Of a DNA stretch of 64,000 bases, positions 1 through 64,000 are shown piece after piece. The stretch lies in NCBI RefSeq assembly GCF_040253635.1, contig NZ_JBEJGX010000001.1, positions 62,001-126,000 on the forward strand, written 5' to 3'. The notes beneath the pieces were generated by a model. It searched no databases. It worked only from the letters and a program-made list of their open reading frames with translations, and had not been told where the DNA came from. Source of the stretch: Streptomyces sp. Edi2 (GTDB taxonomy: Bacteria > Actinomycetota > Actinomycetes > Streptomycetales > Streptomycetaceae). How positions within the stretch are numbered: the first letter of the stretch is position 1; each line of letters starts with the position of its first letter. Made by a program: the position numbers and the translations under genes.

Positions 1-1082
1 TGGGCGCGTACTCGTGTCCGTCGCGCGGACCGGGCCTGCTCAGGTACCCCACCGCAGGACCGACTACGAGCACAGCACGGCCTACGGCGCGAAGGCATTG
101 CGGGCGCCGCAACACCCCACCCAGCGGCCAGAGTCCGGCCAGGCACCCCGGCGGTCCCAGTCACCTGACAGGCGGGCGGTGCCGGGCTCAACGTCCCCCG
201 GCGCAGAGCGCGATGCGGCGCAGGCGCTGGGCGGCTCCGGCCAGCAGGGGCGGAAGGCACCCCGACGTCCCCGCCAGGTGACGGGCGGCGCCAGGTACCA
301 GCGAGCAGGCCGGGGCCGCCGGACACCGAGCTCAACGGTGTCCGGCGGACGACGGGGCGGAAGGCGGGGAGCGGGCGCCCTTCTGGGCCGGCCCGGTATG
401 GCCGGTACGGCGCAGAAGGGGCGCGGCCGCCCGTACATGGCGGCCGCACCACGCCGGCGCACCCGCGGCGCCCGAGCGGAACGAGCAGACGCCGGCCGCC
501 CGCTCCCACCCCTACGTCCTGTTTCCCGTCCAGTCGGAGCCGTGAGCCACGCCGTACGCGCTGGCCGGGCGCCCCTGGGTGCTTCGGTGTGCGCCGGTCA
601 GGCGCAGCGGGCAGCCGGTCGAGGAGGTCGCGAACAGCCGGCGCCCCGCGGCGACGTCGCCGGCAGCCGCCGCATTCCCGGGCTCGCGGTGGCCACGGGG
701 TGCGAACAACTCCCCCACCACCGCCGTAGCTTGGCGGACGGCGCGGCGAGGCTGCGGTGGAGAGCCGGCCCGGTCATGCCGGGGCGGGCACGACGCCGCC
801 CTGGCGCGGAGGCAGAAGCCGGGACACCGGGTCATGGGCGGGCGCGGCGCTACGGAGCTCGGCGGCGGGCCGCGGTATGTCCGGCCGCCGGCGACGCACT
901 GTCACGCCGCATCCCGCGAAACGGGACGGAATCGCTCGACCGACAGCGGCAACAGGCGGACGGGGCCGGGACCGACGGACGGCCGGACGCCGCGAGGCGG
1001 GCCGGTAGACGGACAGCCAGTGGCGCGGTCCAACGGGCGAGCTGCGGCCTAAGGCTGCGGTTCACCTGACCGCACGGGCCAT
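1..1082. other. gene-free, palindrome-rich DNA
   Basis: I see no convincing gene here. The long open frames are Arg/Gly/Pro-rich, as expected from random high-GC DNA, and have no ribosome binding site. The stretch holds several inverted repeats. The clearest has perfect 13-bp arms at 316-328 and 336-348 around a 7-base loop. A second, bulged pair lies at about 375-386 and 413-424. The first bases do not resemble a known Streptomyces telomere end, so this is not called a telomere. Confidence 0.6.
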
Positions 1083-1634
1083 CTACGGGTGGGCGTGCTG
1101 CTGGTCCTCGGCCAGGGCAAGCTGGGCGTAGGCCAGGAGCAGATAAGGCCGGCCGGTTGCAGCTCCACGGCCGGGGACTGTGCCCTCGGCGGTGACGCCG
1201 GCCAGGAACTCAGTGGCGGCTCGCAGGCACTGAGAGGCGATCGTGAGCCGCAACTGCGCCCCGGCGTCTTCGTAGTGGGCGCCGGTCACCTTGCACTCGA
1301 CGAGCTCGGCGACGGTACGAGCACCCAGCTCCAGGAGCTCGCGGTCGGCAGACGGCTGCCCGGGCCGGGCCAACTGGTCGTGGGCCCGGCGCAGATACTC
1401 TCCGCCCAGGAGAACACCCACACTGGGGGTCGGCCCCGTCTCGGGGTCGGTGGTGACCGAGGACAGGAAACCGGCGGCGGCCTGCAGGCACTGCGTGGCC
1501 ATAGTGAGCAGCAGCTGCGCCCCGCGGTCCTCGTAGTGGGCGCAGGTCACCTCGCGCTCGACGAGACCGGCGACGGTACGAGCACCCGATTCCAGGAGCT
1601 CGCGGCCGGCTGCCACCGGAATGGGATCGGGCAC
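1083..1634 (-). CDS. hypothetical protein with tandem internal duplication
   Basis: 183-residue protein of unknown function. The GTG start at 1634 is chosen because GAGGAG lies six bases upstream; the open frame continues further but upstream residues look non-coding. The protein is two copies of one helical module. Residues from about 10 (RELLESGARTVAGLVE) align with a second copy from about 97 (RELLELGARTVAELVE), and both continue through a shared GAQL-LT-A-QCL-AA segment and a Tyr/Ala-rich end. No signal peptide or membrane segment is seen. Such bihelical repeats often bind other proteins, but nothing here shows a partner. It lies upstream of no obvious operon partner; the next gene on the strand starts at 2421. 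Confidence 0.75.
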   Translation of the reverse strand: MPDPIPVAAGRELLESGARTVAGLVEREVTCAHYEDRGAQLLLTMATQCLQAAAGFLSSVTTDPETGPTPSVGVLLGGEYLRRAHDQLARPGQPSADRELLELGARTVAELVECKVTGAHYEDAGAQLRLTIASQCLRAATEFLAGVTAEGTVPGRGAATGRPYLLLAYAQLALAEDQQHAHP

Positions 1635-2055
1635 GGTGCACTCCTCGGTCGCCGACAGTCGCCTGACAGTGCACGACCCTAGCGGCCGCACGACCGTGCA
1701 CACTCCGGTTCCCGGATCGCGTCGGCGGCGGGCCTGCCGCCGACGCGTTCCTCCCCGCGTGCCAGGCCCTGCCGCGGCTCCGGTCGACGACGGCGCCGTG
1801 CACCGGCCCGGCGGAGCACTCTGGCCCGGCCCGACGCGGAGCCGCGAGCTGCGCCGGAGAAGGCCAGCCGAGCACGGGGCGGGCGGGACCCGCAGGCGTG
1901 TCAGCGCGCGGCGCACGGCGGCGTTGCCGGGCCCGAAAAGGCGGGGGCGCAGGCCCGCGGGGCGGGGGGCAGTGCCCCGCCGACGCGCAGGCCAGGCGCA
2001 GCAGGGCGGCGCGGAGCGCACGGCAAGCGCGTACCAGGACCGACACCGACGTTGA

Positions 2056-2421
2056 TCAGCTCTGCGCGCCCCCGCGCTTGTGCGGTTCGCGGTCAGCCGC
2101 CCCCTGCATATTGGTGATCAAGGCGTCGATGGCATGGCTTCGCGCCTGCTGGTAGAGGGCGATGGCGCGGCGGGCCTCGTTGTCGAACTCGTGCTGCGCA
2201 GCCGCGAGGTGGACCAGCACGGCCGCGCGTCGGCGGTGGCAGTCGAGCACAAGCTGCGGGTCAGGGTGCCCGTCGCGCGCCTGGTCGAGAAGGTCGGCGG
2301 CCTCGTCTCCCAGGCGCGCCAGCTCTTGCACCGCGGCGGTCAGAGTGACCCCGCCCGCAAATGCGGGGACGGGCTGCGCGAACAGACCAGACCAGTCATG
2401 GTTGTAGCGCTCCTTGGCCAC
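2056..2421 (-). CDS. small hypothetical helical protein
   Basis: 121-residue protein of unknown function. GTG start with GAGGAGG-type site eight bases upstream. The N-terminus (AKERYNHDWSGLFAQPVPAF) is hydrophilic. Most of the rest is predicted to be two or three amphipathic helices rich in Ala, Leu and charged residues, with no membrane segment. The overall build (Ala-rich helices with repeated AxxL spacing) resembles the modules of the neighbouring protein encoded at 1083-1634, but I cannot align them convincingly. The two genes point the same way and are about 420 bases apart, so they may not share a transcript. Confidence 0.7.
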   Translation of the reverse strand: MAKERYNHDWSGLFAQPVPAFAGGVTLTAAVQELARLGDEAADLLDQARDGHPDPQLVLDCHRRRAAVLVHLAAAQHEFDNEARRAIALYQQARSHAIDALITNMQGAADREPHKRGGAQS

Positions 2422-2636
2422 GTCGGGCCTCCTCTGCGATGAGACGGTTTCCCTGGCAGCGTCCTACAGCTCCGAGCTCGGCGTAGCCGCTTCAGCTCAG
2501 ACCCCCCACACGTGGTCCCGCTTCGCTACTCTGCGCCGGACGGGGCGTCCGCCGGCGAGCGCCGTGCGGGCGCCCCGGCGCAGCGGAGCGTTCCCCTTTC
2601 GTCTTCGGTGAGAAGCTATTTCCGAAACCCGGCAGG

Positions 2637-2792
2637 TCACCCGTCTTCCTCGCAGTCGTGATCGGACTCGACTACAGCCCCGTCTTCGAACGCGGCCTCA
2701 CCGCGCCATCCGCAGTCGCTGCACTCGGCCTGTGCCGTCCAATGCACATCCGCTATCTCTTCCCTACCTTCCTCTCGGCTCGGGTGCCGCAT
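2637..2792 (-). CDS. possible small zinc-ribbon-like protein
   Basis: A 51-residue candidate starting at ATG 2792. Its C-terminal half is convincing as protein: it carries a CxxC pair (AECSDCGWRG) followed by an acidic tail ending DHDCEEDG, which fits a minimal metal-binding knuckle. The start is uncertain because there is no good ribosome binding site, and the same frame stays open to 2954. No function can be assigned. Confidence 0.35.
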   Translation of the reverse strand: MRHPSREEGREEIADVHWTAQAECSDCGWRGEAAFEDGAVVESDHDCEEDG

Positions 2793-3138
2793 ACATCTCA
2801 GCGCTTCCGTTCGCGGAGGGGCACCGTGTGGCTTTGGATGCGAGAACCACAGCGTTTGTACGCGGGATCGGGGCGGCGCCAGTCTCGGCACCGCACGGCG
2901 TTGCCCCTCGGCGCCTGCTGCGCCCAGGCCCCGAGGTACAGCAACCTCCAGCACCAGCGGCGGACTCGGGCCGGCACCGGTGCCAAGGCACCCTCACGCT
3001 ACCCATCGGCGGCCAGGGCTCCCCTCACACGCTGTCCAGGCGTCCAACAGCCCCGGGCGGCCCTTTGCCGCGCGCCCTCCGGGCGAGCGGCAGCCCGATG
3101 GGGTGCGCGCCGCCTGCAGCACATCTTCGGCCCGAGCC

Positions 3139-3411
3139 CTACCAGCCGCGGGCGCGGGCGGTGTACTGGTCCCACGCCCACTGGAGGTGTCTGGTGTGCC
3201 GCCGGTGGTAGCCGCACGTCCGGCAGCGGGATGCCGCGGTCCGCCGCGGCGTGAACGCGTGCACGGGGTCGAGCCACTGGCCCTCGGCCTGGACATGCTC
3301 GGCGCGGTGCCGCCCGCAGCCCCCAAACCCGCAAATCCAGTAACCGGATGGCTGCACTCGCCCTTCACGGAACCAGTGCGCGGTGACCAGCGGTGTTCGG
3401 GCAAGGCTCAT
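3139..3411 (-). CDS. small Cys/His-rich hypothetical protein
   Basis: 90-residue protein starting at ATG 3411 (a TTG two codons upstream is an alternative). It contains two Cys clusters, ICGFGGCG near residue 27 and SRCRTCGYH near residue 62, with His residues between them, so a single structural zinc site is likely. The central WLDPVHAF segment and the C-terminal HLQWAWDQY are aromatic-rich. Unknown function. The ribosome binding site is weak (GTAGGG). Confidence 0.55.
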   Translation of the reverse strand: MSLARTPLVTAHWFREGRVQPSGYWICGFGGCGRHRAEHVQAEGQWLDPVHAFTPRRTAASRCRTCGYHRRHTRHLQWAWDQYTARARGW

Positions 3412-3684
3412 GGTCAAGACCCTACCGACGGCTCCGGGCCCGGTTCATGAACGGGTCCGCACGGTCAGCAGACTGCCGGCGCCAAGGCCCAGCCCGCCAC
3501 GTTCCCGCACGGCGCCAACGAGATCTTGGCGACGGCCGGCTGAGGGCGCGCGCCGCCGCCACCGCTGGCCTGGACATCCGTGTGTGCGAGGACCTGACCG
3601 GCGCGAACGGCACCGGGGACGACCACCCCAGTCTCCGCTGACCATCACGAGGGGGCGGCGGTCCTAGGCAGTGGGGAGGCGGCC

Positions 3685-4884
3685 TCAGGTCATCGCAGGC
3701 ATGAGGGCAATGAGGCCCTCGGTAACCGGGCCCCCGGCTCTGAGATCACGCATCAGGGCCTTCTTCCCCCGATGTGTGGTGATGAACTGGGCGAACCGCT
3801 CGGTAAAAACACGCGTGGTGCCGTCTCGGTCGGCCAGGGCCGCCAGGTCGCCCAGGAGAACTACGACTTCCGCGTAGTGGCGAGTCCCGCGCCTCGCGAG
3901 CAGCTCTCCCACACGCGTCCATGCGGCCTCGGGATCGCGCTGCAGGTCAGCCAGACGCCGGTTCTGAGCCTCCCGTGCCTGGCTGGCCTCCCGTTCGCGT
4001 TGTTCAGCTTCCTGACGATTCTGGTGAGCATTTCGCATCGCCCTCTGGGCGGGGACTGCAGCTCGGAGTTCGGCAACCGTGCGGAGTACGGGTGCGTGGC
4101 TGGCGGCCGGTTGAGCCTCCAGGAACCGACGGCGCAGTCCAGGCAGGGCCTGGGAATCGCCATGGAGCAGGTGAGCGAGGAGAGTGTCCTTCTCTGCTAC
4201 GTCGAGGGTGGCAATCCAAGCGCGGTGGGCGGCGAGGGAGGGGCCAGCCATGGGCTTGGGTGAGTGCCAGGCCGCGGCCGCGATGAGGTCTACGTCAATG
4301 CGCAGGAACGAGGCGAGGTCGGCCAGTGGCTCGGGCATGTGGGCCAGGCCCGGCGGCACCACGGGCTCAAGGTCGTCGTCGTCGAGCTCGCCATTGTGCA
4401 GGCGCAACAACCAAGCGAGGTACAGGAGACGGAGGTCTCCATCAGCGACCTGGTGGCGGGCGCAGGCGATGGAGGGCAGCCACTGCTCGTCCCTGTTCCC
4501 GCCCTCGTCGGGACTGAAGAGATCGTGGAAGTCCTCGGTTTCATCGTCCGGGTCGGACTCCAGGGTGATCAGGACGTGTCCCCCGCACTCCCTGCTGGTC
4601 GCCGAACCCCCGGCGCAGTACATCTCGGCGACTTCCAGAGGGAGGGTGGTGGCTGGCCAGCGCAGGATCACCTGACGGGTGCCCCAGTTCGCGAAGTACA
4701 GGTGGGCGTCGTAGTGGGTTTCCACCAGTACCTGCGGGTCGCCCTTGAAGTCGCCCCAGCCGTAGGTATTCACAAAGCTGTGCCGGGTGAGGCGGGCGCG
4801 CGTGGTCAACGCGCGGATCTCCGCGAGCTGCTCGTCGGTCAACGGCGCATCGACCACGAACTGATAGTGCTGGTACTCCGACAC
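3685..4884 (-). CDS. conserved Streptomyces hypothetical protein
   Basis: 399-residue protein. GTG start with GGAGG eight bases upstream; the longer open frame upstream looks non-coding. The N-terminal 100 residues (start SEYQHYQFVVDAPLT, then HSFVNTYGWGDFKGDP and YFANWGTRQVILR) match a conserved Streptomyces family that I know only as hypothetical. The middle is acidic and contains DDETEDFHDLF. Residues 310-360 form a charged coiled coil (NRQEAEQREREASQAREA). The C-terminus is helical. No catalytic motif is recognised. It stands alone, divergent from the methyltransferase gene that begins at 5067, leaving about 180 bases for both promoters. Confidence 0.8.
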   Translation of the reverse strand: MSEYQHYQFVVDAPLTDEQLAEIRALTTRARLTRHSFVNTYGWGDFKGDPQVLVETHYDAHLYFANWGTRQVILRWPATTLPLEVAEMYCAGGSATSRECGGHVLITLESDPDDETEDFHDLFSPDEGGNRDEQWLPSIACARHQVADGDLRLLYLAWLLRLHNGELDDDDLEPVVPPGLAHMPEPLADLASFLRIDVDLIAAAAWHSPKPMAGPSLAAHRAWIATLDVAEKDTLLAHLLHGDSQALPGLRRRFLEAQPAASHAPVLRTVAELRAAVPAQRAMRNAHQNRQEAEQREREASQAREAQNRRLADLQRDPEAAWTRVGELLARRGTRHYAEVVVLLGDLAALADRDGTTRVFTERFAQFITTHRGKKALMRDLRAGGPVTEGLIALMPAMT

Positions 4885-5066
4885 TCCGTAGTCCTCCGAT
4901 CGCCAGTCCGCTCCCAGCCAAGTCGTATCAGAACCGCATTGCCGGTGCGCCGGGAACTGCCTGCGGTTCACGGAGACGAAGCGGTATTCGCCTGACCCGC
5001 GCCCGTAGGCCGCCGAGTTGTGGTGTCGTGATCGCGGACTACCGCGCCACACGAGAGGGGGCCGGC

Positions 5067-5945
5067 ATGGGCCGGACAACAACGGACCAGGAGGAGCAGG
5101 GCGCGGGTGCCAGCCGCCCGGCGGGGACCAGGTTCCTCGACACCAGCACGGCGGCCGACGCCCGTATCTACGACTGGTTCCTGGGCGGCGTGGACAACTA
5201 CGAGCCGGACCGGGTGGCATGCCGGGACCTGCTGGCCGTCGCGCCTGGTGCCCAGCAAGCGGCCCGCGCGAACCGGGCCTTCCTGATCCGTGCCGTGCGC
5301 CATCTGGCGGGCGAGTGCGGTGTCGTCCAGTTCATCGACTTCGGGTGCGGCCTACCCACGGACGTCAACGTGCACGACGTCGCTCAGGGGACCCGCCCCG
5401 GCGCCCGAGTCGTCTATGTCGACCACGACCCGGTGGTCCTGGCCCACGCCCGGACGTCCCTGGACGACAACGAGCACACCATGGTGGTGGACTGCGACGT
5501 ACGGGAGCCTGGCCCAGTCAGGCAGGCCACCGACGGCTTCCTCGACTGGGCCCAGCCGATCGCCGCGCTGTTCTGCGCGGTCCTGGACTGCCTGCCGGAC
5601 ACCGGCGACGGTCGTAACCCCAAGGGGGTGCTGCGGTCCGTCGTCAGCGACCTTTCGCCCGGCAGCCATGTAGTGGTCTCCCACCGGGTCAGTGACGACC
5701 CTGCGGTCCGGCGGGGCATCACTGCGGTCATGCACGAAGCCGTGGGCCGGTGGGGAGCAGTGAGGGAGGCCCAGGACGTCCGTAGCCTCTTCGACGGCCT
5801 GGAGGCCGAGTTCCCCGGGATCGGTGACGTGGCCGACTGGCAGCCAGGGCGTATTCCCCCGCCACCGCAGGAACTGCGGCCGGCGGGTGGCGGGTACTGG
5901 AGCGGCATCGGCCTCGTCCCGGCCCCGCCAGGAGCGGAGAAGTAG
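5067..5945 (+). CDS. DUF574-type SAM-dependent methyltransferase
   Basis: 292-residue member of the actinobacterial S-adenosylmethionine methyltransferase family PF04672 (formerly DUF574). ATG start with GAGAGGGGG seven bases upstream. Diagnostic features are the N-terminal RFLDTSTAADARIYDWFLGG and NYEPDR segment, the SAM-binding FIDFGCGLPT motif near residue 90, the acidic YVDHDPVVLAHA strand and the later LFCAVLDCLPD segment. The family's substrate is generally unknown; many members modify small molecules. The gene is single and unlinked to an evident pathway. The fold and cofactor are a confident call, the substrate is not. Confidence 0.9.
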   Translation: MGRTTTDQEEQGAGASRPAGTRFLDTSTAADARIYDWFLGGVDNYEPDRVACRDLLAVAPGAQQAARANRAFLIRAVRHLAGECGVVQFIDFGCGLPTDVNVHDVAQGTRPGARVVYVDHDPVVLAHARTSLDDNEHTMVVDCDVREPGPVRQATDGFLDWAQPIAALFCAVLDCLPDTGDGRNPKGVLRSVVSDLSPGSHVVVSHRVSDDPAVRRGITAVMHEAVGRWGAVREAQDVRSLFDGLEAEFPGIGDVADWQPGRIPPPPQELRPAGGGYWSGIGLVPAPPGAEK

Positions 5946-6561
5946 CTCGCCGGGCCGTGTGCCCGGTGCCCTACGCGTCCGGGTCCGGGCCTCTTGCTCC
6001 ATCATCCAGCAGACCGCCGCCGGGAGAGCGCAGCGCGACGTTCCACAAGGCCGGCCCGCGCCGCCAGCACCGCCCTGGCACTTCGACCGGCAGGAACGGC
6101 GCGGGCTCGACGGGCAGTGCCGGAGCGTCAGCTCCCGGCGCCGCCGCGCGAGCCGGGTCGGCCGCGGCACCGCGGGCCGACCGCCTTGTGCGCGCCGTCA
6201 CGTTCGGGTAGGGATGTCCTCGGTGGCCAGCTGCGCAGCGCGGAGGCGGACAGCGACGGCGCAGCGACGAGCCGGCCACCGGCCGGAAGAGTTCGGCTGG
6301 CCCCCTCACCGCAGGTCTCACGGGCGCCCGCCGAGGGCGGACAGCCCGGCCGAAGTGACCCGCACGCTCCGGCCTCGGCGGGCGGACGGCCATCCCTCAG
6401 CATCCAGCGGGCCCCGCACCAAGCGGCCGGCTGCACGGTGCACCGCGGCGGTGCGGGTCTGGGCGGCAAGCACGGCGCAGCCCAGACGGACACCGCAGCG
6501 GCCACCGCGGTCGCCGACGCTGTCGGTGCCGGCAGGCGGAGGTTGGCTCGTGCCGGCGGGT
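5946..6561. other. gene-free stretch
   Basis: I see no gene with a ribosome binding site or normal residue composition here. The open frames on both strands are Arg/Pro/Ala-rich shadows. Confidence 0.5.
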
Positions 6562-6900
6562 TCAGTCGGTGACGGGCTCGGAGTCCTGCCAAGCCCTCAC
6601 CAGTACCATTCCCGGCCAGCGCCAGGGGCGCCACTCGCCGCTGAGCACCGCGCGCAGCACCTCGCGCTGTACGGGCCGGGGCAGCAACGAGGGGGTGGGG
6701 AAGTCGAACTCGAGGTCGCCGACGAGCCGCGCCCCGCGCGAGCGGGCGTATACCGCCATCCCCTGCTGCATCTCCCCCAGCACTGTGCGCCCGACCGCCG
6801 GGTCCTGAGCGTCCTTGCCGCGCATCCACTGGTAGGCGATGGCCAGCGAATCGTCCGCGTAATCGGGACCGCCGCTGCCCGTCCGGTCTGAGTGCACCAT
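6562..6900 (-). CDS. hypothetical protein
   Basis: 112-residue protein of unknown function starting at ATG 6900. Composition is normal for a folded soluble protein. It has a hydrophilic start, a helical segment (DDSLAIAYQWMRG), a central LEFDFPTPSLLPRPVQREVL segment and an aromatic-rich end (WRPWRWPGMVLVRAWQD). There are no Cys pairs, signal peptide or membrane helices. The ribosome binding site is weak. No partner gene is adjacent. Confidence 0.65.
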   Translation of the reverse strand: MVHSDRTGSGGPDYADDSLAIAYQWMRGKDAQDPAVGRTVLGEMQQGMAVYARSRGARLVGDLEFDFPTPSLLPRPVQREVLRAVLSGEWRPWRWPGMVLVRAWQDSEPVTD

Positions 6901-7192
6901 GCCTCGACACTATCCATACCGGTCGGAGGCCGTTCCACGGTCCGATGCCTGACTGGCAGGGTGACACCGATCTCGATGTGAATGACCAGGATTCTGTGGC
7001 TTGGGCCGCTCGCCGTACGCTCCGGATAGGGAGCGGCGCGGGGACGGGACGGGCCGGCCGACACCCAGCTCGACGACGAATGCCGCGGCCGGATCCGACT
7101 GCCAGCACCCCGCCTACGTCCGCCTCGCCGATCAGGGCACCGCCCGCGGCGCAGCGTTCTGGTGGGAGCACCGACGAGACGGGGTCGGCCGG

Positions 7193-7510
7193 TCACATAA
7201 CCCGTGCAGCCTCCCGCATGATCCGGCGGCCGTCGACGTGGCCATGGACAGCCGCCAGGACCTGGTCGTGCCAGTGCCTCAAGCCCGCGTATGCGCCGTG
7301 CGCGGCGGCGAGTTCGGCTCGCATCGCCTCCAACTGCTCGTGCAGGGGCAGGCAGGTGCACGAGCCGGCGTCAGGGTCCAGGGCGCGTGCGAGGCAGCCG
7401 GGCACCATCCAGCGGCTGCCGTCCGTCTCCTCGACCCAGTAGCACGGCCGCGGGCCGACGGGGCAGGAGGTCGCCGGGGCGGCGGGAGCTGCGGGCGAAT
7501 GGGTCGTCAC
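7193..7510 (-). CDS. hypothetical protein
   Basis: 105-residue protein. The GTG start at 7510 is supported by GAGAGGAAG seven bases upstream. The N-terminal 20 residues are Ala/Pro-rich, then come four Cys residues (SCPVGPRPCYW and GSCTCLPLH) that could hold a metal or disulfides, followed by two helices (EQLEAMRAELAAAHGAYAGL and HWHDQVLAAVHGHVDG). Unknown function; it reads like a small regulatory or structural protein. Confidence 0.65.
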   Translation of the reverse strand: MTTHSPAAPAAPATSCPVGPRPCYWVEETDGSRWMVPGCLARALDPDAGSCTCLPLHEQLEAMRAELAAAHGAYAGLRHWHDQVLAAVHGHVDGRRIMREAARVM

Positions 7511-7721
7511 CGGTGGTCTTCCTCTCGGGCAGATCAGCCACACGGACCGGGCTGGGACGGGGCGAGGGCGCCACGCGTGGAGCGTGGGCCCTGGCGGACG
7601 AGGGCGCGCGCGGATCTTTGAGTGCCGGGGGGTGCCGCTCCTCGGTGTCTGAGCGACTGAAGCGACCGAGGCGCTGACAGTGAGTACCAGCGTCTCGGCC
7701 AGAACTGCGTAAAAGCCGCGG

Positions 7722-8207
7722 TCAGCTCCGTGGTCGGCGGAACCAGTCACCCGACCGGCGTGGGGCGAGCGCCGCCGCGATTGCGATCCCCAACCCGAGC
7801 CAGACGATCCCGGTTGGAACACCCCGCCCCAGGGCGCCCAGACCGAAAAGGATCAAGAACGATGCGCAGACGATCGCAGTCACCCTCGCCCACGGCCCGG
7901 ACCTGGCGAAACGCAACGCGCAGATGAAGACGCCGATGACCGGCATCGCAGCGCCCAGCACGGCACCCGCCGCCCCGGGGCCCGCCATTACTCCGGCGAC
8001 CACCGTACCGAGCGCGGCGAGCCCTGCGGCGACGTACGCCAACACGCGCGCGACACGCACCGATCCCGGCATGAGCAAGGGCTGGTGTTGTCCGACGGTA
8101 TAGGGATCCGGCGGGTACGACTGCACGCCCTGCTGGGAGTTGGGTGGGGCGTTCCCGCCATGCTGATTCTGATACGACGCAATCTGAAACTCTCGGTCAG
8201 CAGACAT
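7722..8207 (-). CDS. small four-helix membrane protein
   Basis: 161-residue integral membrane protein of unknown function, starting at ATG 8207. The first 45 residues are polar and Gln/Asn/Pro-rich (QNQHGGNAPPNSQQ), likely cytoplasmic and disordered. Four hydrophobic segments follow at about residues 48-72, 78-100, 107-128 and 134-150. The C-terminus is basic (RRSGDWFRRPR), which places it inside by the positive-inside rule. This tail-plus-four-helices build is common among actinobacterial DUF4190-like proteins, but I cannot confirm the family. Confidence 0.7.
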   Translation of the reverse strand: MSADREFQIASYQNQHGGNAPPNSQQGVQSYPPDPYTVGQHQPLLMPGSVRVARVLAYVAAGLAALGTVVAGVMAGPGAAGAVLGAAMPVIGVFICALRFARSGPWARVTAIVCASFLILFGLGALGRGVPTGIVWLGLGIAIAAALAPRRSGDWFRRPRS

Positions 8208-8462
8208 GTGCCGATCCTGAAACAGCGGGCCTGTGGATACGGGCCCACGGGCGGCGCAGGCGCGAGCCTGGCGGGACCGGCGGCCCTTGCACAGTGGCAG
8301 CGCGAGCTTGGTATCGGGCCCAACAGGCAGGAGTGCGCCCATGTCTGTGGCCGATGACGTTGCAGGCCGCAGGCACCCTCTTGTGCCTGACCCTCGCCAT
8401 TGGATAAGGGGCTTCGTCGGTGCGGCGTTTTGCCGGGACGACGGAGCAGCGGACGAGGCCGC

Positions 8463-8888
8463 TCAGCCAAGCCCCGCCACAATCGAGTACGCACGGCGCG
8501 CCAGCTCCGCCGCCTCGCACGCCGTCGTAGCGAAATGGGAGCTGACGCCGCCCCATGCGTCCTCAGCTTCCAACCCGAGCGATTCGTAGAGCTCCTGGCG
8601 TTCGGAAGGGTCATCAGGGGCCGGTTCGACATGCCACACTTGGTAGCCGCCGCCCTCGGGCCTACCTACGACGAAGAACTCCCGACGGCTGTCGCCGCTG
8701 CCCTGCGCGGAGCGCACGTGAAGCGTTTGCTGACCAGAGGCTACGTCGTGGGCGGCAGCCGGTTCCATGCTGGTGTAGTAGGGCTCGTTGTTGGCCGCGG
8801 CCTGTCGTGCATGGACGGCGCGGCCGTCGAGGTCGGGACGGAAGCCCGGGTCATGAATGGGCATCGAGAGAATCTGCTGAGGCCGCAT
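8463..8888 (-). CDS. hypothetical soluble protein
   Basis: 141-residue soluble protein starting at ATG 8888 with GGAGAA seven bases upstream. The middle holds a probable beta-hairpin domain (REFFVVGRPEGGGYQVWHVEP), and the C-terminal 50 residues are helical (SERQELYESLGLEAEDAWGG). No catalytic motif is seen. The next gene on the strand starts at 9198, 55 bases upstream, so the two may be co-transcribed. Confidence 0.7.
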   Translation of the reverse strand: MRPQQILSMPIHDPGFRPDLDGRAVHARQAAANNEPYYTSMEPAAAHDVASGQQTLHVRSAQGSGDSRREFFVVGRPEGGGYQVWHVEPAPDDPSERQELYESLGLEAEDAWGGVSSHFATTACEAAELARRAYSIVAGLG

Positions 8889-8943
8889 GCGTATTCTCCA
8901 AGCGAGTGGGTCGTGGTGGTCGACGACGGGTGGGGGAATCGGG

Positions 8944-9198
8944 CTACCGGGTGAAGCGGTCGGGGGTGTAGATCAGGTCGCCGGTGTAGATGTCGCGCAG
9001 CTCCCACCAGAACCGCTGCTGTGGGATGCACTTGGGGGTGTCGGGGAGCTGGGCGCGGTAGCGCAGGGAAGCGGTGACGCCCTCGTACGTGCCCCACGTC
9101 GAGCCGGTGAGGACTTTGCCGTTGCGCACGACGTAGTTGTTGATGCCCTGCTCGACGCCGAGGAAGGTTACGTGCGGGTCCGCATTGTGCTGGATCAC
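8944..9198 (-). CDS. small hypothetical beta-rich protein
   Basis: 84-residue protein; GTG start at 9198 with GAGGA seven bases upstream. The sequence is mostly beta-prone (HVTFLGVEQGINNYVVRNGK, then ASLRYRAQLPD and WWELRDIYTGDLIYTPDRFT). Unknown function. It is the first gene downstream of the tRNA-like cluster on the same strand and may be read through from the promoter at about 9.9 kb. Confidence 0.65.
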   Translation of the reverse strand: MIQHNADPHVTFLGVEQGINNYVVRNGKVLTGSTWGTYEGVTASLRYRAQLPDTPKCIPQQRFWWELRDIYTGDLIYTPDRFTR

Positions 9199-9253
9199 GG
9201 GTATGTCCTCACAAGAAGGGAAGGGGCGGAGCGGCGTACCAGTTCACAGGTGG

Positions 9254-9333
9254 CTCTCCGCCGCGGACTCGAACCGCGCCCCCCGACGCGGGGGCGGCCC
9301 GGCCGAGCATGCTGCCAACTACACCAGCGGAGA
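9254..9333 (-). tRNA. tRNA-like gene with abnormal anticodon region
   Basis: Read on the minus strand, the ends form a perfect 7-bp acceptor stem (TCTCCGC with GCGGAGA). The T arm has a perfect 5-bp stem with loop TTCGAGT. The D arm (GTGTAGTTGGCAGCAT) resembles tRNA-Gln. Between D and T arms a normal 17-base anticodon arm is missing. Instead there is a short CGGC-CGG-GCCG hairpin and then CCCCC-GCGTC-GGGGG, immediately before the T stem. No 7-base loop with U33 can be formed. It is either a decayed tRNA or a tRNA-like RNA with a non-decoding role. Confidence 0.6.
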
Positions 9334-9551
9334 ACGACCTGCCCTGGGCACCGGGCTCTGGGCCACGCCTCTGCGAGGACTCAGACCTCGGTCTCCAGGT
9401 CAGGTTGTGGCCCGGCGTCCCGGGCCCTGCGTAGCAAGCCGAGGGCGCCCCCTCGACTGCGAACATCTGGCCTCTCCGACGGTCCGAGGACCGCGCACCC
9501 CCATGGAGCCTTTCGGCGCCCATCCCATAGCCAGACCGGGGGGTCCCTCGC

Positions 9552-9622
9552 GTGAGCCGGCGGGAATCGAACCCGCTCTTCCCCCTCGTCGGGGGCGTGC
9601 TACCCAACAGCACCACAGCTCC
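9552..9622 (-). tRNA. tRNA-like gene, anticodon loop lacks U33
   Basis: T arm is perfect (GCGGG, loop TTCGATT, CCCGC) and the D stem is perfect (GTGC/GCAC with a GG-containing loop). The acceptor pairs GGAGCTG with CGGCTCA, mismatched at the terminal pair. The anticodon arm reads CCCCC-GACGA-GGGGG: a 5-bp stem with a 5-base loop, or a 4-bp stem with loop CGACGAG, which has G instead of U at position 33. Only four or five bases separate this arm from the T stem. The isotype cannot be called reliably. Confidence 0.6.
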
Positions 9623-9687
9623 AGAAGAAATGGGAAAGCCCCCTCCTTCCACCCGACCAACGATCAGCCGACCGGGTCCGATATAGC

Positions 9688-9743
9688 GTGTTGGTGTGTG
9701 CCTCTCAACGGGGCCGGGCCTCTGGAGGGGCACACACCAACAC
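9688..9743. repeat. 15-bp inverted repeat between tRNA-like genes
   Basis: Perfect 15-bp arms (GTGTTGGTGTGTGCC and its complement) at 9688-9702 and 9729-9743 enclose a 26-base GC-rich spacer. The repeat begins four bases from the 3' end of the tRNA-like gene at 9747-9820. It could be a processing hairpin or terminator for the tRNA-like transcript, or a recombination site. No U-tract follows. Confidence 0.8.
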
Positions 9744-9746
9744 TTC

Positions 9747-9820
9747 GCGATCCGAGGGGAATCGAACCCCTGACCTTCCCCCGGCGTGGAGGATGCTCTA
9801 CCTAGCTGAGCTACAGACCT
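9747..9820 (-). tRNA. tRNA-like gene, anticodon loop lacks U33
   Basis: T arm perfect (AGGGG, loop TTCGATT, CCCCT). D arm perfect (GCTC/GAGC with loop AGCTAGGTA). The acceptor pairs AGGTCTG with CGGATCG, with two wobbles and a mismatch at the terminal pair. The anticodon arm can be TCCTC-CACGCCG-GGGGA (7-base loop, A at position 33, nominal anticodon CGC) or CCTCC-ACGCC-GGGGG (5-base loop). The variable region is AGGTC. It is the most nearly normal of the three tRNA-like genes and is first after the promoter at 9884-9922. Confidence 0.65.
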
Positions 9821-9883
9821 GCCGGACACCGCGGATCGGCCGCTCCTTGCTGTCCAGCGTCAGTGAGGCCGATCAACCCCCCT

Positions 9884-9922
9884 GACGCTTAAGATATTAC
9901 ATGAGGAGTGTGTGAGCCGCAA
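9884..9922 (-). promoter_or_regulatory. TTAAGCGTC-box promoter for the tRNA-like cluster
   Basis: On the minus strand: -35 TTGCGG (9922-9917), a 17-bp spacer, -10 TAATAT (9899-9894), then the conserved box CTTAAGCGTC (9893-9884) where transcription would start. It points at the tRNA-like genes, the first of which begins at 9820. The same arrangement recurs elsewhere in the window. Confidence 0.65.
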
Positions 9923-10803
9923 CCCAAACATGCCTGCGCGAGGTACGCCAACTCAGGCAGGTCGCCTCGGCGTATGGCTGGGGAGGCACACGCTCGGCAT
10001 GAGCGGTCAGCACAGCGGCGGTCCGGCACGCACTCCAGTGCAGTCCCACGAGACACGGGGCGGCGGCCAGAGGCGGAGCCGCAGCGTCGGCCGGATCCGG
10101 CGCGAGGACAGAGAGCGCCACCGAACAACTCCAGACAACTCCCCCCACCAGCTATGACAGCAGGCCCGCAGCCAGGGGAACAGCGGCACGTCGGGGAGGA
10201 AAGGGAACCGTCCGTCCCGCATGCTGACCAGCCATACGACACAGCCCGAGCCAGAGCGAGCCCCGGCCGGCGGCCCAGGGGAGCTCGACGGCCGGGGCCT
10301 GAGCAGCCCGGAACGCGGCCAGGCAAGGCAACTGCGGGGCTGGGTACGCGTGGCGGCGCGGTGTAGCGCAAGGCCCGGCTGCCGCGAACAGCAGGAGCAC
10401 CGACGGGCCTCGATGACCTGCAGGCTTTCGTGGCAGAGGGCCGGCACAGCAACTGTCCCGGACGGAGCCGTGCCACGTCCGGCCTGGTGTGCGAGGAACG
10501 GCAGCAGGGACGCGGCACTCGCTCGCGGCTCATACTGACCGCCGGGCACGCCGACGCGCCGAGGGACAGGTATCCGGGGAAAGGTGGCCTGTAACCTCGG
10601 GCGCGGCAATACGGTGTGGATGCACCCCTGATCTACGTCACCTTCCGTCCCAGGGTGAGGCGGCTGCGGCCCTTCGCTACGTACAGGCCGTTGCGAACAC
10701 CAGCAGGACAACTCCGTCTTCCGAGTCGATATTTGCCAGTTCCACCCGCTGGCTGACGACACCGGGCACGATAGGTGTACACGCACCGAGGAGACCGCCC
10801 ATC
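9923..10803. other. gene-free stretch
   Basis: I see no supported gene over about 880 bases. The plus-strand frame beginning at 9912 overlaps the minus-strand promoter and has only a poorly spaced ribosome binding site. Confidence 0.5.
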
Positions 10804-11082
10804 ATGACCGATCAACCGGCAGAGACACCACCTGAGCCCGACACCGAGATCACCGCGAGCGTCACCGTCACCGGCAGCCAGGCTGCGCTGCTGCGTGACC
10901 TTGCCGCCGTCCTCGGCCGGACTCCTGAGGCCCTCGCCATTGAATGGGCCGCCGGGGCGCTGCGCATTCCCCCAGCCTCGGTCGGCGAGACTGTGCCCCC
11001 AGACGACTGGGGACTGTTCGATGGCCCAGCCGACCTCTCGGCTCACGCTCACGAACTCCTCCGTGAGGAGCTGGGCCGGTGA
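10804..11082 (+). CDS. probable antitoxin (VapB-like)
   Basis: 92-residue acidic protein; ATG start with GAGGAG ten bases upstream. After a Pro/Glu-rich start, residues 20-55 form a short helix-turn-helix or ribbon-helix-helix-like region (VTGSQAALLRDLAAVLGRTPEAL). The C-terminal half is acidic (PPDDWGLFDGPADLS) and ends in a helix, as in antitoxins that wrap their toxin. The stop codon overlaps the GTG of the PIN-domain gene (GTGA), which is typical of vapBC operons. The partner makes the antitoxin role likely; the DNA-binding fold is inferred. Confidence 0.75.
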   Translation: MTDQPAETPPEPDTEITASVTVTGSQAALLRDLAAVLGRTPEALAIEWAAGALRIPPASVGETVPPDDWGLFDGPADLSAHAHELLREELGR

Positions 11083-11546
11083 CCGATGCGCCACCGCCTA
11101 TCGCCGTTGTTGATACCTGCGTGTGGCTCGCCGCCTACAACCGGAAGGACCACCATCACCAAGCCGCGGTCACAGCACTCGCCGCCCCGCGCATCCTGAT
11201 CACATCCCCGCTCGTCCTGGACGAACTCGACCACCTGCTCACCGGCCGTGCCGGCGAACACATCGCGGTTGAGGCCGTCACCCGAATCGGCGCCCTCGCA
11301 CGTACGGGATCCCTCCAAATCCCCGCTGTCGACGGCCGACTGCTCGGCGAGGCTGAGGATTTGATGCGCGCATACTTGGGCCATCGGCTTGGGCTCACCG
11401 ACTGCGTCAACGCCGCTCTGACGTGGAGACTGAACCGACCCACCATCCTGACCATGGACCACCACTACACGGATGTACTCGCCCCCCGTACACGCAGTGA
11501 ACGGCGACTCGAAGCCCTCCCTGGCCCAATCCACACCCCGCGCTAG
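11079..11546 (+). CDS. PIN-domain ribonuclease toxin (VapC-like)
   Basis: 155-residue PIN-domain protein. It opens with the hallmark VVDTCVWLAAYN, in which the first acidic residue is Asp12. It then has the conserved Glu in PLVLDELDHLL, the Asp in LGLTDCVNAA and the final Asp in TILTMDHHY, so the four metal-binding acids of an active PIN nuclease are present. VapC toxins cleave tRNA or rRNA and are neutralised by the upstream antitoxin. The GTG start overlaps the antitoxin stop, so translation is coupled. Such pairs stabilise plasmids; whether this one does so here is inference. Confidence 0.88.
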   Translation: MTDAPPPIAVVDTCVWLAAYNRKDHHHQAAVTALAAPRILITSPLVLDELDHLLTGRAGEHIAVEAVTRIGALARTGSLQIPAVDGRLLGEAEDLMRAYLGHRLGLTDCVNAALTWRLNRPTILTMDHHYTDVLAPRTRSERRLEALPGPIHTPR

Positions 11547-11642
11547 CCGCCTGAACAGCGGAAACAAACGGATCGAGCCCGCAGTCTGGACTGCTAGCCG
11601 TGGTTGCGCCCCTGCAACCATTCTGCGCTGCGTCCTGTGTGT

Positions 11643-12551
11643 TCAGACGGTCAGCTGGGTGTCTTGCTGGCCAGCCGCTGGCAGGCTGATCTGCTGTCCT
11701 GCTGGGCCTGCGACGATGCTCAGATCCCTCCAGTCGTCAGGATCCGCCCCGGCCGGCCAGCCGAGGTCTGCGTAGGGAACCGGCTCCCGCTGGCCGCGCA
11801 CGCGCATGAACGTCACTCGCTCCATGACGCGCCCACGCGCCGTACCGCGGCCATCGCCCTCGAGGCGCACCAGCAAGTCGTAGCCGAACGGAGAGTCCAG
11901 CGGTGCCACCAGGACCCCGCCGGGGCGCAGCTGGTCCAGCCACGCCTGCGGGATGCGGCGCACTGAGGCGGTAGCCACGATGCGGTCGTACGGCCCACCG
12001 GCCGAATAGCCGAGTTCACCATCGCCCGCGATGACGACGGGATGAATCCCCAGTGCGGCGAGCCGTTCCTTGGCCCTGGCAGCCAGCTCAGCGTCGATCT
12101 CGATCGTCGCCACTCCCGCGGCGCCGACGCGGTGGGCGAGCAGCGCTGTCGTGTATCCGGTGCCCGTCCCGATCTCCAGCACCCGGTCGCCCGACCGCAG
12201 CGCCAGGTGCCGCAACAACTCGACGATCACTCCGGGGGCGGAGATGCTGGAGGTGAGCGCCCCCTTCGCCCGACTATTGGGAAGCACCGCCCCGTCGTCC
12301 ATCTGCGTAATCAGCGCTACCGCAGGCTCGTAGACCATCGTGAGCCAGGTCTGCGGCTGCTGTGTCCGGTCGAGCAAGGTGTGCAGGCCGTCCTCGCCCG
12401 GGGTCTGCCACCACACCTTGTCCTGCACGAAGCGCTCCCGCGGCACGCCCAGGAACGCATCACGCAGCCAATCGCACTCACCGAACCCGCGCGGGCTGCT
12501 GGCCATTTGCTCTGCGCAGCGCTGCCGCAGAATCTCCGCCGTCACCGCCAT
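11643..12551 (-). CDS. PIMT-like O-methyltransferase, candidate RiPP enzyme
   Basis: 302-residue methyltransferase homologous to protein L-isoaspartyl methyltransferases. SAM-binding motif I is VLEIGTGTGYT (residues 124-134), preceded by the conserved SSIS segment (101-104) of PIMT-like enzymes. The N-terminal part (VPRERFVQDKVWWQT, then WLTMVYEPAVALITQMDDG) matches the branch associated with ribosomal peptides (graspetides, lanthipeptides, imiditides) rather than housekeeping repair PIMTs, and the protein is longer than a repair PIMT, with a C-terminal extension. These enzymes methylate an Asp side chain, which then closes to aspartimide. The start codon lies six bases after the stop of the small peptide gene at 12558-12707, and its ribosome binding site (GAGGGG) lies inside that gene, so the two are translated together. 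Confidence 0.82.
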   Translation of the reverse strand: MAVTAEILRQRCAEQMASSPRGFGECDWLRDAFLGVPRERFVQDKVWWQTPGEDGLHTLLDRTQQPQTWLTMVYEPAVALITQMDDGAVLPNSRAKGALTSSISAPGVIVELLRHLALRSGDRVLEIGTGTGYTTALLAHRVGAAGVATIEIDAELAARAKERLAALGIHPVVIAGDGELGYSAGGPYDRIVATASVRRIPQAWLDQLRPGGVLVAPLDSPFGYDLLVRLEGDGRGTARGRVMERVTFMRVRGQREPVPYADLGWPAGADPDDWRDLSIVAGPAGQQISLPAAGQQDTQLTV

Positions 12552-12557
12552 CGCGTG

Positions 12558-12707
12558 TTACCCCTCGTCGTCCGGATCCGGATCTGGATCCGGCGGCGGC
12601 ATCTCGTTTCCTGGGTCCCCTGGAGACGAATAGTCCCCGCCGACCTGACCGTCGCCCGACTGCCGGTCGCCCCCATACCTGACAACTCCCGCCCCACGAC
12701 GCTGCAT
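12558..12707 (-). CDS. candidate precursor peptide (imiditide-like)
   Basis: 49-residue peptide starting at ATG 12707 with GGAGG four bases upstream. The N-terminal third is basic (MQRRGAGVVRYGG). The rest is Gly/Asp-rich and ends in an alternating Pro-Asp run, PPPDPDPDPDDEG. Six of its nine Asp residues lie in the last 20 residues. It has no Cys, and only scattered Ser. Stand-alone PIMT-like enzymes next to a short acidic peptide define the imiditide RiPP family, in which one Asp is converted to aspartimide. The arrangement here matches: peptide gene first, six-base gap, methyltransferase, no other tailoring enzyme. Precursor status is inferred from context and composition. Confidence 0.7.
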   Translation of the reverse strand: MQRRGAGVVRYGGDRQSGDGQVGGDYSSPGDPGNEMPPPDPDPDPDDEG

Positions 12708-13113
12708 ACAGCCTCCGTCCGACGTCTTGTACAACCCACGGTAGACAGGCGCCCCGCCCTATGGGACGGATTCGGCGACATCCGCCCAACACGGCCCGCC
12801 TGGCCGGCCTCGGGCACTCGTCGGCCTCCATGGCGCCGATGCCGTGCCGGCCGCTCACACGCGCAGTGGACCGGGAGCCGACGGCCGGGCAGCGGTACGG
12901 CCCGGAGTCCGGCGGACCACCGAGCTCGGCGCGTCGGGACGGAGAAGGTAGTCAGACGACGGTGACACTAGTGCGGCCGGAGTGGCGCGAGGGGCGGTAG
13001 CCGCGGGGCGGCGGGGCGCAGCGGCGGCCGTAGACCTGGGCCGGAGCACGGGCAGGGCGATCAGAGCCAGTCGGCGGCCTGTGTCCACAGGGCGACACAC
13101 TGAGGCTGCGTCC

Positions 13114-14340
13114 ATGATCATCAGCCCGGATTACGCGCACTCCATTTTCACGGACCTGACGCAGAGCGCCGCGGTGCCTCTGGCCCCTAACGAACTCACC
13201 CGCCTGCGAAGGTTCCAGCAGCACGGTCACGTCTTCTTCGGCGATGTCGCGCTGCGCCGCTACAAGTACAGGGGGCGTTGGGGGTATGACGAGCGGGACA
13301 TCCGCCGCGCCGGCCGGACCCTCGCGGACGTGCCCCTGGACCTGGATGACGTCGTTGAGGTGCGGTTGCCCGCCTACCGCGACGCCGGGGAACGCGATCC
13401 GGAGGACTGGTGCCGCCCCGAGTGGCGGCGCCAGCTGATGACGTGGATGTTCGACCTAGCCCTTCGCAAGCATCACGAGCGCCCTTTCGAGGAGCGGGAG
13501 GACTGGAAAGCGATCGGTGAGAGCGGGCTACCTGGCGGGCTGACATGGGAGGAATTCGTCGAGGCCAGAAACTGGAGCATCGCCGGCACCCTGCCGCTAC
13601 AACTGCTGACCTGGTCCGAGGAGAACTGGCTCCTGCCCCGGGCCTACGCGGAGCTGATGGACCGCTGGGAGCAGCGGGAGAACGAGCTGGTCGCCCTCGC
13701 CCGGATCTGCTCCTCCTGCGGGGCGCGGGGCCCGTATTGGGGCGGCTGGCGGACATCAACCAGCACGGGCTACGTCACCATGTGCCCGCCGTGCTCTGGA
13801 GCGGCCTACCGCCAATACACCGGCCATCTGAACGGCAGACCGTACGAATCGGTCCGCCAGGGCAAGACCCGGGCCGACGACTACCTGTGCCAGCTGTGCG
13901 GGGAGCGCCGGGCGTCGGTGTGGGACCACTGCCACGAACACGATCAGGTTCGCGGCCCGCTGTGCGCCAGCTGCAACACCAGCGAAGGCACGGGCTTCCC
14001 GTACAACTTCCTACAGCGGGAAGGGAGCGTGCTCTACCTCCTGGAATGCCGCGGCTGCCGCGAGCAGCGGACCCTGCCGCACCGGTACCACATAGCCGTG
14101 AGCCGGGCGCATGTCGAACAGACCGAACGGCACGGGCGCTGTAGCCGGCAGCCGTACACCCGCGAACTGGACCATGCGCACGGCGTGCACCGATACGCGC
14201 TGGAATGCAACTGGCACACGCCCGTACGTCGGTGGACGGCCAGCATCACAACGTGTGAAGCCGCGGCGCTCGTAAGGGCTTTTGTCGACACGGTCCTCAC
14301 CACTCCAGAGAGCGAACCACCTGGAACCAAAGCCGCGTAG
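13114..14340 (+). CDS. endonuclease VII-type HNH protein
   Basis: 408-residue protein; ATG start with GAGG eight bases upstream. The clear domain lies near residues 255-290: CQLCGERR, then VWDHCHEHDQVRGPLCASCN. That is the zinc-bound His-Cys signature of the recombination endonuclease VII family (PF02945), with CxxC pairs at both ends and the catalytic DHCH. A second CxxC (ICSSCGARG) near residue 200 suggests another zinc knuckle. The N-terminal 190 residues are unique, with many Trp and Arg. The family nicks DNA, often at branched structures, and is widespread in actinophages and plasmids. Role here unknown. Confidence 0.75.
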   Translation: MIISPDYAHSIFTDLTQSAAVPLAPNELTRLRRFQQHGHVFFGDVALRRYKYRGRWGYDERDIRRAGRTLADVPLDLDDVVEVRLPAYRDAGERDPEDWCRPEWRRQLMTWMFDLALRKHHERPFEEREDWKAIGESGLPGGLTWEEFVEARNWSIAGTLPLQLLTWSEENWLLPRAYAELMDRWEQRENELVALARICSSCGARGPYWGGWRTSTSTGYVTMCPPCSGAAYRQYTGHLNGRPYESVRQGKTRADDYLCQLCGERRASVWDHCHEHDQVRGPLCASCNTSEGTGFPYNFLQREGSVLYLLECRGCREQRTLPHRYHIAVSRAHVEQTERHGRCSRQPYTRELDHAHGVHRYALECNWHTPVRRWTASITTCEAAALVRAFVDTVLTTPESEPPGTKAA

Positions 14341-14604
14341 CAGCTGACGGTCGAGCCGTGGATAGTGGCAAGGTGACAGGCCCCGGCGGAGCCGACCCCT
14401 GTGGGATGGCGGCAGGCGAAGGCTTCGAGCCGCGTGTGCGGACGGCCGGAGCTCGGCGGTACCGGCGAGCGGGGCGTGGCAGGGGTGAACCGGAGCCCAG
14501 TCGGCGGCCTGGCGGCGGCTCCGCGGCGCGGTCCCCCGGCCACTCCAAGAGACCAGGGGCGGGCGGCCGCCACGGGCCCGCGCGCTGTGGGCGCGGGGGT
14601 CTGC

Positions 14605-15897
14605 CTAGTCGAGCAATTCGCTCAGCACAGCCGTGATGTCCCTGTGCGGGAACCCGACTGGCCACCAAGCGCCGCGCTTCTTACGGTAGGGGTACCAGAG
14701 GTGTCCATCGGTGCCCAGGCGCAGTTGGGCGTCGTGTCCGATCAGCGTCAGCCAGCTCTTGGTCACGCGTATTCCGGGTGCCCCTTGGCCGTCCCAGGCT
14801 TGTTTGATCTCCTCGCGTACGGCGCTCAGGTAGGCCGGATCCGGGTCCCACGGCTCGTCCAGGATCGCCAGGGCCCTGGCCCCGCCGTACTGCCATGCGC
14901 GGGCTGCCCGGGTGAGGGAGGCTGGTGTGCGGCGCCCGCCGAAGGACAACCGCGTGAGGGTCTCGGTGGGGGGTCTTGCTGCTGCGAGGCGTACGAGGTC
15001 GTCAGCGACGCTGAGGGTGACCGGGGCGAGGGGCTGCGGATGCTGGTCATGGGGCAGGAGGGCCTGGTGCAGCAAGTGGGCCGCGCGGGTGGCGGTGTCG
15101 GCGGCCATGAATTCCAGTGCGGCCACGTCCAGTCCGGGTGGGGGGTCGGCGGCGTTAGTCAGCTGAGCCACCGGGCCAGGGTGGTCGACGGCTGGTGGTG
15201 GTGCGGGCAGCGGCGGGAGCCCGGCGCGGGCGGCGGCGAAGACGTCGCGGGCGGGCACCCCGGCTGGTGGGGACGGTGTGGCGGGGGTGGTGGCCTGGGC
15301 GGCGTTGCGGCGGTGCAGCTCGGCCATGAGCTCGCTCTCGCCGCGTCCCCGCAGGAGCAGGAGGACGAAGGGATCGTGGTCGAGGAGGCGGGCGACCTGG
15401 TAGTAGAGGGCGGCGGCGTGCTTGCAGGGGTCGCCCCAGTCGGGGCAGGAGCAGCGGGGGGTCAGGTCGCGGGGTGCGGGCAGGAGGCAGACGCCGGCCT
15501 GGGCGGCGTCGTCCGTCAGGGTGGTCGGCATGTCGCGGTCCAGGAGGGCGGCGAGGTGTCCGGCGCGGGCTGCGGTGGCGTCGATCAGCAGGTCCCATTC
15601 GGTGGACGTCAGTTGGGGGACGTCCATGGAGGTGCGATAGGGGGCGGGCTGGCTGCCCTGGACGCGTGCGGTGGCGCGGCCGGGGGTGACGGTGATCTCG
15701 CCGACGTTGCCCGCGCGGGCGTAGGTGCGTCCGCGGGCGAGGCGTCCGGTCGCCGAGCGGACTGGACCTTCCAGAGCGTCGACCCAGGCGTTGCCCCACC
15801 AGGTCTCGGCGAAGGAGCGACGGCCGCGAGCGGTGGGCAGTGGCGGGAAGACCCGCCGGCGGTCGCGGTCGTGCCCGGAGGCTGGTGCCTGGTTCAT
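14605..15897 (-). CDS. SWIM zinc-finger protein
   Basis: 430-residue protein. The SWIM motif CSCPDWGDPCKHAAAL lies near residue 145 and is intact (CxCx6CxH). SWIM domains bind zinc and pair with DNA or protein. The N-terminus (RRSFAETWWGNAWVDAL, then RLARGRTYARAGNVGEITV) is the usual start of the actinobacterial SWIM proteins encoded beside SNF2 helicases. The middle is Pro/Ala-rich and the C-terminal 170 residues are helical. The ATG overlaps the helicase stop (ATGA), so the two are made from one transcript and probably act together on DNA. Confidence 0.88.
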   Translation of the reverse strand: MNQAPASGHDRDRRRVFPPLPTARGRRSFAETWWGNAWVDALEGPVRSATGRLARGRTYARAGNVGEITVTPGRATARVQGSQPAPYRTSMDVPQLTSTEWDLLIDATAARAGHLAALLDRDMPTTLTDDAAQAGVCLLPAPRDLTPRCSCPDWGDPCKHAAALYYQVARLLDHDPFVLLLLRGRGESELMAELHRRNAAQATTPATPSPPAGVPARDVFAAARAGLPPLPAPPPAVDHPGPVAQLTNAADPPPGLDVAALEFMAADTATRAAHLLHQALLPHDQHPQPLAPVTLSVADDLVRLAAARPPTETLTRLSFGGRRTPASLTRAARAWQYGGARALAILDEPWDPDPAYLSAVREEIKQAWDGQGAPGIRVTKSWLTLIGHDAQLRLGTDGHLWYPYRKKRGAWWPVGFPHRDITAVLSELLD

Positions 15898-18833
15898 CGG
15901 TCTGCCCCCCTTAGCCGGACGAAGTCGGCGAGCTCGGCGTCGCTCAGCTCGGTGAACGCTGCTTCCCCACTGCCGAGGACCGCGTCGGCCAGGGCCCGCT
16001 TGGTCTGGAGAAGTTCGGCGATCCGGTCCTCCACGGTGCCCTCGGCAATCAGGCGGTGGACCTGCACAGGCTGGGTCTGGCCGATGCGGTAGGCGCGGTC
16101 TGTGGCCTGTTCCTCGACGGCGGGGTTCCACCAGCGGTCGTAGTGGATCACGTGGGCGGCGCGGGTGAGGTTGAGGCCGGTTCCCGCGGCCTTGAGGGAG
16201 AGCAGGAAGACGGGGCTCTCGCCGTCCTGGAAGCGGCGCACCATCTCCTCGCGCCGGCTGACGGGGGTGGCGCCGTGCAGGAACTGCGCCGTGACGCCCC
16301 GGCCGGCCAGGTGCTGTTCGAGGAGGCGGCCCATGGTCGCGTATTGGGAGAAGACGAGGGCCGCCTGGTCCTCCGCCAGGATGGTGTCCAGGAGTTCGTC
16401 AAGGAGCTCCAACTTCCCGGACCGGCCGGCCGTCTTCCCGCCGGGCTCGTTCTCTTTGAGGAATTGTGCGGGGTGGTTGGAGATCTGCTTCAGCGCGGCG
16501 AGGAGCTTCAGTACGAGGCCGCGGCGGGCGATGCCGTCGCTCTCCCGGATTGCGGCCATCGTCTCGCGGACCACGGCCTGATACAGGGCGACCTGCTCTT
16601 TGGTGAGAGTGACTGGGTGGTCGGTCTCGGTCTTGGACGGCAGTTCGGGGGCGATGCCTGGATCGGACTTCCTGCGGCGCAGCAGGAACGGGGCGACCAG
16701 CGAGGCCAGGCGCCGGGCGGCTTGGGGATCCTCGCCGCTCTCGGCGCCACGCGCGTACTGTCGGCGGAAGGTCTTCAAGGGGCCCAGGAGTCCAGGGGTC
16801 GTCCAGTCGAGCAGGGCCCACAGCTCGGACAGGTTGTTCTCGACGGGCGTCCCGGTGAGGGCGACCCGGGCTGAGGTGCGCATCGTGCGCAGGGCCTTCG
16901 CCGTCGCGGAAAACGGGTTCTTCACATGCTGCGCCTCATCAGCTACGACCAACCCCCAGAAGGGCTGGGCGAGTTCGACGGTCCGCATCCGCATGGTGGC
17001 ATAGGTGGTGAGCACGAAGCCCTCTTGGGTGCCGTCCAGGCTGCGTTTGGTGCCGTGGTAGCGGGTGACGGGGGTGCCGGGCGCGAACCGTTCGATCTCG
17101 CGGGCCCAGTTGCCCAGCAACGATGTTGGGCAGACCACGAGGGTCGGCCCGCTGGTGTCGGGGTTGCTCTGACGGTGCAGGTGCAGGGCGATGAGGGTGA
17201 TCGTCTTGCCCAGGCCCATGTCGTCGGCGAGACAGCCTCCAAGACCCAAAGACGTCATCTGATGCAGCCAGGTAAGGCCCCGCACCTGATAGTCGCGCAA
17301 GGTGGCGCGCAGCCCGGCTGGGTGCGGCACGGCGGTACGACGGGTGGCTGCCTCAGGATCGGCGAGGCGTTCTCTCAATCCCGCCAGCCAGCCCCGCGCG
17401 GTGACCTCCACCTGCTCGCCGTCGATGTCCGCGCTGCCGGCCAGGACGGTTCCCAGCGCCTCAACGGGCGTGAGCTGGCGGGTCTTGCGGTCCCTGGCCC
17501 GGGCGAGGGTCTCGGGGTCGAGCAGCACCCACTGGTCACGCAGCCGCACCATGGGCCGCTGTGCCTCGGCGATCCGGTCGAGTTCGCCTGGATCGAGTTC
17601 CCGGCCGCCGAGGGTCAGCTGCCAGCGGAAGGTCAGCAGAGCATCGGCGGACAGCAGGGACGGCAGGTCCGAGGTGGTCTTCTCGGCCGGCTCAACGACC
17701 GCGCGGGCCAGCAGCTGCCGGGCCAGCTCCTTGGGCCAATGGACCTGAACGCCTGCCGCCGCCAAAGCAGTCGTCGCCTCAGCGAGCAGGTCGCTCAGCT
17801 CGATGTCGGACAGCTGAAGTTCAACTGGGGCCGCCACCTCCAGCAGGCGGCCCATCGGCGGCCAGGCACGGGCGGCCCGGCGCAAGGCAAGCAGCGTCTG
17901 CGCCCTGGCGTCCGGGCCGAACAGGTCAGAAGCGGCCGAGCGCCCCGCCCAGACGTCGCGGGCATCGGCGACCACTCCGTCGGCGAGCTGGTGCAGCTGG
18001 ACTACAGCCCTAAACCGGCCCTCCGCGTCCAAGTCGTCATCGTCGTCCCCGCCAGCATCGGCGCTCTCCCAGCCCCACGCTCCCGTCTCGTCGCCCGCCT
18101 CGGGCAGTTCGATACGCAGCGAGACGCCCACTCCCACGTCCAGGCCGGAGGCGACGTCGGCCGCCCACTGCCGTTGCTGCGGCACCGCCTGCGGCGCTGT
18201 CGCGGTCCATGCCTGACCGCCCGCAGCGACCGCGGCTGCCGGAGTCCGGGCAAGCACATCGGCGACCGCATCGGCAAAGGCCCGCACCAGCGGCTCGGCC
18301 TGCGGCAGTTCCACTGCTGCCCGGCCCTCTAGCGGGACCGCCCTCGCCTCGGGCGGCATCGCGGCCGCCAACTCCCGCAGCCGCGCCACGTCCTCGCTGT
18401 CGTACGGCCCGACCCGCCACGCGTCGAACCCTGAAGGGCTGACTCCAGGTAGCAGTCGCCCACGGGCGAGCAGCCGCAGCGCGAGGACGGTGGCCGCGCC
18501 CCAGAACGCGGCCACCGGGTCGGCACCGGGCATCCGGCGCGCCTCGGAAACAACCGCCAACGCCTGCGACACCGGCACGAAGGTGGCAGCCACCTCCCGG
18601 CGGCGTACCGAAGCGCCGTGGGAGCGCACGACCGTCAGGCGGTCGGTAGCCCCCGGCGGAGCCGTTCCGTCCGGACGCCAGAACGCGACATGGCCCGTCC
18701 GGGGAGGATCAGCCGGCACGAACACCGCGGCACACTCGGCCAGTGCGCTCATCTGCGCCGGGGTGACCACGGTCGGGCTGCCCTGCGCGGTCCCACCGTC
18801 CTGGGTTTTCATGATCGGAGGAACGGTTACCAC
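15894..18833 (-). CDS. SNF2-family DEAD/DEAH ATPase (helicase-like)
   Basis: About 979 residues. I chose GTG 18833 because GAGAGG lies nine bases upstream; ATG 18812 is an alternative. The N-terminal 470 residues are the bacterial SNF2-associated region. The ATPase follows: DDMGLGKTI (Walker A), DEAQHVKN (Walker B), ALTGTPVENN (motif III), then the helicase C domain with LVFSQY, LLSLKAAGTGLNL and DRAYRIGQTQPV. All SNF2 motifs are intact, so it should translocate on double-stranded DNA and remodel nucleoprotein. It forms an overlapping operon with the SWIM protein. Its promoter region is shared with the divergent gene at 19264. Confidence 0.92.
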   Translation of the reverse strand: MVTVPPIMKTQDGGTAQGSPTVVTPAQMSALAECAAVFVPADPPRTGHVAFWRPDGTAPPGATDRLTVVRSHGASVRRREVAATFVPVSQALAVVSEARRMPGADPVAAFWGAATVLALRLLARGRLLPGVSPSGFDAWRVGPYDSEDVARLRELAAAMPPEARAVPLEGRAAVELPQAEPLVRAFADAVADVLARTPAAAVAAGGQAWTATAPQAVPQQRQWAADVASGLDVGVGVSLRIELPEAGDETGAWGWESADAGGDDDDDLDAEGRFRAVVQLHQLADGVVADARDVWAGRSAASDLFGPDARAQTLLALRRAARAWPPMGRLLEVAAPVELQLSDIELSDLLAEATTALAAAGVQVHWPKELARQLLARAVVEPAEKTTSDLPSLLSADALLTFRWQLTLGGRELDPGELDRIAEAQRPMVRLRDQWVLLDPETLARARDRKTRQLTPVEALGTVLAGSADIDGEQVEVTARGWLAGLRERLADPEAATRRTAVPHPAGLRATLRDYQVRGLTWLHQMTSLGLGGCLADDMGLGKTITLIALHLHRQSNPDTSGPTLVVCPTSLLGNWAREIERFAPGTPVTRYHGTKRSLDGTQEGFVLTTYATMRMRTVELAQPFWGLVVADEAQHVKNPFSATAKALRTMRTSARVALTGTPVENNLSELWALLDWTTPGLLGPLKTFRRQYARGAESGEDPQAARRLASLVAPFLLRRRKSDPGIAPELPSKTETDHPVTLTKEQVALYQAVVRETMAAIRESDGIARRGLVLKLLAALKQISNHPAQFLKENEPGGKTAGRSGKLELLDELLDTILAEDQAALVFSQYATMGRLLEQHLAGRGVTAQFLHGATPVSRREEMVRRFQDGESPVFLLSLKAAGTGLNLTRAAHVIHYDRWWNPAVEEQATDRAYRIGQTQPVQVHRLIAEGTVEDRIAELLQTKRALADAVLGSGEAAFTELSDAELADFVRLRGADR

Positions 18834-19110
18834 GTACTGCAGCCTCTCTGTGTCCACCACACGGCCAACGACGACCGCGCGCCGAGCGTAGCGGGGCGCA
18901 GGGCCGGGCCGCCGCCGAACGGCGAATGACCAACGCCTTCGAGTCACCCTCCGTCGCGCAGCAGGGCGGTCACGCGAAGGAAACCGTCACGCACCTCGGC
19001 AACGACCCTCGCACCGGCATCCGCAGGTCCTCCTTCGGCCCTGCGCCCCCGCACGAGTCACGACGACATGACCTGGCGCCTACGCAGACGCTGACCACCC
19101 CTCCGCCTAA

Positions 19111-19153
19111 TTGACGCTTAATATTTGACTCACTGCGCCTTAGTGAGTAAATT
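19111..19153 (+). promoter_or_regulatory. TTAAGCGTC-box promoter with operator
   Basis: Plus strand: -35 TTGACT (19125-19130), 17-bp spacer, -10 TAAATT (19148-19153). The conserved box TTGACGCTTAA lies just upstream (19111-19121). An inverted repeat ACTCACT/AGTGAGT (19128-19134 and 19142-19148) fills the spacer and is a likely repressor site. Read on the minus strand the same DNA gives TTTACT-N17-TCAAAT toward the SNF2 operon, so it may be bidirectional. Confidence 0.65.
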
Positions 19154-19263
19154 CCTCGATGGGTCGAGGAACCCGACCTGACGCACGACCCGCGGGGGAT
19201 TCCGCAGCGGGCGAGCGTCGCAGCAGTCGGGATACGACCCGAGTTTCCGACCAAGAGGGGCAA

Positions 19264-20154
19264 ATGACTGACACCATCCGCGTGGCAACCCGCGCCCATC
19301 GCAAAGCCGGAGACTGCGCTATCTCCAAGATCACGACGGTTCATGTCAATTGCGCCTGCCGGATCGCCTCCACGCTCGTCGGCACGTTTGAGACGCTGCC
19401 CGATGCCGAGCAGTGCGCATCCGACCAGGTGCGTGGCACCGGACGCAGCTACCGGCAGTGCCCCAAGTCCACCGAGCCCGCCTCCTGTCGTCCGGCCCAG
19501 GATGATGTCGAGGCTCCGTTCCACGGTCCCGCGGACTGGACCGGCCCCCGTGCTCTGTGCGGCTACGGCAACCACATGGCGCCGCTGCGGAGCGACGGCA
19601 AGCTGATCGCTCACGAGCTCCAGACGGGCGTCAGGTTCAACTGCCCTGGTAGCGCTCTGACGCCTCGCGCGGACCGGGACCAGCCCACCCGCCAGGGCAG
19701 CGCGACGGTCTTCTACGACGGCCCGCGATCATTTGGGCTGGCGTGCCTGGCGAAGGCCGACGATGTAGTGGAGATCAACGGAGAGACTCTGGAGGTCCGA
19801 GGATGTGAGCTGCTGGAGCACAACTCGAACCTCGTGTATATCAAGTTCGCCGATGCCAGCCCCGTTCAGTGCACCTTGGAGGACTGGCTTCCCTACGCAC
19901 GACGGATCCGGCGGCACGACATCCGGTGCGTATGGTGTGGCGTGTACGTGGTAGCTGCGGTCGACGAGGCGGTGGATGGGAAGCCCATAGGTCGCTTGTG
20001 CAGCCTGTGTGACCGCCAGGCATCCGCCAGCCGTGCCGTGGAAGGCGACAGCGTCAACCACACCAGCAGCTTGCCCGCCTTGCTGCCCCGGAGAATCGGG
20101 AGGGCTGCCTCACGGTCCGGCGCTTCGGGAATGCGGACGCGTTCCGATACGTGA
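19264..20154 (+). CDS. Cys-rich hypothetical protein
   Basis: 296-residue protein; ATG start with GAGGGG four bases upstream. Three parts can be seen. Residues 1-80 contain VHVNCACRIA and CPKSTEPASC. Residues 90-130 contain the CGYGNHM and FNCPGS segments. Residues 150-240 are a beta-rich region ending in two CxxC knuckles (RCVWCG and RLCSLCDRQ). The many Cys/His residues suggest one or two zinc sites. The C-terminal 40 residues are low-complexity. The gene lies directly behind a strong box-type promoter, which suggests a regulated and well expressed protein. Function unknown. Confidence 0.7.
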   Translation: MTDTIRVATRAHRKAGDCAISKITTVHVNCACRIASTLVGTFETLPDAEQCASDQVRGTGRSYRQCPKSTEPASCRPAQDDVEAPFHGPADWTGPRALCGYGNHMAPLRSDGKLIAHELQTGVRFNCPGSALTPRADRDQPTRQGSATVFYDGPRSFGLACLAKADDVVEINGETLEVRGCELLEHNSNLVYIKFADASPVQCTLEDWLPYARRIRRHDIRCVWCGVYVVAAVDEAVDGKPIGRLCSLCDRQASASRAVEGDSVNHTSSLPALLPRRIGRAASRSGASGMRTRSDT

Positions 20155-20664
20155 ACCTGCCGCAGAACTCAACCTGGAACACTGCCGGCTGCGCTCGGCG
20201 GCCAGCGACGTACCCCACCGGCCACAACCTGGACCTTCGTTTCACCCAGCTGGCCGTCGGCGGCCACGTGGACTCCGCCGAGCATGCGACCGCGTGCACC
20301 CTCCCGGCCTACCACGAGGGCGACGGCCGCCAAACCAGCCGTCAACAGGCGAAAGACCTTGAGAGACGCCGGTGGCGGGGATCAGGCGGCAGCACGGCGG
20401 TCAGGAGGATGACGGGCAGCCGGAGGCGTGCAGCGCTCCAGCCAGCTGGACTAAAACGGGCCATCGGCGCCGGCCGGGGCGACGCCCCCCAGGCAACGGA
20501 AGCGCGGCGCAGCTGTCATGAACGACCGGCTCATCCACGCTGACTCCCTGTGGGCGTTCTCCGCCATTACTGCCCCACCCGGCGCTGAGGCCCCCCTATC
20601 TGCGACGTGACGAGCCCGGAGATTGGCACACCGCCGTCCAGCGCAATCTGTGGTGCTCGAAGGT
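20155..20664. other. gene-free stretch
   Basis: A frame opening with GTG at 20151 overlaps the preceding stop but becomes Arg/Gly-rich and has no ribosome binding site of its own. I do not call a gene here. Confidence 0.45.
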
Positions 20665-21390
20665 TCAGGCTGCGGCGTAGGAACCGCGGCCGGGGCGTGT
20701 CACCAGTTTGTCCTTCGTCGCCCGGTTGAGGGTGTTGCGGAGAGATTCGACTTGCCCGTTGCTGTCTTCTCGGCCCAGGGCAGCGTTGATTTCCTGGACG
20801 CTCATCGACTCGCCGGACTTCTTGAGGACTTCCACCGCGCGTGCAATGAGCGTTCCGCCACGGTTGGCAGGCGAGTCACTGGCTGAGTTCTTCGCGCTGG
20901 CCGCCTTTTTGGCTGCTGGCTTCGAGGTTGTGGCCTTCACGCCGCTCTTCTTGGCGGGAGTCCTCTTCCCGGCCTTCTTTGCAGCGGGGGCCTTCTTGGA
21001 CGAGTTGTTCTTCACGGCCTTCTTCGCCGCTGCGCGCTGCTGGGGGACTGCCGTTGGCGTATCCGTCTCCTCTACCAACTGCTCGGTCTGAACGGTTGGC
21101 GTGGGCTCCGGCCCAGCCTCGCCCACGCTCTTGTCCTCTGTGGTTGCTTCCACTGGGTCGGAATCGGTGGGCGGAACCGTGTCTGCTTCCGGCTCCGCGG
21201 GCTTCGCCATGGGGGCTTCGCCCGTCAGGGCACGCAGACTCTCCAGCGCCTGTTGGACTGAGTTCTTCCGCCTCTTCACGTTCTCGAGCTCTTCGCTCAG
21301 CCGGACTTCGCGATCCTGCAGTTCAGGCAATTCCTGTTCGAGCTTGTCAATGCTCTCTTGGTAGTGGGAGGTCTGGATGACTGCGGACAT
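20665..21390 (-). CDS. histone H1-like / winged-helix nucleoid protein
   Basis: 241-residue protein in three parts. Residues 1-60 form a coiled coil (ESIDKLEQELPELQDREVRL). Residues 115-175 form a Lys/Ala/Pro-rich tail with repeated AAKKA and PAKKS motifs, as in eukaryotic H1 and bacterial H1-like proteins. The C-terminal 65 residues look like a winged-helix domain (ARAVEVLKKSGESMSVQEIN, then LRNTLNRATKDKLV). The combination suggests a DNA-bridging, oligomeric nucleoid-associated protein. ATG 21390 is chosen; GTG 21429 is the alternative, and neither ribosome binding site is strong. With the HU gene at 40502 it is a second DNA-compacting protein on this replicon. Confidence 0.78.
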   Translation of the reverse strand: MSAVIQTSHYQESIDKLEQELPELQDREVRLSEELENVKRRKNSVQQALESLRALTGEAPMAKPAEPEADTVPPTDSDPVEATTEDKSVGEAGPEPTPTVQTEQLVEETDTPTAVPQQRAAAKKAVKNNSSKKAPAAKKAGKRTPAKKSGVKATTSKPAAKKAASAKNSASDSPANRGGTLIARAVEVLKKSGESMSVQEINAALGREDSNGQVESLRNTLNRATKDKLVTRPGRGSYAAA

Positions 21391-21730
21391 GGGCAACCCA
21401 TTCACCTTGGACGAACTGATTTCAGTCACGGTACAGGCACGGAACCGGCCGCTGCACCTACACGCAGGGACCGCTTCGCGGATGAAGTGTCTGGCCCGGT
21501 GTACCAGAGGTAGGCTCGGCCCGGGTCGCGGTATCCGCCTTGCAGCCCCCTATCCAGGCCCGCCTCCAGAGCTCGGCGTGCCCGAGCAGCACTGCACACC
21601 TGGGGTGTTGATGCCAGGAATGGGTATGGCGAATCGACGGCCAGCCGTTGCGCCACCGACCTGGACGGCACTGCCGTGACCACCGTGGTGGAGAGCACAA
21701 CGCCAGTCGGGCGGATCGTTCGTGATGTGG

Positions 21731-23083
21731 TCAATAGCGGTGGGTGTCCTTAGCGTCGGTCATCTGCACGACCATGCAAGTCTGGCCGTCCACCTTCACG
21801 CCTTCGTGAACACCGACCACCACCCACTCCGACCCTCGGGGCATGAGGCGTTCGCGCTCCTCGTTCTCGAACACCGATACTTCGGCGACCGCCGCACCGC
21901 GCCGGGTGACGGACTCGAAGACCACGCCGCAGTCCGCATTACCCCACCCTTCAGAGGTGGACCACGAGGTGTTGGTGAAGCCAGCCGCAACGGAGGGACA
22001 ATGTGATACGGACATGTAGGAGTCGTCCCGGTAGCGGGAACCTACCTGGAAGTTTTCCCGTACCCAAGACGCCACACGCTGCTCCTTTCGGACCTCCATG
22101 GGGGGCGTGAATCCACGAAAGACGTGATGGTGGGTATCCGACACTCCTGCGGAGGCGATGGCGGAGTCCAAGTGCCCAGTGACCTCGCGCATGGGCGTCG
22201 ATGCGTAGCCGGCGCCCTCGTCGAGGCTCTTACCTTGATACAGGTGTTTGTTGATCGAGCTGTAGGCCGAGCCTGTGTATGCCTGCACCCACTGGCGCTG
22301 GTCGGAGTTGAGGCCGGCCACCCACTTCTGCGACTCGGGGACCAGACGGGCGGCGTGCTCACCAGGCAGGCGGTCCCGGGTGGTGCCGTCGGACAGGCCG
22401 TGCCGCTCCCAGGGTTTCGCCGGGCGGCGGGAGGCGGCGGCGCGGATGATCTGCTCGGCATGGTCGGCAGGGACGCGGTCGTAGATGACCTGTCCGTTTT
22501 CTGTCCGGTAGGGCCAGGGTGAGTCCGCGAGTGCCTGGTAGCGGTCGCGGTCGAGGCGGTGGAAGACGAGCCGGGCGTGCGGAGGCTCGTCCTCTGAGCC
22601 CGGGTAGACCGTCGCCGCGCCACCGAAGTCCTTGTCGTTCCACGCAACGGTTTGTCCGCCGTCTTGCCGGGTCGGCATGAGCCTCGCGCGACCACCGATC
22701 CCGGCGGCACCCGCGAGGGCTCGCGCCGTACGCTGCTCCTCCGGCGGCGGTGCCGGGGCAGGCGCATGGAGGAAGCCGGGGTCGGCAGCGTCCGGGTAGG
22801 GCTGCTTCGGACGCCGGCCTCGCAGAAGTGCGCGCGTCGCCGTCGCGCACCGCTTGGCGTTGTCCGCAAACATCCTCGCCTTGGCGTCGTCGCCAGCTTC
22901 GATGGCCTCCTTGGTCCGTGCCGCCCACTCCTGGGCATTGGTGAAAGCGGCCTGAGCTGGATGCCCGTCCCCAGCGGCGACGACGTCCTGAGCGAGTTGC
23001 TTCGAAGAAGCGCGTTTGGCCGCTCGCATGGCTGGGTGAGAGGACGTGCACCGCCTGCCGCCGCTCGATATTGACCTGCACAC
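21731..23083 (-). CDS. ADP-ribosyltransferase exoenzyme-like protein
   Basis: 450-residue protein; GTG start with GAGAGGAG seven bases upstream. The N-terminus CRSISSGGRRC is a motif seen at the start of many actinobacterial phage and plasmid proteins. The C-terminal 170 residues fit the ADPrib_exo_Tox family (PF03496) with the R-S-E order of catalytic motifs: Arg in HHVFRGF (about 320), SYMSVS (about 356) and ERE before RLMPRGSEW (about 408). Such enzymes transfer ADP-ribose from NAD to a protein or nucleic acid. No signal peptide is visible, so it probably acts inside a cell or is delivered by another route. No immunity gene is evident beside it. Confidence 0.8.
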   Translation of the reverse strand: MCRSISSGGRRCTSSHPAMRAAKRASSKQLAQDVVAAGDGHPAQAAFTNAQEWAARTKEAIEAGDDAKARMFADNAKRCATATRALLRGRRPKQPYPDAADPGFLHAPAPAPPPEEQRTARALAGAAGIGGRARLMPTRQDGGQTVAWNDKDFGGAATVYPGSEDEPPHARLVFHRLDRDRYQALADSPWPYRTENGQVIYDRVPADHAEQIIRAAASRRPAKPWERHGLSDGTTRDRLPGEHAARLVPESQKWVAGLNSDQRQWVQAYTGSAYSSINKHLYQGKSLDEGAGYASTPMREVTGHLDSAIASAGVSDTHHHVFRGFTPPMEVRKEQRVASWVRENFQVGSRYRDDSYMSVSHCPSVAAGFTNTSWSTSEGWGNADCGVVFESVTRRGAAVAEVSVFENEERERLMPRGSEWVVVGVHEGVKVDGQTCMVVQMTDAKDTHRY

Positions 23084-23721
23084 CCTGCTGCTCCTCTCCC
23101 GCCGCAGCTCGCCCTTCGCGAGCCGTCATCGATCGTGAGATGGAGCGCCTGTGGACAGCGGCCAGCCACAAAATGGCCTAGGTGGTGGGGCCGTCGAGCC
23201 AGACGTGGTCTGGCAGTTGGCCCCGTTGGTGGCCGAATACGGCAGGTCACGGCGAACTGTGATTCCCCTGAACGGCGTCTCGACCAACCGCTTTCATTCG
23301 CGACTCCAGAGGCGTCAATTCCGGCGGCAAGCCGCAGGCCGAGAGGTCCTGCGGAGCCGAGACACTAAATGGGGATCAACTAGCCCAAGAGACCATCAAT
23401 GTCGCAGGGCGACGGCCTTTGCCTGCCAGCTATCCACAGGTTTCTCCACGCAAGATTTCCGCAGCGCCACAAAGCCACCCCATCAGGGTTGGAGTTCCTG
23501 GCCGTAATGCATCGGAGGCGGCTTTATCCATACGCAAGGCCCATCCATGACTTGGGACCGACCCGCTGCACTACGCGGTAGCGCCGCTCCGCGTCTGTCC
23601 GGGATCCCAGGGTTTCGACGGCCGAAACCTGCGGACCTGTTCGTGCCCATCGGCGAGTCCAGTCCCCTGGACGCCCGTAGTACTGCACCCCGCACCAATG
23701 ACGTGACATGAGGAGTCAGGC
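23084..23721. other. intergenic region without a supported gene
   Basis: About 640 bases between divergent genes. I find no convincing coding frame. A TATCCACA sequence near 23430 resembles half of a DnaA box. Confidence 0.5.
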
Positions 23722-24957
23722 ATGAAGGCAACCCCGGGTTCTGAGCCCGAGCGGGTGGAGGTGCTGCTGTCGAAGCTGCGTGAGTGCCAGCGCACTCCTT
23801 GGCCTGTCTACGACGAGATTCGGGCATTGGGCGATGTCATACCGTCGCGTTGGGGCCCCGTGATCACTGGGTACGAGACCTGCCGGCGCCTGCTGCGCTC
23901 CCGGGACTGGCGGACCCCTGACTATCAGTGGCGCCGAACGCGTGGCAGCCGATGGACTCGCCCCGCATCCAGGGAGATCGGCCGGTCCCTCATCGTCGCC
24001 AACGCGCCTGAGCACACCCATCTGCGCCGCGGATTGGGCCAGATGTTCGACGACACCACCTTGCAGAGGCTGCGACAGGTCACTGAGGAGACCACTGAGC
24101 GCCAGCTGGACCTGGCCCAGCGGCAGCTGGCGGCCGGCACGGCAGACTGGACGCGTACCGTCGCCGAGATCGTGCCGGTCACCACGCTTACGCGCTGGCT
24201 TGGGATCCCTGACCGCGACGGCGCCGCGCTCCGCGAATGGACACACGCTCAGGCCGCCGCTCAAGAACTTCTCCCGAGCGGCCACGACCTGGATGTCGCC
24301 GACGCAGCCACGGCTCATCTGGAGCTCTTCTTCACCCATCTGATCGCCGACCGCAGAGCGGTGCGGCAGACCGATGTCCTGTCCCAGTGGCTCGCGGTGT
24401 GGGATTCCATCGAAGGTGATCAAGAGCAGGCAGACGTCATTGTGCGTCGTCTCGCTGCCACAACCACTGCCGCGGGCATCGAGACGACCGTGACCGTGCT
24501 CAACAATGCGATGTGGACCCTCGCTCGGCATCCGGAGCAGGCGAAGTGGCTCGCAGGTCATCCCGAGGCAATCCCCGCTGCAGTTGAGGAAATCCTGCGG
24601 TGGGATCCTCCAGTCCACCTTGTGAGCCGAGTCGCCTCAACCGACACAGACCTCAACGGCCACCCGGTCAAGGCGGGCGACATGGCCTACATCCTGGTCG
24701 GCGCCGCCTGCCGCGACCCTCGATGGCTGACCGACGCTGCGAAGTTCGACATCGCGCGTCAGCCCGGCCGCGGCGGCCACCTTGCGTTCGGACTCGGCCC
24801 TCACTACTGCGCCGGTGCTGCGTTGGCACGCCTCGAATCCCAGGTGGTCCTTGAACGACTCCTCGCCCGCGGCCCGCTCCCGCACGTCGTATCTGCCGAG
24901 TGGGAGCCGCGCGTCGCCTTCCGCCAGCTCAGTGAACTACTGATCGCCCACGAATAG
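23722..24957 (+). CDS. cytochrome P450
   Basis: 411-residue cytochrome P450 of the bacterial soluble class. ATG start with GAGGAG seven bases upstream. The I-helix motif is ATTTAAGIETTV, the ExxR pair lies in EEILR (about 290-293), and the heme-binding loop is FGLGPHYCAGA with axial Cys363. It should insert one oxygen atom into a small hydrophobic substrate using electrons from a ferredoxin; no ferredoxin or reductase gene is adjacent. The enoyl-CoA hydratase gene starts 16 bases later, so the two form an operon and probably act on the same acyl-derived substrate, which cannot be named. Confidence 0.95.
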   Translation: MKATPGSEPERVEVLLSKLRECQRTPWPVYDEIRALGDVIPSRWGPVITGYETCRRLLRSRDWRTPDYQWRRTRGSRWTRPASREIGRSLIVANAPEHTHLRRGLGQMFDDTTLQRLRQVTEETTERQLDLAQRQLAAGTADWTRTVAEIVPVTTLTRWLGIPDRDGAALREWTHAQAAAQELLPSGHDLDVADAATAHLELFFTHLIADRRAVRQTDVLSQWLAVWDSIEGDQEQADVIVRRLAATTTAAGIETTVTVLNNAMWTLARHPEQAKWLAGHPEAIPAAVEEILRWDPPVHLVSRVASTDTDLNGHPVKAGDMAYILVGAACRDPRWLTDAAKFDIARQPGRGGHLAFGLGPHYCAGAALARLESQVVLERLLARGPLPHVVSAEWEPRVAFRQLSELLIAHE

Positions 24958-24972
24958 CCCCGAGGAGGAGAA

Positions 24973-25716
24973 GTGTCCAACCCAGTGCTGGCCATCTGTC
25001 GCGAGGGCGACGTTGTGCACATGAAGATGAGCGATCCCCAGCGGCACAACGCGCTCAGCGAACGCATGATGGACGAGATGCTCAGTGCCTTGGAGAGCCT
25101 GCGCCAGGAGCCCAGGCAGCCTCGCGTCCTGGTGCTCTCCGGAGCAGGACCGGATTTCTGCATCGGCGGCGACCTGCCGGAGTTCGGCGACCTCTTCCAC
25201 GAGGATCCCGCCGGCACCGGAATCGTCCGGCTGGGCAGCAAGGCAGCGCGGCTGTTCGCGGACCTCTCAGCGAGCGACATGGTAACGATCGCCCGAATAC
25301 AGGGGCGTTGGATCGGGTCCGGCATCGCCCTCGCCGCGGCCTGTCACCTTCGAGTAGCCAGCGAGGACAGTGTCGGCTCCCTTCCAGAGCTTGCGCTGGG
25401 GCTGCCTATGGCCTGGGGCGGAGGCATGCACCAGCTTGTCGCCGAGATCGGTCAGTCAAGGGTGCGCCAGCTCATGCTCACACGAGAGAGCATCACCTCC
25501 GAGATGGCACTGCAGATGGGGATCGTCCACCGCGTGGTCCCCGCCAGTGTGCTCGACCAGTCGGTCGAGCAATGGGCCCGCGCGATTCTCCTCGGAGACA
25601 GGCAGGCAACAACCACCAGCCTCGAACTGCTGAAGAAGCCCGTCAGTGTGGGCATAGACGCCGTCTTGATGGCTGCGGCTTTCGCCGCCCGCCAAAATCG
25701 AGCCCCGAACCCGTGA
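24973..25716 (+). CDS. enoyl-CoA hydratase/isomerase family protein
   Basis: 247-residue crotonase-fold protein; GTG start with GAGGAGGAG upstream. The oxyanion-hole segments are present: GAGPDFCIGGDLPEF (about 57-71) and RIQGRWIGSGIALAAACHL (about 110-128), followed by PELALGLPMAWGGGMHQL. The Glu typical of hydratases is kept in PELALGL, but the second catalytic acid is not obvious, so the reaction (hydration, isomerisation or hydrolysis of an acyl-CoA) is open. It is the second gene of a P450 pair, which suggests a small biosynthetic or degradative step rather than fatty-acid oxidation. Confidence 0.9.
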   Translation: MSNPVLAICREGDVVHMKMSDPQRHNALSERMMDEMLSALESLRQEPRQPRVLVLSGAGPDFCIGGDLPEFGDLFHEDPAGTGIVRLGSKAARLFADLSASDMVTIARIQGRWIGSGIALAAACHLRVASEDSVGSLPELALGLPMAWGGGMHQLVAEIGQSRVRQLMLTRESITSEMALQMGIVHRVVPASVLDQSVEQWARAILLGDRQATTTSLELLKKPVSVGIDAVLMAAAFAARQNRAPNP

Positions 25717-26298
25717 CATGCCTTCGGCCGCTGACATAGCCGCGCGGCATCCTGGCACGGGCTGCCGGCGTGTCAACACTTGGGTTGTGGTTGCCCGTCC
25801 CCTATAGCGCCGTGGGCATCCGCCGGCGGGCCCGGCAGCTGGGCGCGGTCTACGACAATGGTCTGAAGCAGTGGGCGCACCCGGTGGAACAGTCGCGAAG
25901 AGACGTCCAGCGGCGGGTCCAGGTCTAGAGCCACGCTGGGGCGGAAATGCTGAGAGCGGAGTCAGAGCAAGAGGTACGTCGGTCACCTGCTGCCCGTTGC
26001 AAGGCGAGTCAGGTCGAACGAGTCGTCGACGCAGCCGACCGGCGACAGCCCGACAGTAGTGCCGTCACCGTCGATAGGAACTCACCGGGTGCCATTGGCC
26101 TGTTCATCCCGCCTGACGCGAGTAGCGGATGGCTGCCCGCCGCGCCCCGCCTCGATCACGCTGCCCCTTCGTGCCGCCTGCGTGCACACCGCTCGCATTG
26201 GAGCTGCGTCGCTGTTGTACTGATAGGGCACGGGCTCGATTGCCCTTGTAATGGCTCACACGTGAATTCATCTGGACACACTCCTTCACTAGTTAGAC
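25717..26298. other. gene-free stretch
   Basis: No frame with coding character or a ribosome binding site is seen over about 580 bases. Confidence 0.5.
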
Positions 26299-26652
26299 TT
26301 AGCGAGCACGGCGACGTCGTAGTTCGAAGACGTGAACCCAACCGGAATTTCGGTCGATGAGCTTGCGGGCGTAGAGCGACGTGAAGTTGTTATTGAGGCC
26401 GGGTACGCGATCGGGAATCTGCCAGCGGAGCGCTTCAAAGAGGGCCTTCACCCCGATGCGGGTCGCGCCAGCGGCGAGGCGTTCCTCCACAAGACGCTCC
26501 AAGGTTTCGTAGATCCAGGGATGTTGCTCGTCGAAAGCATGAAACTGATCCTCGATCGTGGCGGTGGCGGGCCTGCCGGTCGGGGTGGGGAGAGCTATGT
26601 CCAGTCCAGGAAGAAGTTCCTGCCGCTGGGCCTCGGCTATGGGGGTAAGCAT
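26299..26652 (-). CDS. phage/plasmid-type hypothetical protein
   Basis: 117-residue protein; ATG start with GAGAGGA upstream. The segment FDEQHPWIYETLERLVEERL, then GVKALFEALRWQI and NNNFTSLYARKLIDRNSGW, matches a small family that recurs in actinobacterial phages, prophages and plasmids and is of unknown function. The family's HP, LRW and LNNN positions are kept. It ends in a basic tail (ELRRRRAR), which would suit nucleic-acid binding. A box-type promoter lies about 380 bases upstream on the same strand. Confidence 0.75.
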   Translation of the reverse strand: MLTPIAEAQRQELLPGLDIALPTPTGRPATATIEDQFHAFDEQHPWIYETLERLVEERLAAGATRIGVKALFEALRWQIPDRVPGLNNNFTSLYARKLIDRNSGWVHVFELRRRRAR

Positions 26653-27028
26653 CGGGTTCCTCTCTGGAGTCCGGGTGGGGGTGACCAGTCGGCGCTGCCT
26701 GCCTGGCCTGAGCGCGCACCTCGATCAGGCGGTATTACAGAGAGCGGTGGGCGCGATGACGAAGGGTTGGGCGCGGAAGACGGAACGAGAGCTGGCCCGG
26801 TCCGCGTCGCGGCCCACCGGAGTGGGTGACGAGTCCACACCGGGCCGAGCCCTTGCTGTTCGCTCTGATCAGCATGCGGCGATCATGCGAGGGGCGGCCT
26901 GTGGACAGAGATGATCACTGGCCGCATGGCGAGGAAGACGCTGGCTCCCTGAGCGACATGATGGTGCGCTGCGCAGCAGCCGAACGAGGCCAGGACCGCC
27001 GACTCCGCGGCACATCGCCCCTGGCTTC

Positions 27029-27067
27029 GACACTTAAGATATTACCTCATTTGAGGTGGCGGAACAA
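27029..27067 (-). promoter_or_regulatory. TTAAGYGTC-box promoter
   Basis: Minus strand: -35 TTGTTC (27067-27062), 17-bp spacer, -10 TAATAT (27044-27039), then CTTAAGTGTC (27038-27029), one base different from the other copies. The spacer contains the palindrome ACCTCA-TT-TGAGGT (27044-27057). The first gene downstream on this strand starts at 26652, so the leader would be long or encode an unseen RNA. Confidence 0.55.
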
Positions 27068-27377
27068 ATCCCGTCGTGCTCCATGCACTTCGGCATCTCT
27101 CTCAGCCGGCCGCGCAAGGCCCCGCACCCCACGTCGGCTTGAGATGGCGGTCTAGGTGACGAGCGGGCGGGAGGAGGCCGGCCGAGACCTGTGCCGACTG
27201 CAGATTCGATCCCCGGGGTGCGACGGCGGAGCCATCGGCCGCGAACGACGAGGCGCATCGTAGAGCTGATCGGGAGCATGTGGAACTCCAGCAGTAGCCC
27301 GTCCGCGTGGTCTCCCGATCCGCAAATGCGGGCCTTACGGGGTAAATGGGCCGGGGTATCGAGCGTGGAGTGCCACG

Positions 27378-27878
27378 ATGTCGACCATGGAACTTGCTGG
27401 CCAACCCCTGACCGACGCCCGGCTACGCGCGGCCTTGGCCGCCCTGGGCGTAGCCAGCCCGGAGGATGTCGACGCCACCTTTCTGCTGGGTGCCCTGCTC
27501 GCCGCCGCGGAGTCAGCGGCCGGCACGGTGGATCGCACTCAGTTGGAGCAGCTGGAGACCGGCTTCACGGTGGCGCTGTTGGCCATCCATCGCGGTGACT
27601 CTGACCGTACCGGGCTGGCCTGGGCTCAGATGCTCGGTAGTCGCATCAACCGCACCGCACTGGAGCTCCGCGAGGCGGTGGCGGGAGATGCGGCGGACGT
27701 CGCCTCTGCGGCAGCAGCCGCACTGACCGGGGCCGGGGAACTTGTCGCCCTGGTCCACCAGCGCTCCGGTCGCCAGGAATTGGCGTCCGGCCTCGCAGCA
27801 GCTGGCGCCGGCATCGGCGACGCCGCCCAGCGCACCGCGGACTTGCGGCGTCTCATGGATGAACGAGGCATGCTGTAG
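27378..27878 (+). CDS. hypothetical helical protein
   Basis: 166-residue, almost entirely helical Ala-rich protein starting at ATG 27378 with GGAG seven bases upstream. There are no Cys or membrane helices. Repeated ALxxA patterns suggest a helical bundle (DATFLLGALLAAAESAAG, GFTVALLAIHRG). Its composition recalls the Ala-rich proteins encoded at 1083-1634 and 2056-2421. Function unknown. Confidence 0.65.
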   Translation: MSTMELAGQPLTDARLRAALAALGVASPEDVDATFLLGALLAAAESAAGTVDRTQLEQLETGFTVALLAIHRGDSDRTGLAWAQMLGSRINRTALELREAVAGDAADVASAAAAALTGAGELVALVHQRSGRQELASGLAAAGAGIGDAAQRTADLRRLMDERGML

Positions 27879-27991
27879 GCCGTCGCCCAGACTCAACCAA
27901 GCAGGCCCGCAACGGCTTGCCTCACAGCCTCAGATGTTGGAAAGCGATCCGGATCCAGTGGCTTGCTCGCACGCTGGGAGCCTCAGGCTCT

Positions 27992-28318
27992 CTAACGAAC
28001 GCGGCGCTGGTGGATCCGGGGCATCAGCCGGTCGAGGAGCTTGTCCGCGAGCCGTCCAGCAGAGCCGTCGTCCTGAGTGGCTATGCCTTCGAGGAGATCG
28101 CATAGTGCGCGCCCTTCACTCTTGGACACCTCGAAGCTATGGGGATCGTGCGTATCCAAGGCATCGGAATGCCTCTGCCACCTCGGGTTGTCTCCGAGAG
28201 CGAAATCGTCGCCGGCATTGGCATAGCCACCACGTATGTTCCCGGCCTGCACCAGATGCCCAACGGTCCCGCCGCTGACCACGTTGATTACATCGGGCGT
28301 GCTGTCGTATCGCCCCAT
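27992..28318 (-). CDS. small protein with N-terminal RHIM-like amyloid motif
   Basis: 108-residue protein; ATG start with GAGGTGGAAG three bases upstream. Residues 9-29 (DVINVVSGGTVGHLVQAGN) match the pattern of the short amyloid signalling motifs found in actinobacterial NLR-type and effector proteins, with a VQAG core like the RHIM tetrad and flanking Gly and Asn residues. The rest is polar, with a C-terminal helix (RALCDLLEGIATQD, LADKLLDRLMP). In known systems such motifs let a sensor pass its folded state to an effector. No NLR gene is seen in the window, so a role in programmed death or defence is only a suggestion. Confidence 0.65.
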   Translation of the reverse strand: MGRYDSTPDVINVVSGGTVGHLVQAGNIRGGYANAGDDFALGDNPRWQRHSDALDTHDPHSFEVSKSEGRALCDLLEGIATQDDGSAGRLADKLLDRLMPRIHQRRVR

Positions 28319-29015
28319 ATCTTCCACCTCTTTCTCGTGTCGCACATACGTTTGGGCGTTTGGCTTCGATCATGCCCGCGTGGTGATCCGTTTGGAAGGC
28401 TGGTCGCCCTGGCGGCCATAACGGGACAACTGCAGTGAGGTGGCCGCTACAAGGGGCGCGGGTGGCTGATTCCCAGAGACGGCTGCGAGGCGGATCGGAC
28501 GCCGTGGAGGATCTCCTGCGGTCTGGGATCTCGTACTGGCGACACGGGCGGCGCCTCCGGGCGCGCAAGTGGCCCTGGAGCAGCGGCGTGCACGCAGGGC
28601 ATCGCACCAGTTCGCCCGTCCGCCTAGCAGCGACGAGTTGCGTGGCATGAGGTCGGCTGTGTGCCCGGGCGCGATCGCTGGACAAACCCAGCGTCATTGA
28701 ACTGCTGGATCATCTGCACCCGGGCGTGAGGCGTAGCGTGCTGCGTCTGAATCGGCTTGCGGTCGGAGAGGACGAGAGTTCTGGGCGAGCACCTTCAGCA
28801 CCGTGAGCGGCTCGGCGGGAACGACATCCGCTTCCTCCCCGTGGGTCGCCGCCGGCGATCCGTATCCCCGACGCCGCGTCATCGGCCACGCGGCGCATGC
28901 GGGAAGCCGTGGGTTCTCACATGTGGAAGCCTGTCGAGGAAATTGGCTGGCGCCGCCGGCGGAGAGGTCCTGTGGTGCGCACAGGTGCCGGGGGTGACCG
29001 CCGCAGAAGTCTCTC
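28319..29015. other. intergenic region without a supported gene
   Basis: About 700 bases. The frames on both strands lack ribosome binding sites and coding-like composition. Confidence 0.45.
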
Positions 29016-29675
29016 CTACTGCTGTTCTGCCTTTGCGGCTTCGTCGGCGGCGGTAGCAGTTGGCCGCTTCCCGGCTTGCACCTGTTCCAGGCGCTTCAGG
29101 GTGGCGGCGAGCATGTCGTGGGCGCTGGTGGCGTCGCCCCCGGAGTCCTCGATCTTCACTTCAATGTTGACGGTACCTGAGCGGGTGTAGGCGTATACGC
29201 TTCCGCTCTTGTTCTTGAGGAGGAACGCCGATTCCTCCCCCACCTTCGCCTTTGTCCCTTCATCCGTCAGGCCCGAGCGGTGCGTCCAGGCCGTGTAGGC
29301 GCTCTTCGCGTTCTCGCTGGTGTTGAACTGGCAGATGTTCAGGGACATCTTCCTCGAGCGGGATGACCCGTTGTAGAAGTATTCGGTGTCGCCGCCTACC
29401 TTCCAGCCGCGCGGGGATTCGCCTTCTGTGTGGCTGCAGTCGTCGGCGGTACCCGGCCGCCCCTTGCCCAGGTCGCTGAGCTCGTAGCCGGCGGGAGCCT
29501 CGCCACGTTCAGGGATAGCTTGGGTGATCTCGCCTTGGCTGAACTGCTTGGTGAGGGGCTGGTCCGCGTCGTCCTTGTCGGTGCTGGCTCCCGGGCTGCT
29601 CGAGGAGCAGGCGCTGAGGGCAAGAGCGGCCAGCAGGAGGGCGGGGACGGCGATACGACTGCGTGTCATGGACAC
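29016..29675 (-). CDS. secreted lipoprotein of unknown function
   Basis: 219-residue lipoprotein. The signal peptide has a basic start (MTRSRIA), a hydrophobic core (VPALLLAALAL) and a lipobox LSAC, so it should be lipid-anchored outside the membrane. A Ser/Asp-rich linker follows. The mature domain has two Cys (DDCSH and NICQF) that could form a disulfide, and a beta-rich region (SVYAYTRSGTVNIEVKI). The C-terminal tail is Ala/Glu-rich. GTG 29675 has GGAAGG seven bases upstream; ATG 29669 is an alternative. No operon partner. Confidence 0.85.
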   Translation of the reverse strand: MSMTRSRIAVPALLLAALALSACSSSSPGASTDKDDADQPLTKQFSQGEITQAIPERGEAPAGYELSDLGKGRPGTADDCSHTEGESPRGWKVGGDTEYFYNGSSRSRKMSLNICQFNTSENAKSAYTAWTHRSGLTDEGTKAKVGEESAFLLKNKSGSVYAYTRSGTVNIEVKIEDSGGDATSAHDMLAATLKRLEQVQAGKRPTATAADEAAKAEQQ

Positions 29676-29748
29676 AGACTAACCTTCCGGAGATCAGGGT
29701 TCGGGGCGGGATTGGCTGAAATCACTGGGTAGTTGAGCGTTTTCCCTC

Positions 29749-29787
29749 AGGTCACCTTCGGCAGCGGCTTGCTGCCGAAGGTGACCT
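29749..29787 (-). terminator. strong hairpin terminator
   Basis: Perfect 17-bp arms (29749-29765 and 29771-29787) with a 5-base loop. It lies about 100 bases after the stop of the RING/TerD-like gene and 75 bases before the lipoprotein start, so it separates these two minus-strand genes. Confidence 0.85.
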
Positions 29788-29886
29788 CTCCAGCTCGCCC
29801 CTATGGGAATTTGCGGGGCGGCGCTGGACGCGCGGAACTTCGGCCGGCGTGGCCGACGCGTGGCGCCACACTCGCCGCAGGCTCGA

Positions 29887-32478
29887 CTAGGCCAGGGAAT
29901 TGATGAGATCTGACGCAGTCAGGAGGTTGACCATGTCAGCATCTAGGCCAGCCGGGTACAGGGCGAAGACCTCGCTGCCGGGCGAAAGGTCGAAGTCTCC
30001 GCGCAGGACGTACGCCAGCTGCGCCTTGTGGAGCTGGACGTCGGCGACGCTGTCGACAGCCGGGGTGCCAATCCGGGCCGCGAAGGTGGCCACGTTCTCA
30101 TCCGTGTGTCGCTGGTAGACGCTCACGGATTCGTCGGTGTGCCGGCGGATAACGGTGCTCGCGCGGCCCGCAGCGTGCCAGTTGGCCAGTTCGCCGAGGC
30201 CAATGCGTGCACCTGAGGTGAACAGGCCCGTAAGCCCCGAGCCGAGGGTGGCCAGGGCGTCGACGTGGCGGTGTACCGCGTGGTTGGTTCCAGTGACGCC
30301 CTGGACGACGTCGAGCCATCGCATGGTGCGGCCAGAGACGTCGATGATCATGGGCACGCTGGCGCGGGCGCGGCCGGTGAGGTCGAAGCGCTGCTCGACC
30401 TGTCGGGGCTCGAAGACGTCCCCGGCCTCGCCATCGTCGTCACGGACCATGAGTCCCGCGAACGCTTCGGCGAGGTCGTCGAAGGCGACGTTGTTGTACG
30501 AGAAAACACTGGCAACGACGTAACGGACGCCTGCGGCGGCCAGCTTGTCCAGGTCGAGGTCGACGAACTCGCTGGCACCCCGAGGGGCCGGGGCGCTCGT
30601 CAGGTCGCCCGAGTGGACAGCCGCGTCGCGCATGTAGCGCAGGCAGGTGTAGTCGCAGGTTCCGATGTGGCCCCATTCTGCGCTGAACATGGCGATCGAC
30701 AGGTCCAGGTCCGTACGGCCAGAGGCGTCGCTCTCCATCCAGTGCAGGAAGAGGCGTGCCGTCCGGCCGGCGGGGACCGGCAGCTCGGTGCCGCGCGGGA
30801 GGGTTACGAGGGCTCGGGAGGCGGTGCGTTCCGCGAACGGCGCGATCACGCCGTCAAGGGCGGCGTCGATGACCGCGGTGTCCACCGGCTTCAGCGCGGA
30901 GGTGCGGCGCAGGACTTCGCCGGTCATGGTGTCGACCGCGCGGTCGACCACGTCGGCGGGCAGCGGCGTTCGCTTGTCCTCGACGATGTGGGCCTTTGCA
31001 TTGCCGCCCTTGGGAAAGTAGACGCGCTCACGGTGCCGGCGGGCACGGGTGCGTATCTGGCCGAGTGCCGACAGCAGGACGGCCGGGGACACCTGCGGAA
31101 CAGCCTGTTCCACCGCGGACAGGACGATGTCCGCCCCGTGCCGGTCCGCCAGGCGCAGTAGGTGGTCGAGGCGGCGCAGCAGCTCTCCGGGGCGCTGCGC
31201 GAGCAGCGCCACGGCCGCAGTGCTGTCCCTGTCGGCCAACGCGGCCTCCACCTTCGAGGACCACAGCGGGATGGTGATCTTCGCGTCGGATGCGGTGACG
31301 GTCGGCAGTGTCTGTGCGGTGGTGCGCAGTCGCTGCGAGAGGCCGTCCCCGGTGAGGCGGAAGTTCCGCAGTGTCGCGATGGCGAGGGCTGCTCGCGGGT
31401 AGCGGGCCGCGTATTCGAAGGGGTGTAGGCGTTCGGCGGCGTGCTTCCATGCCTTCGCGTGCCGGCGCATGTCCTCGGCCATCAGGGTCGGGGCCAAGTC
31501 ATCTAGGACCGCGAGGAGCGCGCGCCGCAGTGGGCGCGGGACTGCGGCGAACCGCGGCACGGTCACCAGGCCGGCGTCTCCGCCGGAGCGCACCACGAGC
31601 AGGCGCAGCACGTCGGTCGCCGTGGTGAGTTGGGCGGAGGCCGTGGGCAGCGTCACCTCGTAGGCGGTGGGATCCGCAAGTAGCCAGGCCAGTACGAGGG
31701 CCTTGGTTTCACGGCCCGGGATTGCCTCGGGCAGCCAGGCCGGCGCTTCGGATCGGTCGCGGGTTTCCAGCAGGACGGCCAGGTCGTCGGCGTCCTGTGG
31801 GCTCAGCGCGGTGGTCCGGGCGATGAGGGCACCCAGTTCGTGTGCGGCGTGGCTGGAGCGGGCAGTGAGATCGCCGCCGTGGAACAGGAGGCGCAGGCGG
31901 GCAGGCAGAGCACGGCTGGGCCGAGGCGCCCGCCGTGCACGCTGGGGGCGCAGGAACGGTTCGTCGACGTCGAGCTGGCGGTGGCAGATCGGGCAGGCAG
32001 AGAAGTCAGTGCCGTCGAAGCAGGTGCGGCACACGAGGTGAGCACACGGGGAGACCGCGTGCACGGTGCCGTCGGCGCCGCACAGCACGCAGGGTTGCTG
32101 CGGAGTCTGAACGAGGATCGTCAGCACGCGTTCGACATAGAAGGCGAGCGTGTCCTTGGGGGTGCTCTCCGGGAAGCCGCGGAACAGCGGGGTGTGGTCG
32201 CGGTCTGCGCCGAGAGCGTGGTCGATGTCGGCCAGGAGTGCGCGGCCCTGAGCGGTGAGAGCGTGGGTGTCCAGGCCGGCCAGGGCCTTGCTAAGTCCAG
32301 CCGACAGCAGGTAGCCGCGCTCCAGGAGATCGGCTTCCAGCAGCGCGACGCCGGCCTGAGCCTCCAGGCCGGGCTTGCCGGCTGGAGCGGGCAGGTAGAC
32401 GGCGCCGCGACGAGACAGCAGAACCGCGGAGAGGCTGCGGTGGCTGTGCGTGGTGGTGGGGATGGACGTGGTCGTCAT
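29887..32478 (-). CDS. RING-finger protein with TerD-like domain (SCO0854/MXAN_6230 type)
   Basis: 863-residue protein; ATG start with GAGAGGAA five bases upstream. A true RING-HC finger lies at residues 130-165: Cys130, Cys133, Cys145, His147, Cys150, Cys153, Cys162 and Cys165, with the usual CPIC end. The middle is helical. Residues about 600-790 resemble a TerD-type domain (DLDLSIAMFSAEW, VHSGDLTSAPAP, FVDLDLDKL, FEPRQVEQRFDL). This matches the family NCBI names MXAN_6230/SCO0854 RING-domain proteins. RING domains usually recruit ubiquitin-type enzymes; none is seen here, so the zinc module may serve protein binding. TerD-like domains bind calcium and act in stress or phage resistance. Confidence 0.88.
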   Translation of the reverse strand: MTTTSIPTTTHSHRSLSAVLLSRRGAVYLPAPAGKPGLEAQAGVALLEADLLERGYLLSAGLSKALAGLDTHALTAQGRALLADIDHALGADRDHTPLFRGFPESTPKDTLAFYVERVLTILVQTPQQPCVLCGADGTVHAVSPCAHLVCRTCFDGTDFSACPICHRQLDVDEPFLRPQRARRAPRPSRALPARLRLLFHGGDLTARSSHAAHELGALIARTTALSPQDADDLAVLLETRDRSEAPAWLPEAIPGRETKALVLAWLLADPTAYEVTLPTASAQLTTATDVLRLLVVRSGGDAGLVTVPRFAAVPRPLRRALLAVLDDLAPTLMAEDMRRHAKAWKHAAERLHPFEYAARYPRAALAIATLRNFRLTGDGLSQRLRTTAQTLPTVTASDAKITIPLWSSKVEAALADRDSTAAVALLAQRPGELLRRLDHLLRLADRHGADIVLSAVEQAVPQVSPAVLLSALGQIRTRARRHRERVYFPKGGNAKAHIVEDKRTPLPADVVDRAVDTMTGEVLRRTSALKPVDTAVIDAALDGVIAPFAERTASRALVTLPRGTELPVPAGRTARLFLHWMESDASGRTDLDLSIAMFSAEWGHIGTCDYTCLRYMRDAAVHSGDLTSAPAPRGASEFVDLDLDKLAAAGVRYVVASVFSYNNVAFDDLAEAFAGLMVRDDDGEAGDVFEPRQVEQRFDLTGRARASVPMIIDVSGRTMRWLDVVQGVTGTNHAVHRHVDALATLGSGLTGLFTSGARIGLGELANWHAAGRASTVIRRHTDESVSVYQRHTDENVATFAARIGTPAVDSVADVQLHKAQLAYVLRGDFDLSPGSEVFALYPAGLDADMVNLLTASDLINSLA

Positions 32479-32938
32479 TGCCGTTCCTCTCTGCCCGGTA
32501 GTGCCCGGCGCAGCACGTTGCTGGTCAGGAAAGCTGTTTTGCAGGCGTTCACGTCGCCGATAGGGGAAGTGAACGCCTTCTGGCCTGTCCTGGAGAGAGG
32601 GGAAGGCGGTCGCTTCAGTGCCGTACGGGGCGCGGACAGCATCCAGCTCAAAGCCAACGCGCCGCCGCTGCGGCGTGGTTGGGGCGTACAGGCTCAGGGG
32701 TCCCTGCATGGTGGGCAGCTGGTTTTGATCACCCTGAGGTCTGCGGACCGGCTGACTGTCAGGTGCGGGGGCGGGAAGTGAGCGCGCTGGATTCTTTTAC
32801 CAGAGAGTTGAGAAGGAAGCACGCTGGAGCCGCCCCGCGGGCCTGACGGTACAAGCTGCGGTTCGCGAACGCATTGGAATTGTGGTTGCCGGCGGCGTCA
32901 CCACTGGCACCATTCGGTTCGGAGTGGATCTGACGGCA

Positions 32939-33000
32939 GTTCCGTTCCAACGGAACCCGAATTTACTTACATTCCGGCCCCTTGTCAAATCTTCAGCGTC
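32939..33000 (-). promoter_or_regulatory. box-type promoter with downstream palindrome
   Basis: Minus strand: box GACGCTGAAGAT (33000-32989), -35 TTGACA (32988-32983), 17-bp spacer, -10 TAAATT (32965-32960). Just downstream is a perfect palindrome, GTTCCGTT-CC-AACGGAAC (32939-32956), well placed for a repressor. It drives the RING/TerD-like gene, whose start is about 480 bases further on. Confidence 0.7.
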
Positions 33001-33013
33001 GCCGGGTGTCGCC

Positions 33014-33715
33014 TTAGTTGGCAGAGGTGGCGGGTGTGACACAGGCCGGGTGGCCCCATCCTGCAGGGTCCTTCGCAATCAACTCTCCCCGGCGGTACGG
33101 CTTCCCGCAGCGGCAGCGACCGGAGAACCTCGCTGTGGAGGCCCCTCTCCTTCCCCGCGCTGCGCGTCGGCGAGACGATCCAGCACGGTCCGGTCCCCTG
33201 CCTCTGGACTGAGCGCCTCGCCCGCTCTGGGGCGCCGGCGGGGCTGCACTGAGAGATGTTCCGGCCGGCCGCTGGGTACGGGCCGCCTGACTTGCGGCCC
33301 TGTCCGCAGCGGCGTTGTACGGATCGCCACCAGCCTGATGGGCCCGCACGTGTACGAGTGTGACATCGCGGCCGTTGAGCAACTCGTCGATGCGCGCTAC
33401 GAGGTCGCGGTTGGCAACGGGAGCTCCCGCGGAGGTCTTCCAGCCTCTTCGGCGCCACCCGGGCAACCAGGTGGTAGCAGCGTTCATCGCGTACTGGGAG
33501 TCCATACGTATTTCGAGCGGAACGGACAGGTCGGTGGACTCCAGCAATCGCAGCAGAGCCGTCAGTTCGGCCGCATTGTTGGTCGCGGTACCCAGCGGGC
33601 CGGACTCCCAGCGGTTTACGGTCCCGTCGGGCCCTGCGATTACCCAAGCCCAGGCCGCGGGACCAGGGTTTCCTTTCGATGCGCCGTCGCAGGCAGCGAT
33701 GATCCGTTGCGTCAT
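33014..33715 (-). CDS. ribonuclease HI with Cys-containing tail
   Basis: 233-residue protein. Residues 1-145 are RNase HI with all catalytic acids: Asp10 in ACDGASKGNPG, Glu50 in NNAAELTALL, Asp72 in RMDSQYA and the Asp in AAADRAAS. It degrades RNA in RNA-DNA hybrids. The extra C-terminus is a basic Arg/Ser/Gly linker and then GRCRCGKPYRRGEL ending WGHPAC, a short Cys motif that may bind zinc or nucleic acid and is unusual for the family. It is transcribed after the membrane-protein gene, 18 bases away. On a plasmid it could remove primers or R-loops. Confidence 0.9.
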   Translation of the reverse strand: MTQRIIAACDGASKGNPGPAAWAWVIAGPDGTVNRWESGPLGTATNNAAELTALLRLLESTDLSVPLEIRMDSQYAMNAATTWLPGWRRRGWKTSAGAPVANRDLVARIDELLNGRDVTLVHVRAHQAGGDPYNAAADRAASQAARTQRPAGTSLSAAPPAPQSGRGAQSRGRGPDRAGSSRRRAARGRRGASTARFSGRCRCGKPYRRGELIAKDPAGWGHPACVTPATSAN

Positions 33716-33733
33716 GCTCGCTCTTCCAGGAGG

Positions 33734-34405
33734 TCAGTTCAGGTGGGCGTCGCCGTGGCTCAGGCGATAGGGCGCGTGTGTGGAGTGGGCTTGATGGAGG
33801 TGGAGTTCGATCCGAGTGTTCTCCGGGCGGATGAGGTCGCGGACATGGAGGGGAGGTTGACGTAGCCGTAGCCCGCGCAATGCCGCGGCCGAGCATCCGG
33901 TCAAGGCGAGCAAAGTGACGCCTGCCGCGACTGTTTGGCCGTCGGCGGGCGTTCCCATCCAGGCCATGGCCACGGTGGCTGCGCCCCACAAGAGCCAGAG
34001 CACGCGGGCTGCAGTGCTGCGACAGACGGCAAGAAGGAAGGAAACCAGGCCCAGAATTTCCCAGAAGGCATAGGCGGCGCCGCCTGTGAGCGGTAGGCCG
34101 GCCGAGTCAGTGTGGGCGAACAGGTAATGCCTGACTGGCGTCGTCACGGTGGCCAGCAATCCAGTGTGGCTGTTGCCGGTGATGGTGCTGATCCAGCCGA
34201 CGACCAGGCCGAAGCAGGCGTAGAGCACCACGATCGGAGCGAGTGCGGCAACAACCTTGAGTGCGCGGATGCCGACGCCCGGGGCGGCGTAGCTGATGGA
34301 CTTCGCGGCCCCAGCGAGCCAGCTATCGTGCCAGCGATCTCGGAAGTGCTGACGACGGATGGCCGTCTGGCCGCTGCGGGGCGGGGATGTCGAAGTGTTG
34401 TGCAT
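33734..34405 (-). CDS. multi-pass membrane protein
   Basis: 223-residue integral membrane protein of unknown function. ATG start with GAGGGG seven bases upstream. The N-terminal 35 residues are basic and polar. Hydrophobic segments lie at about 47-72, 108-128, 132-150 and 155-175. The C-terminal 45 residues are polar and His-rich (ELHLHQAHSTHAPYRLSH). Proteins of this shape are frequent in actinobacterial conjugative elements next to transfer genes, but no Tra gene is visible here. It forms an operon with RNase HI. Confidence 0.7.
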   Translation of the reverse strand: MHNTSTSPPRSGQTAIRRQHFRDRWHDSWLAGAAKSISYAAPGVGIRALKVVAALAPIVVLYACFGLVVGWISTITGNSHTGLLATVTTPVRHYLFAHTDSAGLPLTGGAAYAFWEILGLVSFLLAVCRSTAARVLWLLWGAATVAMAWMGTPADGQTVAAGVTLLALTGCSAAALRGLRLRQPPLHVRDLIRPENTRIELHLHQAHSTHAPYRLSHGDAHLN

Positions 34406-34755
34406 CGGGACCCCTCAGACGATGGGTGAGCAAGCAGTGAGGCTCTCTGGTGCGGCGGTGCGGTCATTGCCGGTGGGTGGCACTGACGACTGCCGCCTGT
34501 ACGAATTCGAGAGCCTAGAAGGCTGGTCCTGTGGACAGGCGCCAGTCAGCCGGCACAACGACCGGGAAGCCTGCGCCATCTGATAACAGAGGACGGGTGG
34601 CAAATCAGCACGGGGCAAATGTTGCTGCCCATGCCCCGCCGGCCTTGCGCAGAGCCGTCAGTTGCGGTCAACCGCGCCGGGCGCTTGCCGATTGCCCCCG
34701 TGACGCCTGCTTGCCACCCGCGTCCCGCCGCGTGACCCGCCCGACCGAACGACAC

Positions 34756-34797
34756 TGACGCTTAACATTTGCCTTCAGGTACTTTTTTGCGTAAAAT
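34756..34797 (+). promoter_or_regulatory. TTAAGCGTC-box promoter
   Basis: Plus strand: box TGACGCTTAA (34756-34765), -35 TTGCCT (34769-34774), 17-bp spacer, -10 TAAAAT (34792-34797). It lies 50 bases before the TTG start at 34848. Confidence 0.7.
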
Positions 34798-34847
34798 AGA
34801 CATGTCGGCGACGGTCGACACTCCCCCGATCGAGCCAAGGAGGTTGC

Positions 34848-36350
34848 TTGCCGAACACCGAGCCGCACCCCGTCCATCAGGAGACCTACGGCGGGCACAA
34901 GATTGTTGTCAGCTTCCACTCCGGTCACAAGGCGCCCTCCGCACCTGGTCAGCACCCGCACCACCGGCTGTTCATCGACGGCCGGGAGGTGCCGCGGCTG
35001 AGTGGCGAACCTGCGGTCATCGCGCAAAAGGCACGGCGCGTGATCGACCAGCGCAACGAGGATGCCCAGCTTCTTCCTCGGCTGATCGAACTGATCGGAA
35101 CCCGGCGCGATTCCCTCGCTCTGGACTCCGTCGGATCGGTCGCCGAAGGCGACATCGCCTGGGTCTACGCTCGGGGGCGTTGGCGCCGCGGCCTGGTCAC
35201 TAAGATCGCGCGCGTCAGGGTCACCGTCTCGTACACCACTGACGCCTCGATCCGCAGGGTGTCCCACAAAGCCGAGCCGCCCCAGAATCTGCGGCGCGAG
35301 ACTGCGCCGCCGCCGGAGGACCCTCCTGCCCCCTCCCTTCAGCTTGCCCGGCCCGCCAATGAGCTCGCGACGAACATCGTCGGCACCGGTCCGTCGGCTC
35401 CCACCGCGAATGACACGCCGCATCCCCCGGAGGACACAGAGCGGGTTGCGTTCGCGGACCTGAAAGTGAACGACGTCATCGTGCGGGGCTGCGGCGACGA
35501 ACGGCGTGCCCGGGTGCTGCGCCCGGCAGAAGACTTCACCGACTTGTTCGGACGGGCCATGCGCCAATATTGGTGCGGCGCCATGGATGGCTCCGGCAAG
35601 GAGGGCTGGGTGCCGTTCGGACCCGGCGGCACGACCCTGCGGCTCCTGCCCGGAGCTGTAGAGGCGGACTTCAGGTCCACGATGGACAGGCTCGGTCGTA
35701 CGCAGGATGCTGAGGAAACGCTCATTGTCCTCGTACGCCAAGCCGCCCAGCAATTCGCCGCCGCACGCGCCGGCGAAAGGCTCGCAGACGCCTCGGAGCA
35801 CGTCGTGGTGACCATGGAGGCCGCGGCCGCGACCAGTCACCCGAGCACGCTGATCGCCCTGGGCCTGCGCGCCCGGCAGCTCTGGACCGACCCCGGAGGC
35901 ACCCATCAGGGCGCAGCCGTGGGCTGCCTGCCGCGGGATGTCGCCAACCCTGCCGTCGTGGAAGCGCTGCGCATCGCCCGCGAGGCTGGTATTGCTCTGG
36001 GCGTCATCCCGGACAGGATCCGTTCCCGGTGGAGCTGGGAGGCCGAATTCGGGTCAGATGGCGTACAGGGAGCCTTGCTCTGGAGCCACGGCAGCTCTCT
36101 GACCATCGAGTGGTCCATCGACGGGCGCACGGACGAGAAGTGCTTGACCCGTGCCCAGGCAGTCGCTGCTCGACAGGCCCGCAATCAGGCTCTCACGCAG
36201 GTGCAGGAAGCCTTCCGCAAGGCTGGTTGGAACGCTTCGGTGTGCGGGAGCACCAACACCCGGACGCAGCGCCTGGTCGACGTTCAGGTGAGCCAACCGA
36301 GACGAAGCAGAGTTTCCGATCCGGTCGCGCGACTCCAGATCGCGGCGTGA
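34848..36350 (+). CDS. hypothetical protein
   Basis: 500-residue protein of unknown function. TTG start with a perfect AAGGAGG four bases upstream, so translation should be strong despite the rare start. The N-terminal 75 residues look like a small beta domain (YGGHKIVVSFHSGHK, RLFIDGREVPRL). Residues 95-140 carry a Tudor/SH3-like stretch (VAEGDIAWVYARGRWRRGLVTKIARV). A Pro-rich linker follows, then a region with repeated short beta strands and an Ala-rich helix. The C-terminus contains ARQARNQALTQVQEAF and is basic. It is controlled by a box-type promoter. No catalytic motif is recognised. Confidence 0.75.
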   Translation: MPNTEPHPVHQETYGGHKIVVSFHSGHKAPSAPGQHPHHRLFIDGREVPRLSGEPAVIAQKARRVIDQRNEDAQLLPRLIELIGTRRDSLALDSVGSVAEGDIAWVYARGRWRRGLVTKIARVRVTVSYTTDASIRRVSHKAEPPQNLRRETAPPPEDPPAPSLQLARPANELATNIVGTGPSAPTANDTPHPPEDTERVAFADLKVNDVIVRGCGDERRARVLRPAEDFTDLFGRAMRQYWCGAMDGSGKEGWVPFGPGGTTLRLLPGAVEADFRSTMDRLGRTQDAEETLIVLVRQAAQQFAAARAGERLADASEHVVVTMEAAAATSHPSTLIALGLRARQLWTDPGGTHQGAAVGCLPRDVANPAVVEALRIAREAGIALGVIPDRIRSRWSWEAEFGSDGVQGALLWSHGSSLTIEWSIDGRTDEKCLTRAQAVAARQARNQALTQVQEAFRKAGWNASVCGSTNTRTQRLVDVQVSQPRRSRVSDPVARLQIAA

Positions 36351-36363
36351 GCTGAGAAATTGG

Positions 36364-36657
36364 TCAGGGCGCTGTTTGGCCGCCACGGGAGCCGCCCGTG
36401 GCGGCCAGCGCATCGGCGTCGTGCGAGTCCCTGTGCCCCTTTTGAGGGAAGCAGCCGGCGCACCACCGCTGTCCTTCTCCGAGGGGATGGTCCTCTCGCA
36501 CGTTGCGCTTCTGCCCCGGGACGTGAATCCCGTCGTCGGGGCCATCGCTACAGGCCAGGCGCTGGTAGTCGTGCTCGACAGGGCCGACGGCCTGGTGCAC
36601 CACCCGTATCTCCGAGCGGAGGTCTGCGGACCTCACACGCTCGCTTATGACCCACAT
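36364..36657 (-). CDS. doubtful small protein
   Basis: 97-residue frame with a strong ribosome binding site (GGAGGAG six bases before ATG 36657), and a CAGC pair. Against it, the last 10-15 codons are read through the hairpin at 36377-36407, and the composition is weakly coding-like. It may be a short real gene with a misjudged end, or nothing. Confidence 0.3.
   Translation of the reverse strand: MWVISERVRSADLRSEIRVVHQAVGPVEHDYQRLACSDGPDDGIHVPGQKRNVREDHPLGEGQRWCAGCFPQKGHRDSHDADALAATGGSRGGQTAP
36377..36407 (+). terminator. hairpin terminator
   Basis: Perfect 13-bp arms (36377-36389 and 36395-36407) with a 5-base loop, 27 bases after the stop of the gene ending at 36350. Confidence 0.75.
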
Positions 36658-36862
36658 GTTGGACTCCTCCTGCCACTTCGGATGGTAATGAGTTTCATCG
36701 GTGCGATGCGCTGCGTTTCGTCGGTGCCCCCAGCTGGCCATGCCGCTATCCGGCGTTTGTTCGGGGGATCTGCTTGACGAGGCATGTCGCGATGATGGCT
36801 CACTCAGGTGGCCAGCAGATGCGCCCACGCGATGGATGCATGCGCTCCTTCTCGGCGGCCGT

Positions 36863-37420
36863 TCACTTCAGGGTGAAGTCCTTTGGGTCGAAGTCGAAGT
36901 CGTCCCAGTCGAATCCGGTATACCCGCCACCGCCGTTGAAGTAGCGCGCGATCGCTGTTCCGATGATGCGCTGGGCCTCGTCCTCTGTATCGCTGCGGAT
37001 GAGCTTGGCGACTTCGTCGGCGCTGAGGCGGAGGGGGACGTAGCTGGAGCGGACCGCGTTGGAGCCGCGGATGTCAAAGGTTGTGGTGCGGCTGACCTCG
37101 GCGTTGGAACCGACTTGGCTTTCCTGCACCTGTCGGGCACGTCGTTCGCGCCCCCGCTGCGTTGTCTGGACTTCGACTGCTTCGTCCCGGAGCCGTTCGG
37201 CATGCTCTCCCCGAGGGGTACGCGTGCCCTTGAGCCACCTCCCCACTGTGGTCGGCGTAACTCCGTAAGCAGCCGCTATCGCCTGTCGGTTGCCCTCGTA
37301 CTTGCGTTCCAGAACGTGGGCTGTCTGCGTAGTGGTGCGCACGGGAGCCCGACGTGAGCTGCGGAAGACGCTCTCCCGGACCCGTGCGACGAATCCCCGC
37401 TTGGCGTCCTCACCGGTCAT
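36863..37420 (-). CDS. terminal protein-like (Tpg-type) protein
   Basis: 185 residues, the length of Streptomyces terminal proteins (about 184). Residues 38-75 form a helix-turn-helix (NRQAIAAAYGVTPTTVGRWLKG), matching the HTH near the start of Tpg. Next come an Arg-rich helix, a beta region and an acidic aromatic C-terminus (FDWDDFDFDPKDF), also a Tpg trait. Tpg primes end-patching and stays covalently bound to the 5' ends of linear replicons. Overall sequence identity to archetypal Tpg is low by eye. The call rests on size, domain order and position: its ATG overlaps the stop of the Tap-like gene, the canonical tap-tpg order. Confidence 0.75.
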   Translation of the reverse strand: MTGEDAKRGFVARVRESVFRSSRRAPVRTTTQTAHVLERKYEGNRQAIAAAYGVTPTTVGRWLKGTRTPRGEHAERLRDEAVEVQTTQRGRERRARQVQESQVGSNAEVSRTTTFDIRGSNAVRSSYVPLRLSADEVAKLIRSDTEDEAQRIIGTAIARYFNGGGGYTGFDWDDFDFDPKDFTLK

Positions 37421-39534
37421 GGCTGTGGCTTCTCCTTGTCATCATGCTGCCTTGCCAACGGATTGCCTTCGGTGCCGTAATCGTGGATGAGCCGAGCGGG
37501 GTGTTCGCGCTTATCCATCGCCTCGATGACAGCGTCCATGGGGATGCTTGACTCGTGTTTGGCGGAGCCCGGCGCGATTCCCAGGCGCAGGGTGCCCGGT
37601 ACCGGCTTGCCGTTGTCGCCGAGGACGAGCAGCTCCAGTGGTGAGGGCTCTGCCGTTGCATAGAACCAGGCGTCGACGTTGACGGCGAACGGGGCCCGGC
37701 CGGTGAGCTTGAAGGTCTTGCGCATGCGCCGGTGTGCTGCGATGCGGGCTGCGGCGATGATCATGAAGCGCAGTTCGGGCCGGTAGTGCCAGGTGGCGAC
37801 GACCTTCTCCAGCCACTCCTCGTCATCGGAGATGGACTTGCGTGCGGAGTCTGTCCACTTGCCGATGCCGCCCTTGTAGACCTCCTTGTAGAGGGTGGCG
37901 AGCAGCAGCGCGTCGGCCTTCTCCAGGTCACCCGCGGTGTCCTTGTGGCGGGCGTAGGCGTCGAGGAAGTCTTGCGGGTCCTGCCCGTCGTAGAGGCCGA
38001 GCTCGGCGTAGGCACGCTTGTAGCCCGTGCGTAGACGGCCTGTCCAGCCCTTGAGGAGCGGCACGGTGTGTGTGGAAATGTAGGCGGCAGGGATTCCTGC
38101 GGGGTCGTATCCGTACTCGCGCACCATGTAGGCCACGGTGGACGTGGCGTACCAGTCGGGTCCCAGCGGCGCTTCACCGTTGAAGGTGGCTGGGTGCGGG
38201 AGGAGTTCGTCGACGGGCACGCCCGTGAAATCGCACCACCACAGCGCGGCCACCTTGTTGTCCCAGGCTGGGTTGGTGCAGTACTCCAGCGGCCCGGCTG
38301 GGAGGGGGAGGGTTTCGGTGACTGCAAGGTAGGACGCGCAGGTGTCGGCGACAACGGCGTAGGGCAGAGCCGCCTCGGCTTCCGTGGGACGGCGGGCCCA
38401 GAGCTTGTAGTCCTCTTCCTGGCACACCGCTTCGTTCTTGTCCATCAGGGCGTGGGTGAGGGGGTGTCGTGAGCCGGCGGCCGGCGGGATGGTGGTGTCG
38501 CCTGAGGGGAGGGCGCCTTCGCGTTGCTGGGGCGCCCATTCGCCGGTCTCTTCATCCTGGACCCATTGGACGCGGGGGCGTACGGCATCGAGCAGCAACA
38601 TTCCGGTGGTTGCGGGGGTTGCCCCTGGTGCAATTCCGAGGTCGGACACGAAGGCGCGGATACGGCGCGCGAGGGTGAAGGCGTCGGGCTGTCCGGACGT
38701 GTCGCGGGCCATGCGAGCAGCTTGTTCGTTGGTGGCCTGCTGCTTCTTGGTGCCCTGGCCCAGCCAGGGCGTGATCACGATGCGGACAGAGGTCCTCGGG
38801 CCGCCCGCGGCGCCCTTGCGGCGGAAGACGTGCACGGTCGGCCCAACTTCCTCCGACAGCTCCATGCCGACGCTGGCTGCCGCGGTGAGGAGCTTCTTGT
38901 GGAGCTGTGCGAGAGCCTTGTCCGTGGTGGGCAGTGCGGCGGGCAGGCCGAGCTTCTTCACCGCGGCCGCGGAAAGGCACACGATGCCGTCGCCGTTCCG
39001 GCCGGCGTCGTGGATGCGCTCTACGCGAAGGGGCAGTCCTGTGCCCAGCCAGGCGAACCAGTCGGTGAGCTTTCCTCCGGCAGGGGGCGGGACCTGGTCG
39101 ATGTCCAGGTTCCAGCCGTCGGCGTCGGTGTCGAGGGCGACCGCGGGCCAGCGGCTGGGTGCGGTGGCGGCCGTAGTGGTCGGCGTCGAGGATCGGCTGG
39201 AGCGCGGAGATACGGCAGGGCGGCGAGGGGCACTGGGGGTTCGTCCGCGGTATGGAGCTTCGGGCCGGGGCGCGGCGCGGTGCCGAATCGGCTCGGCGGG
39301 AGCAGGGGCGGACGGAGTGGCTTCCGCTGCAGGCGGGGTTGCATTGGAGCGCTGCTCGCGCTGGAGTTTCGCTCGCCGGATCTCTGCTTCTCGGGACTGC
39401 GGCGTGCACTTCATGGGGCACCGCTTCCAGTGGCCCTTCCAACTACCGTCGCTCTGCTCTTCGCGTACGTATTGGTATCCGGGCCGGGTGCTTCCCACGC
39501 AGCCCCCACAACCTGCCAGGGGTACATCCGTCAT
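37417..39534 (-). CDS. telomere-associated protein (Tap-like)
   Basis: 705-residue protein, near the 739 of Streptomyces Tap. The C-terminal half follows Tap closely: ALPYAVVADTCASYLAV, GPDWYATSTVAYMVREYGY, TLYKEVYKGGIGKWTD, RFMIIAAARIAAHRRMRKT, PSPLELLVLGDNGKPVPGT and HPARLIHDY. Tap binds the 3' telomeric overhang and recruits Tpg. The N-terminus differs from chromosomal Tap: instead of a helix-turn-helix it has a Cys motif (CGGCVG with CPMKC about 35 residues later) and a long Pro/Ser linker, so telomere recognition may differ too. It overlaps the Tpg-like gene by four bases and is preceded by a 250-residue protein gene. Confidence 0.85.
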   Translation of the reverse strand: MTDVPLAGCGGCVGSTRPGYQYVREEQSDGSWKGHWKRCPMKCTPQSREAEIRRAKLQREQRSNATPPAAEATPSAPAPAEPIRHRAAPRPEAPYRGRTPSAPRRPAVSPRSSRSSTPTTTAATAPSRWPAVALDTDADGWNLDIDQVPPPAGGKLTDWFAWLGTGLPLRVERIHDAGRNGDGIVCLSAAAVKKLGLPAALPTTDKALAQLHKKLLTAAASVGMELSEEVGPTVHVFRRKGAAGGPRTSVRIVITPWLGQGTKKQQATNEQAARMARDTSGQPDAFTLARRIRAFVSDLGIAPGATPATTGMLLLDAVRPRVQWVQDEETGEWAPQQREGALPSGDTTIPPAAGSRHPLTHALMDKNEAVCQEEDYKLWARRPTEAEAALPYAVVADTCASYLAVTETLPLPAGPLEYCTNPAWDNKVAALWWCDFTGVPVDELLPHPATFNGEAPLGPDWYATSTVAYMVREYGYDPAGIPAAYISTHTVPLLKGWTGRLRTGYKRAYAELGLYDGQDPQDFLDAYARHKDTAGDLEKADALLLATLYKEVYKGGIGKWTDSARKSISDDEEWLEKVVATWHYRPELRFMIIAAARIAAHRRMRKTFKLTGRAPFAVNVDAWFYATAEPSPLELLVLGDNGKPVPGTLRLGIAPGSAKHESSIPMDAVIEAMDKREHPARLIHDYGTEGNPLARQHDDKEKPQP

Positions 39535-39580
39535 CGTCTCGCCGCTTCCTTTCTGGTCAGCTCAACTCGACTGTGGGAGA

Positions 39581-40333
39581 TCAGTTGCGGGGTATTCCGA
39601 AAATCTGCTGGAACTGGTCGAACTTGCGGCGGGCCATGCGTGCGCCGGCCGTTCGCTCAGTGTGGTCATCGGGGGACACCTTGCGCAGCTCGGCTTCGGC
39701 GGCCTGGATGAGGGAGGGGCCGATCGAGCGGCCGTTGTTCGTGATGGCTCCTGGGATCTCAAGAGCCATGCGGCGAAGAAGCTCCTGAACAGGTGGCCTG
39801 GCACTTCGCTCGTCCGCGGCGATCCTTGTGGCCATGGTGAGGAAGTCCCTTCTTTCCGAGTGCGGAGTGTGGAGGCGCTGTTCAAGGGGCCAGTCGCTGA
39901 GTGCGAAGAGGCCGCGCATCGGTGTGAAGGACTTCGCGTCCAAGGCTGGGCAGATGTAACTCTGGGTTGCTGGCGCGGTGGTGTACCTGCGTTCCTCGTC
40001 ACGCCGAATGCTGGCAAGTCGAGACCAGGGCAGATCCGTCCCGAAGAACGCAAGACTCACAGGCCGGATCGTCTTCATCGTCGCCGGGACACCGACCAGC
40101 CTCAGGGCGCGGCGTAGTTGTTCCTTGGCGGTCAGGAGCGGGGACAGCTCAGTGGTGGTCGGCGCCTGGCTTGATGCTGACTGTCCGAGCCGCATGTGCC
40201 AGGCGTTCTCTGCGAGACGTAGTTGCTCACAGAGGTCTTGAGCTCGCGTCACATCCTGCTCGGCGTACGCCATGCGGGCAGATGTACGCAGTTGCGCCAT
40301 TTCCCGCTCGAGGGCGTCGAGGACTTCGTTCAT
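39581..40333 (-). CDS. hypothetical protein of the telomere operon
   Basis: 250-residue protein; ATG start with GGAGG four bases upstream. Residues 1-55 are a coiled coil (NEVLDALEREMAQLRTSARM, EQLRLAENAWHMRL). The middle has SLAFFGTDLPWSRLASIRRDEERRY, and the C-terminal 80 residues are helical and basic. No family is recognised. It is the first gene before tap, 46 bases away, so it is probably expressed with the telomere genes and may be a regulator or third telomere factor. Confidence 0.7.
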   Translation of the reverse strand: MNEVLDALEREMAQLRTSARMAYAEQDVTRAQDLCEQLRLAENAWHMRLGQSASSQAPTTTELSPLLTAKEQLRRALRLVGVPATMKTIRPVSLAFFGTDLPWSRLASIRRDEERRYTTAPATQSYICPALDAKSFTPMRGLFALSDWPLEQRLHTPHSERRDFLTMATRIAADERSARPPVQELLRRMALEIPGAITNNGRSIGPSLIQAAEAELRKVSPDDHTERTAGARMARRKFDQFQQIFGIPRN

Positions 40334-40349
40334 TGCACCTCCACGTCTC

Positions 40350-40386
40350 ACCAGAGAATACCAGATAGGACCAGAGTGGTCCTCAT
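40350..40386 (-). promoter_or_regulatory. 10-bp phased operator upstream of the telomere operon
   Basis: ACCAG occurs three times at exactly 10-bp spacing (40350, 40360, 40370 on the plus strand), one helical turn apart. The last copy is part of a palindrome GGACCA-GAG-TGGTCC (40368-40382). It lies 17-50 bases before the start of the first gene of the tap-tpg operon, a place suited to autoregulation. Confidence 0.6.
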
Positions 40387-40440
40387 AACTTCCGATGCGT
40401 GGGAGCGGCTCAGGCGACGTCTCCACCTGCCCGGAAATGC

Positions 40441-40471
40441 CGTTGGGGCGGCCGGGAAGGCCGCCCCAACG
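40441..40471 (-). terminator. hairpin terminator of the HU gene
   Basis: Perfect 13-bp arms (40441-40453 and 40459-40471) with a 5-base loop, 31 bases after the HU stop codon. Confidence 0.8.
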
Positions 40472-40501
40472 CGCGATCCGGATGCGCTCTGACTCCCTGG
40501 G

Positions 40502-40783
40502 CTACTCGCCCTTGACGGCCGCCTTGAGCTTGGAGCCTGCGGAGACCTTCACGCTGTAGCCGGCCGGGACCTGAATCGCCTCTCCGGTCTGGGGGTTACG
40601 CCCGGCGCGAGCGGCACGGTGGGTGCGCTCGAAGGTAAGGAAGCCGGGGATGGTGACCTTCTCGTCGCCCTTGGCGACGACCTCGCCGGTCACCTCGGCG
40701 AGGGCGGCCAGCACCGCGTCGGCGTCCTTGCGCGACACCTCGGCTCGGTCGGCCAGGGTGCCGACCATTTCACTGCGGTTCAT
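40502..40783 (-). CDS. hup: HU-family DNA-binding protein
   Basis: 93-residue HU protein; ATG start with AGGAGA seven bases upstream. It begins MNRSEMVGTLADRAEVSRKD (HU helix-turn-helix dimer domain), has the arm signature GFLTFERTHRAARAGRNPQT with the intercalating Pro, and ends SKLKAAVKGE, the normal HU length without the Lys-rich tail of mycobacterial HupB. It bends DNA and could assist replication or telomere complexes. The chromosome would carry its own HU, so this is a replicon-borne copy. Confidence 0.95.
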   Translation of the reverse strand: MNRSEMVGTLADRAEVSRKDADAVLAALAEVTGEVVAKGDEKVTIPGFLTFERTHRAARAGRNPQTGEAIQVPAGYSVKVSAGSKLKAAVKGE

Positions 40784-41012
40784 AGCTGTTCTCCTGAACT
40801 TACTCGTGCCTGTAGCTATTTGGAAAGGAAGGTTGTCGAGATGCGTTTCACTCCGGACGCTCTCGCGGGCGCCGCCGGGAACCGAGAGCCGGGAACACCT
40901 TCTCGGTCGACTGCTTCGCGCCGACCATAGGCGCCAACGCAGCACTGTGGGAACTCAGCCGTTCCGGCGAGCGTAAGTCAACCGCGCACCGATACCCAGA
41001 GGTTGAGTGTCG

Positions 41013-41210
41013 TCACCGTCCGGCTCGGTTCCGGGTGCGCCACGCATCGTAGGCGAGCCATCCGGTGACACCGAGCGTCACCGTCACGCCGACGATGAAT
41101 ACGAGCGCATGACCCGACTTCGCCCCCAGGGTGGCCGCCACGAACGCGACGGCTCCCACGAGGGCGAGCACGGAGGCTTTCCGCGTACTGCCCGGCTCGC
41201 CACGATACAA
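41013..41210 (-). CDS. small two-helix membrane protein
   Basis: 65-residue protein; TTG start with GAGAGG seven bases upstream. Two hydrophobic segments (VLALVGAVAFVAATLGA and ALVFIVGVTVTLGVTGWLA) are joined by a short loop, and the C-terminus is basic (YDAWRTRNRAGR). Unknown function. A sigma70-like promoter with a palindromic operator lies about 110 bases upstream. Confidence 0.65.
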   Translation of the reverse strand: MYRGEPGSTRKASVLALVGAVAFVAATLGAKSGHALVFIVGVTVTLGVTGWLAYDAWRTRNRAGR

Positions 41211-41313
41211 AGTTCACGCCTCTCAGGCTGAGTCCAGCGGCTGTGAATCTACCCCACAGCGCTCTGCAGGAGGAGGGTCGACCCCGCTCCAGGAGTTACC
41301 CCCGATCTGCCAC

Positions 41314-41345
41314 TCTGATCTTATCAGAATCTCGCGTGATGTAAA
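41314..41345 (-). promoter_or_regulatory. promoter with palindromic operator
   Basis: Minus strand: -35 TTTACA (41345-41340), 16-bp spacer, -10 TAAGAT (41323-41318). The -10 is embedded in TCTGAT-CTT-ATCAGA (41314-41328), a perfect 6-bp inverted repeat, so a repressor bound there would block initiation. It serves the small membrane protein gene. Confidence 0.55.
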
Positions 41346-41431
41346 ATTAACGTTGTCATGATTCGCGGCCGGCGTCGCCCAACGCGACAGCCTCAACCCG
41401 GATCCCGCAGGCGCCTGGCGGGTCATCTGGA

Positions 41432-41470
41432 TTGACGCCCGCAAGCCCTGGATGTAATATCTTAAGCGTC
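41432..41470 (+). promoter_or_regulatory. TTAAGCGTC-box promoter
   Basis: Plus strand: -35 TTGACG (41432-41437), 17-bp spacer, -10 TAATAT (41455-41460), then CTTAAGCGTC (41461-41470). It lies 29 bases before the ATG of the small Cys-rich gene at 41500. Confidence 0.75.
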
Positions 41471-41499
41471 GCTCTAGTTGTCCTGGAGGAGGTGTAGGC

Positions 41500-41658
41500 A
41501 TGGTTTGCCCCAGGTCGCCCCTCCCCTGTGGCCAATGTAAGTATCGCGTTGCCACAGTTGCGGCCCTCCTGCGGGCCGGGCGCGGAACGCACTGTCTTCA
41601 CAGCCACGCCCCCGGTCAGAACTCCTGCTGCGGGCACGTCAACAGCTACGAACCGTAG
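41500..41658 (+). CDS. 52-residue Cys-rich small protein
   Basis: Short gene starting at ATG 41500 with GGAGGAGG upstream and a box-type promoter placed exactly for it. The protein has six Cys: MVCPRSPLPCGQCKYR, then THCLHSH and SCCGHVN, with three or four His. This suits one zinc site or disulfides. Unknown function. The position of promoter, ribosome binding site and start makes it a likely gene despite its size. Confidence 0.6.
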   Translation: MVCPRSPLPCGQCKYRVATVAALLRAGRGTHCLHSHAPGQNSCCGHVNSYEP

Positions 41659-42057
41659 GGCTCGGAGATTCATCAGGCGCTCAGGTGGCTGTGGTCTCCA
41701 GCCGCCCGTCTGCCCGGCCACCCTCCCGGCCTCCCGTCCCGGTTCACCCCACCCGGGTCGGGAGGCCCGGGCCTTTGCGCGAGGCAGAGGAAGACCACGA
41801 GCAGCCCTCGGCCGGGGCACATGGCAGGTTTCTCCGCCGAATCGACAGGCTGGCGTCGTGTGACGTGCTCCACCGAACTCTGTGTCACCGAACCGGCACC
41901 CGGCCCAAGCCGCTGATCCTCCATGCGCTCGCCGTTCGCCGGCGCTGCGGCCTCAGCTACCAGCTCCCCTGCCGAACCGTCCTTGAGACGTCCCGGTCAG
42001 GGGCCACAAGTGAGACCGCGCATGGGCGATTTCGCACCGCCGAAAGAAGGGAAAGAC

Positions 42058-43374
42058 TTGCCAGCAAATTCATCCGATGCCTACACCGAGCTGCCGCTTC
42101 GCGGCTTCGGTGCACTGACCGTCCGGGCCACGGTCCTCGAGCACGGCCGCACCAGATACGTGATCCGGGCGCCGCATGCCAAGGGCACCGTCGTGGTCAT
42201 ACCCGAAACGCCCTACGGTGGGCCGGTCACTCCCCGGACGGTGCGCGTCCAGTTCGGCGATGGCATTGACAATGTCGGCTGGTACACCCACCGCGTGGAC
42301 GAACCGGTCATACGCAACGTCCGCGTGCACGGGTTCAGCGATTCCATCACGCCGCGTACTGTCTCCCGCCGCGACTATTTCCTTTCCTCCCACGCCGTGG
42401 GCCTTCGGGACAACGGGGTCACGCGCCGCATCCCCGACGGGGCCCGCGCATTGACCGAGGCAATCGTCGTAGCCGTCGTGCGGGCCTGGAACCGGCGTAG
42501 TGACCGGGCCGACTTGCTCCTGGCTGCCGCGCGGCACGCGGCCTCCCAGAACCTGGCTTACGAACAGCGCAAGATCGAGAAGCTGCAGAGCGAGCTGTGC
42601 ACCGTTCGCAGTGACCGGGCAGCAGCCCGGCGCCGCATCAACCAGGTATCCGGCCTGGTACGCCGCCGCCAGCTTCCCGTACAGCAGGCGTCGTCCGAAA
42701 CGGTCCAGCTTCCCTTCGTCGACCGCGACGGAACGCCGATGGGCGTTCTGAACGTCCGGGAGACAAAGGTCAATACGCTGCCAGGCCGCGTCGTTTACTC
42801 GGTGGAAGGAGGGAGGGTCCGCGGCACGTTCACCGTTGGCCCTGACATCTACGACCGCTCCCAGCCGATTCCACGCGGTATCTACATCTCCTACGGTCGG
42901 CCGACGGACAGCTACTGGTTCCGTGACTGCGACCAGGAGCCTGTGGTGAACGGCGTGCAGTTGAGTGGGGGGTGGAGCCACGGCGGCCGAAGCGGTGACA
43001 TCACCCTCACCTCCCCCAGCTCTTTGCCCGCCCAGATTCGGCTCGGACCGACCCGGAGTACCTCCGCTCCGTACGCGACCATGCGCCGAGCCTCCGCCGC
43101 GCTGCGAGCACTGGCTCTCCATTACCTTGCCCGACCAGATCAGGAGGCCCTGCGCATCGCCGCGGGAAAGCACAGTGCAGCATCGAGTCGTGCGGCCGCA
43201 CGTGAAGAACTGAACCGCCTCCGCCAACGCGAGGCGACACTCACATCCGCTCTGCGCCGGCACCGCACGTGCGAGCGGCAGTACCGCGATCTGCTCGCAC
43301 CCCGCTCCGTCCAGCCCCTGGCACCCGTCGTCGAGCTTCGACCCCGGCGCGACGGGCTGCGCAGCGCAGCTTGA
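42058..43374 (+). CDS. hypothetical protein made of two homologous halves
   Basis: 438 residues. TTG 42058 is chosen because AGAAGGGAAAG lies just upstream; ATG 42022 in the same frame is an alternative. The protein is a tandem duplication of a module of about 200 residues. Each half has a beta-rich part and then an Ala/Arg coiled coil. In the beta parts VDEPVIRNVRVHGFS (half 1) aligns with DQEPVVNGVQLSGGW (half 2). The coiled coils are QRKIEKLQSELCTVRSDRAA and AREELNRLRQREATLTSALR. No enzyme motif is seen. It may form part of a filament, spore or phage-like structure, but that is speculation. Confidence 0.75.
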   Translation: MPANSSDAYTELPLRGFGALTVRATVLEHGRTRYVIRAPHAKGTVVVIPETPYGGPVTPRTVRVQFGDGIDNVGWYTHRVDEPVIRNVRVHGFSDSITPRTVSRRDYFLSSHAVGLRDNGVTRRIPDGARALTEAIVVAVVRAWNRRSDRADLLLAAARHAASQNLAYEQRKIEKLQSELCTVRSDRAAARRRINQVSGLVRRRQLPVQQASSETVQLPFVDRDGTPMGVLNVRETKVNTLPGRVVYSVEGGRVRGTFTVGPDIYDRSQPIPRGIYISYGRPTDSYWFRDCDQEPVVNGVQLSGGWSHGGRSGDITLTSPSSLPAQIRLGPTRSTSAPYATMRRASAALRALALHYLARPDQEALRIAAGKHSAASSRAAAREELNRLRQREATLTSALRRHRTCERQYRDLLAPRSVQPLAPVVELRPRRDGLRSAA

Positions 43375-43431
43375 GACGCACCGACGAAGCCACACTCCGT
43401 TTCACCACGGTCCGACGACCGAGCCAAGAAT

Positions 43432-43464
43432 CCGGCCGCCGTCCGCTCTGCGGATGGCGGCCGG
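43432..43464 (+). terminator. hairpin terminator
   Basis: 15-bp stem with one G-T wobble (43432-43446 and 43450-43464), 3-base loop, followed by ATTTTC. It ends the gene at 42058-43374. Confidence 0.75.
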
Positions 43465-43573
43465 ACGGATTTTCGGAGCGGTTGACGCTGTGCCCACCGC
43501 GAGGCTGATAGACAAGACGTGCTCGGCATCTGTCAGCTGGCTGCGCAATCCGTCTCATGACTGAACCGGGAGG

Positions 43574-44809
43574 TCAGGCCGTGTGCAGACCTTCGCGTTC
43601 CCAGCTCCGCAAGCGCGCGTAGTCCCGCTCCACGACGTCCCGCTGCTTGGCAGCGAGGTAGACGTGTCCCGGGGAGCTGAGCAGGTCACTGGTCGGCGGG
43701 ATGTTGTCGCCCGGGTCGACGGAGGAGAAGACCGCTACGGCGCTGGAGAGCTCGGCGACCCGGCCGAGGGCTGCGGCATTGGCTGGCCCCTGGTAGTGGT
43801 TGACGAACTCGACGTGGCGCAGCGTGCCGTTCCAGGCCACCTGGTTTTCGTCGAAGTTCAGCAGGTCCTGGGGGTTGAGCATGGCTGTGGCGGCAAGGGC
43901 TGTCTGGGATATGCCCCCCGAGTAGCGTTCGACGATGTCGGGAACCGTTGCCCCGCCGAGCCGAGCGCCGGTCTCTATCAGCACGGGGCCGCGGGCCGTG
44001 AGGATGACCTCGGTGTGGGCAGGTGTCGCACGGATGCCGAGGGCATCGAGCACGGCGAAGGTGAAGTGGCGCAGGATGCTCGCCTCGTGGGTCGAGGGCG
44101 CCAGTGGCTCTTCGTAGTCGTAGACCGGGGTGGAGGTCGCATTGGCCTGCTTGGTGTATTGCCAGATCTCGGCGACACGGTGGTGGCCGTTGTGGGAGAC
44201 GGTGTTGATGTAGTACTCGGTCCCGATGAGGCGTTCTTGGATGAGGGCGGTGTGGTTGCTTCTTCCGAATATTGTCTTTGCGTCCAGAACAGAGACGCAG
44301 GCTGCCTCGACCTGCTGGGCGGTACGGCAGAAGCGGACGTGGTCGGTTCCGGCCGAGGCCAGCGGTTTGACGACAGCTTCGGCCAATCCGGATGCAGTGA
44401 ACCAGGCGGCGGCGGTCGCGGGTGTGCTGGCGACGCTGGCGCGTGGCGTGGCGAGTCCTGCCGATCTGACGGCTTGGGCCATCAGGGCTTTGTCCCGGCG
44501 GGCCGCCAGGTGGCCGGGGGTATTGGTGGGCAGGCCGAGCTTGAGCGAGAGGATCTCGGCCGTGGTGACTCCGGATTCGGCTCCGGCTGTCACTCGGGAG
44601 ACGCCCATGCTGGCCAGCTGGTTCGCCACGGTGCGCAGATCCGCGGTGTATTTGAGGTCGCAGGTGTAGTGGTGGGCGTTGAAGGATCGCTGGAAGTGAT
44701 CGTTGATCACCGGTTGGCTCTGGAGGTGGATGCAGTCCACTCCCTGCGCGTGAAGTCGCCGGGCCAGGGTGGCGCCGGTGGAGTACCCGTCGACGATCGC
44801 GATTGTCAT
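43574..44809 (-). CDS. ATP-grasp ligase
   Basis: 411-residue ATP-grasp enzyme; ATG start with CGAGGAAA upstream. The ATP-grasp core runs from about residue 110: AVVKPLASAGTDHV (glycine-loop region), IQERLIGTEYYINTV, and the metal-binding end TARGPVLIETGARLGG. The N-terminal domain (TIAIVDGYSTGATLARRL) resembles the biotin-carboxylase-like fold of carboxylate-amine ligases, so it probably joins an amino acid or similar amine to a carboxylate using ATP. The substrate is unknown. It is the last gene of a three-gene minus-strand set, 78 bases after the CoiA-like gene. Confidence 0.88.
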   Translation of the reverse strand: MTIAIVDGYSTGATLARRLHAQGVDCIHLQSQPVINDHFQRSFNAHHYTCDLKYTADLRTVANQLASMGVSRVTAGAESGVTTAEILSLKLGLPTNTPGHLAARRDKALMAQAVRSAGLATPRASVASTPATAAAWFTASGLAEAVVKPLASAGTDHVRFCRTAQQVEAACVSVLDAKTIFGRSNHTALIQERLIGTEYYINTVSHNGHHRVAEIWQYTKQANATSTPVYDYEEPLAPSTHEASILRHFTFAVLDALGIRATPAHTEVILTARGPVLIETGARLGGATVPDIVERYSGGISQTALAATAMLNPQDLLNFDENQVAWNGTLRHVEFVNHYQGPANAAALGRVAELSSAVAVFSSVDPGDNIPPTSDLLSSPGHVYLAAKQRDVVERDYARLRSWEREGLHTA

Positions 44810-44887
44810 GGATTTCCTCGAGGTTTGGGGGGCCGCGCACGGTAGTGGTGGCCCCGAGGCACCCTGGAGTGGGCTTCGGGGTCGGGA

Positions 44888-46261
44888 TCAGCTCGGAGTT
44901 GTCGGCTCGTGGTCGGGCAGGTTGAAGCGATGGATGCGGTCTGCTGCCACACCGGCATCGGCCAGCAGCTGCGCCTCGTGGGTGTTGCGCACGTAGATCT
45001 GTGTGGTTCCGGATCTCAGTTGAGGTGTGCTGGCGACAAGGTCCGGGCAGGGGCGGGCAATGCCGCGCAGGTGGTGGAAGCGGCCCAGCGCGAACACCGG
45101 TATGCCGTAGCCGAGCTCGCGGTGGTCGTTTATCTCCTGCACAGGTATGTGGGGGCGCGTGTCATGCTGCCGGAGGTGGCGGGCGACGGCGTTCATGAAG
45201 TCGTGAATCTGCGGTTCGGTCAGTTCTTGCCACCAACGGTGGCCGCGTTGCTTGTCCTCGGCCAGCTGGGCACGGCGTTGCTCTGCAGCGAGGCGTTGCT
45301 GGTGCTGTCGCTCCGCGCGCTCTGCCTCTCGTTGCTGCGCTGGCGCCTCGCGCGCGCGGCGCCAGCGTTCTATCTCTGCTTGCCGGGCCGCGCTCCACTC
45401 GGCTCGGCGTGCGTCCTTGCGCTGGTTATCTGCGGCTTCGCGGGCCTGGCGCTGCTCGGTCTGTTCCCTCGCCCGGGCCTCCTGGCGACGGCACATCGCG
45501 TCGTGACGGTCCTGGTCGCGGCTCGCGCCTGCGGGAGCCCACAGTTGACGACGGCGCACCCGCTGGTTGTCGCTGCTTCGGTGGATGAGGTGGTAGCGCT
45601 CGATCACGGGGTGGGAGGTGAGGAGTCTTCGGTTGACCTGGTCCACGAACTGCTCGAGCGGGACCGGGGTGGTGGTCCAGCCAGCCTGGGTGAAGGAGAA
45701 GTCCCCGAGGCCGTCATCGACTGTCCAGTGCCCGTGGTTGTGTCCGGGCCGCAGGCGGGCGGAAGGGAGACGGCCCATCCAAGGGGCGTTGTCGCGGTTG
45801 GTCACCCAGCACACGGCGATTCCTGCGTCGCTGTAGCGGTTCGTGCGTGCCCAGAGCTCGTCTTCCGTGTTGGGTGAGAGTTGGACTTCCCATGCCGTCC
45901 GGGCGGAGCCGTCCGGGGCGGCCGCCAGAACGTCCGCTCGCCAGGATCCATCGGGAGCCGCGACCTCGAGGTCGGCGTGCCAGTCGGCGGCACGAATTGC
46001 GCAGGTGATCTGCAGCTTGATCAGGTGGTGTTCGAGCGATTCGCCCGCCAGTGTGCAGCTCTCCGGACGTCCTGGATCGTGGGCGAAGTAGCGGAGCTTG
46101 AGCGGTGAGAGACGCGCGTGCATCGTCCAGGCGCAGTCGGGGCAGGTCAGCGGGACCTGTGGGCGGGTTCGGTGCAGCTGTGCCCAGGTGATGCCCTCGG
46201 CAAGGTCTGGGCGGGTTGCGTCAATCCGTCCGGCTTCGGGGTGGAGAGCGGTGAAGGGCAT
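44888..46261 (-). CDS. CoiA-like nuclease-fold protein
   Basis: 457-residue protein resembling the competence protein CoiA family (PF06054). Residues 1-75 include TCPDCAWTMHARLSPLKLRYFAHDPG, the Cys/His N-terminal region of the family. Residues 80-140 hold the nuclease-like core: ESLEHHLIKLQITCAIRA, then WRADVLAAAPDG and AWEVQLSPNT, giving the E-D-ExQ arrangement of restriction-like nucleases. The centre is a very long Arg/Glu/Gln coiled coil (about 230-330). The C-terminal part (PQIHDFMNAVARHLRQHD) is helical. It starts 16 bases after the NERD-protein stop. The family processes or protects DNA entering the cell. Confidence 0.8.
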   Translation of the reverse strand: MPFTALHPEAGRIDATRPDLAEGITWAQLHRTRPQVPLTCPDCAWTMHARLSPLKLRYFAHDPGRPESCTLAGESLEHHLIKLQITCAIRAADWHADLEVAAPDGSWRADVLAAAPDGSARTAWEVQLSPNTEDELWARTNRYSDAGIAVCWVTNRDNAPWMGRLPSARLRPGHNHGHWTVDDGLGDFSFTQAGWTTTPVPLEQFVDQVNRRLLTSHPVIERYHLIHRSSDNQRVRRRQLWAPAGASRDQDRHDAMCRRQEARAREQTEQRQAREAADNQRKDARRAEWSAARQAEIERWRRAREAPAQQREAERAERQHQQRLAAEQRRAQLAEDKQRGHRWWQELTEPQIHDFMNAVARHLRQHDTRPHIPVQEINDHRELGYGIPVFALGRFHHLRGIARPCPDLVASTPQLRSGTTQIYVRNTHEAQLLADAGVAADRIHRFNLPDHEPTTPS

Positions 46262-46277
46262 GGGCCGGTCCTGTGGG

Positions 46278-47027
46278 TCAGGCTGCGGGGCGCAGCTGCT
46301 GGTCGGCGAGGAGTGCGGCCTTGCGGATGCGGGCGCGGCTCCAGCCAGGCTCCTTGGGCAGTGAGCGCAGGTGGCGGCGCAGTTCGGTGGCCTGCACGAC
46401 GGTGACGCCGGCGGTGACGAGTCCTCCGGGCGGCACGTGGGCGTAGTGGACTGCGATGACTGGGCGTACCGAGTGCCCAAGTACTTGAGCGGCTCGTCCT
46501 GCCTCCCAGATGACGGTGTCGACGGCGTCTTGCTGGGGGTAGCGGCCGTACCAGAGGCGACCATGGGCATCGAGACGCACCTTGGAGGTCTTGGAGGTCC
46601 AAGTCTTCGTATCTACATATACCGGACCACACCGCCCAAAGATCAAGTGATCCAAATTCGCCCTTGACCGGGGTATCTGGCGGTCGTGAAGGACAATCCA
46701 GCGCCCGAGTCCGGTCCACACGAGCGGGATGAGAGTGCGTCGGGTGCGGCGCTCACCGGCCGCCCCGGTCGCCCAGGAGCTCCCCTCGCTTCGGTAGATG
46801 CGGCGCAGGGCCAGGACGGTGAGCACAGCGATGACCGCGGCGCCGGCGTACCAGTCGGTGAAGGCTGCCGTGAGCCATCCCACGCCTGCCGACGGGATCG
46901 TGGCGGCGGGCAGGGCCCACGCGGCGGTTCTGTGCTGCCTGCGGCGCTCTCTGGCGCGGATGGCGTTGGCCATGGACTGGGCGCTCGCGCCGGCGCCGCC
47001 GCGGCGCCTCGATGCCGGCTTGGACAT
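46278..47027 (-). CDS. membrane-anchored NERD-domain protein
   Basis: 249 residues from ATG 47027 (GTG 47030 possible); GAGGGAG upstream. A basic N-terminus precedes two hydrophobic segments (WALPAATIPSAGVGWLTAAF and WYAGAAVIAVLTVLAL). The NERD domain follows at about 90-150: GAAGERRTRRTLIPLVWTGL, VLHDRQIPRSRANLDHLIFG and PVYVDTKTW, with the conserved Gly-Glu, Asp and Lys positions of this nuclease-related fold. It starts an operon with the CoiA-like and ATP-grasp genes. A membrane-held nuclease with a CoiA-like partner suggests a role in DNA entry or defence. Confidence 0.82.
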   Translation of the reverse strand: MSKPASRRRGGAGASAQSMANAIRARERRRQHRTAAWALPAATIPSAGVGWLTAAFTDWYAGAAVIAVLTVLALRRIYRSEGSSWATGAAGERRTRRTLIPLVWTGLGRWIVLHDRQIPRSRANLDHLIFGRCGPVYVDTKTWTSKTSKVRLDAHGRLWYGRYPQQDAVDTVIWEAGRAAQVLGHSVRPVIAVHYAHVPPGGLVTAGVTVVQATELRRHLRSLPKEPGWSRARIRKAALLADQQLRPAA

Positions 47028-47142
47028 CACGGTTCTCCCTCATCTCATGGTCGTTTGAGGAGTTGAGAACGCGATGTTGTGCGGCCAGAGCTGTGGACAG
47101 AGGCCGCCGGCAGAAACGTCGTGACCAGCCAGAACACCCGCT

Positions 47143-47382
47143 GTGACCGTTCGCGATAGTTGGCGGTTGTTCACAGCAGTTGGCGAAGGAGCCGAGACGG
47201 TCACCTGAGCTGTGTCTTCGCTTGTGAAGTTCCCGGTTCGGGGCGTGGATCCGCCAACTACCGCGAACAGACCTCGCCAACCGCGATGAACAGAAACGCC
47301 GTGACCTGCAAGGACTTCGTGGGCGACCCGCCAACTATCGCGAACGGTCACACCCGCCCCGCCAACTACCTCAAACGGCCAC
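47143..47382. repeat. iteron-like CGCCAACT repeats with 24-bp inverted repeat
   Basis: Six copies of a repeat related to CGCCAACTAYCGCGAAC. Two are inverted (47166-47143 and 47186-47167) and four direct (47251, 47274, 47328, 47359). The copies at 47143-47166 and 47328-47351 are perfect 24-base inverted repeats of each other. A DnaA-box-like TGTGGACAG lies at 47092-47100. The region is upstream of the NERD operon and contains no gene. Such arrays serve as replication iterons, partition sites or operators. Confidence 0.75.
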
Positions 47383-47523
47383 AGTTCACGACCCGCGCGA
47401 GCATGCGGGGTGTGGGCGCGTCCCTCGGCGACGTAGTCGCAGTTCCTGGATGCGATCGCGCGGGGCGTACGAGCGCCCGGCACCGCCGTCGTGCTGTGGA
47501 GGCGCCGGGCGTGCAGCTGTTGC

Positions 47524-47922
47524 TTACCGGCTGTTGTGCGGGTGGTCGGGCAGCATCCCCGGCCGAACGCCCGCCCTCACGAGTGTCGGCGTGCTGGCAC
47601 AGGGCGCCGTGGGAGCGGCCGCGGTAGTGGCCGCGGGCGTTCGTCGCGTACATATGTACCTGGCCTTGCGCCCGGTGGCGGAGGGCTGGACGACAACGAC
47701 GTTGGCGCGCTCGCAGGCGTCGAGGCAGTCGGTGACCCGAACGGTCGCGGTGCCGTCCAAGGCCCCTCGCAAGTCGCGGAGTTGGGCGATGTTGTCGAGG
47801 TCGGGGACCTTCGGTGTGCCGCAGCAGTAGCCGCGGCACACCGTGACCGTGGGGGCCGGGCCGATCCCGCCCCGGCGCCCGGTGCGGAAGCGGCGCGGCG
47901 GGAGCGTTTGCTCATGCGGCAC
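47524..47922 (-). CDS. thioredoxin-like [2Fe-2S] ferredoxin domain protein
   Basis: 132 residues from GTG 47922 (weak ribosome binding site). Residues 20-85 are the thioredoxin-like [2Fe-2S] fold: VTVCRGYCCGTPKV supplies two cluster Cys, VTDCLDACERANVVVVQP the other two. It is an electron carrier or cluster sensor. The C-terminal 45 residues (after SATGRKA) do not resemble the family, being Thr/Ala/Pro-rich, so the gene may be frameshifted or recombined near 47660, where a perfect palindrome GTACATATGTAC (47648-47659) lies. The upstream P-type ATPase remnant ends inside its start region. Confidence 0.65.
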   Translation of the reverse strand: MPHEQTLPPRRFRTGRRGGIGPAPTVTVCRGYCCGTPKVPDLDNIAQLRDLRGALDGTATVRVTDCLDACERANVVVVQPSATGRKARYICTRRTPAATTAAAPTAPCASTPTLVRAGVRPGMLPDHPHNSR

Positions 47923-48169
47923 CTCGTCGGACGGGGTTCTTCCAGGCGGTTTCGCGCAGCAGGCGCAGGCCGTTGAGGCCGACGATGACGGTGGAGCCTT
48001 CGTGTCCGGCGACGCCGAGTGGCAGCGGGAGGGTGGCGATGAGGTCCCAGGCCACCAGGGCGGTGATGAAGATGCCAATGGCCTGGCCGAGCCCGCTGTC
48101 GCCGACTGACCCGTCGGCCGACGCGGCCGCTACGCCGCGCGCGGCCGGACGAACGGCCAGGCGGCGCGA
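47912..48169 (-). pseudogene. relic of a heavy-metal P-type ATPase (C-terminal end)
   Basis: Only the last 60 or so residues of a P1B-type metal ATPase are left. The minus-strand frame reads GQAIGIFITALVAWDLIA, then TLPLPLGVAGHEGS and TVIVGLNGLRLLRETAWKN before a TGA at 47914-47912. This is the final transmembrane pair and the typical GLNxLRLLR end of copper/cadmium ATPases. All catalytic parts (CPx, DKTG, GDGxND) are absent; the frame runs straight into the 3' end of the mom gene at 48170. It is a fragment left by a deletion or insertion, and with the ferredoxin gene may be the remains of a metal-response cluster. Confidence 0.7.
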
Positions 48170-49069
48170 TCACCAGCCGTCCGGCGTCTTCGGGAAGGCG
48201 CCGATCGTCGGCAGACCCAGCCGGATGCTCTCCCGCTCCCGGCGATTCCGGCCCAGCCGGTACACGTACCGATGCACACCGCGATGCCGCTGATTTCGTG
48301 CTCCCACGGCCACCAGCGCCTCCCGGAGCCACACCTTCGGGTCGGCTCCGACACGAAGGGCCGGAGCCCCCAGGCCGATCAGTAGCTTTTCGGCATACTC
48401 GTGCCCCTGCTCCTGGCGGCGCACCTTCTGGGCCATACGCTCGTTCAACACCACGCCGTTCGGCAGCAGCTTCACGGTCCGCGGCGTCGCCCGGCCCATG
48501 TAGATCGCGTTCGTGGCCTGGTAGATGGTGCCGACGTGCCCGACAGCCACCGGGGCTCCCGAGGCATCCCTACGCGGTACGGGGTCGGCGAACGAGACGA
48601 TCCCGCGCACGCCGAGCACTAGGAGCTCGTCGAAGCAGCGGGCCAGGAACCAGCTCTCGGCGTTCGCCGGGCACTCGTCCATGAGGACGAACCGCGAGCA
48701 CTCCAGCGACTCGACGTACGGCTGGAGGTCCGGCAGGGGCCGGGTCAGCACGGCTGCCGTGACCGGCACCCCGAACACGGCCACCCCGCACAGCTGCGCC
48801 TCGCCGGCGCCGATGTCGTACAGACCGAAGCGGAACCGCGCGGAGGGGAAGGACCCGGAGTAGTGATGCCCCACGACGAACTCCTTCGCCGCGGTCTCGG
48901 GCAACGCCTCGACCGCGTATCGCCGGGCATCGAACCCGCCCTCGCTGACATGGCGGAAGGAGTGCCGTCGGCCTCGCCACCGTTGACACCAATCGGAGGC
49001 GTTGGGAATCTCGGTCAAGTCGTCGAAGGGGAGAGTGTCTTGGACGAGACTCAGCATTCGGGAGCCCAT
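48170..49069 (-). CDS. mom: Mom-family adenine methylcarbamoylation protein
   Basis: 299 residues. The start at ATG 49069 overlaps the stop of the truncated copy upstream (TGATG); ATG 49057 is possible. Family hallmarks are GHHYSGSFPSARFRFGLYD, SLECSRFVLMDECPANAES, GVRGIVSFADPVPRR, GHVGTIYQATNAIYMGR and NERMAQKVRRQEQGHEYAE. Phage Mu Mom converts adenine in DNA to N6-carbamoylmethyladenine, which blocks many restriction enzymes. Here it probably protects the replicon when it enters a new host. It is the third gene of an overlapping operon that starts at 50021. Confidence 0.88.
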   Translation of the reverse strand: MGSRMLSLVQDTLPFDDLTEIPNASDWCQRWRGRRHSFRHVSEGGFDARRYAVEALPETAAKEFVVGHHYSGSFPSARFRFGLYDIGAGEAQLCGVAVFGVPVTAAVLTRPLPDLQPYVESLECSRFVLMDECPANAESWFLARCFDELLVLGVRGIVSFADPVPRRDASGAPVAVGHVGTIYQATNAIYMGRATPRTVKLLPNGVVLNERMAQKVRRQEQGHEYAEKLLIGLGAPALRVGADPKVWLREALVAVGARNQRHRGVHRYVYRLGRNRRERESIRLGLPTIGAFPKTPDGW

Positions 49070-49488
49070 CACCCTGCTACCGTCATCGACCAAGCGGCAA
49101 CACGCGAAAACCGTCCGCAGAACCGCGAGCACACCAGCGAGCCGCGGCTCGGCTCCAGTTCGGGAAACGTGGCCGAGAGCACGTGCGCGCCGGCCGGGGT
49201 GCCGAAGACGGCGACCCCGACCAGCTCCAGGCCGCTTCCGCCGTCGTGAAACAGGCCCAGGCGATGACTCGCCGACGGATAGCTGCCCGAGTAGTGGTGC
49301 GCGATCACGAACGCCTTTGCCACCGTCTCCGGGACGGGGCCGACGCTGTACCGGCGGTAATCGAAGCCCCCGTCACGCACGCGCCGCCACGAGGGCGTGC
49401 GATGGGTCCAGCGCCTGCACCAGTCGGAGGCGGTGGCGACCTCCGCCAACTCCGCCAGCGGCAGGGCCTGCTGATGCGCAGCGATCAC
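49069..49488 (-). pseudogene. truncated second Mom gene
   Basis: 139-residue N-terminal half of a Mom protein. SDWCRRWTHR, GGFDYRRYSVGPVPETVAKAF, AHHYSGSYPSASHRLGLFHD and LVGVAVFGTPAG align with residues 20-110 of the complete Mom downstream. Homology stops at SLVCSRF, the same point as SLECSRF in the full copy. It then continues for 16 unrelated residues to a stop that overlaps the next start. The C-terminal half, including the SFADPVPRR region, is missing, so it is probably inactive, although it remains in a translationally coupled operon (its GTG overlaps the previous stop). Confidence 0.8.
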
Positions 49489-50021
49489 AGGGACTCGGCA
49501 AACAGGCCCGCCGGGGCGTCCGGCAGCGGCGCCCACCAGATCTTCGTGGCGAGGCGGCACTCGAAGACCTGCGTACAGCTGTCGTCCGTGGTGTCCAGGC
49601 TGTACCAGCCGTCGGTGTTGTAGGTGACGCACACGGTGGTGTCCTGGGTCGGCTCGATGGCGCTGCGCGTGGCCTGGCCGCCGAAACGGATCCGCAGGTT
49701 GGTGGTGCGCGCACTCGCGCCGGTCTCCCGCAGCGTGGTGGCGCGCCACAGGGTGAGGTCCTGCTCCGGGGTGTGCGCGATGCGTCCCGTGTCCGGGTAG
49801 AGCATGAGCCGGTTGGACAGGGCCGGGGCATCACCGCGCTTGCCGATGTAGACCAGCCAGCCCTCGGCGCGGCCGCTGTTGCGCTGTCCGGTCTCGAGAT
49901 GGGGCGCGGCGAGCAGGTAGCCGGCGCGCGGGGTGCCGACACCGCGGCTGTCCGCGCCGAGGGCGTGGACGTGGTCGCCGGCGTTCAGCGCGGCAACGGT
50001 GCTTTCCAGGTCGACATGCAA
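49485..50021 (-). CDS. hypothetical protein of the mom operon
   Basis: 178 residues; TTG start with a perfect GAAGGAG seven bases upstream. The protein is beta-rich: AGYLLAAPHLETG, GWLVYIGKRGDAPALSNRL, TLWRATTLRETGA, NLRIRFGGQATRSAIEPTQ, CVTYNTDGWYSLDTTDDS. No family is recognised. The stop overlaps the GTG of the truncated mom gene, so it is the first cistron of the modification operon and may be a control or accessory factor for Mom. In phage Mu the partner gene (com) is a small zinc-finger activator; this protein is not similar. Confidence 0.7.
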   Translation of the reverse strand: MHVDLESTVAALNAGDHVHALGADSRGVGTPRAGYLLAAPHLETGQRNSGRAEGWLVYIGKRGDAPALSNRLMLYPDTGRIAHTPEQDLTLWRATTLRETGASARTTNLRIRFGGQATRSAIEPTQDTTVCVTYNTDGWYSLDTTDDSCTQVFECRLATKIWWAPLPDAPAGLFAESL

Positions 50022-50238
50022 GGCGGAACTCCTTCGAGGAGAACGAACGATGTGATGGCGGTGGGGTACGCGGTAGCGGAGGCCGGGCGCGGGTGGGGCG
50101 CGCCGGGCGGCCGACGAGGTGCTCGGCGAAGCTGGGGTGAGTGCCGCGCGCCCGGCCCGGAGCGACTCTTGTCGCGGCGGGGGCGCCGGCCACGGCAGGG
50201 GGGACTGGCAGGCGACGGCCGCCAGATTGGGAAAGCGG

Positions 50239-50272
50239 CGCGGGGGCGCTGGTGAAGACCAGCGCCCCCGCG
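50239..50272 (-). terminator. hairpin terminator
   Basis: Perfect 15-bp arms (50239-50253 and 50258-50272), 4-base loop, 7 bases after the stop at 50279. It separates that gene from the mom operon. Confidence 0.8.
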
Positions 50273-50278
50273 TCACCG

Positions 50279-50671
50279 CTATGCGACCTGGACCGGCACG
50301 AGGACGACCGGGGTCCCCAGGGAGAGGAGGGCCGTGAGCTGGTTGAGGTCGAGGGCACTCGGGAGGTGCGCGATGGTGGTGGGCTGGACGTCCTCAGGCT
50401 GCGGCGGCAATCCGCCGAGGATACGCAGTTCGGCACGGACCAGGCTCCGGGTCTCGGTCCCCCCGGGCTCGTTCACGCCGGCGCTCCTGGCCGTCTCGTC
50501 CATCCTCGCGTCGGTGATCTTCCGGACGTATGCCTCTGTGACCTGGCCTCTGCGCTGACGGAACAAGTCCATGGCGATGATGCGCGCCTTGCGGCGGCGG
50601 TTCCAGTCCTCGCAAACGCTTCCGGGGGTGCCCGGGGGGAAGACGTCGCGGGCGGTGGGCATCGTGTTCAT
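50279..50671 (-). CDS. hypothetical protein
   Basis: 130 residues; ATG start with CGGGAG four bases upstream. The first half is basic and helical (CEDWNRRRKARIIAMDLFRQ, YVRKITDARMDETARSAG), the second is Pro/Leu-rich and ends LGTPVVLVPVQVA. It could be a small DNA-binding protein. A perfect palindromic operator lies about 115 bases upstream, between it and the divergent gene at 50877. Confidence 0.65.
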   Translation of the reverse strand: MNTMPTARDVFPPGTPGSVCEDWNRRRKARIIAMDLFRQRRGQVTEAYVRKITDARMDETARSAGVNEPGGTETRSLVRAELRILGGLPPQPEDVQPTTIAHLPSALDLNQLTALLSLGTPVVLVPVQVA

Positions 50672-50784
50672 TGAACTCCCGGCGAATTGGGACATTATGA
50701 CGGTAAGGGATGTGGCGTCGGGTGTCGCTGCGGTCAGGTGGGCTTGGGGCGACCTGTGAGGCCCGAGCATCCCCTACTCCCCTA

Positions 50785-50807
50785 GTGTATGTTCTGGCAA
50801 CATACAC
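50785..50807. promoter_or_regulatory. palindromic operator
   Basis: Perfect 9-bp inverted repeat GTGTATGTT-CTGGC-AACATACAC in the divergent region between 50671 and 50877. A partial second copy (ACACATACAC, about 50864) lies next to the start of the plus-strand gene, so one regulator may control both genes. Confidence 0.7.
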
Positions 50808-50876
50808 GTCAACAGTGGGAGGGCTTGGTCGCCGCGTGCGCAGAGCGCATATGTGACGTACACATACACTGACGGG

Positions 50877-51242
50877 ATGGCCTTGTTCCGCACTTCGTAC
50901 CGCATCGCTGCCGACGTTCTGCTTGACGCGCTCGCGGCCGCGGAAGCCGAAAGGTTGTCCCTCCCTAGCCTGGCGACGTTCCTGCTCCGGGGATTCGTCA
51001 ACGGCACGATCACGGTGGAGCGGACGGACTACGAGGTTGGGGTGCCGCGTACAAACAAGGACCTCGCGCTCGACAGGGACTTGCTGCGGGAGGCCGATGA
51101 GAAGCGCTGCGCGGAAGAGGTGGCACAGAGCATGGCGCATCTGCTGGAGATCCTCTTCCGCGCATCCGTACGTCACGAGGTGACCCTTGAAGCGTCGGGA
51201 CGGGCTGGAGGCAAGAGCGGGCACCTGAAGCCTCGATCGTGA
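50877..51242 (+). CDS. hypothetical small regulator-like protein
   Basis: 121 residues from ATG 50877. There is no ribosome binding site, and a possible -10 (TACACT) lies only nine bases upstream, so the message may be leaderless. The protein is helical and charged (RTSYRIAADVLLDALAAAEA, LPSLATFLLRGFVNGTI, RDLLREADEKRCAEEVAQSM). The C-terminal 20 residues are basic and Gly-rich. It may be the factor that binds the adjacent operator, but no DNA-binding motif is certain. Confidence 0.6.
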   Translation: MALFRTSYRIAADVLLDALAAAEAERLSLPSLATFLLRGFVNGTITVERTDYEVGVPRTNKDLALDRDLLREADEKRCAEEVAQSMAHLLEILFRASVRHEVTLEASGRAGGKSGHLKPRS

Positions 51243-51410
51243 AGGGATGTCCATAACGCCAGATCGGCGGGGCTGTATGCGCGATGAGCTCATACAGCCC
51301 CTCACTGCCGTGACGGTGCGGCCGCAGCAGACACCGAGGTTGCCCTGTCGCTCCGCTCCGGGAAGCAAATGCCACGACAGGTTGACTGACAGCGCTTCCG
51401 CGACGCGCGA

Positions 51411-52226
51411 TCAGTCCGCACGCGGGCGGCGTGGGGTCGGGCCCCGCCTCTGGGCCTTTCGGGCGCTCCGCTGGGCGTTGGCCGCCCGCTGGAGCGCGCG
51501 GAAGGTCTGGCCGCCTTGGCGCCGCTTCTGCGCCGGCAGGTTGTTCGCCGGTATGCCCAGCGTCTCGGGCCCGTAGGCTCCGCGCAGGTCGGACGGCGCC
51601 TGAGAGGTATACCCAGCGTCAGCCAACGCCTCCTCGTCCGGGAACACATCGACATGGAGGTGCCCCGGGGCGATCAGCTCATCCTGCGTGCCGCCGTAGG
51701 AGTACCGGTAGTAGAAGTTAGCTGGCGAATCCGGTCGCACTCGCTCTTCGAAAAGCGCCACTTCCTTGGTGTATGAGTAGAAAACAACCTCCGGGGTACT
51801 GCGGATGATGCGCAGCCACGCCTCCAAGTACTCCGCCGAAAAATAATCACCACTATCATGGATTCGAACGTGAGTTCGAGAACCTTGAGGGTGGTACCGC
51901 CGGTGCTTGAGCTCGGCAGTCATCTGCTCTTCCCACTCCCGCGGGGCGTCGAGGACGTACTGCAGGTTGTTCTGGTGCGAACGAAGCACGTTGGAGAAGC
52001 GGTACGTTCCAGCTCGCGCATAACACAAATCTTGACAAATGCCTGCGGATGGGCAGGTATTGTAAGTGCGGCCGTCGGGCAGCCGACCTGCGAAGGCCGG
52101 CAGGGACCACTTCCATATGCGTTGTGTGGCGCAGCTTGACCGCATCTCGCGCAGAAGGAATCGAGGTCGAGTAGGTGCGGCGGCCTCGGGCTCGGTGCTC
52201 ACCTCGGGTATCGACGTGTCGTTCAT
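51411..52226 (-). CDS. gp88-family protein
   Basis: 271 residues; ATG start with GGGAGGACA upstream. It resembles the Gene 88 protein family (PF17338) named after mycobacteriophage L5. The Cys cluster NTCPSAGICQDLCYARAGTY (about 57-76) has a Cx5Cx3C pattern, and RIHDSGDYFSAEYLEAWLRI and FYSYTKEV follow in the family's order. The spacing recalls radical-SAM-like iron-sulfur proteins, but no function is proven. The C-terminal 60 residues are a basic tail (AQKRRQGGQTFRALQRAANA). The gene sits among phage-like genes. Confidence 0.8.
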   Translation of the reverse strand: MNDTSIPEVSTEPEAAAPTRPRFLLREMRSSCATQRIWKWSLPAFAGRLPDGRTYNTCPSAGICQDLCYARAGTYRFSNVLRSHQNNLQYVLDAPREWEEQMTAELKHRRYHPQGSRTHVRIHDSGDYFSAEYLEAWLRIIRSTPEVVFYSYTKEVALFEERVRPDSPANFYYRYSYGGTQDELIAPGHLHVDVFPDEEALADAGYTSQAPSDLRGAYGPETLGIPANNLPAQKRRQGGQTFRALQRAANAQRSARKAQRRGPTPRRPRAD

Positions 52227-52363
52227 CGTTGTCCTCCCATCGTTGGCTGTTCAAGGTCCCTCGGGGCAGTAGCTCCAGTGGGTTGGATGGCGCAGGCGCG
52301 GCGCTACCGCGAGTCGGCACAAGCGGGCGGCGGACCAGGACACGGTGAGACTGCAGGTCTTAC

Positions 52364-52667
52364 TCAGCCGACCAACAGGGGCGCAGGCAGGCAGGCCAGC
52401 GCGGCGCCCAGATGGCGACCGTGCTGCCAAGCGAACTCCCTCGCAGATTCCTCCAGTTCGTCGAATTTGCGGGAGGCAGTCATCTGGTGGGAGTGCTGGC
52501 GGTAGAGGTAGACGACGTGCGGCAGCAGCTCGCCCGGGGCCCCACGTCGGATTCGGGTCGATCACGACGATCGGGAAGATCGCCCCGAGGCCGTAGTAGG
52601 CAGCCTGCGGCGAGTTGGGAGTCGGGGTGCCTGCCGGGTGTCCGGTGGGCGCGATGGGCGTGGTCAC
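52364..52667 (-). pseudogene. frameshifted hypothetical gene
   Basis: The frame opens at GTG 52667 (good ribosome binding site GGAG) and reads YYGLGAIFPIVVIDPNPTWG. The coding signal then moves to another frame, reading GELLPHVVYLYRQHSHQM, TASRKFDELEESARE and WQHGRHLGAALACL to a stop at 52364. Removing one C from the CCCC run near 52540 joins both parts into a single sensible protein of about 100 residues. It is either a real frameshift or a sequencing error in the homopolymer. Function unknown. Confidence 0.7.
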
Positions 52668-52789
52668 AAGTCTCCAGAAGTCCAGACCCGTGGGGGCGCC
52701 GCCGGAAGGGGTGGCGGCGCCCCCGCAGTGCCGGCCGAATCGGTCACCGCCCGAGGGGGAGTGGGCGGAGTCGCGACTGCGGCCGCGGT

Positions 52790-52823
52790 CCGGCCGGAGG
52801 AAGGGGGTAGTTCCTCCGGCCGG
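52790..52823 (-). terminator. hairpin terminator
   Basis: Perfect 13-bp arms (52790-52802 and 52811-52823), 8-base loop. It lies between the repeat region near 53.1 kb and the start of the frameshifted gene at 52667. Confidence 0.65.
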
Positions 52824-53013
52824 TGGCTCAAGGAGTTGGCCGGACGGGATATGTTGCGGGGAGGACTCGCCGCAACGTCGGACGACTCACGGAGCTGCTG
52901 CTCGTCACGTCGGTCTCCCCGGGTGGTGGTCTGGTTGTGGCGTGTGCTTCTGCGGACAGAGACAGCGTCCTGCTCGGCGAAAGCACATGCCAGAAGACTA
53001 TGAGCGCCGGCCT

Positions 53014-53212
53014 GTGGATAATTTCTGCTGCCGGGCGCTGGTGGGGACACCGGACCGGGGGGGGCGGCTGCTCGCGATACTTGGCGGGCGCACCGCAATG
53101 ATCACGCGATATGCGATTTTCGCCTGACCAGGAGTCCGGTCCAGCCACGGATCCGCCAACTGCCGCGAGCAACACTCGCCAACTGCGGTGAGCGGAAACG
53201 CCGTGACCAGCC
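53014..53212. repeat. DnaA box and second CGCCAACT repeat block
   Basis: A perfect DnaA box TTATCCACA lies on the minus strand at 53022-53014. At 53153 and 53177 two direct CGCCAACT repeats are followed by GAAACGCCGTGACC. This block of about 65 bases matches 47247-47310 with roughly 80 percent identity by eye. No gene is present. It is a candidate origin or partition element. Confidence 0.65.
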
Positions 53213-53337
53213 ACGTTGCGCAGCTCCGCTCGCCGGCCAGCGTGAGGGGGCGCAGGAGGCCGGATCAGTGAGGCCCTCTTGGGTATTTCGGCACGCCGGT
53301 GGGCGGGCGCATTGTGCGCCCGCCCACCGGCGTGCTG

Positions 53338-54417
53338 TTAGCGGAGCCGGGTGTCGTCGTGGAGGGATACTCGGCCGAGTTCGATGGTTCCGTCCGTGAG
53401 CTTCCACCATGTCATCCGGGGTGCCGCCGGGCTGTTGTTCTTGATGTTGCACCTCCAGGCGGTGGCTCCGTCCCCTCGTACGAGCTGAGGGGCGCCTCGG
53501 GACGCACGGGTCTTGTGCGGGCGAACCTGGCGCCCGGCCAGTTCGGCTGCGCGACCTGTGAGTACATCGGTGACGATGTCGATGACGTCGCGGCGGTGTG
53601 CGGGAAGTTTGCCGTCGAAGGAGGCGAGCCAGTCGGGCCCAAACCGGTAAGGACGCAGCGGCCAGTCCTGGCGCTCGTTCTCGGTGTAGCGCCAGAGCCA
53701 GACCTGCTCGATCTCGTAGCGGAATTGCTTCTCCGAGTCGCCGTAGATCGTCGGCGGGAGGAGGAAGGACGGGTCGCCGTCGTGGGCGCCTTTGAGTTCG
53801 CGCTGGAGGCCGCGCTTGTCGCGGCGTGCGGCGGCAAGGTCCTTCGTGACGGCGTCGAGCCGGGCGAGGAGCTGGCGGTTCTCCTCGGCGAGTTGGGCAG
53901 TTCTGTGATCGGAGGTGCTGGGGCTTGGTTCGCTGGCGGTCTGGGGGGTCCAGACGGATGCGATGCTGTGGATGCGGGTCATGATGTGCCGTATCGCATC
54001 AGCAGCCCGGCGGGCGTTGACGTAGACCAGCGGATGACGCTCGGCTGGATCCTGCTCGCTGGCGTCTGCCAGGAAGATGCGGATGTACCCCCCGTATGTG
54101 TGCCATTTCTCCGGCAGCGCTGCATCCAGGGCCCAGGCCGCGTCCTGGTCGGCGAGGACCGAGACGTCCGCGCGTCCCCCGAGACGTTCGGCGAGTTCGG
54201 CCGCGTCGATCAGTGGTTTGTCGCCATTGCGGGGAGAAGTGGTGACGAGCACCAATGGGAGGATCCTGGAGGGGTCGAAGACTGTTGCCACAAGGTCCGG
54301 GACGCGGTCGGCAGCCACGTATTGCACTCCGACGTGAGGTGATGCCGCCAAAGGCGCCAGATCGCTTGAATTCGACGGGCGTGCGCGCTTTTGCGTGCGG
54401 GCGGCAGTTCGGGGCAT
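53338..54417 (-). CDS. conserved Streptomyces hypothetical protein
   Basis: 359 residues; ATG start with AAGGAGAG upstream. Part one (30-165) looks like an alpha/beta domain (VPDLVATVFDPSRILPLVLV, ADVSVLADQDAAWALDAALP). Next comes a coiled coil (LAEENRQLLARLDAVTKDL, then ARRDKRGLQRELKGA). The C-terminal part is beta-rich with many Trp and Arg (EIEQVWLWRYTENERQDW, GRVSLHDDTRLR). I recognise the layout from Streptomyces proteins of unknown role. A box-type promoter is placed 27 bases before the start, so it is one of the clearest members of the shared regulon. Confidence 0.8.
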   Translation of the reverse strand: MPRTAARTQKRARPSNSSDLAPLAASPHVGVQYVAADRVPDLVATVFDPSRILPLVLVTTSPRNGDKPLIDAAELAERLGGRADVSVLADQDAAWALDAALPEKWHTYGGYIRIFLADASEQDPAERHPLVYVNARRAADAIRHIMTRIHSIASVWTPQTASEPSPSTSDHRTAQLAEENRQLLARLDAVTKDLAAARRDKRGLQRELKGAHDGDPSFLLPPTIYGDSEKQFRYEIEQVWLWRYTENERQDWPLRPYRFGPDWLASFDGKLPAHRRDVIDIVTDVLTGRAAELAGRQVRPHKTRASRGAPQLVRGDGATAWRCNIKNNSPAAPRMTWWKLTDGTIELGRVSLHDDTRLR

Positions 54418-54444
54418 GGGCTCTCCTTGCCTCTTCGCGGGGCT

Positions 54445-54483
54445 GACGCTTAAGATATTATCTTCAGGGTGGATCTTGGTCAA
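54445..54483 (-). promoter_or_regulatory. TTAAGCGTC-box promoter
   Basis: Minus strand: -35 TTGACC (54483-54478), 17-bp spacer, -10 TAATAT (54460-54455), then CTTAAGCGTC (54454-54445). It drives the gene starting at 54417. Confidence 0.8.
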
Positions 54484-54719
54484 CTTTGAAGGTCCACCCA
54501 CGCCCCGAGGTAAGCTCCTCAACCCCCTTGCGCTGAAGCGAAGTTGGTAGCCGGAGTTGGAGGATGTGGGCGGCAACAGCAGCCGCGTCGCCCTTGACGG
54601 AGCACCTCGAACAGGGGCAGCGGCGCGGCCAAGCCCACAGGGCTCCGGGAGCATGCCGCCGCGGCCGCGCTTGCGCAACACACGGTTTGCCCAAGGAGAA
54701 CAGATACGAAGGAGTACCG

Positions 54720-55130
54720 ATGTCCGACAGCGTGAACGTGTACCTGGACCGTGAGGCCCTGGCTGAGACCGTGCTGCGGTTGATGATGCCGATCAGCCAC
54801 GACGGCTCAAACGGCACGGTTTTCGCCACCGCGACCGAGCTCAACGGCGTTCCGACCAATCCTGCCAGCCTGATTCGGGTACACCGCTATGTGGAGGAGC
54901 AGATGGCCGACGTAGCTCGGTATGGCGAAGACGAGGAAGCGGAGATGGACCGCCTCAAGGAGCTCTTCGGCGATGACTGGGCCCCAGGCTCAGAAGGCGA
55001 GGGCACCCTGACGGCCGAAGAGGCCGACCCGGACGCCGACCAGGCGATTGCTCACCGCATCATCGTCGCACTGGCCACGGCATTCCCTCTGCCGGCAGAA
55101 CAACGGGCGGCTCTTCCCGTCGCGGAGTAG
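54720..55130 (+). CDS. small acidic hypothetical protein
   Basis: 136-residue acidic protein; ATG start with AAGGAG six bases upstream. It reads MSDSVNVYLDREALAETVLR, then MMPISHDGSNGTVFATATE, a helical middle (VEEQMADVARYGEDEEAEMD) and ends AFPLPAEQRAALPVAE. It is strongly acidic in the centre (DPDADQ) and has no Cys. Unknown function; possibly a protein-binding or DNA-mimic type protein, though that is not supported beyond charge. Confidence 0.7.
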   Translation: MSDSVNVYLDREALAETVLRLMMPISHDGSNGTVFATATELNGVPTNPASLIRVHRYVEEQMADVARYGEDEEAEMDRLKELFGDDWAPGSEGEGTLTAEEADPDADQAIAHRIIVALATAFPLPAEQRAALPVAE

Positions 55131-55171
55131 CGGCACACCGACACTGGTGCCGGCACTGGTCCTGCCAGTCA

Positions 55172-55245
55172 GAACGGCGTCAGGATTTGAACCTACGACC
55201 GCTGGGTGATGAGCCCAGCGAGCTACCGAGCTGCTCCACCCCGCG
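55172..55245 (-). tRNA. initiator-tRNA-like gene (CAT anticodon), degenerate
   Basis: The 5' half is nearly identical to Streptomyces tRNA-fMet: CGCGGGGTGGAGCAGCTCGG, then a D arm and an anticodon arm CTGGG-CTCATCA-CCCAG with three G:C pairs, the initiator hallmark. Position 37 is C instead of A. The T stem is mismatched at its base, and the acceptor 3' strand (CGCCGTT) pairs poorly with CGCGGGG: G-G at 6:67, C-T at 1:72. Either a pseudo-tRNA or a variant initiator; aminoacylation is doubtful. Confidence 0.65.
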
Positions 55246-55316
55246 TCGGTAGACAGAAGGGTGAGCCGACCAACACCGGTGATCACGAGGCGTCCGGCGT
55301 CAGCTGAGCTGATTTC

Positions 55317-55778
55317 TTACGCAAGCGGGGTCAGGGCGGCGGCCGCGTCACATCGCTGGCAGGCGGATGCTCCGGGGCGACGCAATGCTGTCAGCGCGCC
55401 GTCGAGGTCCAGTTCGGCGCCGGCCTGCGGGGCGTCCGGGCAGTCGTGGTCATGCACCACTGTGCCGCCGCCTGTACGGTGCGGGAGTCTCTGGACGCGC
55501 CATCCCCATCGCGCGGGCGGTGGGGCAGCCGCGGGTAGCGGAGTGGTGGGGACAGAGGAGTAGGAGACTCCGTCGACGGGTCGGACGTGTTCGGTCTCCA
55601 GCCACACCACATACTCGACCGCCTTTGCCCCTTCCTGCGTCGCTGACCACATCGGCAGCCCCACCTTGTGCATCCATGTCGATCGGGTCTGCTGCCGCTC
55701 GTGTAGGCGCCCGCGGACCTTCTGCTCCCCGTCAGGCAGCAGCACCCAGATCGGTGGCGGTGGTGCGTGTTGCGGCAT
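55317..55778 (-). CDS. DUF6233-like hypothetical protein
   Basis: 153 residues from ATG 55778 (weak ribosome binding site). The start MPQHAPPPPIWVLLPDGEQK and the later LPHRTGGGTVVHDHDC, plus the C-terminal SACQRCDAAAALTPLA, resemble the many small Streptomyces proteins in family DUF6233, which share a Pro-rich start, a His/Asp-Cys motif and a terminal CxxC. These look zinc-binding but no role is known. It lies just downstream of the tRNA-like gene. Confidence 0.6.
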   Translation of the reverse strand: MPQHAPPPPIWVLLPDGEQKVRGRLHERQQTRSTWMHKVGLPMWSATQEGAKAVEYVVWLETEHVRPVDGVSYSSVPTTPLPAAAPPPARWGWRVQRLPHRTGGGTVVHDHDCPDAPQAGAELDLDGALTALRRPGASACQRCDAAAALTPLA

Positions 55779-55851
55779 GCCCCCACGGTAGACAATGCTT
55801 TCTCGCGTGGGCCCTGAGGGCTCCGCCCGCCCCGAGAGTGCGGAGTGCTGC

Positions 55852-56631
55852 TTACCGGGCGTCCCGCGCCGCCCGAACGGATCTTTCAAGAGCGGCGAGC
55901 AGGTCGCCGAGTGGCTGTGGCTGCGGCGGCGACTCGATCTGCCGGTCCGCGATCTTCGCATCCACCAGCGCCTCCAGTGCGTCTCGGGAGCGGTCGCGCA
56001 AGTCGTCCCCCTCCACACCGGTCAATTCATGCATCAGCAGTTCGGCCAGCGCCATCTCCCGGTCGGTGACGGGGGTTGAAGGGGCGAGATTGCCCGGGTC
56101 ACGGACTTCATCGGGCCACAGCAGGGTCTGTAGCACCAGCACACCGTGGCGGGGTCGGAGTATGGCCAGGCGCTCGCGGGTGCGGATCACGACCCGGCAG
56201 ACGGCCACGACCCCGGCGCGGGCCAGGGCAGCCACAAGAAGCGAGTAGGCACGCCCTGCGGCCTCGCCCGCAGGGCCGGCGTAGTAGGCCCTGCTGTAAC
56301 TGATCGGGTCGACATCGTCGGCTGGCACGAATCCGTGCACCTGGACTTGGTGGCGCGTCGCCAGAGGAAGGCGGTCCAGGTCAGCATCCGTCAGTTGCAC
56401 CATGCCTCCGTCGCCGGGCAGCTCGAATCCGCGGCCGACGTCCTCGTAAGGGATCTCTTCTCCGTCCAGCTCGCACACCCGCTTGTGCCGGATCCGCCCG
56501 CCGTCCGCCTTGTGGATCTCCCTCAGTCGCACGGCGTGCTCAGCGGTCGCGGAGTACAGGCGGATGGGCAAGTTCACCAGGGAGAACGAGATCACTCCGG
56601 TCCACACTGCCCTTGGCGGAGAGGCGTTCAT
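55852..56631 (-). CDS. ku: Ku protein (non-homologous end joining)
   Basis: 259-residue bacterial Ku. It begins AVWTGVISFSLVNLPIRLYS, the invariant Ku opening, then CELDGEEIPYEDVGRGFELP and LVVAALARAGVVAVCRVVIR-like core strands, and ends with the helical region MALAELLMHELTGVEG. Ku forms a ring on double-strand DNA ends and recruits ligase D; no LigD is present here, so it would rely on a host ligase. On a linear replicon it could affect repair or stability of ends. The start is weakly supported. A long palindrome lies upstream. Confidence 0.93.
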   Translation of the reverse strand: MNASPPRAVWTGVISFSLVNLPIRLYSATAEHAVRLREIHKADGGRIRHKRVCELDGEEIPYEDVGRGFELPGDGGMVQLTDADLDRLPLATRHQVQVHGFVPADDVDPISYSRAYYAGPAGEAAGRAYSLLVAALARAGVVAVCRVVIRTRERLAILRPRHGVLVLQTLLWPDEVRDPGNLAPSTPVTDREMALAELLMHELTGVEGDDLRDRSRDALEALVDAKIADRQIESPPQPQPLGDLLAALERSVRAARDAR

Positions 56632-56772
56632 ACGTCCAGCGTCCGCCGTGTGTCACTTCACCGCACAGCGAACTTTCGGGGAGCGCCATCCGTACAGTTC
56701 CGTCACGCTCAGTGACTGTCCGTTGTTGGTGGGCGGGTGTCAGTCGCACGGCACAGACCGCGTAGCATTCTT

Positions 56773-56813
56773 GGCGTGTCCCTGCCCATACGGGGGGAGG
56801 GCAGGGACACGCC
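56773..56813. terminator. 15-bp inverted repeat, likely terminator
   Basis: Perfect 15-bp arms (56773-56787 and 56799-56813) with an 11-base loop, between the PlsC-like gene and Ku on the same strand. It probably ends the PlsC transcript and isolates Ku. Confidence 0.6.
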
Positions 56814-57051
56814 CATACGCTACCAATGATCTTGCTCTGCGCGGGGAAACTTCGCGCGAAGGTCGCTATGAGGACCGTACTACGCACCGTAATCGGCGTG
56901 AGCGACGGAGACTGGGCGGCGAGATGTGGTCCGCCCGATCGCGATGTATTCCTCGACGCCTCTGGCTTTCAGCAGCCTTGTTGGCTCTCTGCGACCGTCG
57001 CTGCCCACGCGCCGCCGTCAGGCTGGCCCGCCGATATTGACGGACCGCCGT

Positions 57052-57714
57052 TCATGCGGCGAACGCTGCGGGCTCATCCAGGTGCCGGGCCGCGGTGCGC
57101 CAGGCGGCGGCGACGGCCTGGTGGGCCGCCGTGGTCGCGGCCGCAACGTCGGCGGAGAGTTGCAGAGGGACGCCGAGGTGTACATGCATCCGCGGCCGTC
57201 GGGCCGGGGCGGTGAGGATGCCGGCGAGCTGCTTGGCCCGGCTCCCGGAGCTGATGCGGCGGGCACCGGCCTGGCCGAGGGGCACGATGGGCACGCTGGC
57301 GGAACAGGCGAGTCGTGCGAGGCCGGTGCGGAAGTCCTCCGGTGCGGCTTCGGCAGCGTCCTTGCGGTGGGGCAGCCGCCCTTCGCCATAGATGAGAACA
57401 GTGCGGCCGGCTCGGAGCGCGGCTGCGGCCACGTCCAGCGCGTTCGCCGCGTGGGTGGTGTTCCGGTGGACGGGAATGTGGCCGTCACGGTTGAGGAGAC
57501 GGCCAAGGACGGGAATGCGCCACAGGCCGGCGGCGGCGAGGATGACGGGTTCGACGTTCCAGCGGCGCAGCGCGGCGAGGACGACGCCGGGGTCGACCAG
57601 GGAGGTGTGGTTGGCGGCAATGATGGTGCCGGGCTCCGGGGCGGCCGCTCCATCGGACGTGATCGTCAGGCGGCCGAGGGTGGGGACGACGGCGGAGGCG
57701 ATGCGGCTGAGCAC
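57052..57714 (-). CDS. PlsC-type 1-acylglycerol-3-phosphate acyltransferase
   Basis: 220 residues; GTG start with AGGAG four bases upstream. The acyltransferase motifs are intact: NHTSLVD (HX4D) at about residue 35 and YGEGRLPHR (the Glu-Gly motif) near 110, with VPIVPLGQAGA as the third block. It would transfer an acyl chain to lysophosphatidate or a related acceptor at the membrane. The gene lies alone among mobile-type genes, so its native pathway is unclear; an acyl modification of an element-encoded lipid is possible. Confidence 0.9.
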   Translation of the reverse strand: MLSRIASAVVPTLGRLTITSDGAAAPEPGTIIAANHTSLVDPGVVLAALRRWNVEPVILAAAGLWRIPVLGRLLNRDGHIPVHRNTTHAANALDVAAAALRAGRTVLIYGEGRLPHRKDAAEAAPEDFRTGLARLACSASVPIVPLGQAGARRISSGSRAKQLAGILTAPARRPRMHVHLGVPLQLSADVAAATTAAHQAVAAAWRTAARHLDEPAAFAA

Positions 57715-57829
57715 AAGACTCCTGCGGGTTCAGGCAACGGGATCTTCATCCTCGCTCCCGGAGGGGTCGCGTGCCTGAGTTCGCGTACTCATCTTTCCTG
57801 CTGCTCCGAGCAGGTGTGCGGCTGCGTGG

Positions 57830-58201
57830 TCAGCTTGTCCAGGCTTTGAACTGGGCTGCGATCTGACGGACGTCGACGGCGCCGGCCAGGGTCTGTTCGA
57901 CAAGGTCGCCAGCGGCTTCGGTGGTGACCTTGGGGGTCAGCCCGCAGACGGTGAGGAAGCCGAACGCGACGCTCAGAGCGAAGATTTCGTTCGAGTGCGT
58001 GAGAGCGGGGATACGCAGGAGGCTTTGGAAGAGCGCGGCGGCTCGGTCGTGTGGCTCGGGGTAGATCGGCTGGTCCAGGATCTGGTCGCCATGGCGAGCT
58101 ACGGCGGCGGCGGTTGCGCCCCAGTCTGCTAGGTCTGGCTTGTCGCGTAGGCGCTGCTCGATGATCTCGAGGAGCCAGGCACGATCGATCGTGAGTTGCA
58201 C
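57830..58201 (-). CDS. Fic/Doc-like toxin
   Basis: 123 residues. The segment HDRAAALFQSLLRIPALTHS, then NEIFALSVAFGFLTVCGL, matches the core helices of the Fic/Doc-type toxins common in Streptomyces. The catalytic HxFx(D/E)(A/G)NKR loop is degenerate: only the Asn of NEIFALS remains. The antitoxin gene is 17 bases upstream, as in such operons. Doc phosphorylates EF-Tu; with a decayed loop the activity is uncertain. GTG start. Confidence 0.65.
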   Translation of the reverse strand: MQLTIDRAWLLEIIEQRLRDKPDLADWGATAAAVARHGDQILDQPIYPEPHDRAAALFQSLLRIPALTHSNEIFALSVAFGFLTVCGLTPKVTTEAAGDLVEQTLAGAVDVRQIAAQFKAWTS

Positions 58202-58218
58202 GGAAGGTGTGTCTCCGC

Positions 58219-58443
58219 TCAGGCAGCGTTATCGGCGGCTCGGGCCGGTCCGAAGCGGCGGGCGAATCCCCCGCCGTGCTCGTCGATGGCCGCCTGGGCG
58301 CCGTTGAGGAACAGCAGCCTGGGCACGCTGGCCTCGAGGAAGCTGCCGACGTACGCGATGGGGTCGACGTGCTCGGCCTCGGCAGCGCGCTTGAACGCGT
58401 CTGCCGTCTCGTCGCTCAGCTGGACGTGGAATTCCTTCGCCAT
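58219..58443 (-). CDS. probable antitoxin (ribbon-helix-helix)
   Basis: 74 residues from ATG 58443. It reads AKEFHVQLSDETADAFKRAA, a beta strand followed by a helix as in ribbon-helix-helix antitoxins, and ends in a flexible Gly/Ala-rich tail. It is the first gene of the pair with the Fic/Doc-like toxin. The family is inferred from size, start and neighbour. Confidence 0.65.
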   Translation of the reverse strand: MAKEFHVQLSDETADAFKRAAEAEHVDPIAYVGSFLEASVPRLLFLNGAQAAIDEHGGGFARRFGPARAADNAA

Positions 58444-58604
58444 GCCGCCACGGTAGCGGTTGGTGGCACGGCGCGCGAGGAAATGGGCGTCTTCCGGCCC
58501 CTCCCGCGCGAGGGCCCGCCCGAGGACCGGCGCACGCCAGAGTCTGGCCGAGCCATCACCGCGAAAGGCTGTTGGCTTCGCCGCCCATGCCGTCTTGCTA
58601 ACCG

Positions 58605-58883
58605 CTACGCGATCGGCAACCGCGTGCACAGCGGCGGAATCACATCGGTCTCCAGGGCGGCAGTGACCAGGCGCACCATGCCCTCAGGTACGCCCGACCC
58701 GAACGGCACGCCTTTTCGACGCGTCATCAGGCACATGTTGAAGATGTCGATCTGGGTGCGGAGCAGGCCGGTTGGCACCGGGTGGCCCAGACGGCGCGTG
58801 ACTCCGTCCTGAAGCTCGGTGATGTCCGCCGCTTCAGGCAAGGTGTCGGCGATCGCGCCCACGATCAGGTCGTACCTGGTCAT
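58605..58883 (-). CDS. hypothetical protein
   Basis: 92 residues; ATG 58883 with GGAAGG upstream. Helical and polar (YDLIVGAIADTLPEAADITE, LQDGVTRRLGHPVPTGLLRT), ending in VPEGMVRLVTAALETDVIPP. Its start lies inside the end of the next gene on the strand (overlap of 50 bases), a sign of translational coupling. Unknown function. Confidence 0.6.
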   Translation of the reverse strand: MTRYDLIVGAIADTLPEAADITELQDGVTRRLGHPVPTGLLRTQIDIFNMCLMTRRKGVPFGSGVPEGMVRLVTAALETDVIPPLCTRLPIA

Positions 58884-59217
58884 GATCAGGTACGACCTTC
58901 CGGGGGTGGACCTCCAACGAGGTGCCGTACTCGTTGCGCCGCACCGTCACCGTGAACCCGTCCTTCTCCAGGGCCTCGCGCAGTCGGCTCCGCGGCTCCG
59001 GTTCGTCCATGGCGTACACCACGACCAGGCCGGACCAGTTCTCCGTCCGGAGGCAGAACTTGTCGAGGCGCAGCCGGTCTACGAGCTGGCTCACCCTCCC
59101 GCAGGTGTTATTGAGGTCTCCGATGTGCACCGGGTCGAGCGACATGTCCCCGCGGACGATGTGGTGGGGGTAGCGGGCGGGGGAGTTGAAGAAGTCGACG
59201 AGCCATTTCCCGTCCAT
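58834..59217 (-). CDS. hypothetical protein
   Basis: 127 residues; ATG 59217 with GGAGG six bases upstream. It begins MDGKWLVDFFNSPARYPHHI, has HIGDLNNTCGRVSQLVDRL and KFCLRTENWSGLVVVYAMDE, then a basic end (VPDHDQVRPDRGRDRRHLA) that overlaps the next gene. The first 100 residues are coding-like beta/alpha protein. Family unknown. Confidence 0.6.
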   Translation of the reverse strand: MDGKWLVDFFNSPARYPHHIVRGDMSLDPVHIGDLNNTCGRVSQLVDRLRLDKFCLRTENWSGLVVVYAMDEPEPRSRLREALEKDGFTVTVRRNEYGTSLEVHPRKVVPDHDQVRPDRGRDRRHLA

Positions 59218-59513
59218 ACCTAACCTCCGGTGGTCTCGGGGCCGCCCTGCGTCGGTTGGAGTAAGCGAGTGGCCTGCGCCGTGGTTTCCCGTGGGGATCA
59301 AAGGTAGGTCCCATGGCCTGGGGTCATCCCTGGGGTTGGTTGGCGAACGGTCGAATCCGGTCGCTGCACCTCCTTGCTCACCGGCCTCGCCACTGAACTC
59401 GAACCCCATCGGGCCGCTCGCCAGATCGGCCCGGTCATCGAACGCCTTGCTGGTACTGCGAGTTGATCTTGCCTCTATTTCCATCGTGCCCGCACACAGC
59501 GGCAAGATGCGGC

Positions 59514-60374
59514 CTATGAGGCCGGTGTGCTGAGCACCTTGCTGTCGTGCAGTTGCTGAAGAATCTGCAGGTATTGCTTGTGTGGTGCGCGCCGGGCGGG
59601 GGCGGGGGCCGGCGAAGGGCGTGGGTCGGCGGGCCGGATGCTGTCCCGGGCGTTGCGGTATCCCGGGTGTCTGTCCTCGTCCGCGCGGACCAGCTCCGGT
59701 GTTTCCTGCGGTGCTTGGGACGAGTGCTGGCGGATGCCGGCGAGGGCCTCGTGGAAGCCGGCGCACGCATCTTCGCGTGTTCGGGCTGGTGCGGGTTCTT
59801 CCTCGCGTGCCGGCTGCTGACGCAGGGTGGCCCGGGCCTTGCGGTACTCGCCGGGGATGGGCTTGGCGGCGAGTGGCTCGTGAGGGGCTGCCGCCGGGGA
59901 GAGTGGTTCCGCTGGCGGCTCGGAGCGTCTGCGGGGGCGTTGGTCGGGTGAGAGGATGTGGATCTTCCGGACGGTGCCCTTCCCGAGTTCCTCGTTGACT
60001 TGGCGCAGCAGGTCCGCGGCGATCAGTTGGCCTTGGACGAGCCAGGCGCGGGATGCGGGCAGGAGGTCGAGCTGGCGGCTGTCGTCGTGGAACGCTTCCG
60101 CGCCCAGTCGTTTGGCGATGTTGGGGGTGACGATGGCGGACCACCGCTCGATGACCGTGCCACCGGCAACAGGCTCTTCCCAGCCCCGCTCGATGACCAG
60201 GTTTTCGACCGCGCCGCCCAGGCGCATGGGCTCACGCCCGTCACGTCGTGCGGACTGGCGTCGTGCGGGCTTCCGCTGTGCGCGGCCGCGCTCGCCGCGT
60301 TCGGCGGCGGCCTTCCTGGCCTCGATCAGGGCGTTGCGGGCGAGGTCGACGCCGCTTGGCTCGTCGGAGTTCAT
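59514..60374 (-). CDS. DciA/DUF721-type helicase loader
   Basis: 286 residues. The DUF721 (DciA) domain covers about 1-150: DLARNALIEARKAAAERG, LGGAVENLVIERGWEEP, ERWSAIVTPNIAKRLGAEAF and WLVQGQLIAADLLRQVNEEL. DciA loads the replicative helicase DnaB in most bacteria. The C-terminal half is disordered and Pro-rich with repeats of a short motif (GEYRKARATLRQQ, AGFHEALAGIRQH, PGYRNARDSIRP) and ends KQYLQILQQLHDS, likely protein-binding. It starts on the stop of the winged-helix gene (ATGA), so replication initiator and loader are made together. A plasmid copy of DciA is uncommon. Confidence 0.85.
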   Translation of the reverse strand: MNSDEPSGVDLARNALIEARKAAAERGERGRAQRKPARRQSARRDGREPMRLGGAVENLVIERGWEEPVAGGTVIERWSAIVTPNIAKRLGAEAFHDDSRQLDLLPASRAWLVQGQLIAADLLRQVNEELGKGTVRKIHILSPDQRPRRRSEPPAEPLSPAAAPHEPLAAKPIPGEYRKARATLRQQPAREEEPAPARTREDACAGFHEALAGIRQHSSQAPQETPELVRADEDRHPGYRNARDSIRPADPRPSPAPAPARRAPHKQYLQILQQLHDSKVLSTPAS

Positions 60375-61744
60375 GCCAGCGCTCCGTGGGTGTGCAGGAC
60401 CAGCCGTCCGGTGCCGGCCAGGCGCTTGATCTGGTCGACGAGCTGGTTGGTGAACAGTCGGCGTGCGTAGGTCTCGCCGCAGCGCGCGATGGTGGTGCGG
60501 ACGAGGAGCGGGTCCTTCTGGGCGGCGGCGCGCAGGTCGATGATGTCGTCCCGGTTCAGCTGCTCCAAGGCGATGAGTCCGTTCTCGCCGGCTTCGTAGG
60601 TCGGTGCGTCGTTATCGGGATCGGTGCGCTGGCCGAGTTGGGTGAAGGCGGCGTTGACCTGCTGTGCCACGGCCCGGCTGGTGGGTGCCTGCCACTGGCC
60701 TTCCCATTCGGCGTGGCGGGCCTTTTCGGCCTGGCGGGAGTCCTGCCACCAGGCGACGATCGCGGCGCGGCGCTCGGGGGTGTTGTAGAACTCGGCGGCA
60801 CCGCGCAGGCGGGCGGCGAGGAATCCTGAGGGGCGGTGGACGCGGTTGGCGGGGTTCTCCTGGCTGATCACGGCGATGACTTCGGTCGTGGTCCAGCCGG
60901 CGTCGGCCACGTGGCGCACGATCCAGGCGATGCGTGGGGTGCTGGCCCGGGCGAGCCACGGCACCTGGGTGATGAGCTCCTGGGCGAGCTGGTAGCGGCG
61001 GCCGATGCGGTTCAGTGAGCGGGTGTGGCGGGTCGGGGTCTTTGGGGTGGTGGAACGGGGCTTCCCGCTGGCGAGCTTGCTCTCAGAGGGAAGAGGAGTA
61101 TCACCTGCAGTGGAAAGACCTGGGGTAGTAACCACCATTGGGGTGCAAGACGCGGTGGCTGAAGCAGGCACAGCGGCATTCCGGTTGGCGCGCTTTGTCC
61201 GCTTCCGCGGAAGGGGGCGCCGGGCCTTCCTGTGGAGCTGCTTCATGAGCGGGATCTGCTCCTGGGAGAAGCCGCGCACGGAGCGGATGTGGGTATCCGA
61301 GGGGCCGGTGCGCAGGCCGAGGGCCTCGTCGTATACCGGGGGGATGGTGCGGGCGTACTCGCTGGCGCGGCCGCCGACGCCGGCGATGCGCGTGCCCTTG
61401 GACTGGTAGGTGAGCAGGCCGGTCTCGCGAAGGATCTTCAGGTGGTAGCGCGCGGTGCGAAGGGTGATCTGCAGCCAGCTGGCGACGTTGGCCGCGCTGG
61501 GGCGGCACTCCTTGAGGTGAGCGAGCGCACGCGCAACGCGCAGCGTCGTGTGGCCGACCTTCTTGGGGCCGTGGGAGCGGTCGGCGGCGTACGGGCCGTG
61601 GTCGTAGAACCAGTGGACAGCTTCCAGCCAGACGTGGCCGTTCGGCGCGATGCGGCCTTTGGTCGCGTTGATCCACTGGTCGGCTTCGGGCACGGGCCCG
61701 GTGGTGTGCCGGTCCGGCCGGGTGCCGGGTGCGGTGGTGGGCAC
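60371..61744 (-). CDS. winged-helix protein, probable replication initiator
   Basis: About 457 residues; the start is uncertain. GTG 61744 is used because the frame further upstream overlaps another gene and looks non-coding. A winged-helix domain lies near residues 60-120 (VARALAHLKECRPSAANVAS, WLQITLRTARYHLKILRETG, then LLTYQSKGTRI). A basic linker leads to a helical C-terminal part (LAQELITQVPWLARASTPRI, RVHRPSGFLAARLRGAAEFY). No ATPase or relaxase motif is seen. Its coupling to a DciA gene suggests it is the replicon's initiator, binding DNA and handing DnaB to the origin through DciA. Confidence 0.65.
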   Translation of the reverse strand: MPTTAPGTRPDRHTTGPVPEADQWINATKGRIAPNGHVWLEAVHWFYDHGPYAADRSHGPKKVGHTTLRVARALAHLKECRPSAANVASWLQITLRTARYHLKILRETGLLTYQSKGTRIAGVGGRASEYARTIPPVYDEALGLRTGPSDTHIRSVRGFSQEQIPLMKQLHRKARRPLPRKRTKRANRNAAVPASATASCTPMVVTTPGLSTAGDTPLPSESKLASGKPRSTTPKTPTRHTRSLNRIGRRYQLAQELITQVPWLARASTPRIAWIVRHVADAGWTTTEVIAVISQENPANRVHRPSGFLAARLRGAAEFYNTPERRAAIVAWWQDSRQAEKARHAEWEGQWQAPTSRAVAQQVNAAFTQLGQRTDPDNDAPTYEAGENGLIALEQLNRDDIIDLRAAAQKDPLLVRTTIARCGETYARRLFTNQLVDQIKRLAGTGRLVLHTHGALA

Positions 61745-61833
61745 GGGGATTCCAGGTGTGGGGGTAGGCGAACGAGACCCGTGGGCGCGCGGAGGCGCAG
61801 GGTCTATGGCGGGGTTCGGCCAGCTCCGGTGGT

Positions 61834-62268
61834 TCAGGCGAGCGAGAACGCCATCTGCTCGGGCTCGGTCGGAGCCTGGGCAGGGGAGGTCTGGGTAGAG
61901 CGGTCCGCGGCGGAGCGTGTCGGCGGGTGGGTTGTGCGCTTGCGGGCCGGGGCGCGGTCGGCAACGCGCCCTGCGGGGCGGATTGATGCTCTGTGCGCGG
62001 GAGTTCGGCCGGCGATGCGCGGGAGCGGCGGGTTTTTGGCGTCCTCGGCGACGATGCCGGCCAAGCGCCGGATGTTCTTGGCACTCAGCTTGGTCATGAT
62101 GCGCACCCGGTACTGCGACAGTCCCTGGGTCAGCAGCTCCATGGCGATGAGCTCGGCCTTTGCCCGGTCCACGTTGTAGACGGGCCAGGGCCGGGCTGGC
62201 TGAATGACGGCCTTCTTGCTGGCCGCGACCTCGTCGGTCTCGGCGGCCTCGTCGGCCTCGTCGGGCAC
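61834..62268 (-). CDS. small helical protein of the replication operon
   Basis: 144 residues; GTG start with AGGGGGG upstream and a one-base overlap with the sortase stop. The core is PWPVYNVDRAKAELIAMELL, then TQGLSQYRVRIMTKLSAKNI and RRLAGIVAEDAKN, a helix-turn-helix-like pattern; the C-terminal 60 residues are basic and Pro/Thr-rich. It could bind DNA near the origin. The function is inferred from position only. Confidence 0.65.
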   Translation of the reverse strand: MPDEADEAAETDEVAASKKAVIQPARPWPVYNVDRAKAELIAMELLTQGLSQYRVRIMTKLSAKNIRRLAGIVAEDAKNPPLPRIAGRTPAHRASIRPAGRVADRAPARKRTTHPPTRSAADRSTQTSPAQAPTEPEQMAFSLA

Positions 62269-63089
62269 TAGACACCCCCCTGGGACGAGCTGAACTGCGC
62301 CTCGACCACCACGCGCTTGGAGTGGCCGTTGGCCGGCCAGCACGTGATGAGGGTCAACAGCTTCTTCGTCGGACGGGCGTTGGGGTGGTCCGGTACCCGT
62401 GCGACGACGTTCACGTCGGTGGGGTCGACGACACGTACCCGGGTGACGGTGTAGGTGTAGGTCGTGCGATCGGCTGCGGTGACCTTGATGGCCGATCCGG
62501 CCTTGATGCGGTCGATGTCCCGGAAGGGAGGCGATGCGACTCCGCTGCGGTGACCGGCCAACGCGAAGTTGCCGAGCTGCCCGGGCTCCGCTGTGCCGTC
62601 GAAGTGACCTACGCCGGCCTGCAGTTGCTGGTTGCCGACTCCCTCATAGACCGGCTGGGACCAGGTTGCTCCGAGGGCCGGGATGCGCAGCACTTCGTGG
62701 ATGCGGCCGCCGACTCCGGTGTCGGGGGTGCTGCTCACGGCGTGCTTGTTGTCGCTGGCGGCGGGGTTGCTCTCGCTCCAGTTGTGGAGGGTCTTGCGGG
62801 CTTGGTCTCTCGCCTTGCCGGTGTGGTCGGGGGCTTCCTTGGTGGCGGGGTGGGAGGTGGTGGTGAGCGGGTCTTGCTCCGGGGTGGTGCGTGAGGCGGC
62901 CTCGGTGGTCTTGGTGGCGGTGGTGACGGGCTCAGGCCCGTTGTTCAAGCGCACCGCGGTGAGGCCGATGGCGACTGCGGCCGCTACGGATGCGCCGATC
63001 AGGAGGTTCCGTCGTGTGCGGGAGGCGCGAGCGGCGTCGCTGGAGGAGGCGGGCTCGGCGGCGTCGGAGGCATGGGTGTTTTCGGGCAT
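62268..63089 (-). CDS. class E-like sortase
   Basis: 273 residues. A basic N-terminus (ASRTRRNL) and one hydrophobic segment (LIGASVAAAVAIGLTAV) anchor it, followed by a Thr/Ser-rich linker. The catalytic domain has GNFALAGHRSG with the catalytic His, LLTLITCWPANGHS with Cys250, and Arg259 in KRVVVEAQF. Sortases cut a sorting signal and link the protein to the wall or to a pilin. The adjacent gene encodes a protein ending in LPKTGA. The sortase stop overlaps the next gene's start by one base, so sortase and replication genes share a transcript. Confidence 0.9.
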   Translation of the reverse strand: MPENTHASDAAEPASSSDAARASRTRRNLLIGASVAAAVAIGLTAVRLNNGPEPVTTATKTTEAASRTTPEQDPLTTTSHPATKEAPDHTGKARDQARKTLHNWSESNPAASDNKHAVSSTPDTGVGGRIHEVLRIPALGATWSQPVYEGVGNQQLQAGVGHFDGTAEPGQLGNFALAGHRSGVASPPFRDIDRIKAGSAIKVTAADRTTYTYTVTRVRVVDPTDVNVVARVPDHPNARPTKKLLTLITCWPANGHSKRVVVEAQFSSSQGGV

Positions 63090-63226
63090 GGGGCATCCAT
63101 CCAGCGCGTGAGATCGGCCGAGTGATCTCGGCTGTGGGGGACGGCCGCGGGGCGGGAGGTGCTGGGGGCACCGGTCTCCGCCCCGCGGCCGTTACTTTCG
63201 GCGGGACCTTGGCAGGTCAGGGTGTG

Positions 63227-64000
63227 TCAGGCGCCGGTCTTCGGCAGGACGTTGCCGGGGAGGTGAACCGGGCGGGGCCGGGGCGCCGGCTTCTGCGGGA
63301 CCTTGGTGTCGGTGACCGAAACCTTCGCGGTGACGAGGTCACCAACGCTCACCCGCTGGTCGGGGGCGAGTCGGTATCCCTCCGCGGCGCGAACCTCGTG
63401 CACCGTGTAGGAGCCCGGTGCCAGGTCCTTGACCTGCCAGACGCCGTGAGCGTCCGTCTTGCCGCGGGCGACGGTCTTCCCGTGGCGGTCCTTGACCTCG
63501 AACTCCACACCGACCATGACCTTGTGGTTGTCGGCCGCGGTCTTGACCACCTTCAGTCCGCCGTGGGCCGTGGTGGCCTTGAGGTGCGCGGTGGCCGTGG
63601 CGGTGGAGTGGCCGCCGGCGACGACGACGCGCTGCGCCTTGCCGTTGCCGGGCGTTTGGGCGTGAAGGGTCGTGCTGGGCAGCCGGGCGGCGGTCGCCTG
63701 CAGGTTGATGGTGCCGGACTTCGACGCGGTGATCGTGGTGCGGGCGGTGCCTGCGATGTTGGTGGTGACCGAGCCGGTGCCGGAGGCCGCGCCGGAGACC
63801 TTCAGGTCCAGCTTGGTGTTGGGCAGCTTGTGCCCGGTCGCCGAGGTGATGTCCAGGGTGACGGGCACCTTCGCGCCCGGGGAGACCTTGGAGCCGGCGT
63901 GGATGTTGACCCGGTAGGGGCCGGCGAACCGCTCGGCCTCTTGCATGTACGTATTGGCCAGGGTCTTCACCGACGCCGGGACGTTCTTGTACGAGAGGCG
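63227..64000 (-). CDS. SpaA-like surface/pilin protein, LPKTG end (partial)
   Basis: The gene runs off the right edge; at least 257 residues from the C-terminal side are seen. It has Ig-like repeats (KVPVTLDITSATGHKLPNTK) and a prealbumin/Cna_B-like domain with VEFEVKDRHGKTVARGKTDA and PGSYTVHEVRAAEGYRLAP, typical of SpaA pilins and collagen-binding proteins. It ends RPVHLPGNVLPKTGA then stop. An LPxTG-type sorting signal normally has a following hydrophobic stretch and basic tail; here neither exists. It is probably a sortase substrate with an unusual terminal signal. Confidence 0.82.
   Translation of the reverse strand, partial: RLSYKNVPASVKTLANTYMQEAERFAGPYRVNIHAGSKVSPGAKVPVTLDITSATGHKLPNTKLDLKVSGAASGTGSVTTNIAGTARTTITASKSGTINLQATAARLPSTTLHAQTPGNGKAQRVVVAGGHSTATATAHLKATTAHGGLKVVKTAADNHKVMVGVEFEVKDRHGKTVARGKTDAHGVWQVKDLAPGSYTVHEVRAAEGYRLAPDQRVSVGDLVTAKVSVTDTKVPQKPAPRPRPVHLPGNVLPKTGA

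What the first reader, a model, noticed from the sequence alone, without database searches (positions are those of the whole stretch)
11643..12707. Candidate imiditide RiPP operon: acidic peptide plus stand-alone PIMT-like methyltransferase
The sequence shows a 49-codon gene with a good ribosome binding site, an Asp/Pro-rich end (PPPDPDPDPDDEG), and a six-base gap to a PIMT-like methyltransferase whose ribosome binding site lies inside the peptide gene. The enzyme's N-terminal region fits the RiPP-associated branch. Imiditides are known to consist of such a pair and to carry an aspartimide. The peptide is below common gene-calling limits and would be missed by annotation. The alternating Pro-Asp tail offers an unusual set of possible aspartimide sites.
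Basis: partly seen in the sequence, partly recalled or inferred. Interest (0 to 1): 0.85.

Follow-up and report, generated by a model that had tools for sequence, protein, structure and literature searches.

The report
Acidic peptide with stripped-down imide-forming enzyme
A Streptomyces genome carries a two-gene unit, a short acidic peptide and a shortened methyltransferase that probably turns one Asp-Gly in it into a strained ring; related pairs keep an Asp-Gly or Asn-Gly at that spot, which makes it a charge-reversed branch of the recently described imiditide peptides.

Summary
In detail: a 49-codon peptide gene (12558-12707, minus strand) and a PIMT-like methyltransferase (11643-12551, minus). 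The pair is conserved. In a tree of 223 enzymes, 100 short (245-334 aa) Streptomyces rows form one group. Upstream DNA was read at 22 distinct group loci: 16 carry a peptide with (D/N)G(Q/E)VGG..(S/A)(S/A)PG(D/E)PG(N/S), 4 a second type, 1 only its tail, 1 a degenerate copy beside a frameshifted enzyme. The peptide is under protein-level selection (pS 0.63, pN 0.19). The Pro-Asp tail is not the modified part: Asp-Pro cannot close an aspartimide, and the tail varies. The likely site is D19-G20: of 35 database peptides 26 have Asp, 8 Asn, 1 Gly there. The enzyme lacks the C-terminal domain said to be on all RiPP PIMTs (about 87 residues missing internally). Charges are reversed: acidic, almost Lys-free peptides with less acidic enzymes. 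Verdict: new variant of a known kind. Chemistry untested; Asn-Gly versions suggest that spontaneous deamidation may feed the same imide.

The parts
12558..12707 (-). 49-codon precursor-like peptide gene, ATG to TAA
   Evidence: homologous peptides; protein-level selection
12648..12653 (-). codons D19-G20, the proposed aspartimide site (Asp or Asn followed by Gly in relatives)
   Evidence: 26 D, 8 N, 1 G of 35, next residue Gly in 35 of 35
12561..12599 (-). acidic tail PPPDPDPDPDDEG, proposed recognition element rather than imide sites
   Evidence: last 15 residues net -7, D40, D42 and D44 followed by Pro; tail varies; coordinates
12712..12716 (-). GGAGG ribosome-binding site of the peptide, 4-base spacer
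12558..12566 (-). GAGGGG-TAA: ribosome-binding stretch of the methyltransferase at the end of the peptide gene
11643..12551 (-). 302-aa PIMT-like (PCMT) methyltransferase lacking the core of the RiPP PIMT C-terminal domain
11754..11774 (-). YADLGWP (residues 260-266), apparent remnant of the WXXXGXP motif, 12 residues after the FM of FMRVRGQR

Best explanation
The two genes form an imiditide-like RiPP unit. The short PIMT-type enzyme binds the linear peptide, probably through its acidic tail, and transfers a methyl group from SAM to the side chain of Asp19 in the SGDGQVGG stretch; the ester collapses onto the N-H of Gly20 to give an aspartimide, part of which hydrolyses to isoaspartate. In relatives with Asn-Gly at the same place the first imide would arise by spontaneous deamidation and the enzyme would re-activate the resulting Asp/isoAsp. 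Shown here: the conserved pair, the selection on the peptide, the restriction to Asp/Asn-Gly at one position, the missing C-terminal domain core, the charge reversal. Inferred: methyl transfer, imide formation, the role of the tail, the Asn route.
Against: No chemistry was or could be tested. The enzyme lacks the domain whose acidic loop matters for modification in NmaM (review section), so recognition must differ. One locus (L030) has an intact enzyme but only the peptide's tail; a paralogue identical at 285 of 301 residues with a full peptide lies in the same genome. In L109 a second, class I SAM methyltransferase gene follows 6 bases behind the enzyme, so that unit may have three genes. The peptide part of the model was disordered, though the alignment held no peptide relatives. 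Eight of 35 peptides have Asn, not Asp, at the site. My trees held no repair PIMT, so the split from repair enzymes rests on model scores, not on a tree.
Confidence: 0.72

Rival explanations
1. The enzyme works on isoaspartate only: it recycles isoAsp that forms spontaneously in the peptide, keeping the peptide in the Asp/imide state, rather than methylating Asp directly.
For: Asn-Gly (8 of 35) and Asp-Gly are the classic spontaneous isoAsp sites (recalled chemistry); the enzyme lacks the extra domain, as most repair PIMTs do.
Against: The peptide gene is tied to the enzyme gene, which is not expected of a general repair enzyme; TIGR04188 gives about twice the bits of the best repair model.
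Confidence: 0.15
2. The pair is a remnant or satellite of a graspetide cluster and the peptide is modified by an ATP-grasp ligase encoded elsewhere before methylation.
For: Best model is the ATP-grasp system methyltransferase TIGR04188; the genome has two ATP-grasp peptide ligases over the cut-off; the core has conserved Ser residues.
Against: All four TIGR04187 matches are on contig C3, none on C1 where the pair lies; no ATP-grasp is annotated beside the pair in the 6 annotated plasmid loci; the core has hardly any Thr or Lys. An ATP-grasp_4 gene 31 kb away in the window was not followed up.
Confidence: 0.05
3. The peptide is not a natural product precursor but a small partner or regulatory protein of the methyltransferase, carried on mobile DNA, whose Asp/Asn-Gly acts as a timer or switch.
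For: No other gene recurs widely beside the pair, so no dedicated transporter or protease was seen; several copies lie on plasmids; the peptide has almost no leader in some relatives (36-41 aa forms).
Against: Known imiditide clusters also consist of the two genes only (review).
Confidence: 0.15

Closest known systems
Imiditides / type I pamtides (NmaA/NmaM, SpaA/SpaM)
   Same: Two-gene layout, about 45-residue Gly/Pro/Asp-rich peptide, PIMT homologue, one conserved position fit for an aspartimide
   Different: Peptide acidic and nearly Lys-free (0.6% K in 34 relatives against 11.1% in 33 hand-picked candidates beside long enzymes), Asn also found at the site, enzyme without the C-terminal domain core and with less negative charge
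Cysimiditides / type II pamtides
   Same: PIMT homologue plus small peptide; a separate group of 8 Actinomadura enzymes, 3 of them with CXXCXGXG peptides upstream, is also short (269-306 aa)
   Different: The window peptide has no Cys, so no zinc ribbon; the two short groups lie apart in the tree
Graspetide methyltransferases (TIGR04188; ThfM, AmdM)
   Same: TIGR04188 is the best NCBIfam model for the enzyme (residues 27-263)
   Different: No ATP-grasp ligase beside the pair; score below the family cut-off; no C-terminal domain core
Repair PIMT (PDB 3lbf, 1i1n, 2yxe; T. maritima 1dl5 has the extra domain)
   Different: Lower sequence-model scores; dedicated peptide partner; Pfam PCMT matches only from residue 101, profile position 54, so the N-terminal part differs

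Membership tests
Imiditide / type I pamtide | Cluster of precursor peptide plus PIMT homologue without another primary RiPP enzyme | tested here: met
   (L109 has a further class I methyltransferase gene downstream)
Imiditide / type I pamtide | Precursor about 45 aa, rich in Gly, Pro, Asp | tested here: met
   49 aa; G 22.4%, P 16.3%, D 18.4%
[quoted passage not shown]
   The conserved ring-competent position is Asp in 26, Asn in 8, Gly in 1 of 35; D31 is Asp in 31 of 35, but the next position is Pro in 33 of 35
Imiditide / type I pamtide | Lys-rich, positively charged precursor | tested here: not met
   No Lys in the window peptide, net charge -7; 0.6% K in 34 relatives
Imiditide / type I pamtide | Extra C-terminal domain (beta-alpha-beta4-alpha) on the PIMT | tested here: not met
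   About 87 residues missing
Imiditide / type I pamtide | WXXXGXP motif | tested here: not met
   Window has YADLGWP; W kept in 8 of 100 short-group rows, Y/H/F in 72, none or another match in 20; 96 of 114 long enzymes have it
Imiditide / type I pamtide | Aspartimide (-18 Da) via methyl ester (+14 Da) on a linear peptide | not testable with these tools
   needs expression and mass spectrometry
Cysimiditide / type II pamtide | Two CXXCXGXG motifs in the precursor | tested here: not met
   No Cys in the 49-residue peptide (sequence)
Graspetide with PIMT | ATP-grasp ligase in the cluster | tested here: not met
Repair PIMT | Recognised by the repair PIMT equivalog models above cut-off | tested here: not met
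   TIGR00080 111 bits against a cut-off of 159; PRK00312 127 against 188

The most novel reading that the evidence does not exclude
A charge-reversed imiditide branch in which the recognition domain has been cut out of the enzyme while the two strands beyond it stay, and in which Asn-Gly and Asp-Gly are interchangeable at the imide site because the enzyme can work downstream of spontaneous deamidation. The Asn members would be RiPPs whose imide starts from Asn (none such in the papers seen), and would join repair-type recycling of isoAsp to dedicated peptide modification.
Probability: 0.35. Interest if true: 0.78.

Novelty: new variant of a known kind. Interest (0 to 1): 0.62.

Why it matters
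The 2026 review (PMC13001092; [quoted passage not shown] A conserved group with neither the domain nor the positive charge makes each of these statements directly testable and offers a smaller enzyme for structure work. The Asp/Asn swap is a natural test of which residue is modified and of whether spontaneous deamidation can feed a RiPP pathway.

Tried and rejected
Poly-(Pro-Asp) tail as multiple imide sites: rejected on chemistry (Asp-Pro) and on lack of conservation. Graspetide remnant: rejected for lack of a nearby ligase. Cysimiditide: no Cys. A conserved third gene: a regulator-like ORF recurs in 4 of 20 loci, not always in the same place or strand; L109 alone of the 6 annotated plasmid loci has a second methyltransferase gene directly behind. 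Other ring-competent residues: D14 is Asp in 21, His in 12 and Ser in 2 of 35; N34 is Asn in 34 of 35, but the next position is Pro in 33 of 35; in the window N34 is followed by Glu, so it is a weaker second candidate there. Enzyme residues that track Asp/Asn: residue 105, in the TSSIS(A/S/C) loop, is Cys in 10 of 10 Asn-type and 4 of 22 Asp-type enzymes, but the tree confounds this, so I do not lean on it. Folding peptide and enzyme as one chain: peptide part disordered. C-terminal remnant by profile comparison: local match E 4.6e-5 with 68.6% probability, but the global alignment had only 17%; the two fold models are the stronger argument. The 33 long-enzyme candidate peptides were picked by hand (loci without a plausible peptide left out), so their make-up is indicative only. 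In one search, 10 database enzymes were paired with peptides by equal contig length, not by DNA seen, and the Asp state of the four long outgroup enzymes was assigned by eye. Searches for print; none of the listings and passages seen described acidic, domain-less or Asn-type members. The imiditide discovery paper (doi 10.1021/jacs.3c03991) was not held; I know it only through PMC13001092 (sections) and PMC11048544 (passages).

Full report
What is there. The window lies at G000:C1:62001-126000, on a 328,740-base contig of a 9.8-Mb genome in 6 contigs; the named relatives that carry the pair are Streptomyces. On the minus strand, 12707 to 12558 encodes a 49-residue peptide and 12551 to 11643 a 302-residue methyltransferase, 6 bases apart and in one frame. 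The methyltransferase matches Pfam PCMT (123 bits, residues 101-253) and, among NCBIfam models, best the ATP-grasp system methyltransferase TIGR04188 (247 bits, cut-off 380), then the FxLD-system methyltransferase (129 bits) and four repair PIMT models at 89-127 bits.

Conservation of the enzyme. A protein search gave 1432 matches among the 7998 candidates scored, of which the best 120 were listed. In a FastTree tree of 223 rows, 100 rows of 245-334 aa form one group (support 98) that holds the window's enzyme; some rows are the same enzyme twice. It is set among enzymes of 344 aa or more; eight short Actinomadura enzymes and L049 fall elsewhere. Named members are all Streptomyces in the lists seen. 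The group is rare: of 392 sampled genomes of the genus 15 had a match at E <= 1e-55, and 10 of these belong to the short group, one with a broken enzyme (read); the class 1 peptide was found at E <= 1e-5 in 1 of 121 genomes of a family sample, the own genome.

Conservation of the peptide. I fetched 25 short-group loci, 22 after removing three that are identical to others (L027, L127, L130). Sixteen have the class 1 peptide, four a second acidic type (L112, L113, L126, L129) with TG(D/N)G or TDNG, one (L030) only the tail, and one (L121) a degenerate peptide. A profile search of about 5.8 billion proteins gave 35 such peptides at E <= 0.1 out of 314 candidates. In the core of these 35, Arg15, Gly20, Gly23, Gly24 and Gly33 of the window numbering are present in 35 of 35 and Val22, Ser27, Pro29, Gly30, Asn34 and Pro37 in 34. 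The 22-codon core of 14 distinct sequences shows mean pS 0.63 and pN 0.19 in frame and 0.20/0.34 in the other two frames; third codon positions vary about three times as much as first and second. The peptide is thus a real, selected protein. It is annotated as hypothetical protein in 5 of 6 annotated plasmid records.

The modified residue. Nine Asp and one Asn occur in the window peptide. D31, D40, D42 and D44 precede Pro and cannot form a succinimide (established chemistry). Of the rest D19 alone lies in a conserved ring-competent place: 26 of 35 peptides have Asp, 8 Asn (one of them, P0147, read by eye) and 1 Gly there, and the next residue is Gly in all 35; D14 is Asp in 21 of 35, and N34, though kept in 34 of 35, has Pro next to it in 33 of 35. 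Among the 16 class 1 loci 11 have Asp and 5 Asn; in the second type 3 have Asn and 1 Asp. Over 35 enzymes, 34 with a known state, the tree needs 4 changes between Asp and Asn (4-5 in bootstraps; well supported branches alone force 2). Asp-Gly and Asn-Gly are the dipeptides that form succinimides most readily (recalled chemistry). The Gly-19 peptide (P0148) is followed in one reading frame by the first 52 residues of an enzyme that then stops, and L121, which has no site, has its enzyme split between two frames. L030 goes the other way: intact enzyme, peptide head missing; its paralogue L029, identical at 285 of 301 residues, has the full pair.

Charge reversal. The last 15 residues of 34 short-group peptides have a median net charge of -6 (range -10 to -4) and Lys makes up 0.6%; 33 hand-picked candidates beside long enzymes have a median of 0 (range -5 to 3) and 11.1% Lys. 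Enzyme net charge has a median of -3 in 109 short rows (nine of them outside the group) and -15 in 114 long ones. In NmaM a negative loop in the C-terminal region matters (review). Loss of that domain together with an acidic peptide tail fits a swapped polarity of recognition; this is inference. A near long relative with a readable peptide, L032, also has a strongly acidic one, so the peptide may have turned acidic before the domain was lost.

How it probably works. By analogy with SpaM and NmaM, the enzyme esterifies Asp19, Gly20 closes the ring, and hydrolysis gives isoAsp and Asp. For Asn members, deamidation would give the same ring without enzyme, and the enzyme could then act on its hydrolysis products. 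Lee et al. noted a spontaneous isoAsp at an Asn of the graspetide SsfA (PMC10787088, passage), so such chemistry is plausible in peptides of this kind. None of these steps was shown here.

Place among known systems. It works like an imiditide/type I pamtide. By the tested features it meets the layout and composition, and fails the positive charge, the C-terminal domain and the WXXXGXP motif; the class-defining modification is untested. I therefore describe it as a new variant beside that class rather than as a plain member.

Noticed in passing
G000: L002, L005, L006, L007 (own genome, contig C3): Four more PIMT homologues of the same genome have small Gly/Pro/Lys-containing ORFs upstream that look like ordinary imiditide precursors.
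   Followed up: partly
L040, L053, L054, L061, L064, L088, L089, L092 (Actinomadura): A second, separate group of short PIMT homologues (269-306 aa); three (L053, L054, L089) have CXXCXGXG (cysimiditide) peptides upstream. The C-terminal part may have shrunk twice.
   Followed up: partly
P0080 (Streptomyces sp. TLI_146): A short-group enzyme whose C-terminus runs on into what looks like an ordinary imiditide precursor ending NTDGQSTTVGGGDSGTHRKDK.
   Followed up: no
10804-11546 (+): Small ORF overlapping a PIN-domain protein (Pfam PIN, 38.8 bits), possibly a VapBC-like pair, convergent with the methyltransferase.
   Followed up: no
48170-49132 (-): Mom family protein (Pfam Mom, 90.7 bits), a DNA-modification family.
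   Followed up: no
29887-32709 (-): 940-aa protein with a prokaryotic RING finger (Prok-RING_4, 69.6 bits).
   Followed up: no
21731-23083 (-): 450-aa protein with a C-terminal ADP-ribosyltransferase domain match (37.4 bits).
   Followed up: no
43574-44809 (-) and 55852-56631 (-): An ATP-grasp_4 protein and a Ku protein on the same contig.
   Followed up: no
G000:C1:53512-53991: Another PIMT relative (41% identity over residues 91-253) about 20 kb away on the same contig, outside the window.
   Followed up: no
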